A DNA stretch of 23,420 bases from the IMG/VR virus record IMGVR_UViG_3300034071_000782, positions 1-23,420 of that record; one strand, given 5' to 3'. The notes under the pieces were generated by a model. It saw only the letters and a program-made list of their open reading frames with translations, was not told the origin of the DNA and did not search any database. Below are positions 1 to 23,420 of this stretch, in pieces. Every line of letters begins with the position of its first letter. Position 1 is the stretch's first letter. The position numbers and the translations under genes were made by a program. Origin of the DNA: a virus.

Positions 1-819
1 TCTGAGAATCTCGGTAACGGTAATGACAACCAGTTCAATGAGATGGCATTCTCAATCGAGAAGGTTCTCGTTGAAGCAAAGTCAAGAGCCCTCAAAGCTG
101 AGTACTCCTTAGAACTCGCTCAGGACCTCAAGGCTATCCACGGTCTAAACGCAGAAGCAGAACTTGCTAACATTCTCTCCACTGAGATCCTCGCTGAGAT
201 CAACAGAGAAGTTATCAGAACCATCTACAAGGTCGCTGAGCAAGGTGCTGCTGTAAATACTGCTACCGCTGGTGTATTTGACCTTGACGTTGATTCCAAC
301 GGTCGTTGGTCTGTTGAGAAGTTCAAGGGTCTACTCTTCCAAATCGAGCGTGATGCTAACGCAATCGCACAAAGAACTCGTAGAGGTAAGGGTAACGTTA
401 TCATGTGTTCTGCTGACGTTGCATCTGCTCTCAGCATGGCTGGTGTACTCGACTACACCCCTGCTCTGAATGCAAACCTCAACGTTGATGACACTGGTAA
501 CACCTTCGCTGGTGTTCTGCTCGGTAAGTTCCGCGTATATATCGACCCATATTCAGCAAACGTATCTGCTAACCAGTACTACGTTGTTGGTTATAAGGGT
601 TCCAGCCCATATGATGCTGGTCTCTTCTACTGCCCATATGTTCCTCTCCAAATGGTTCGTGCCGTTGGTGAGAACACCTTCCAGCCTAAGATTGGCTTTA
701 AGACCAGATATGGTCTTGTTGCTAACCCATTTGCTGAAGGCACCACTCAAGGTCTCGGCAGACTTCAAGTTAACGCAAACCGTTACTACAGAAGAGTTCA
801 AATCAAGAACCTCATGTGA
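1..819 (+). CDS. gp23: Major capsid protein gp23, C-terminal part (5' end outside window)
   Basis: The reading frame is open from base 1, so the gene begins upstream; 272 codons and the TGA stop are visible. In T4, gp23 is the HK97-fold protein that builds the hexamers of the prohead shell and is trimmed by the gp21 protease. The visible part resembles the C-terminal half of T4-type gp23: the EKVLVEAKSRALKAEYS stretch, the helix rich in Ala and Glu, the AQRTRRGKGNVIMCS segment, and the late GENTFQPKIGFKTRYGLV block near the end. Codons are richer in C-ending forms than in most neighbours, as expected for a very highly expressed capsid gene. A strong terminator follows directly. Identity is sure from sequence and from the gp3-UvsY-UvsW context. 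The ATG at 43 is an internal methionine, not the start. Confidence 0.95.
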   Translation, partial: SENLGNGNDNQFNEMAFSIEKVLVEAKSRALKAEYSLELAQDLKAIHGLNAEAELANILSTEILAEINREVIRTIYKVAEQGAAVNTATAGVFDLDVDSNGRWSVEKFKGLLFQIERDANAIAQRTRRGKGNVIMCSADVASALSMAGVLDYTPALNANLNVDDTGNTFAGVLLGKFRVYIDPYSANVSANQYYVVGYKGSSPYDAGLFYCPYVPLQMVRAVGENTFQPKIGFKTRYGLVANPFAEGTTQGLGRLQVNANRYYRRVQIKNLM

Positions 820-838
820 GTCTGGTCACAATTTAATC

Positions 839-865
839 AAGAGACCCGAAAGGGTCTCTTTTTTT
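839..865 (+). terminator. Rho-independent terminator after gp23
   Basis: A 7-bp stem (GAGACCC at 841-847, GGGTCTC at 852-858) closes a GAAA tetraloop and is followed by seven T. The AA at 839-840 can extend the stem against the first T residues. It ends the capsid operon just before the next late promoter. Confidence 0.93.
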
Positions 866-867
866 AT

Positions 868-874
868 CTAAATA
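868..874 (+). promoter_or_regulatory. T4-type late promoter box CTAAATA before gp3
   Basis: CTAAATA matches the cyanophage form of the T4 late -10 box TATAAATA, which is recognised by RNA polymerase carrying gp55. It lies directly after the gp23 terminator and only 11 bases before the gp3 start codon, so the late mRNA should have a very short leader. Confidence 0.75.
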
Positions 875-885
875 GTTAGAAAACA

Positions 886-1449
886 ATGACTACAGGTAAT
901 CTTTATAGTAATCAAATCCAAAATAGAAATTTTCTATCTTCTATTGCATTCAAATTTACTTTGAATAGAGCACGTAAAGTATCATTCTTTTCTAACTCTG
1001 CAAATATACCAGGAATGACTTTAGGTGTTGCAGAGCAACCAACTTATCTAAAAAATATTGATATTCCAGGAGATAAAATAGTATTTCAAGATTTTACTCT
1101 AAGATTTATTGTAGATGAGAATTTAGAAAATTATATGGAGATTCAAAGATGGATGCGTGGTCTTGGATTTCCAGAGTCATTAGAAGAAATTTATAACTTA
1201 CAAAAACAAGATAATACTCAGTTAGGATTTGATAGCAAATCCATGAACATTTATTCTGATGGAACTTTGCAAATTTTGAATAGCAATCAAAGACCACAGT
1301 TTGATGTTATATTTAAAGATATGTTTCCATATGATTTGTCAGAATTAACATTTGATGCTACCAATCCAGATGTAGAATACTTTACTGCAGAGGTATCTTT
1401 CAAGTATACTATTTACGATATATATGACCCAAAAGGAAATAAATTATGA
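886..1449 (+). CDS. gp3: gp3-like tail completion / sheath stabiliser protein
   Basis: 187 residues; T4 gp3 is about 176. In T4, gp3 caps the tip of the tail tube and sheath. The sequence opens with a short polar N-terminus followed by a beta-rich domain with FLSSIAFKFTLNRARKVSFF near residues 15-34, NIPGMTLG, and the RWMRGLGFPESL segment near residues 89-100. These match what I remember of cyanophage proteins annotated gp3, which share the tail-tube fold with gp19. Position right after gp23 and before UvsY is the usual cyanophage order. It is expressed from the late box at 868-874. The start ATG is the first in frame after the terminator; no Shine-Dalgarno is obvious. The stop overlaps the uvsY start as ATGA. 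A tail-tube-like paralogue is the main alternative. Confidence 0.8.
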   Translation: MTTGNLYSNQIQNRNFLSSIAFKFTLNRARKVSFFSNSANIPGMTLGVAEQPTYLKNIDIPGDKIVFQDFTLRFIVDENLENYMEIQRWMRGLGFPESLEEIYNLQKQDNTQLGFDSKSMNIYSDGTLQILNSNQRPQFDVIFKDMFPYDLSELTFDATNPDVEYFTAEVSFKYTIYDIYDPKGNKL

Positions 1450-1883
1450 TTCTTGACCTTGAACAAATCCAACAAATGTGGGAAAAGGATGCTCACATTG
1501 ATATGGATAACTTACATACTGAATCAATTAATGTTCCGTTGTTACATGCTAAATACTTTGAGATTTACAACAATGTAATTCTTCTTAAAAAGAAAGCAGA
1601 ACAACAAAGAAAAAATATTCGTCACGAGCGTTATGAATATTTTACTGGTAAAGCAGACCCAGAAGTTTACGTAGAATATCCCTTCCCTAAAAAAATTAGA
1701 GATAAAGATACTCTTCAAAAATACTTGGATGCAGATGAAAAGTTGTCTCAAATTAGTTTAAAAGTTGAGTATTACGAAACAATTTTAAACTACTTAGAAA
1801 GTATTCTAAAGGTAATTCAAAACAGAACATACCAAATAAAGAATGCTATTGAATTCTTAAAATTCCAAGCAGGATATGGTTGA
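1446..1883 (+). CDS. uvsY: UvsY recombination mediator
   Basis: 145 residues, close to T4 UvsY (137). In T4, UvsY is a ring-forming protein that helps load the UvsX recombinase onto single-stranded DNA covered by gp32. Shared features with the T4 protein are a D-containing N-terminus (EKDAHID), the RxxYxxGKADP element near residues 58-70, and a C-terminal helical segment (YYETILNYLESILKVIQN) running into IKNAIEFLKFQAG, which parallels the T4 ending IKHIQDMRAFEAG. It is rich in Lys, Glu and Tyr and mostly helical. The gene is translationally coupled at both ends: ATGA with gp3 and an 8-base overlap with uvsW. Gene order uvsY-uvsW is the cyanophage arrangement and is reversed relative to T4. 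Confidence 0.92.
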   Translation: MILDLEQIQQMWEKDAHIDMDNLHTESINVPLLHAKYFEIYNNVILLKKKAEQQRKNIRHERYEYFTGKADPEVYVEYPFPKKIRDKDTLQKYLDADEKLSQISLKVEYYETILNYLESILKVIQNRTYQIKNAIEFLKFQAGYG

Positions 1884-3348
1884 TAACTTTGATCTTTTGA
1901 TTTCAAAATCAAACGAAGTATATTTAAAAATTACATGTGAACCCCACATAGAATATGAATTAAGGGACTATTTTAAATTTGAAGTCCCTAATGCAAAATT
2001 TATGCCTCAATATAGAGGTAGAAATTGGAATGGAGAAATACATTTATTTGATATTAGAACCAAACAACTCTACGTAGGTTTATTAGATAAATTAATTTCT
2101 TTTTGTGGTAATTATAATTACAATTACAAATTTGAAGATAATAAATTCTATGGGATGCCATTTGAAGTTAATGATGGCATTTCATATGAAGGTGTCAAAG
2201 ATTATATGAAATCTATTTGTTCTCATGTTCCTAGAGATTATCAAATAGAGGGAGTATACGATGCTCTAAAACATAATAGAAAATTATTGATAAGTCCCAC
2301 TGCATCTGGCAAATCTTTGATGATTTACTCTCTCGTAAGATATTATGTGGAGAGAGGGCAAAAAATTCTTGTAGTTGTTCCAACGACATCTCTTGTAGAG
2401 CAGATGTACAAAGATTTTGAGGATTATAGTTGGGATGCTTCATCGTACTGTCACAAAATTTATTCTGGTAGGGAAAAAACTAATAACTCTCCAGTAACAA
2501 TTACTACTTGGCAATCAATTTATAAACTTGAAAGAGGTTTCTTTGAAGACTTTGATGTTGTAATTGGCGATGAAGCTCATTTATTTAAATCTAAATCATT
2601 AATACAAATCATGACAAAGCTACATCATGCAAAGTATAGATTTGGATTTACAGGAACTTTAGATGGAACCCAAACTCATAAATGGGTCCTTGAAGGATTA
2701 TTTGGTCCATCTTATAAAATTATAAGAACTTCAGAGTTGATGGAGAAAGGGCACGTATCAAAATTAGATATTAGATGTTTAGTATTAAAGCATAAACCAA
2801 GAATATTTGCAACATATGAAGATGAAGTTCAATTTATAATTTCTCATGATAAAAGGAATAATTTTATTAAAAATTTATCCCTAGATCTAAAAGGCAATAC
2901 TCTTATTTTATTCTCAAGGGTTGAGACTCATGGAAAACCTTTGTATGAATTAATATATAATGCTAAAAAAGCAAATAGAAAAGTATTTTTTATTCATGGT
3001 GGTGTTGATACTGAAGAGAGAGAACTTGTTAGAGAAATAACGGAACGAGAAGAAGATGCAATCATTATTGCTTCATATGGTGTATTTTCTACAGGAATAA
3101 ATATAAGAAACCTACACAATGTAATTTTTGCCTCTCCGAGTAAGTCTAGAATTCGTAATCTCCAATCTATCGGAAGAGTTCTTAGGAAGGGTAAAAATAA
3201 AACTAAAGCAATGTTATATGACATATCTGATGATTGCACATATAATTCAAGAAAAAATTATACTTTGAATCATTTAATAGAAAGAATTAAAATTTATAAT
3301 GAAGAAAAGTTTAATTATGAAATAATAACAATTAACTTAAAGGAATAA
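1876..3348 (+). CDS. uvsW: UvsW RNA/DNA and branched-DNA helicase
   Basis: 490 residues, near the T4 UvsW length (about 500). It is an SF2 helicase that in T4 unwinds R-loops at origins and branched recombination intermediates, switching replication from origin to recombination initiation. Visible motifs: PTASGKS at 141-147 (motif I), VVPT near 167-170, DEAH at 232-235 (motif II), FTGT at 258-261 (motif III), SYGVFSTGIN near 400-409 (motif V) and QSIGRVLRKG at 430-439 (motif VI, arginine finger). The first 100 residues correspond to the small UvsW N-terminal DNA-binding domain (YRGRNWNGEIHLFD). The start overlaps uvsY, and an Sm-like gene follows two bases after the stop. AT-rich codons match the neighbours. 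Confidence 0.96.
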   Translation: MVDNFDLLISKSNEVYLKITCEPHIEYELRDYFKFEVPNAKFMPQYRGRNWNGEIHLFDIRTKQLYVGLLDKLISFCGNYNYNYKFEDNKFYGMPFEVNDGISYEGVKDYMKSICSHVPRDYQIEGVYDALKHNRKLLISPTASGKSLMIYSLVRYYVERGQKILVVVPTTSLVEQMYKDFEDYSWDASSYCHKIYSGREKTNNSPVTITTWQSIYKLERGFFEDFDVVIGDEAHLFKSKSLIQIMTKLHHAKYRFGFTGTLDGTQTHKWVLEGLFGPSYKIIRTSELMEKGHVSKLDIRCLVLKHKPRIFATYEDEVQFIISHDKRNNFIKNLSLDLKGNTLILFSRVETHGKPLYELIYNAKKANRKVFFIHGGVDTEERELVREITEREEDAIIIASYGVFSTGINIRNLHNVIFASPSKSRIRNLQSIGRVLRKGKNKTKAMLYDISDDCTYNSRKNYTLNHLIERIKIYNEEKFNYEIITINLKE

Positions 3349-3350
3349 TT

Positions 3351-3758
3351 ATGGAAGACGATTTTTATGCAACAGTTAAGTTAAAAAGTGGAGAAGAGAT
3401 ATTTTCAAAAGTAATGCCTTGCTTTGAACAAGACAAAACCTTATTACTCATAACACATCCAATTACAGTATCTGAAATTACAACTAGAAAAGGAGTAACT
3501 GGATATAAATTAGAACCCTGGTTAAAAACAACTAAGGAAGATATGTTTATTCTTGATATGGATGATGTCCTTACACTAAGCGAATCAAAGGACGTTGAAA
3601 TGATTATTATGTATCAATCATGGATTAGAGAATCTACTGATTTTGATCCTAAAGATAATCCTCACGGTATTAGAAAAAAAATTAATAGAAAGATGGGATA
3701 TATCTCTAATGTTAATGATGCTAAAGAGATATTAGAAAAACTCTATAAAAATAGTTAA
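3351..3758 (+). CDS. Sm-like (LSm/Hfq-type fold) protein, paralogue A
   Basis: 135 residues. The N-terminal 75 residues look like an Sm fold: a first strand with ATVKLKSGEEIFSKV (Sm1-like xLKxGxxI), a central TLLLITHPITV strand pair, the marker YKLEPWL, and a last strand FILDMDDVLTLSE (Sm2-like). Three other genes in this window (15027, 19227, 19579) share this pattern of G-E/G-x-I, P and P-W. Sm-like proteins of cyanophage origin are known from marine metagenomic structural work; they form rings, and RNA binding is inferred from fold. The last 50 residues (helical, basic, RKKINRKMG) are an extra tail missing from the others. It is the last gene of the late operon that starts at 868. Function unproven. 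Confidence 0.62.
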   Translation: MEDDFYATVKLKSGEEIFSKVMPCFEQDKTLLLITHPITVSEITTRKGVTGYKLEPWLKTTKEDMFILDMDDVLTLSESKDVEMIIMYQSWIRESTDFDPKDNPHGIRKKINRKMGYISNVNDAKEILEKLYKNS

Positions 3759-3809
3759 TATATAAACTTGAAAGCGCAACAATGCTATTATACCCATTTT
3801 TGGATACCT

Positions 3810-3849
3810 CTGTCAAGCCTTGATTCTTCTCGTATAATAGTGTTATAAT
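3810..3849 (+). promoter_or_regulatory. Tandem sigma70-type promoters before gp55
   Basis: Two perfect TATAAT hexamers lie at 3833-3838 and 3844-3849. The first has CTGTCA (4 of 6 to TTGACA) at 3810-3815 with a 17-base spacer; the second has TTGATT (4 of 6) at 3820-3825 with an 18-base spacer. The 115-base gap before gp55 is among the longest in the window. This is a plausible early promoter pair for the host RNA polymerase, giving starts near 3845 and 3856. Confidence 0.7.
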
Positions 3850-3873
3850 TTGAACAATTAATAAAGTTATTTT

Positions 3874-4368
3874 ATGGGTATCCAGGCAGTGCCTAAAAGA
3901 AAGAGATCAATTCACTACGTTAATAACAAGGAATTTCTTTTAGCTTTGATTGAGTATAGAAAGCAGTTGAGTGCAGCTCAAGAGCGTGGAGATCCTAAAC
4001 CACAAATTACAAATTATTTGGGAGAGTGCTTTTTAAAAATAGCAACTCATCTATCATTTAAACCTAATTTTGTCAATTACATCTTTAAAGATGATATGAT
4101 TTCTGATGGCATAGAAAATTGTGTGATGTACATTCATAATTTTGATCCAGAGAAATCTCAAAATCCCTTTGCTTATTTTACTCAGATTATACACTATGCT
4201 TTTTTGCGTAGAATTCAAAAAGAGAAAAAGCAATTAGAAATTAAAAATAAAATTTTGGAAAGGACTGGATTTGATGAAGTCTTTTTTGATGATAACCTCA
4301 TTGACGGTATGAATTATTCTGACTATAATTCCATTAAGGATAATATTCATTCCAAATCTAGATATTGA
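3874..4368 (+). CDS. gp55: Late transcription sigma factor gp55
   Basis: 164 residues (T4 gp55 is 185). gp55 is a minimal sigma70-family factor that binds host RNA polymerase and recognises the late -10 box; in T4 it also contacts the gp45 clamp, which acts as mobile activator. Recognisable blocks are HYVNNKEFLLALIEYRK near residues 14-30, the DMISDGIENCVMYIHNFDP segment near 74-92, and NPFAYFTQIIHYAFLRRIQKEKK near 97-119, which corresponds to the sigma region 2-like helices (T4: [23 protein letters not shown]). The C-terminus is acidic, then basic. The expected gp45-binding tail is not obvious. It has its own tandem promoters upstream, and no Shine-Dalgarno before ATG 3874. Its product should fire the CTAAATA boxes at 868, 8224 and 18926. 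Confidence 0.95.
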   Translation: MGIQAVPKRKRSIHYVNNKEFLLALIEYRKQLSAAQERGDPKPQITNYLGECFLKIATHLSFKPNFVNYIFKDDMISDGIENCVMYIHNFDPEKSQNPFAYFTQIIHYAFLRRIQKEKKQLEIKNKILERTGFDEVFFDDNLIDGMNYSDYNSIKDNIHSKSRY

Positions 4369-5411
4369 TGAAAGTAGCAATTATTACAGACCAACATTTT
4401 GGTGCTCGTAAAAACTCTAAACTTTTTCATGATTATTTTTTAAAATTTTATAATGATATCTTTTTCCCAACCCTAATCAAAAATGGTATTAAAACCGTTG
4501 TAGATATGGGAGATACTTTTGATAGTAGAAAGGGAATTGATTTTGCTGCTCTTGCATGGGCAAAAGATAATTATTACGACAATTTAGAAAAAATTGGAGT
4601 TACTGTTCATACAATAGTTGGTAATCATACAGCATATTACAAGAATACTAATGAGATTAATGCTGTAGATCTTCTTTTAAGAGAATATGAAAACGTAAAG
4701 GTATATTCCAAACCAACAGAAGTACAACTTGATAAACTCAAAGTTCTTTTTATTCCTTGGATTAATGAAGGAAATTTTGAGGAAACATTTAAAACAGTAA
4801 AATCTACGAATTGTACATGTGCTATGGGGCATCTTGAACTTTCTGGATTTCCACCATACCGTGGTTTTACTATGCAAGAAGGTATGGATTCTAAGTTGTT
4901 TGATAAATTTGAATTAGTTTTTTCTGGACATTACCACACTCGCTCTGATAATGGTAAGGTTTTTTACTTGGGTAATCCATACGAAATATACTCTAATGAT
5001 ATTGGAGATACTCGTGGATTTCATATTTTTGACACAGAAACTCGTTCTTTACAGTCAGTAAATAATCCTTATACGATGCATGAAACAATTTATTATGATG
5101 ATAATAATTATCAAACATTTGATGTAAGAAATTATGAAAATAAAATTGTAAAATTGATAGTCAAGAAAAAGACAGATGAAAAAAAATTTGAAAAATTTAT
5201 TGACAAACTTTATCTAACAAATATTGCAGAATTAAAAATTGTAGAATCTTTCGCAGACTCGACAACTTTAAATGAAGAATATGATTTAGAATCGGAAGAT
5301 ACAGTATCTATTTTAAATAAGTATGTTGATGATTTTGAAGACTCAATAAATAAAGCATCTGTAAAAAGAATCATTCAACAAGTATATAAACAAGCTTGTG
5401 AGTTAATCTAA
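4368..5411 (+). CDS. gp47: Recombination endonuclease subunit gp47 (Mre11-type)
   Basis: 347 residues (T4 gp47: 339). It is the nuclease subunit of the gp46/gp47 (Rad50/Mre11-like) complex that resects double-strand ends for recombination-dependent replication. The metallophosphoesterase motifs are complete: D8-Q-H10, GDTFD with D49, GNH at 85-87, H155 in MGHLE, and GHYH at 187-190. I chose ATG 4368, which overlaps the gp55 stop as TGATG; the frame is open one codon further up at a TTG, which is a less likely start. The C-terminal 130 residues are the capping region that contacts the gp46 ATPase. DUF3110 and gp46 genes follow in the same operon. Confidence 0.96.
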   Translation: MKVAIITDQHFGARKNSKLFHDYFLKFYNDIFFPTLIKNGIKTVVDMGDTFDSRKGIDFAALAWAKDNYYDNLEKIGVTVHTIVGNHTAYYKNTNEINAVDLLLREYENVKVYSKPTEVQLDKLKVLFIPWINEGNFEETFKTVKSTNCTCAMGHLELSGFPPYRGFTMQEGMDSKLFDKFELVFSGHYHTRSDNGKVFYLGNPYEIYSNDIGDTRGFHIFDTETRSLQSVNNPYTMHETIYYDDNNYQTFDVRNYENKIVKLIVKKKTDEKKFEKFIDKLYLTNIAELKIVESFADSTTLNEEYDLESEDTVSILNKYVDDFEDSINKASVKRIIQQVYKQACELI

Positions 5412-5412
5412 C

Positions 5413-5682
5413 ATGTACATTCTTACTTTAGAAGGTAGAGAAGAGCAAGGTGCTTATTCTGTAACCAACCAAAAAGGTCAACAAATTCTTTACCTCTTTG
5501 AAGAAGAAGACGATGCTGTAAGATTTGCAATGATGTTAGAAGAAGATGATTATCCATCACTAGTAGTGATTGAAATAGATGATGATTTAATTATAAAAAC
5601 ATGCGAAATTAATCGCTATGAATATGCAATTATTACTGCAAATGACATTGTAATTCCTCCAGAACAAAATGATATTATTTGA
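5413..5682 (+). CDS. DUF3110-type small acidic protein
   Basis: 89 residues, strongly acidic. The pattern YILTLEGREEQGAYSV, then LYLFEEEDDAVRFAMMLEEDDYPSLVV, matches the remembered signature of DUF3110, a family known mainly from cyanobacteria and their phages (FED-DDA-RYA-LE-DFP-P). No catalytic motif is visible and the function is unknown. It starts one base after the gp47 stop and overlaps gp46 by 14 bases, so it is translated together with the two nuclease subunits. A host origin is likely but inferred from family distribution only. Confidence 0.75.
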   Translation: MYILTLEGREEQGAYSVTNQKGQQILYLFEEEDDAVRFAMMLEEDDYPSLVVIEIDDDLIIKTCEINRYEYAIITANDIVIPPEQNDII

Positions 5683-7381
5683 AAAAATTCGCTATAAAAA
5701 CTTTTTAAGCACTGGTAATCAATTTACTGAAATTGACCTAGCAAAGTCACCCACCACTTTAATTATTGGTAACAATGGATCTGGAAAAAGTACGATCCTT
5801 GATGCCTTGACTTTTTCTTTGTTTGGAAAATCTTTTAGGGGCGTTAACAAACCACAATTAATTAATTCTGTAAATGAAAAAGATTGTTTGGTTGAAATTG
5901 AATTTAAAATAGGAACTAATGCTTGGAAGATTGTTAGGGGTCTTAAACCTACGATTTTTGAAATTTATAAAAATGGCGAACTTTTAAATCAAGAAGCTGC
6001 TAGTAAAGACCAGCAAACTTGGTTGGAAAGTATTGTTCTAAAAATGAACTACAAGTCTTTTACTCAAATTGTTATTTTGGGTAGTAGCAATTTTGTTCCT
6101 TTTATGCAGTTGGCAGCAGCAACTAGAAGAGAAGTCATTGAAGACCTTTTGGATATTAAAATCTTTTCATCAATGAATTCTGTCTTAAAGGATAGAGTTA
6201 AAACGTGTAGAGATGAAATTAAAAATTTGGAATATAAAAGAGAATCTATTCAAGATAAACTTAACATGCAAAAAAGTTTTATCGAACAGATTGAAAATAT
6301 TGGAAAGAAAGATATTGAAAATAAAAATAATGTAATTAAAAATATAAGAGAAGAAAATGAAAAATTGCTGACTGACTCTCTTACTTTAGAAGATTCTTTA
6401 GTTAAAAAACAAGAGCAATTAGTTGAATTTTCTGGTGCAAATGATAAGTTGCGTAAACTTGGCAATTTAAAGGGAAAGTTATCTCAAAAAATCACAACTG
6501 TAATAGAAGACCACAAGTTCTTTACTAGTAATACGGTTTGCCCAACTTGTACTCAATCTATTGAAGAGGATTTTAGGATAAATAAAATTAGTGACGCCCA
6601 AAATAGAGCAAAAGAGTTGCAGTCTGGTTACAAAGAACTAGAGGAGGCAATTAAAGAGGAGGAAGATCGAGAGCGTCACTTTACTTCACTATCTAAAGAG
6701 GTAACTAACCTAACGCATGAAATTTCTCAAATCAATACTAAGATCTCTGGATACCAAAGACAAATCGGGGACCTTGAACAGGAAATTCAAACTATTACCA
6801 ATCAACTTAAAAACAGAAATACTGAACACGAAAAATTAAAAGAGTTAGAAGACCAATATGAAGAATTGTGTAAAGAGACCGATTCTAAAAAAGATCTTTT
6901 AATTAATTATAATTTTGTATCAGAGTTATTAAAGGATGGTGGAGTAAAAACTCAAATTATTAAAAAGTACTTGCCAGTAATTAATACACAGGTAAATAAG
7001 TACTTACAGATGATGGAGTTTTTTATTAACTTTAAACTTGACGAAGAATTTAATGAGTCCATTGAATCTCCGATTCATGATGACTTTTCATATACTTCTT
7101 TTAGTGAAGGTGAAAGAATGAGAATTGATTTGGCTTTACTTTTTACTTGGATAGAAATTGCAAAAATTAAAAATTCTTTGAATTGCAATTTAATTATATT
7201 TGATGAGACTTTTGATTCTTCTTTGGATACATTTGGCACAGATGAATTTATGAAAATTATTCGTTATGTTATTAAAGATGCGAATACTTTTGTAATCTCT
7301 CACAAAGAAGGTATGAGGGATAAATTTTCTGAAGTCTTAAAATTTGAAAAAATTAAAGGATTTAGTAAAGTATCATTATGA
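5669..7381 (+). CDS. gp46: Recombination endonuclease subunit gp46 (Rad50-type ATPase)
   Basis: 570 residues (T4 gp46: 560). SMC/Rad50-like ATPase that partners gp47. Domains in order: N-terminal ATPase half with Walker A GNNGSGKST at 34-42; Q-loop region near FTQIVILGSSNF (about 131-142); a long coiled coil rich in Glu and Lys from about 180 to 410; a zinc hook CPTC at 291-294 in the middle of the coil; the ABC signature SFSEGERMRIDLALL near 475-490; and Walker B IIFDETFDSSLD with D512 and E513. The switch histidine lies in VISHKEGMRD near the end. The start overlaps the preceding gene by 14 bases and the stop overlaps the epimerase gene as ATGA. Confidence 0.97.
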   Translation: MILFEKIRYKNFLSTGNQFTEIDLAKSPTTLIIGNNGSGKSTILDALTFSLFGKSFRGVNKPQLINSVNEKDCLVEIEFKIGTNAWKIVRGLKPTIFEIYKNGELLNQEAASKDQQTWLESIVLKMNYKSFTQIVILGSSNFVPFMQLAAATRREVIEDLLDIKIFSSMNSVLKDRVKTCRDEIKNLEYKRESIQDKLNMQKSFIEQIENIGKKDIENKNNVIKNIREENEKLLTDSLTLEDSLVKKQEQLVEFSGANDKLRKLGNLKGKLSQKITTVIEDHKFFTSNTVCPTCTQSIEEDFRINKISDAQNRAKELQSGYKELEEAIKEEEDRERHFTSLSKEVTNLTHEISQINTKISGYQRQIGDLEQEIQTITNQLKNRNTEHEKLKELEDQYEELCKETDSKKDLLINYNFVSELLKDGGVKTQIIKKYLPVINTQVNKYLQMMEFFINFKLDEEFNESIESPIHDDFSYTSFSEGERMRIDLALLFTWIEIAKIKNSLNCNLIIFDETFDSSLDTFGTDEFMKIIRYVIKDANTFVISHKEGMRDKFSEVLKFEKIKGFSKVSL

Positions 7382-8121
7382 AAGTTTTAATTACTGGGCA
7401 TAGGGGATTTATAGGAAGGAATGTGTTTGCTGATTGGCAAACTACTCATAATCATTTAGTTGTGGGAATGGATTTTCCATATGATATTGAGAATTTTGTT
7501 GAAGATAATTATGATTTAGTCATTCATCTTGCAGCGTTTGCAAATATCAGAGAGAGTCTAGAAAATCCACAAAAGTTTTATGAGAATAATGTAGTAAAAT
7601 CTAAAAAACTTTTTGACTGGTGTAGAGAAACAAATACTAGACTTTTATATGCGTCTTCAAGTGCAGTAGAAGAAGATTATTGGGAGAATCCTTATGCGAT
7701 GACAAAATGGATTAATGAACAAATGGCACCTCCAAATTCAGTTGGGATGAGGTTTACTACAGTTTATGGTCCAGATAGTCGTTCTGATATGATGTATAGA
7801 ATGCTTGAAGATAAAACTGCAACCTATGTTACCAATCATAAACGAGATTGGATTCATGTTAAAGATGTTTGTCGAGCAATTCGTTATCTTGTCAGTAGTT
7901 CTATCTGTGGTCCAGTTCCTGTTGGGTCTGGTAAATCTGTTTATGTTAAAGACTTGGCAGAAAAAATGGGAATGGGTCACCTACCAGTTAGAGAACTGAC
8001 CCCAGGGGAAAGACAAGACAACGTGGCAGATACTACAATCCTAACTAGTATTGGATGGTTCCCAACCATTAACGTTCTGGATACAATCAATGAACACCCC
8101 CAATTGGCAACACCACTCTAA
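7378..8121 (+). CDS. Short NAD(P)-dependent epimerase/dehydratase (extended SDR)
   Basis: 247 residues. A Rossmann-fold member of the nucleotide-sugar epimerase/dehydratase family. Visible: the nucleotide-binding GHRGFIG near 7-13 (TGxxGxxG), HLAAFANIRES near 50-60 (HLAA), the SSSAV segment at 93-97 supplying the catalytic serine, and YAMTK at 106-110 with the catalytic Tyr106 and Lys110. RFTTVYGPDSR near 125-135 is the usual RxxNVYGP-type element. It is clearly shorter than bacterial members (about 310-330), so the C-terminal substrate domain is reduced. The substrate cannot be told; nucleotide-sugar modification of host or virion glycans is an inference. It lies between gp46 and the next terminator as a likely auxiliary metabolic gene from a bacterial source. 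Confidence 0.85.
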   Translation: MKVLITGHRGFIGRNVFADWQTTHNHLVVGMDFPYDIENFVEDNYDLVIHLAAFANIRESLENPQKFYENNVVKSKKLFDWCRETNTRLLYASSSAVEEDYWENPYAMTKWINEQMAPPNSVGMRFTTVYGPDSRSDMMYRMLEDKTATYVTNHKRDWIHVKDVCRAIRYLVSSSICGPVPVGSGKSVYVKDLAEKMGMGHLPVRELTPGERQDNVADTTILTSIGWFPTINVLDTINEHPQLATPL

Positions 8122-8236
8122 AAAGGAGCAGAAGCGGAAACTAAAACCGCAAGCACTCCGACAAGCAAAGGCACGTCGTCAAGCACTTAAAAAGCGTCTC
8201 AATCGAGACGCTTCTTCTTTTTTCATAAATATTTAA
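8090..8236 (+). CDS. Possible small, very basic ORF overlapping the epimerase end
   Basis: 48 codons from ATG 8090, overlapping the end of the epimerase by 32 bases. The product is strongly basic, with a KKEQKRKLKP stretch and repeated QA(R/K) units (ALRQAKARRQALKKRLNRD), and would be a single charged helix. No family is recognised. The last codons run through the terminator stem at 8192-8213, which is unusual for a real gene, and there is no Shine-Dalgarno before the ATG. A nucleic-acid-binding peptide is possible; a chance ORF is the alternative. Confidence 0.4.
   Translation: MNTPNWQHHSKKEQKRKLKPQALRQAKARRQALKKRLNRDASSFFINI
8192..8223 (+). terminator. Rho-independent terminator of the gp55-gp46-epimerase operon
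   Basis: A 9-bp perfect stem (AAGCGTCTC at 8192-8200, GAGACGCTT at 8205-8213) with an AATC loop is followed by a T-rich run. The next late promoter box begins at the base after the T run. Confidence 0.92.
8224..8231 (+). promoter_or_regulatory. T4-type late promoter box CATAAATA
   Basis: CATAAATA differs from the T4 late consensus TATAAATA only at the first base. It sits immediately after a terminator and 13 bases before the ATG at 8245, the same layout as the box at 868. Confidence 0.75.
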
Positions 8237-8244
8237 AAAAAATT

Positions 8245-8469
8245 ATGGCAAAAGACGAAACTGAAATTGGTATTACTGGATTACCAATTCCTAAAAAGAA
8301 AAGATCTCCAGCAAAGCAACATGAGTTTGAAAAGAAGAGAAGGCAAAATTTAGGACCAAACGTTGGGGGAAGACCAATTAGATCTGATGTAACCCCAAAT
8401 TATAATCCGCGCCAAAGAACATTTGAACAATTTATGGAAGAAGTTAATAAAAAATTCCAAGACAGTTGA
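8245..8469 (+). CDS. Small basic late protein of unknown function
   Basis: 74 residues, rich in Lys, Arg, Pro and Asn, with little hydrophobic content and so probably mostly disordered. KKKRSPAKQHEFEKKRRQN lies near residues 18-36. The C-terminus contains TFEQFMEEVNKKF, which resembles the amphipathic capsid-targeting helix of T4 internal proteins, although here it is C-terminal. The gene stands alone between a late promoter box and a terminator, so it should be made late with virion proteins. I recognise no family. A DNA- or capsid-associated protein is a guess from charge and timing. Confidence 0.7.
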   Translation: MAKDETEIGITGLPIPKKKRSPAKQHEFEKKRRQNLGPNVGGRPIRSDVTPNYNPRQRTFEQFMEEVNKKFQDS

Positions 8470-8478
8470 CCAATTTTT

Positions 8479-8524
8479 GAACTGTCCACCACCCTCTTTT
8501 GCCAGAGGGATTTTTTTGTATACT
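8479..8524 (+). promoter_or_regulatory. Candidate promoter with upstream element before the VWA gene
   Basis: A -10-like TATACT (5 of 6) lies at 8519-8524, with no convincing -35. The element GAACTGTCCAC at 8479-8489 starts exactly 40 bases before the first base of this hexamer. The same arrangement (GAACCGTCCAC, then TACAAT) is present before the AAA+ gene at 10942. The repeated spacing is the main reason to list it. Confidence 0.4.
8492..8517 (+). terminator. Rho-independent terminator after the small late gene
   Basis: CCCTCT at 8492-8497 pairs with AGAGGG at 8504-8509 across a 6-base loop, followed by A and seven T. A second inverted repeat (GACAGTT 8461-8467 with AACTGTC 8480-8486) lies just upstream over the stop codon. 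Confidence 0.88.
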
Positions 8525-8546
8525 TGATTGAGTTCAAACGAATCTA

Positions 8547-10703
8547 ATGTCTGTTCGCCACGAAATCAAGTCCCAACTCGCCAAGCTGCTTGCTACCGAA
8601 GACCTTGTGGTTGAGCACAAGAAGGTGGAGACTGCTTGCTTTAATGTTCATACTCGTGTCCTGACTCTGCCGATGTGGGAGAAGGCAAGCAACACCGTGT
8701 ATGACCTTCTGGTGGGTCACGAAGTTGGTCACGCTCTCTATACACCTGATGAAGACTGGTTGAAGGAGCATAAGATTCCCCCACAGTTTGTGAATGTAGT
8801 AGAGGATGCTCGTATTGAGAAACTGATGAAGCGTCGTTATGCTGGTCTCGCCAAGACCTTCTATAACGGTTACAAGGAACTTGCCGATGATGATTTCTTC
8901 CAGATTGGTGATGATAAACTGGAAACTTATAATCTTGCCGATCGCGCAAATCTTTATTTCAAGATTGGTAACTACACAGATATTCCCATTGAGCGTGGTG
9001 AAGAGACTGAAATTATCAATCTGATTGCCGACACTGAAACCTTTGCTGATGTGCTCGTGGCAGCAGAGGAACTCTATAAGTATTGTAAACACAAGCAACA
9101 GGAAGAAACCAAGATTTCTTTGGATAATCTTGAGTCCCAGCAGAGTGGTGCTAACAATCAACCTGCTTCCGACTTTACTGACCAGCAGGAAGGTGAGAAT
9201 GACCAACCAGAGTCTGATGGTTCTGGAGGTGCTAATTCTCAAGAAAAGTCTCAACAAAGAGAACAAACTATCAAATCCCCTATTGGTGCGGAGAATATTG
9301 AAGAACCAGAAGTTAAGACTATGGATTCTCTTGAGGAAGCTCTTAAGGATCTTGTAGATAACTCTTGTTTTGAAAACGTTTATCTAGAATTGCCCGAACT
9401 AGATCTTGGTAAAATTATTGTTCCAAATTCCGAAATTCATTCTAAATGTAGTGAGAGTTGGAATGAGTTTCTTGAAAATCACAACTTCTCTAAAGAACAT
9501 ATTTTTGGTGAAGTGGACAAGCGATATCAAGAATTTAAAAAATCAGCACAAAAAGAAGTTACATATCTTGTTAAAGAGTTTGAATGTCGTAAAGCAGCTG
9601 ACTCTTATTCTCGATCGACAGTTGCTCGTACTGGTGTTTTGGACTGTTCTAAACTTCATACCTATAAGCATAATGAAGATCTTTTTAAAAAAGTAACTAC
9701 TCTTGCTGAAGGAAAAAATCATGGATTGGTGTTTATTTTAGACTGGTCTGGATCAATGTCTGATGTAATTGTCGATACTATTAAACAGTTGTTTAATCTG
9801 ATTTGGTTCTGTAAAAAAGTCTCAATTCCTTTTGAAGTATACGCATTCACTACCGATTATCCTTTGGTCAAATATAGTTCAGATGGAAAGGCAGATCTTC
9901 GTATGCTATCTTATAAAAAAAGAGATGGACTCATTCAAGTTGTAGAATGGTTTTCTTTGATGAATATGTTGACTAGTAAAACAAATTCAAAAATTCTGGA
10001 AGAACAAATGAAAAATATTTTCCGAATTGCTCATTCATTTGATCGCCATTTTTATTGTCAATATAGTGTTCCTTCTGGTCTTAGTCTTTCGGGAACGCCA
10101 TTAAATGAATCTCTAATCGCTTTGCATCAAATTCTTCCAAAATTTCAAAAAGATAATAAACTCCAAAAAGTTCAATGTGTTATTCTTACTGATGGTGAAG
10201 CTTGTAATGTTACCTATCACCGCGAAGTTAAGCGTCATTGGGAATCTGAACCATATTTGGGAACATCCCATATTGGAGCAAATGCTTACCTAAGAGATCG
10301 TAAAACTGGGAATACATATGCGTTCGATGGTAATCATCATACGATTACTGAAATTCTTCTTCAAAATCTTAGGGACAAATTCTCAAACATCAACTTTATT
10401 GGAATTCGTGTCCTTGAACCTAGGGATGCTGGTAATTTTATTCGTCGCTATTATGGTTGGTATGGAGAAGAATTGGATAAAATGATGAGCGTTTGGAAAA
10501 AAGAAAAAACAATTTCTATTAAAAAATCTTCCTACAATACTTATTTTGGATTGTCTGCAACTGCTCTTGCCCAAGATAGTGAGTTTGACATTGCGGAATG
10601 TGCTACTAAATCACAAATTAAATCCGCTTTTGTTAAAAGTCTTAGGGGTAAAAAAATGAATAAAAAAATCCTTAATGAATTTATTGAGTTGGTAGCAAAA
10701 TGA
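8547..10703 (+). CDS. HExxH-containing VWA-domain protein (CobT-like partner of the AAA+ ATPase)
   Basis: 718 residues in three parts. The N-terminal about 190 residues are a zinc-metallopeptidase-like domain with HEVGH at 58-62 and a downstream VEDARIE helix (E86), a plausible third zinc ligand; cyanophage homologues are often labelled peptidase. Residues about 190-270 are an acidic, Gln/Ser/Gly-rich linker. The C-terminal part is a von Willebrand A domain with a MIDAS motif D399-W-S401-G-S403 and D549 in ILTDGEA. The VEDARIEKL-M-RR-AGLA segment and the acidic linker plus VWA recall CobT, the partner of CobS in cobaltochelatase. MoxR-type AAA+ ATPases usually work with such VWA proteins, and one is encoded just downstream. 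The real substrate is unknown; chelatase, peptidase and remodelling roles are all possible. Codon composition changes along the gene. Confidence 0.82.
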   Translation: MSVRHEIKSQLAKLLATEDLVVEHKKVETACFNVHTRVLTLPMWEKASNTVYDLLVGHEVGHALYTPDEDWLKEHKIPPQFVNVVEDARIEKLMKRRYAGLAKTFYNGYKELADDDFFQIGDDKLETYNLADRANLYFKIGNYTDIPIERGEETEIINLIADTETFADVLVAAEELYKYCKHKQQEETKISLDNLESQQSGANNQPASDFTDQQEGENDQPESDGSGGANSQEKSQQREQTIKSPIGAENIEEPEVKTMDSLEEALKDLVDNSCFENVYLELPELDLGKIIVPNSEIHSKCSESWNEFLENHNFSKEHIFGEVDKRYQEFKKSAQKEVTYLVKEFECRKAADSYSRSTVARTGVLDCSKLHTYKHNEDLFKKVTTLAEGKNHGLVFILDWSGSMSDVIVDTIKQLFNLIWFCKKVSIPFEVYAFTTDYPLVKYSSDGKADLRMLSYKKRDGLIQVVEWFSLMNMLTSKTNSKILEEQMKNIFRIAHSFDRHFYCQYSVPSGLSLSGTPLNESLIALHQILPKFQKDNKLQKVQCVILTDGEACNVTYHREVKRHWESEPYLGTSHIGANAYLRDRKTGNTYAFDGNHHTITEILLQNLRDKFSNINFIGIRVLEPRDAGNFIRRYYGWYGEELDKMMSVWKKEKTISIKKSSYNTYFGLSATALAQDSEFDIAECATKSQIKSAFVKSLRGKKMNKKILNEFIELVAK

Positions 10704-10864
10704 ATTTGCAACACATAGTTAAAGAAGAAACTAAAGAAGTATTCATTTTATGTGATAGTGTAATCACAGCAATGGGAGTGGAGTCCTGGGTAAAAAAGTA
10801 TTACCCAGGATATACCGCTAAAATAATATCTAAAAAATTCTTTGAGCAGATGGGACAATCTTAG
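10700..10864 (+). CDS. 54-residue hypothetical protein between VWA and AAA+ genes
   Basis: The start ATG overlaps the VWA gene stop as ATGA, giving a 54-residue product: a charged N-terminus, then VFILCDSVITAMGVESWVKKYYPGY and a basic, aromatic C-terminus (IISKKFFEQMGQ). The coupling and sensible composition support a real gene. I recognise no family. A small adaptor or regulator of the flanking pair is possible from position only. Confidence 0.6.
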   Translation: MNLQHIVKEETKEVFILCDSVITAMGVESWVKKYYPGYTAKIISKKFFEQMGQS

Positions 10865-10909
10865 AACCGTCCACTGGTAACTCCATCTTCCTCAAAGTCA
10901 GTGTACAAT
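10864..10909 (+). promoter_or_regulatory. Candidate promoter with upstream element before the AAA+ gene
   Basis: GAACCGTCCAC at 10864-10874 starts exactly 40 bases before a -10-like TACAAT (5 of 6) at 10904-10909. The region before the VWA gene has the same element with one difference and the same spacing. No clear -35 is seen. The 77-base gap is otherwise featureless. Confidence 0.4.
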
Positions 10910-10941
10910 TACTATGTTGAAACAAACCACCCAACTACATC

Positions 10942-12075
10942 ATGTCTCGCAAATCTTCTGTGAACGACGAAGCCCTTTTTGATAGCATCAAAGAACTTTA
11001 TGGTTCTGAAATTACTTCTGGCGATCTTAGGGGTTTCTGTGCTTCTCATGGTCTGAATTATCAGACAGTGACTCGTCGCCTTGAGCAATTTAAAACTTCT
11101 CGTGGGCGTTGGAATCTTGAGGTAACCCAAGAGCGAGTCAATGAAATTGAACGTACATTCCAGTCTCCCTCTGCTCTTCCTTCCATCGAACAAAATCTTA
11201 TTCCTGACAAAGATGATACCTTCGTCCAGTTTGGTAATTTTAAAGATGTTAAACGTATTATTCAGTCCTGTTTGTTTTATCCAACGTTCATTACGGGTCT
11301 TTCGGGTAATGGTAAAACGTTCAGTGTGGAACAAGCTTGTGCTCAACTAAAGCGTGAGATGATTCGTGTCAACATCACGATTGAGACTGATGAGGATGAT
11401 TTGATTGGTGGTTTCCGTCTGGTGAATGGTGAGACCGTTTGGCACAATGGTCCTGTTGTGGAAGCTCTGGAACGTGGTGCAATTCTGCTTCTGGATGAGA
11501 TTGACCTTGCCTCCAATAAAATCCTCTGCCTTCAGTCTGTTCTGGAAGGCAAGGGTGTCTTCCTTAAGAAAATTGGTAAGTATGTCAAACCCGCTGCGGG
11601 TTTCAACGTTGTTGCTACCGCTAACACCAAAGGTAAGGGTAGTGATGATGGTCGCTTCATCGGCACTAACGTTCTCAACGAAGCATTCCTTGAGCGTTTC
11701 CCTGTGACCTTTGAGCAGTCCTATCCTGCTCCTGCTACTGAACAGAAGATTCTGGAAGGCATTGCTCTGGACCTTGGCGTGGAAGACCGCGACTTCTGTA
11801 AGCGCCTGGTTGACTGGGCAGACATCATTCGCAAGACCTTCTACGATGGTGGTATTGATGAAATCATTAGCACCCGCCGTCTTGTCCATATCATTCGTGC
11901 TTATAGCATCTTCCAAGACAAGGCAAAGGCAATCCAAGTGTGTGTGAATCGTTTTGATGACGAAACCAAACAGTCCTTCCTGGAACTGTATGATAAAGTG
12001 GATGCTGACTTCCAAATGCCTTCTACTGGTCCTGAACTGACTGCAGAATACATTGACCAACCCACCCCATTCTGA
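10942..12075 (+). CDS. cobS: CobS-like MoxR-family AAA+ ATPase
   Basis: 377 residues. AAA+ core: Walker A GLSGNGKT at 119-126, Walker B ILLLDEID at 181-188, a sensor-1-type VVATANT at 223-229, and arginine-finger candidates in LNEAFLERF at 245-253. TETDEDDLIGGFRL near 148-160 is the loop typical of MoxR/CobS/NorQ/CbbQ proteins. The first about 60 residues, with HGLNYQTVTRRLEQF, look like a small helical DNA-binding-like or CobS N-terminal domain. Cyanophage genomes carry this gene as a known auxiliary gene called cobS (cobaltochelatase subunit). The VWA gene upstream fits a CobS/CobT-like pair; no CobN-type large subunit is in the window. The second half is markedly richer in G+C than the start. 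The C-terminal codons contain the next operon's -35 box. Confidence 0.88.
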   Translation: MSRKSSVNDEALFDSIKELYGSEITSGDLRGFCASHGLNYQTVTRRLEQFKTSRGRWNLEVTQERVNEIERTFQSPSALPSIEQNLIPDKDDTFVQFGNFKDVKRIIQSCLFYPTFITGLSGNGKTFSVEQACAQLKREMIRVNITIETDEDDLIGGFRLVNGETVWHNGPVVEALERGAILLLDEIDLASNKILCLQSVLEGKGVFLKKIGKYVKPAAGFNVVATANTKGKGSDDGRFIGTNVLNEAFLERFPVTFEQSYPAPATEQKILEGIALDLGVEDRDFCKRLVDWADIIRKTFYDGGIDEIISTRRLVHIIRAYSIFQDKAKAIQVCVNRFDDETKQSFLELYDKVDADFQMPSTGPELTAEYIDQPTPF

Positions 12076-12081
12076 TATAAT
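12053..12081 (+). promoter_or_regulatory. Strong sigma70-type promoter for the gp45-gp44-gp62-regA operon
   Basis: TTGACC (5 of 6) at 12053-12058, a 17-base spacer, and a perfect TATAAT at 12076-12081 preceded by TG and one base (12073-12074), an extended -10. It overlaps the last codons of the AAA+ gene. The expected transcription start is near 12088, about 9 bases before the ATG at 12097. This is the best sigma70 promoter in the window. Confidence 0.85.
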
Positions 12082-12083
12082 TG

Positions 12084-12108
12084 GGGGAGGTAAATTATGA
12101 CCCTCCCC
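12084..12108 (+). promoter_or_regulatory. G+C-rich hairpin enclosing the start codon at 12097
   Basis: GGGGAGG at 12084-12090 is perfectly complementary to CCTCCCC at 12102-12108; the 11-base loop contains ATG 12097-12099, and the left arm contains the Shine-Dalgarno GGAGG. Transcripts reading in from upstream would fold this and hide the ribosome site. Transcripts from the promoter at 12053-12081 start inside the left arm. Partial termination by this stem is another possibility, but the following T run is poor. Confidence 0.6.
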
Positions 12109-12642
12109 TTTATTATGGACGAACATCCTTATTCAGAAAACGATTTTAATTTAATGTCTAACTTATCAAATCAAGATTTTTGGGTTGAAGATGGAATTAG
12201 TTTAACAGGTAATCCCAATCCTTCACCAGACATGATTGTTCTTGGATCTAGACTCCCTGGTGGTATGGGTGATGACCACCTTACTTTGAATTCACCTTAC
12301 ACTTTTAATCTTAATATGAGTGAAACTAAAAATCATCTTTGGAAATACAATGAAGATAAAATCCTCAAAGATATTGAGGATTATGTGACTAGCACTTATG
12401 GTAGTCATTACTGTGGGCACAATCAAGATCACAAAGACATTCAAACTATTGATTTGATGGCAGCTAAGGATCTTGCTCCTGGTTTTTGTCAAGCAAATAT
12501 TCTTAAATATGGCAGTCGTTATGGTGACAAAGATGGTCGCAACAAACGTGACCTGATGAAAGTCATTCACTATGCCATGCTACTCCTTCACTTTGATGGG
12601 CATTATTCTCGCAAAGACAATGGTCTTTCCGAATTTCGATGA
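12097..12642 (+). CDS. DUF3310-like protein
   Basis: 181 residues. The C-terminal half fits the phage DUF3310 (SaV-like) pattern: SHYCGHNQDHKDIQTIDLM, then FCQANILKYGSRYGDKDGRNKRDLMKVIHYAMLLL, i.e. HY, an Ile-Asp element, (G/A)NxxKYxxR, a Gly-Asn loop and D(L/M)xKxxHYxxLL. This family occurs widely in phages and has been linked loosely to nucleotide metabolism, without a proven reaction. The N-terminal 90 residues are acidic, Asn-rich and of low complexity. ATG 12097 has GGGAGG six bases upstream; ATG 12115 is an alternative start. It is the first gene of the clamp/clamp-loader operon and its stop overlaps an ATG in the gp45 frame. Confidence 0.68.
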   Translation: MTLPFIMDEHPYSENDFNLMSNLSNQDFWVEDGISLTGNPNPSPDMIVLGSRLPGGMGDDHLTLNSPYTFNLNMSETKNHLWKYNEDKILKDIEDYVTSTYGSHYCGHNQDHKDIQTIDLMAAKDLAPGFCQANILKYGSRYGDKDGRNKRDLMKVIHYAMLLLHFDGHYSRKDNGLSEFR

Positions 12643-12665
12643 TTATGAATTTGAACTCCCAAACT

Positions 12666-13331
12666 ATGAAACTTTCTGATAAAACTCTGAATCTTCTAAA
12701 GAACTTTTCTAACATTAATCAATCTATTCTTTTTAAACAAGGTAGTAAGCTTCGCACCATTAGTGTTATGAAGAACATTCTTGCAGAAGCAGACATCACC
12801 GAAGAGATCCCTAAAGACTTTGGAATTTACGATCTCAATCAATTTTTGAATGGATTGGATCTACATAAAGATCCTGCACTTGACTTTACTCATGATAGTT
12901 ATGTTGTAATTCGTGAGGGTAAAACTCGTTCAAATTACTTTTTTGCTGATCCAAACGTAATTATTACTCCTCCAGAAAAAGAACTTATTCTTCCTTCTGA
13001 AGACGTATCGTTTAGCATTACTTCCGATCAACTGACTCGTCTTATTAAAGCTGCTAATATCTTCCAACTTCCTGATTTGTCTGTTATCGGTGAAGCAGGT
13101 GTTGTTAAGATTGTGGTCCGCGATAAAAAGAATGATACCTCTAATGACTTCCAAGTTATTGTGGGTGAGACTGAACTTAACTTCTGCTTTAATTTTAAAG
13201 TAGAAAATATTAAGATTATTCCTGGAACATATCAGGTCAGCATCTCAAGTAAACTTTTGTCACGTTTTGACAGTAAGGATTATGACCTGAAGTATTATAT
13301 TGCTCTGGAACCTGATTCAACATTTGGATGA
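12666..13331 (+). CDS. gp45: Sliding clamp gp45
   Basis: 221 residues from ATG 12666 (T4 gp45: 228). It is the trimeric DNA clamp that gives gp43 processivity and, in T4, activates gp55-dependent late transcription. The start MKLSDKTLNLLKNF lines up with T4 MKLSKDTTALLKNF, and the later IYDLNQFLNGLDL with T4 IYDLNGFLGILSL. The T4-type C-terminal end matches in length. I chose 12666 because of this alignment; the frame is open to ATG 12639, which overlaps the previous stop as ATGA and would add nine residues, so that start remains possible. Neither has a clear Shine-Dalgarno. The stop overlaps the next gene as ATGA. Confidence 0.93.
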   Translation: MKLSDKTLNLLKNFSNINQSILFKQGSKLRTISVMKNILAEADITEEIPKDFGIYDLNQFLNGLDLHKDPALDFTHDSYVVIREGKTRSNYFFADPNVIITPPEKELILPSEDVSFSITSDQLTRLIKAANIFQLPDLSVIGEAGVVKIVVRDKKNDTSNDFQVIVGETELNFCFNFKVENIKIIPGTYQVSISSKLLSRFDSKDYDLKYYIALEPDSTFG

Positions 13332-13840
13332 ACATTTTTGTAACCTCTCCTTGGCCTGCTGAAAGTGCTGTCTGTCTCCCTGATAAACACGTTGTCAAAA
13401 TGCCATTAGAGTGCTGTCAGATGCTCTCTATCGTGGCATCTGACAAATGGGGACATGGATACGGAACTCTTCCAAAGTCTGATGGAACGCCATACAAGAC
13501 AGAGAAGGGAGCATTCCGTAATCATCCATGTACAAAGTGGGCAATGGAATCAATCCACAATGCCTACTGGTTAATTAAGTGGGGACTTAACTTGTCAGAT
13601 GAGTACGCCCTTCGCTATAATAAGATTCACTCTTGTTATAAAACACTTGTGGATGCTTATTATCTTTTTCCTAAAGGAAAGATTACTGAAGTAACACCGT
13701 TTGCGAGAGCGATGCCTGATGAGTATAAACTTGACACAAGCATTGACACTTTTACTGCTTACAAGATGTATATCGCATCCAAATCTTGGGTTGCATCTAA
13801 TTATCTTCGTATGCCAGAACGAAAACCTGATTGGGTATAA
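13328..13840 (+). CDS. Conserved phage protein of unknown function between gp45 and gp44
   Basis: 170 residues. Conserved-looking blocks: MNIFVTSPWPAESAVCLPDKHVVKM at the N-terminus, HPCTKWAMESIHNAYWLIKW near 66-85, and LSDEYALRYNKIHSCYKT near 88-105, with a Lys/Pro-rich C-terminus (MPERKPDWV). I recall similar phage proteins with the order DxxxVxKMxxExxQML, HPCxxWxxxxxxNYxWL, and EYxxRxxKxH, without an established role. The helical arrangement slightly recalls T4 endonuclease V (pyrimidine-dimer glycosylase), but I cannot support that identity. It starts with an ATGA overlap on gp45 and precedes gp44 by six bases, so it is co-expressed with the clamp. Confidence 0.7.
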   Translation: MNIFVTSPWPAESAVCLPDKHVVKMPLECCQMLSIVASDKWGHGYGTLPKSDGTPYKTEKGAFRNHPCTKWAMESIHNAYWLIKWGLNLSDEYALRYNKIHSCYKTLVDAYYLFPKGKITEVTPFARAMPDEYKLDTSIDTFTAYKMYIASKSWVASNYLRMPERKPDWV

Positions 13841-13846
13841 AAAATT

Positions 13847-14794
13847 ATGAGTCGTGATGAATTTTTGTGGGTTGAGAAATATCGCCCCAAAACAATTGAA
13901 GATTGTATTCTCCCTGAGAATATTAAGAAAACATTTACAGACTTTCTAAATAAAGGCGAAGTGCCAAACTTGCTTCTTGCTGGTCCTGCTGGATGTGGCA
14001 AGACAACGGTGGCAAAAGCACTCTGTAATGAATTGGGAGTAGATGTTTATGTCATTAACGGATCCGACGAAGGTAGATTCCTCGATACTGTCCGAAACAA
14101 TGCGAAGAACTTCGCTTCGACCGTCTCACTTTCGTCAACTGCTAAACACAAAGTCATCATCATTGATGAGGCAGATAACACAACAAACGACGTACAACTC
14201 CTCCTACGTGCTTCTATTGAGGAGTTTGCTAACAACTGTAGATTCATCTTTACCTGTAATTACAAGAACAAAATCATTGAACCACTCCATTCTCGATGTG
14301 CAGTCGTCGAATTTGGAATTAAGTCAAAGGAAAAACCAAAACTTGCTGCAGCATTTTTTACTCGCCTTCAAGACATCCTTCAAAAAGAGTCAATTCAATA
14401 TGACCAAAAAGTACTGATTGAATTGGTTAATAAGCATTTTCCAGATTGGAGGCGAGTACTTAATGAGTGCCAACGTTATGCTGTTGGTGGAAAAATTGAT
14501 ACAGGAATCCTGGCATCATTCTCTGATACTAATGTAAATGAACTTATTAAAAATCTCAAAACTAAAAACTTTACTGAAGTCCGAAAGTGGGTGGTCGGGA
14601 ACTTGGATAACGATGCTTCAAGTTTACTTCGTAGGATTTATGACTCCTCTCTTGATGATCTTTCACCCCAATCTATTCCTGCTGCCGTTCTTATTGTTGC
14701 TAAGTACCAATACCAATGTGCATTCGTGGCTGACCAAGAAATAAATCTTCTTGCTGCTCTTACTGAAATTATGGTGGAGTGTGAGTTTAAATGA
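13847..14794 (+). CDS. gp44: Clamp loader large subunit gp44
   Basis: 315 residues (T4 gp44: 319). AAA+ ATPase that, as four copies with one gp62, opens and loads the gp45 clamp. Motifs: the RFC-type N-terminus FLWVEKYRPKTIEDCILP, Walker A GPAGCGKT at 46-53, Walker B with DEAD at 107-110, a sensor-1 TCN near 136-138, and the SRC motif at 149-151 carrying the arginine finger R150. The remainder is the helical collar region. The stop overlaps the next gene as ATGA. In T4, gp62 follows directly; here it is separated by about 2.75 kb of other genes. Confidence 0.97.
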   Translation: MSRDEFLWVEKYRPKTIEDCILPENIKKTFTDFLNKGEVPNLLLAGPAGCGKTTVAKALCNELGVDVYVINGSDEGRFLDTVRNNAKNFASTVSLSSTAKHKVIIIDEADNTTNDVQLLLRASIEEFANNCRFIFTCNYKNKIIEPLHSRCAVVEFGIKSKEKPKLAAAFFTRLQDILQKESIQYDQKVLIELVNKHFPDWRRVLNECQRYAVGGKIDTGILASFSDTNVNELIKNLKTKNFTEVRKWVVGNLDNDASSLLRRIYDSSLDDLSPQSIPAAVLIVAKYQYQCAFVADQEINLLAALTEIMVECEFK

Positions 14795-15030
14795 AAAACA
14801 AAAAACTCAAAGAACTTATTCAAAAACCTTTAAGGTTTCATCATCAAGATATTCATGAGGAACTTGATGAACTCAAAAAACAACATCAAGTTAAATCCAA
14901 GTGGTACTATATCTTTTGGGGTTCTATGGCAATCGCTGTTGTTACTGGACAAGTATATATTGGTTTAGGATACAAAGAAATGGCAAATGCCTTTAAATCA
15001 ATTCAAATTCATGTAGGATGTTCACAATGA
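14791..15030 (+). CDS. Small single-pass membrane protein
   Basis: 79 residues. The N-terminal 38 residues are charged and helical (EELDELKKQHQVKSK); then WYYIFWGSMAIAVVTGQVYIGLGY (about 38-61) is one membrane segment, followed by a short tail. The positive charge before the segment predicts the N-terminus in the cytoplasm. No family is recognised. It is coupled to gp44 and to the next Sm-like gene by ATGA overlaps on both sides, so it belongs to the operon. An inner- or thylakoid-membrane site in the host is possible. Confidence 0.7.
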   Translation: MKNKKLKELIQKPLRFHHQDIHEELDELKKQHQVKSKWYYIFWGSMAIAVVTGQVYIGLGYKEMANAFKSIQIHVGCSQ

Positions 15031-15314
15031 ATGTAAAACTTATTAGACTGAATACTGGAGAAGACGTTATTGCTGATCTAATCAGTGAGACTGAAAATTC
15101 TCTTGTTTTATCAAATCCAATTGTTGCGGTTCCTTCTGGAAGAGGTGAACTTGGGTTTGCACCTTGGTCTCCTCTTCTTAGTAAAGAAGTGAAAGAGATT
15201 ACAATTAATAAACACTATGTTGTTTATGTATCTGAGACTCAAGATCAAATTGTAGAACAATATAATCAAATTTTTAGTCCAATCATCACACCTAGCAAAC
15301 AACTATCCCTTTGA
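15027..15314 (+). CDS. Sm-like protein, paralogue B
   Basis: 95 residues. Sm-type pattern: VKLIRLNTGEDVIADLI (first strands, G-E-D-V-I), SLVLSNPIVAV, then FAPWSPLL carrying the P-W marker, and ITINKHYVVYVSE as the last strands. It is the most compact family member here, close to a bare Sm domain plus a C-terminal helix. I chose ATG 15027, which overlaps the previous stop as ATGA; ATG 15018 would add three residues. RNA binding as a ring is inferred from fold; it sits in the same operon as the RNA-binding repressor RegA. Confidence 0.65.
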   Translation: MNVKLIRLNTGEDVIADLISETENSLVLSNPIVAVPSGRGELGFAPWSPLLSKEVKEITINKHYVVYVSETQDQIVEQYNQIFSPIITPSKQLSL

Positions 15315-15329
15315 TTTTTATTTTTTATT

Positions 15330-15851
15330 ATGATTAACATTGAACGTATTAACCTTGAAGAGTTTTTTGGTTGCGTTAAAGCAACTAACACAACTCAAAT
15401 GAAATCTAATGCATTTAAAACTCTCCGCACTTGGTTGCAAGAAAAGTCTTTTGCAAAGTGGAGTGATGGTCAACTTGAATATGTTGGTGATTTTAAAGAT
15501 GGAGTTGATTTTGTCTCCGCTGATGAAGTTAACTATGAGATGAAAGGTAAACTTAAAATGTTTAATAAAAATGGATCTACTGGTGTTGTCGATCTTAAGA
15601 ATTTTCGTGGGGAAACAAAAGTAGTAGAAAAAACTTTTGATTATATGCTCCTTGTAGATACTGATTCTATGACACTTGGAGTTACTGATTGGGAAACTGT
15701 TAATAAGCGCGTTTACTTCACTCCCAAATCTCCAGTTGCAAAATTTAAACTTCTTCCTGGTGATTTTACTATTCTTGCTTCAAATGTAAAACCAGCAGAA
15801 AAAAAAATTACTTCTGCACAGATTCTTGAAAATCTTCAGGAGATCCTTTGA
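15330..15851 (+). CDS. Putative PD-(D/E)xK nuclease paired with a Dam methyltransferase
   Basis: 173 residues. No named family is certain. The centre has D60 in DGVDF followed ten residues later by E70-M-K72-G (VNYEMKG), fitting the D...(D/E)xK metal site of restriction-type nucleases, with an upstream acidic residue E50 in GQLEYVGD. The N-terminal half contains MKSNAFKTLRTWLQEKSFAKWSDGQ, a basic helical stretch suited to DNA contact. I remember similar cyanophage ORFs sharing the TWLxxK-F-W-DGQLEYVGD and YExKG blocks. The stop overlaps the start of an adenine methyltransferase gene (TGATG), the usual layout of a restriction-modification pair. Nuclease activity is inferred. An orphan DNA-binding protein is the alternative. 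Confidence 0.5.
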   Translation: MINIERINLEEFFGCVKATNTTQMKSNAFKTLRTWLQEKSFAKWSDGQLEYVGDFKDGVDFVSADEVNYEMKGKLKMFNKNGSTGVVDLKNFRGETKVVEKTFDYMLLVDTDSMTLGVTDWETVNKRVYFTPKSPVAKFKLLPGDFTILASNVKPAEKKITSAQILENLQEIL

Positions 15852-16693
15852 TGAAATCTCTTAAAACTCCCCTTCGTTATCCTGGTGGTAAGTCTCGTGC
15901 TTGTGAGAAGATGGGACCATACTTTCCAGATCTTCGTAACTATAATGAGTTCCGAGAACCATTCCTTGGTGGTGGAAGTGTTGCGATTTATATCACAAAA
16001 AAATATCCTAACCTAGATATTTGGGTAAATGATTTATATGAACCATTGGTAAACTTCTGGCAACAACTTCAGATGTTTGGTAATGATTTAAAAAATGAGT
16101 TAGTTGATTGTAAATTAGCGTATAATACTCCTGAACTTGCTAAAGAACTTTTCCTAAAGTCAAAGGAGCATGTAAATGACAAAAATATGCCCAGTTTTGA
16201 TCGTGCTGTGGCTTTTTATGTTGTTAATAAGTGTAGCTTCAGTGGTCTCACAGAGAGTTCATCATTTTCAGAACAAGCATCGAACTCCAACTTCTCTATG
16301 CGCGGGATCGAAAAACTGCCTGCGTATTCTGCTTTAATTAAAAATTGGCGTATAACTAATTATTCCTACGACTATCTGATGGATGGAAACAAGAGTGCTT
16401 TTATGTATCTCGATCCTCCTTACGATATTAAGGACAACCTCTATGGGCGTAAGGGATCAATGCACAAAGGATTTGATCACGATAAGTTTGCTGCTGATTG
16501 CGATACTAACGATATGGATCAGTTAATCAGTTATAACTCCGATCAACTTGTAAAAGACCGATTTAAGGACTGGAACGCTGCTGAGTTTGATTTGACTTAT
16601 ACAATGCGTTCTGTTGGTGAATATATGCGTGAGCAAAAACAACGTAAAGAACTATTGCTTTTTAATTATGAAATGTCAAGTAACATTGTATAA
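15851..16693 (+). CDS. dam: Dam-type (D12 class) N6-adenine DNA methyltransferase
   Basis: 280 residues. S-adenosylmethionine-dependent N6-adenine methyltransferase of the Dam/D12 family, which usually acts on GATC. Visible: TPLRYPGGKSR at 6-16 (the FxGxK-type AdoMet motif X), FREPFLGGGSV at 34-44 (motif I), WVNDLYEPLVNFW near 58-70, and the catalytic DPPY at 188-191. The target-recognition region lies between. ATG 15851 overlaps the preceding stop; an in-frame TTG one codon upstream is less likely. The gene overlaps the 46-residue gene by 26 bases. In T4-like phages such enzymes protect phage DNA or mark it; pairing with the upstream gene suggests modification matching its specificity. GATC is common in this window, so the site is not avoided. 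Confidence 0.9.
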   Translation: MKSLKTPLRYPGGKSRACEKMGPYFPDLRNYNEFREPFLGGGSVAIYITKKYPNLDIWVNDLYEPLVNFWQQLQMFGNDLKNELVDCKLAYNTPELAKELFLKSKEHVNDKNMPSFDRAVAFYVVNKCSFSGLTESSSFSEQASNSNFSMRGIEKLPAYSALIKNWRITNYSYDYLMDGNKSAFMYLDPPYDIKDNLYGRKGSMHKGFDHDKFAADCDTNDMDQLISYNSDQLVKDRFKDWNAAEFDLTYTMRSVGEYMREQKQRKELLLFNYEMSSNIV

Positions 16694-16808
16694 GGCAGGA
16701 ACTGTATTTAAGGAAGAAGTGATTGCAAAGGATTATCAAGATGCCCGACAAGTTGCTCTCGCTCGTAATCCTGGCGCAAAAGTTGTTGGAGTAACTGCTG
16801 TTTTTTGA
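16668..16808 (+). CDS. 46-residue conserved cyanophage protein
   Basis: From ATG 16668, 46 residues, overlapping the methyltransferase end by 26 bases in another frame. The product KCQVTLYKAGTVFKEEVIAK continues into DYQDARQVALARNPGAKVVGVTAVF. I recall this compact beta-alpha-beta-like pattern (VTLY-AGT, DY-EAR-VALARNP, VTAVF) as a small protein repeatedly found in cyanophages, without known function. The frame is open further upstream to 16614, but that part would lie wholly inside the methyltransferase and looks like noise. A Shine-Dalgarno-preceded TTG gene follows. Confidence 0.65.
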   Translation: MKCQVTLYKAGTVFKEEVIAKDYQDARQVALARNPGAKVVGVTAVF

Positions 16809-16821
16809 TAGGAGAATTATC

Positions 16822-17547
16822 TTGCTTACCTACGAATATAAATTCACACCACATATTAATCCAGGTATACTTGAGTTTCAATTATACAAATATCATATTG
16901 ATTTACTTTGGTCTTATATCAAAAAGTCTACTGTTAATGATGGGTGGATACTTGATAAAGATAATAACGTTGTTGAAAGGGGACCTTATCAACAATGGGC
17001 TTTGTATGATACAACTAAACTTTTTGAGTCTGAAGTTTTAATTCCAGCAGTTAATTCTTATATTAGTCGTTGGGGATATCCAATGAGTTGTAAAACAACT
17101 CATTATCCAATTCCTTGCCTTAATCGCTTTTGGACCAGAATTTCAAGAGCAGGAGAATATCAACCAATACATAATCACCAATCTATTTGGAGCTTTATTA
17201 TTTGGATGAAGATACCTTTTGAATATCAGGATGAGCAAACTGAAGAACTTGCAGAATTATATCCAGAATCTGGAAATATGACTATTTGTTATCTTGATTC
17301 TGTTGGAAGAATTCAAAAAAAACCCTATAGATTGGGTAAGAATTATGAAGGAACTATGATTTTATTCCCTGGAGAATTCAATCATATTGTTTATCCATAT
17401 CATACTAGTGACGAATATCGAATTAGTATAGCTGGAGATGTTGCAATTGATAGTATGCAACACTTAGAACCATTACCCACAAATACTTTTAATGATTTTA
17501 AGTATGGAAATTTCTATAATGCTGAAAACAATAATGAAGTAAATTAA
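16822..17547 (+). CDS. Putative 2OG-Fe(II) oxygenase, TTG start
   Basis: 241 residues. Resembles the phage/cyanophage family of putative 2-oxoglutarate and Fe(II)-dependent oxygenases: the block NRFWTRISRAGEYQPIHNHQS near 101-121, an SFIIWMKIP strand, and GTMILFPGEFNHIVYPY near 177-193, then DEYRISIAGDV with R200 as the likely 2-oxoglutarate-binding arginine. H117 or H119 and H188 are metal-ligand candidates; the expected HxD/E reads H-N-H, so the second ligand is uncertain. The start is TTG 16822 because AGGAG at 16810-16814 lies seven bases upstream and no ATG is near. Substrate unknown (hydroxylation of protein, nucleotide or sugar). The stop overlaps gp62 by one base. Confidence 0.75.
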   Translation: MLTYEYKFTPHINPGILEFQLYKYHIDLLWSYIKKSTVNDGWILDKDNNVVERGPYQQWALYDTTKLFESEVLIPAVNSYISRWGYPMSCKTTHYPIPCLNRFWTRISRAGEYQPIHNHQSIWSFIIWMKIPFEYQDEQTEELAELYPESGNMTICYLDSVGRIQKKPYRLGKNYEGTMILFPGEFNHIVYPYHTSDEYRISIAGDVAIDSMQHLEPLPTNTFNDFKYGNFYNAENNNEVN

Positions 17548-17930
17548 TGGAATTAAAAGATTGGTTAAATTCAATTAATCACACAAAAGATAATCTAGTA
17601 TCTGATGATCCAACTTTAATTAAAAGTTATCCACCTTATATTATTAATAGGTGTCTATCATCTCATATTGACGCAATTTTTTTTGCAAATGAAATGAATA
17701 AAAGTCATTTTCTAGACAAGGAACTGCAATATTCTTTTTATCTAAATAGTTTGAGGAAAAAGAAGAGATTCTCTCCTTGGCTCCGAAAAGATAAAGTTAA
17801 CGACCTTGATATTGTAAAACAATACTATAGTTATAGTAATGATAAAGCAATGCAAGCACTGAAAATTTTATCTAGAGAACAACTCGATTTTATTAAACAA
17901 AGACTTGATACTGGTGGAAAGAACAAATGA
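17547..17930 (+). CDS. gp62: Clamp loader small subunit gp62
   Basis: 127 residues, shorter than T4 gp62 (187). It matches the cyanophage gp62 pattern as I remember it: MELKDWLNSIN at the start, YPPYIINRCLSSHIDAIFFANEMN near 29-52, QYSFYLNSLRKKKRFSPWLRK near 60-80 and DIVKQYYSYSNDKAMQALKIL near 88-108. gp62 has no ATPase motifs; with four gp44 it forms the clamp loader. It starts with TAATG coupling to the oxygenase and ends with ATGA coupling to regA, the T4 order 62-regA. A late-box-like CTAAATA lies inside at 17742-17748. Confidence 0.9.
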   Translation: MELKDWLNSINHTKDNLVSDDPTLIKSYPPYIINRCLSSHIDAIFFANEMNKSHFLDKELQYSFYLNSLRKKKRFSPWLRKDKVNDLDIVKQYYSYSNDKAMQALKILSREQLDFIKQRLDTGGKNK

Positions 17931-18367
17931 CTAATAATACTATTGAACCTCAGGTTAATTGGACACCCAATATGATGGTGGAAGTTATTCTTAATGAACC
18001 TGACGACTTCCTTAAAGTTCGTGAAACTTTAACTCGCATCGGAGTTGCATCGCGCAAGGAGAAAAAACTCTATCAATCTTGCCATATTCTACATAAGCAA
18101 GGTAGATATTATATTACCCACTTTAAAGAATTGTTTGCTTTAGATGGCAAACACGCAAATCTTACTGTCAATGATATTCAAAGAAGGAATAGAATTGCAA
18201 GACTTCTTTCGGATTGGGGTCTGATTAGTGTTGTGAATGGAGACTCTATTAGTGACATTGCACCACTTAATCAAATTAAAGTTCTCTCTTATAAAGATAA
18301 AGGAGACTGGATTCTAGAACAAAAATATAATATTGGGTCTAAGAAGAAACCATCTGACGATGAGTAA
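17927..18367 (+). CDS. regA: RegA translational repressor
   Basis: 146 residues (T4 RegA: 122). RegA binds start regions of many early phage mRNAs and blocks ribosome entry, including those of clamp genes in T4. Strong match: EPDDFLKVRETLTRIGVASRKEKKLYQSCHILHKQGRYYITHFKELF against T4 KPEDFLKVKETLTRMGIAN and LYQSCHILQKKGLYYIVHFKEM, then LLSDWGLI and EQKYNIGS near the end. Relative to T4 it has about 15 extra N-terminal residues and a short acidic C-terminal tail. ATG 17927 overlaps the gp62 stop as ATGA; ATG 17972 or 17975 would give the T4-length N-terminus. A strong terminator follows 21 bases after the stop. Confidence 0.96.
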   Translation: MTNNTIEPQVNWTPNMMVEVILNEPDDFLKVRETLTRIGVASRKEKKLYQSCHILHKQGRYYITHFKELFALDGKHANLTVNDIQRRNRIARLLSDWGLISVVNGDSISDIAPLNQIKVLSYKDKGDWILEQKYNIGSKKKPSDDE

Positions 18368-18387
18368 TAGAAACCGTATAAAAAAGT

Positions 18388-18413
18388 GAGGGGTTTACTA
18401 CCCCTCTTTTTTT
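18388..18413 (+). terminator. Rho-independent terminator after regA
   Basis: GAGGGGT at 18388-18394 pairs with ACCCCTC at 18400-18406 over a TTACT loop, followed by seven T. It closes the operon that starts at 12088. Confidence 0.94.
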
Positions 18414-18422
18414 GTAATCTTG

Positions 18423-18428
18423 TATAAT
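18423..18428 (+). promoter_or_regulatory. TATAAT -10 box before hsp20
   Basis: A perfect TATAAT preceded directly by TG, located just after the regA terminator. No good -35 hexamer is found at 16-18 bases, so it would be a -10-dependent promoter. The leader to ATG 18489 would be about 55 bases. Confidence 0.5.
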
Positions 18429-18488
18429 TAGTAATGGGTGCCGAAAGGGTCCACAAAATACAAACTCGCTTTTAAAGGAGCTACCATA

Positions 18489-18929
18489 ATGACTAACCTT
18501 GTAACCTCACGGTTTACATCTGCGGATTTGCCTGCCTTGATGGACAGGATTACCCGCAATAGCATTGGAATGGATGAATATTTTGATCGTCTATTTAATC
18601 TTCATGAAACTACATCTAATTATCCACCATACAATCTTGTTCAGGTAAGCAATGTGGAATCACGCCTAGAACTTGCACTTGCTGGATTTAAAAAGGAGGA
18701 AGTTCATGTATACACGGAGTATGGAAAACTTTTTGTCGAAGGGCAAAAGGAGGACAGAGAGACTGATACCCATTACCTCCATAAGGGATTGGCTCAACGA
18801 TCTTTCAAAAGAGCGTGGACAATCGCTGATGACACTGAAGTACGAGAGGTTGCCTTTGATAATGGATTGTTGACTATTGTTCTTGGTAAAGTAGTTCCAG
18901 ATCATCATGCTCGTAGAGATTATCTCTAA
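18489..18929 (+). CDS. hsp20: Small heat-shock protein Hsp20
   Basis: 146 residues. An ATP-independent holdase with an alpha-crystallin domain: N-terminal region with DEYFDRLFNL (typical Hsp20 lead-in), then YPPYNLVQVSNVESRLELALAGFKKEEVHVYTEYGKLFVEGQK, i.e. the PPYNI, A-aGf-kee-i-v and l-v-G patterns, and a late AF-NGLLTIVLGK strand matching the A-x-x-x-n-G-v-L motif. The C-terminal IxI motif is absent (VPDHHARRDYL). Hsp20 genes are common in T4-like cyanophages and may protect phage or photosynthetic proteins. ATG 18489 is chosen because AAAGGAG lies eight bases upstream; the frame is open to a GTG at 18438 without support. Confidence 0.93.
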   Translation: MTNLVTSRFTSADLPALMDRITRNSIGMDEYFDRLFNLHETTSNYPPYNLVQVSNVESRLELALAGFKKEEVHVYTEYGKLFVEGQKEDRETDTHYLHKGLAQRSFKRAWTIADDTEVREVAFDNGLLTIVLGKVVPDHHARRDYL

Positions 18930-18932
18930 ATA
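18926..18932 (+). promoter_or_regulatory. T4-type late promoter box CTAAATA
   Basis: The same CTAAATA as at 868-874, here overlapping the hsp20 stop codon and ending 11 bases before ATG 18944. The identical spacing supports a real late promoter. Confidence 0.72.
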
Positions 18933-18943
18933 AAATAAAAACA

Positions 18944-19123
18944 ATGAAAACATTCCGCCAATTTATTACTGAAATTAAAACCATAGGTTTTAAAATGGCA
19001 AAACCCCATAAAGTTTATAGTAAAAATAGAGTGACAAACATTGGTGCTGGCAGAGCAGTTCCAAAAAGATCTGCATCAAGTGCTGGGGGTGATGGTGGTG
19101 ATGGTGGCGGCGGAGATGAATAA
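18944..19123 (+). CDS. 59-residue late protein with capsid-targeting-like N-terminus
   Basis: The product starts MKTFRQFITE, very close to the N-terminal capsid-targeting sequence of T4 internal proteins (MKTYQEFIAE). In T4 that leader directs proteins into the prohead and is cut by the gp21 protease at an (I/L)xE site; I-T-E at 8-10 would fit. After it come a basic middle (KMAKPHKVYSKNRV, PKRS) and a Gly/Asp-rich acidic tail (GGDGGDGGGGDE). The gene is a single late unit, with CTAAATA 11 bases upstream and a terminator downstream. A packaged, DNA-associated or early-injected protein is inferred. The length and disorder leave other small-protein roles open. Confidence 0.68.
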   Translation: MKTFRQFITEIKTIGFKMAKPHKVYSKNRVTNIGAGRAVPKRSASSAGGDGGDGGGGDE

Positions 19124-19148
19124 ATAATACTGAATATCGTCGGCGCAA

Positions 19149-19193
19149 GGGCGAGAGCTGGCAAATATCAGCTCTTGCCCCATTTTCTTTTTT
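19149..19193 (+). terminator. Rho-independent terminator after the 59-residue gene
   Basis: A 12-bp stem (19149-19160 with 19169-19180, one G-T wobble) closes an 8-base loop and is followed by a T-rich run at 19183-19193. Confidence 0.92.
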
Positions 19194-19210
19194 GTGCTAG
19201 TATTTAAATA
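19175..19210 (+). promoter_or_regulatory. Candidate promoter for the Sm-like pair and gp43
   Basis: Two overlapping weak signals. A sigma70-type one: TTGCCC (4 of 6) at 19175-19180, a 17-base spacer, and extended -10 TGC-TAGTAT (4 of 6) at 19195-19203. A late-type one: TTAAATA at 19204-19210, one base off CTAAATA, 16 bases before ATG 19227. One of them probably drives the next operon. Confidence 0.38.
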
Positions 19211-19226
19211 AAGTTTTATCAAAATT

Positions 19227-19577
19227 ATGGCAATTAAATTAGCTGTTGTAAAAACAGGAGAACAGATTGTTACCAAAGTTGAGGAAATGCTTCTTGAAGA
19301 TAAAGTAGTTGGATACTTTTTCATTAAACCTTGTTTAGTAAAAACTACAGATCCAAAAGTTAATAAATCAACTGGTAGTGCATCACTTGATATTAAATTG
19401 AGTCCATGGATTCCATTGGGCAAAGGAATTAGATTTCCAGTTCCTCTTGACTGGATTGTTACGTTTATTGATCCAGTAGACGAACTACACAAAATGTATG
19501 TTGTAGATATTCTTAGAGAAACTGAAGAAACTCAAGAACAATCTATTGTTTTAACCGATTCATGTGAGGATTGCTGA
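19227..19577 (+). CDS. Sm-like protein, paralogue C
   Basis: 116 residues. Begins with AIKLAVVKTGEQIVTKVEE, the same first-strand pattern as paralogue B (VKLIRLNTGEDVIADLI), followed by FFIKPCLV, an insert (TTDPKVNKSTGSASL), then IKLSPWIPLG with the P-W marker and FPVPLDWIVTFIDPVDEL as the closing strands. The C-terminal helix and acidic tail (ETEETQEQS, CEDC) are unique to it. It is followed after one base by paralogue D, so the two may form a mixed ring. It leads the DNA polymerase operon. RNA binding is inferred from fold only. Confidence 0.66.
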   Translation: MAIKLAVVKTGEQIVTKVEEMLLEDKVVGYFFIKPCLVKTTDPKVNKSTGSASLDIKLSPWIPLGKGIRFPVPLDWIVTFIDPVDELHKMYVVDILRETEETQEQSIVLTDSCEDC

Positions 19578-19578
19578 T

Positions 19579-19839
19579 ATGTCAAAAAATTCAAAGGTAA
19601 TTATTTTTACTTCTGGTGGAACTCTGATTTCTCAAATTGAAGAAGCAGAATCTGCTGATATTGGAGAACCTGATTGTAAATTAGTTCAACCATTTAATAT
19701 TATTTCTGATGGTACGCTGCAACCATGGTTAGGAGAAATGACCATTCAGAATGAATTCATGATTCATTCTGATAAAATCTTGACTATTGCCGAACCCACT
19801 GCTAGAATCAAGGAACTGTATGATGACTTGACTAAGTAA
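19579..19839 (+). CDS. Sm-like protein, paralogue D
   Basis: 86 residues. KVIIFTSGGTLISQIEEAE corresponds to the first Sm strands, CKLVQPFNIIS to the middle, GTLQPWLGEM carries the P-W marker, and FMIHSDKILTIAEPTARIKELYDDL gives the last strand and a C-terminal helix. It is the most divergent of the four. I chose ATG 19579; a GTG at 19564 inside the preceding gene is less likely. The stop overlaps the gp43 start (TAATG), so its translation is coupled to DNA polymerase. Confidence 0.6.
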   Translation: MSKNSKVIIFTSGGTLISQIEEAESADIGEPDCKLVQPFNIISDGTLQPWLGEMTIQNEFMIHSDKILTIAEPTARIKELYDDLTK

Positions 19840-22334
19840 TGAGGTTTTATACCAACGTCCAAATGGTCGGGGATCAATTTCTCGTAAGAGGATATGAAGA
19901 TGGAAAACACTTCATGACTCGTGAGAAATTTACTCCGACCCTTTTTGTTACTTCAAATAAAAAAACGAATTATAAAACTTTATCTGGGGAATATGTAGAA
20001 TCTATTAAACCTGGATTTGTAAAAGAATGTAGAGAATTTATAAAAAAATATGAAGGTGTAGACGGATTTAAGGTTTACGGAAATGAAAGATATATTTACC
20101 AATACATATCGGACAAATACCCACAATCTGAAATAAAATTTGATATTAGTAAGATTAAACTATTTACAATTGACATTGAGGTTGCGTCTGAAAATGGATT
20201 TCCAGACGTAGAAAACGCAGCAGAAGAAGTTTTACTTATTACAATTCAAGATTATACAACAAAAGAAATTATTACTTGGGGTCAAGGACCATTTAAATTA
20301 AATAAAGGCAATCTTTACTATAAAAGATTTAATAATGAGTATGACCTTTTAAATGATTTTATTAATTGGTGGATGGAAAATACTCCAGAAGTTATTACTG
20401 GATGGAATAGTAAATTGTATGATATTCCATATATTGTCCGCCGATTAGATAGAGTTCTTGGTGAAAAGTTGATGAAGAGATTGTCTCCTTGGGGACTAGT
20501 AACAGAACAAGAGATTTTTGTTACTGGAAGAAAGCAAATATCTTATGACATTGGTGGAATTTCTCAATTAGATTATCTTGATTTGTATAAAAAATTCACA
20601 TACACCAATCAAGAATCCTATCGTTTGGACCACATTGCAAATGTTGAACTTGGTCAGAAAAAACTGGACCACTCTGAGTTTGATACGTTCAAGGACTTTT
20701 ATACTAAAGGTTGGCAGAAGTTTGTAGAATACAACATCATCGACGTAGAACTTGTTGACCGTTTGGAAGACAAGATGAAATTGATTGAACTTGCACTTAC
20801 TATGGCATATGACGCCAAAGTAAACTATGAGGATGTATTCTATCAGGTTAGGATGTGGGATACGATTATCTTTAATTATTTGAAGGAGAGAAATATTGTT
20901 ATTCCTCCAAAAGAACGTTCAGATAAGGATTCAAAGTATGCTGGCGCTTATGTAAAAGAACCAGTCCCTGGTAAGTATGATTGGGTTGTGTCTTTTGACC
21001 TTAACTCACTCTATCCTCATCTTATTATGCAATATAATATCTCACCAGAAACTCTTCTGGAAGAGAAGCATCCAAATGTAACTGTTGACAAGATTTTAAA
21101 TCAAGAAATTACATTTGAATTGTATAAGGATAAAGCAGTTTGTGCTAACGGTGCAATGTTTCGCAAGGATGTTCGTGGATTCTTGCCAGAGTTGATGGAA
21201 AAGATTTATAAGGATCGTACCATCTATAAAAAGAAGATGCTTGAGGCAAAGCAGGAGTATGAAAAGAAAAAGACTAAAGAGTTGGAAAAGGAAATTGCAA
21301 GATGTAACAACATCCAAATGGCGAGGAAGATTCAACTTAACTCTGCTTATGGTGCTATCGGCAATCAGTATTTCCGTTATTACAAACTAGCAAATGCAGA
21401 GGCAATCACCTTGTCTGGTCAGGTATCTATCCGTTGGATTGAGAATAAGATGAATGCATATCTTAATAAACTTTTGAAAACCGATGATGTTGATTATGTT
21501 ATTGCTGCAGATACTGACTCCATTTATCTTAATATGGGTCCTATGGTTGAAACTGTATACAAGGGAAGAGAGAAAACTACTGAAGGCGTTGTTACGTTCC
21601 TTGATAAGGTCTGTAAAGTGGAACTTGAAAAGTATATTGAAGGTTGCTACGAAGAACTGGCTCAGTATGTGAATGCTTATGACCAGAAGATGCAGATGAA
21701 GCGTGAGAACATTGCTGAGCGTGGAATCTGGACTGCGAAGAAGAGATACATTCTGAATGTCTGGGATAGTGAGGGTGTTCGTTATGAAGAACCTAAACTC
21801 AAGATGATGGGCATTGAGGCGGTTAAGTCTTCTACTCCTGCACCTTGTCGCAAGATGATTAAAGATGGTTTAAAACTTATGATGAGTGGAACTGAAGAGG
21901 ATGTAATTAACTTCATTGATAAATGTAGATCTGAATTCAAATCTCTTCCACCAGAACAGATTGCATTCCCCCGTACTGCTTCCGATGTTCGCAAATACCA
22001 GTCCCCTTCAAGCATTTATGTAAAGGGAACTCCAATTCATATTCGAGGAGCACTTTTGTTTAACCATTATGTTAAACAAAAAAAATTGACTAAAAAATAT
22101 TCTCTTATTGCAAACGGAGAAAAAATTAAATTTGTATATTTAAAAAAACCAAATACAATACAAGAAAATATTATCTCGTTTATTCAAGATTTTCCCAAGG
22201 AACTTGATCTTGACAAATACATTGATTATGACTTACAATTTGAAAAAAGTTTTGTAGATCCACTAAAATCTATTCTTGATTCAATTGGATGGAATGTGGA
22301 AAAAACTGTAAACCTTGAATTATTTTTTGCTTAA
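19839..22334 (+). CDS. gp43: Family B DNA polymerase gp43
   Basis: 831 residues (T4: 898). Replicative polymerase with 3'-5' proofreading. Exonuclease motifs: Exo I D112-I-E114 in FTIDIEVAS, Exo II ITGWNSKLYDIPYI near 187-200, Exo III YNIIDVEL near 298-305. Polymerase motifs: A with D387 in FDLNSLYP, B with K497 in KIQLNSAYGAIGN, and C D558-T-D560 in AADTDSIYL. KRYILNVWDSEG near 635-647 is the KKRY-type motif. The C-terminus ends NLELFFA, a likely gp45-clamp-binding peptide as in T4. All catalytic residues are present, with no intein or split. The middle of the gene is richer in G+C than both ends. Confidence 0.98.
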   Translation: MRFYTNVQMVGDQFLVRGYEDGKHFMTREKFTPTLFVTSNKKTNYKTLSGEYVESIKPGFVKECREFIKKYEGVDGFKVYGNERYIYQYISDKYPQSEIKFDISKIKLFTIDIEVASENGFPDVENAAEEVLLITIQDYTTKEIITWGQGPFKLNKGNLYYKRFNNEYDLLNDFINWWMENTPEVITGWNSKLYDIPYIVRRLDRVLGEKLMKRLSPWGLVTEQEIFVTGRKQISYDIGGISQLDYLDLYKKFTYTNQESYRLDHIANVELGQKKLDHSEFDTFKDFYTKGWQKFVEYNIIDVELVDRLEDKMKLIELALTMAYDAKVNYEDVFYQVRMWDTIIFNYLKERNIVIPPKERSDKDSKYAGAYVKEPVPGKYDWVVSFDLNSLYPHLIMQYNISPETLLEEKHPNVTVDKILNQEITFELYKDKAVCANGAMFRKDVRGFLPELMEKIYKDRTIYKKKMLEAKQEYEKKKTKELEKEIARCNNIQMARKIQLNSAYGAIGNQYFRYYKLANAEAITLSGQVSIRWIENKMNAYLNKLLKTDDVDYVIAADTDSIYLNMGPMVETVYKGREKTTEGVVTFLDKVCKVELEKYIEGCYEELAQYVNAYDQKMQMKRENIAERGIWTAKKRYILNVWDSEGVRYEEPKLKMMGIEAVKSSTPAPCRKMIKDGLKLMMSGTEEDVINFIDKCRSEFKSLPPEQIAFPRTASDVRKYQSPSSIYVKGTPIHIRGALLFNHYVKQKKLTKKYSLIANGEKIKFVYLKKPNTIQENIISFIQDFPKELDLDKYIDYDLQFEKSFVDPLKSILDSIGWNVEKTVNLELFFA

Positions 22335-22498
22335 TGGATTTGCCTATTAATGACAACGAACTGAATACTATTATTCGCGCCATGTCTCTGGGAGGAGATT
22401 CAGCACTTTATCAAAAACTTAAATTAGTTAAAGAACTTAAAGAACAAGGTTTACCTTATAAAGAAATACTTCGTAAAGAATACGGGATGGTAGCGTGA
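22334..22498 (+). CDS. 54-residue hypothetical protein after gp43
   Basis: TAATG coupling to gp43 and a shared stop/start with the next gene frame a 54-residue product: an acidic N-terminus (DLPINDNELNTIIRAMSLGGD) and a Lys-rich helical part (YQKLKLVKELKEQGLPYKEILRKEYG). It looks like a small helical bundle or helix-turn-helix-like peptide. Family not recognised. The tight packing on both sides supports translation. Confidence 0.65.
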   Translation: MDLPINDNELNTIIRAMSLGGDSALYQKLKLVKELKEQGLPYKEILRKEYGMVA

Positions 22499-22626
22499 TG
22501 ATTAAACTGAATTATTACATTAAAGAGTTTCCAAACACATCACTCTTTAAATTTTTTAAAACTGAAGAGGCAGTAGAGACGTTTAAATCTCAACATCCAG
22601 ATTATGTTTTTATTGGAGATAAGTGA
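22498..22626 (+). CDS. 42-residue hypothetical protein before uvsX
   Basis: ATG overlaps the last base of the previous stop, and the TGA overlaps the uvsX ATG. The 42-residue product starts [20 protein letters not shown] and continues [22 protein letters not shown], suggesting strand-helix-strand. GGAG near its end serves as the uvsX ribosome site. No family is recognised. Confidence 0.6.
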
Positions 22627-23420
22627 TGGATTTTCTTAAAGATATTGTAAAAGAAATTGGTGATGACTTTACTAAGTTAGCATCAGATATTGATGAGACT
22701 GAGACTTATGTTGATACGGGTTCATACATTTTTAATGCACTGGTTTCAGGTAGCATATTTGGTGGTGTATCTGGGAATAAGATTACTGCTATTGCTGGAG
22801 AGTCTTCTACTGGAAAGACTTTTTTCTCTCTCGCCGTTGTTAAGAACTTTCTTGATACTAATCCCGATGGTTACTGCCTCTACTTTGATACTGAGGCTGC
22901 TATCACTAAATCTTTGATTGAATCTCGTGGAATTGATACTTCTCGTTTGGTGGTTGTTAATGTTGTTACTATTGAAGAGTTTCGCGGGAAGGCATTAAAG
23001 GCAGTTGATTTGTATCTTAAGAAACCTGTAGAGGAACGCAAACCTTGCATGTTTGTGCTAGACTCTTTAGGTATGCTTTCCACAGAGAAAGAAATCACTG
23101 ATGCACTGAACGACAAACAAGTTCGTGACATGACCAAATCTCAATTGGTTAAAGGTGCATTCCGAATGCTCACACTCAAACTAGGTCAAGCAAATGTCCC
23201 GCTCATTGTCACAAATCATACATACGATGTCATCGGAGCTTATGTACCAACGAAAGAAATGGGTGGAGGTTCTGGTCTCAAGTACGCAGCAAGTACGATC
23301 ATTTATCTCAGCAAAAAGAAAGAAAAGGATGGAACAGAAGTGGTCGGCAATATTATCAAGGCTAAGACTGCTAAATCGCGTTTGAGTAAGGAGAACAAAG
23401 ATGTTGAAGTCCGTTTGTAT
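22626..23420 (+). CDS. uvsX: RecA-like recombinase UvsX (3' end outside window)
   Basis: The frame is open from ATG 22626 to the window end: 265 residues of an expected 340-390. UvsX forms filaments on single-stranded DNA and performs strand exchange, with UvsY (encoded at 1446) as loader. Motifs: Walker A GESSTGKT at 58-65, LYFDTEAA near 84-91, Walker [10 protein letters not shown] near 141-149, the [11 protein letters not shown] segment, and the L2-region [11 protein letters not shown] near 223-233. The start has GGAG seven bases upstream at 22615-22618. The codons are richer in C-ending forms than those of the small genes before it. It is the last gene of the operon within the window. Confidence 0.96.

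Follow-up and report, generated by a model that had tools for sequence, protein, structure and literature searches.

A Probable Composite Promoter-Terminator with the Predicted RNA Start inside the Hairpin Stem at the cobS End of T4-like Cyanophages

The element at the cobS end

At the end of the cobS gene of T4-like cyanophages, a sigma-70-type promoter and a GC-rich hairpin are found in one fixed layout, and the predicted RNA start lies inside the left arm of the hairpin. Judged from sequence, the element would be a composite terminator-promoter that stops read-through from cobS while the RNA of the embedded promoter escapes. I give this reading a probability of about two in three. The topology itself, in which the start is predicted inside the left arm and only read-through RNA should be able to fold, is well supported because the promoter is conserved, the A at the predicted +1 is conserved, and the stem covaries.

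The window analyzed here is the whole 23.4 kb record of a T4-like cyanophage; the named phages closest to it are DSL-LC03 and S-SRM01, both freshwater Synechococcus phages. Viral contigs were scanned with DUF3310 and CobS proteins, which gave 160 loci and 121 distinct cobS-end junctions. In 105 of the 121 junctions (hereafter "standard"), the promoter and the hairpin have the one fixed layout, the left arm following the -10 by 1-3 bases in most of them. The features of the window are listed below.

10942..12075, + strand: cobS-like AAA+ ATPase gene, upstream of the element (AAA_5, 1.6e-18; CbbQ_C, 3e-5; CobS/MoxR annotation in isolates)
12053..12058, + strand: -35 element TTGACC, within the cobS coding sequence (TTG in 105/105 standard junctions; spacer of 17 in all)
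12073..12081, + strand: extended -10 TGA-TATAAT, overlapping the cobS stop codon (TG in 105/105, T-A-N-A-A-T in 105/105)
12083..12090, + strand: hairpin left arm (GGGGGAGG), also the G-rich promoter discriminator (covariation)
12088, + strand: predicted transcription start (+1), placed from the -10 position (A in 103/105 junctions)
12091..12101, + strand: hairpin loop with the non-conserved ATG 12097 (loop ATG in frame in 22/73 relatives)
12102..12109, + strand: hairpin right arm (CCTCCCCT; covariation)
12109..12114, + strand: T-rich tail TTTATT, proposed termination site (tail T enrichment in relatives)
12115..12642, + strand: DUF3310 gene from the conserved ATG 12115 (PF11753; equivalent start annotated in isolates)
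12639..13331, + strand: gp45 sliding clamp (PF09116, PF02916)
13847..14794, + strand: gp44 clamp loader large subunit (PF21328)
17547..17930, + strand: clamp loader small subunit, gp62 type (PF16790)
17927..18367, + strand: RegA translational regulator (PF01818, 1.3e-44)

The TGA stop codon of cobS (12073-12075) doubles as part of the extended -10, and the DUF3310 ORF can be extended upstream to ATG 12097. Since the start of gp45 overlaps with the stop of DUF3310, the two genes are probably on one shared transcript. A clamp/clamp-loader/RegA operon had been proposed downstream by the first-pass annotation, and the domain matches identified its members (gp45 at 12639, gp44 at 13847, the small subunit at 17547, and RegA at 17927). 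A possible internal promoter, TTGTCA-18-TATAAT (11/12), lies at positions 13592-13621, upstream of gp44 and inside the gene for the pyrimidine dimer glycosylase.

Conservation of the promoter

The promoter TTGACC-17-TGATATAAT spans positions 12053-12081. Its TATAAT (12076-12081) lies 17 bases after TTGACC and directly after the TGA, and the predicted +1 is at 12088. The promoter scores 11/12 and is the top site with a TG extension within 9 kb. The first-pass annotation had placed a near-consensus promoter at this position with a start near 12088, and both are conserved across the standard junctions. The -10 is TA(T/G/A)AAT in all 105, and the base at the predicted +1 is an A in 103. At the -35, the Asp codon is GAC in 90 cases and GAT in 1, as against 682 and 1480 in the remainder of cobS. 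The codon preceding this GAC has a T as its third base in 102/102 cases, while 46% of comparable cobS codons elsewhere have it. Since synonymous sites are fixed where the -35 is coding sequence, the codon usage shows that the -35 is under selection at the DNA level. With -35 and -10 hexamers, a spacer within the 16-18 base range, and this DNA-level selection, the site belongs to the sigma-70-type promoters.

In three loci (L053, L057, and L110), the promoter lies wholly or partly past the cobS stop codon, and the hairpin has shifted along with it to a place 1-2 bases from the -10. Thus, the hairpin is, by its position, tied to the promoter and not to the stop codon. The marine phages S-SM2 and S-SKS1 and the contig L056 have kept the promoter without the hairpin. 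Thus, as these loci indicate, the hairpin is not essential to the promoter. The cobS end of S-SM2 (L165:1645-1665) and S-SKS1 (L167 near 1665-1690) has TTGACG-17-TATAAT, and the next gene has its annotated or first ATG at or before the predicted RNA start, suggesting a leaderless mRNA or a misannotated start.

The 16 non-standard junctions comprise three with the hairpin inside a longer automatic stem, two with one mismatch, seven with a different hairpin and a T4-type late box, and four without a hairpin. In the group of seven (L023, L030, L069, L129, L136, L138, and L149), the sigma-70 promoter and the GC hairpin are replaced, just past the cobS stop codon, by a hairpin of ~15 bp (CTGAAAAGTGTTATT/AATAGCACTTTTCAG) whose loop holds the T4-type late box TATAAATA; that of L069 was read by eye. 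This hairpin with TATAAATA in the loop closely resembles the arrangement of T4 e and soc. The element at the cobS end is evidently selected.

Covariation of the hairpin

The stem pairs positions 12084-12090 with 12102-12108 in 7 perfect pairs, or 8 counting the G-U pair 12083/12109, and the loop has 11 bases with ATG 12097 inside. The window hairpin is predicted to fold at -13.7 kcal/mol, and an RNA beginning at 12088 at only -1.5. Since the window hairpin alone is unremarkable for its own composition (z -1.56), relatives were needed to decide. No Rfam covariance model matched positions 11700-12700 up to E 1.

The first-pass annotation had described a 7-bp GC-rich stem with ATG 12097 in the loop and had proposed a comparison of this junction in related cyanophages for covarying stem bases. 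The coordinates are correct, the pairing in relatives is beyond chance, and the stem covaries. Among the core pairs of 82 junctions whose element sequences are distinct, 522 of 574 are Watson-Crick pairs, each locus being counted in its own stem register, while shuffling the letters of the right halves left 318. Re-dealing the right halves among the loci gave a mean of 464 (sd 6.1, max 481, 500 trials), a comparison that ignores part of the shared ancestry; the safer figure is the number of changes on the cobS tree, where the -1 pair (A-T in 36/82 and G-C in 39/82) has 25 inferred parsimony changes on each side. The arms changing together include GGGGAAGG/CCTTCCCC, GGGGGAGG/CCTCCCCC, GAGGAGG/CCTCCTC, and GGGGAGATA/TATCTCC(T)C. 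U-G pairs are frequent in the stem (43/82 at one position), and the stem is conserved as RNA. The loop length among the relatives ranges from 4 to 14.

A probable terminator and its predicted escape by the embedded promoter

The hairpin is followed by a T-rich tail. Thus, it is most likely an intrinsic terminator for cobS read-through, one that the RNA of the embedded promoter is predicted to escape. In the 105 relatives, the frequencies of T at tail positions 1-5 are 85%, 83%, 90%, 67%, and 77%, compared with roughly 25-50% further downstream, and the enrichment fades past position 8. Of the two parts of an intrinsic terminator, the GC-rich RNA hairpin is present (-13.7 kcal/mol in the window, with covarying arms), and the U-rich tract right after the stem is found in the relatives and is weak in the window (TTTATT). 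The d'Aubenton-type score is -8.8 for the window, with a median of -4.8 and values above 0 in 41% of the relatives, in line with a terminator of moderate strength. Because the TTTATT tail is short and the score is -8.8, termination may be partial in the window.

The read-through segment has a median folding energy of -12.9 kcal/mol in the 105 relatives, versus -2.1 when the RNA begins at +1. When the start is moved to -3, -2, -1, and 0 relative to the predicted +1, the medians are -10.1, -7.7, -4.3, and -2.1 kcal/mol, and an RNA begun 1 or 2 bases after the predicted +1 has nearly no folding energy. By these calculations, the escape model depends on where the RNA really starts, since ~-10 kcal/mol of stem would remain with a start 3 bases upstream of the predicted one.

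The DNA-level conservation of the promoter, the stem covariation, the T-rich tail, the non-conserved loop ATG, and the predicted start position are all shown by the sequences; the nucleotide at which the RNA really starts, the release of RNA at the tail, and what the element is for I infer as follows. A polymerase reading through from cobS would transcribe both arms. The read-through RNA would form the GC-rich hairpin followed by the U-rich tract, and a fraction of it would terminate just upstream of ATG 12115. The sigma-70-type promoter, with its -35 in the cobS end and its extended -10 on the cobS stop codon, would start RNA at ~12088 in the middle of the left arm. This RNA would lack half of the stem and pass the terminator, feeding DUF3310-gp45 and probably also the clamp-loader and RegA genes. 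The clamp operon may in this way have its own control at a boundary without room between a terminator and a start codon.

Alternative functions of the hairpin

The first-pass annotation had likewise placed the RNA start inside the left arm and had reserved the full stem for read-through RNA, and this part is supported. It had further proposed that folding of the read-through RNA conceals ATG 12097 and its Shine-Dalgarno sequence, so that only the promoter-specific RNA is translated, as for T4 e and soc. In the window, ATG 12097 is in frame and a GGAGG in the left arm has a good spacing to it, and the topology equals that of the T4 cases reviewed in PMC3014915. A hairpin with that function would be expected to keep the loop ATG in frame. 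However, the loop ATG shares the reading frame of the downstream DUF3310 gene in only 22/73 loci, where chance gives one third. A loop GTG is in frame in 9/40, and many loops have neither. Thus, the hiding is unsupported, and a translation switch at ATG 12097 as the main function is rejected on this frame test. What the relatives share is an ATG in frame past the hairpin, and DSL-LC03 and S-SRM01 have their annotated start at the position of ATG 12115. Accordingly placed past the hairpin, ATG 12115 is the conserved start, although translation may initiate at ATG 12097 in this single phage. In addition, only AGG of the Shine-Dalgarno sequence would remain in the promoter RNA. The element is found ahead of differing N-termini and apparently different genes and keeps the T tract there; thus, termination fits better than translation control. 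The element does not belong to the T4 e/soc type with a sequestered start codon or Shine-Dalgarno sequence, and I regard the hidden start as unlikely.

A role of the hairpin in RNA processing or stability, as an endonuclease site or a protector of the cobS mRNA 3′ end, with the promoter overlap merely saving space, is improbable. Conservation of the stem as RNA with its frequent U-G pairs would suit such a role, and so would a tail weaker than those of classical terminators. Nevertheless, the T-rich tail is conserved while the flanking bases are not, and canonical TTTTTT tails occur in the same layout elsewhere.

The steep change of the folding energy with the start position (-10.1 to -2.1 over -3 to 0) and a +1 that is nearly always an A beside a G run would also fit an attenuator based on start-site choice. 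RNAs started at the upstream G residues would keep the stem and terminate early, those started at A12088 would escape, and nucleotide pools or the infection stage would set the output. In the pyrC-type start-site switching of E. coli, a few-base difference in the RNA start decides whether a 5′ hairpin forms; unlike the cobS-end element, it acts on translation and on the one promoter's own RNA. The strong conservation of the A at the standard position suggests one start, and this attenuator is very improbable. A DNA palindrome serving as an operator for a repressor of the promoter would explain an inverted repeat directly downstream of the -10, but it is scarcely tenable and was disfavoured, as the arms vary and covary without a fixed site, the loop length is not constant, and the common T-G pairs break a DNA palindrome.

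Relation to known elements

PeSLs are composite promoter-terminator motifs in T4-like phages (Arbiol et al. 2010; Comeau et al. 2014, as cited in PMC4503421). As described through that citing article, the likeness to the cobS-end element lies in a sigma-70-type promoter fused to a terminator stem-loop at gene boundaries of T4-related phages, and a promoter and a terminator stem-loop are indeed combined here in one small element. In RB49 (115005, 121708, and other sites), I found strong promoters with GC inverted repeats filling the spacer between the -35 and the -10 (TTGACAGGGGATCGGCGATCCCCTATACT). These are probably the published PeSLs, an equation that is my own. The RB49 repeats lie in the spacer, whereas the cobS-end hairpin follows the -10, and the predicted RNA start falls within it. 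Its geometry thus differs from that of RB49, and the cobS-end element would be a composite promoter-terminator of a new geometry with the RNA start inside the stem. For S-PM2, one cyanophage study describes an early promoter resembling those of the host as well as separate stem-loops, and it argues against PeSL-driven gene acquisition.

In T4 e, soc, 49, and I-TevI, the promoter or the RNA start lies inside an inhibitory hairpin (reviewed in PMC3014915). The read-through RNA folds, and the 5′ strand of the stem is missing from the RNA of the embedded promoter, as is predicted here. However, the T4 hairpin masks a late gene's ribosome binding site, while the conserved start codon at the cobS end is outside the hairpin, after the T-rich tail. 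Also, the cobS-end promoter is of the sigma-70 type, with late boxes at the same place in some relatives. Re-initiation near a terminator by a polymerase staying on the DNA (PMC6978380) is another likeness, since a terminator beside a promoter could hand the polymerase to the new promoter; that work differs in being in vitro and on separate elements, not overlapping ones in phages. The literature search returned no described case of a phage promoter starting inside a terminator, and novelty relative to the original PeSL papers and the Syn9 transcriptome is only partly assessable.

The same layout at other junctions

A start-inside-terminator layout was also seen at the psbD junction, which is unrelated to cobS (L216:48260-48360, that is, Syn9 168,260-168,360, and L217-L223). 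The psbD ends of Syn9, S-RSM4, S-PM2, and others have a TGA stop codon followed by TATAAT or TATACT; 0-2 bases after the box comes a terminator whose T tract is canonical, and the ATG of the next gene, which varies, comes last. S-RIM2 and S-H25 have the late box AATAAATA instead of the -10. Among 75 distinct metagenomic psbD ends, a -10 lies directly ahead of the stem in 11 and a late box in 2. Reading the sequences of L348, L392, and L397 revealed a promoter-like sequence before such hairpins at shifted places.

At terminators outside the cobS and psbD junctions, a -10 ends 1-3 bases before the stem in 22 cases, versus ~1-2 per position further upstream. Beyond cobS, TATAAT is modestly overrepresented ahead of terminators: it occurs there 33 times, compared with a median of 12 and a maximum of 21 for permuted motifs that are not shifted copies of it. 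Outside the cobS family, a -35 of at least 4/6 at a spacing of 16-18 accompanies 18/33 of such -10 boxes, versus 20/165 control positions. Many of these non-cobS cases are homologous; they fall into 23 rough families, and the independent cases are fewer. In four whole genomes, 4 starts lie inside left arms, with ~0.3 expected, and 3 of the 4 are the cobS junction. Scanning viral contigs for the pattern yielded 80 loci, at least 79 of them the cobS junction, and thus no independent cases.

I put forward only tentatively that T4-like cyanophages share a general device for gene boundaries, with host-type and late promoters that start RNA inside a terminator stem and give each downstream gene a private start without space between a terminator and a start codon. 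A junction could swap a host-type promoter for a late promoter with the logic kept, and the start position in the G run may also tune termination. Such a device would explain how packed cyanophage genomes separate transcription units without intergenic room. It would also offer a simple way to locate promoters and terminators overlooked by standard annotation, each hiding the other. Exact RNA starts are predicted: A12088 here, and ~base 168,329 of Syn9, between psbD and gp219.

The same phages have another register, in which the -35 is in the hairpin loop, the T tract is in the spacer, and the -10 comes right after; 39 boxes lie 4-11 bases after the stem, with 10.5 expected. Such fused terminator-promoters are at DSL-LC03 170458 and 142108, S-SRM01 149843 and 186413, and G001 112639, 97107, and 81524, two of them just upstream of cobS. 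In S-SRM01, G001, and DSL-LC03, the T tracts of terminators run straight into late boxes (stem-TTTTTTTATAAATA) in 14 cases, with ~0.6 expected. In the window, a terminator at 8492-8524 (CCCTCTTTTGCCAGAGGG-ATTTTTTTG) is immediately followed by TGTATACT, placing a -10-like box after the T tract and ahead of the gene at 8547.
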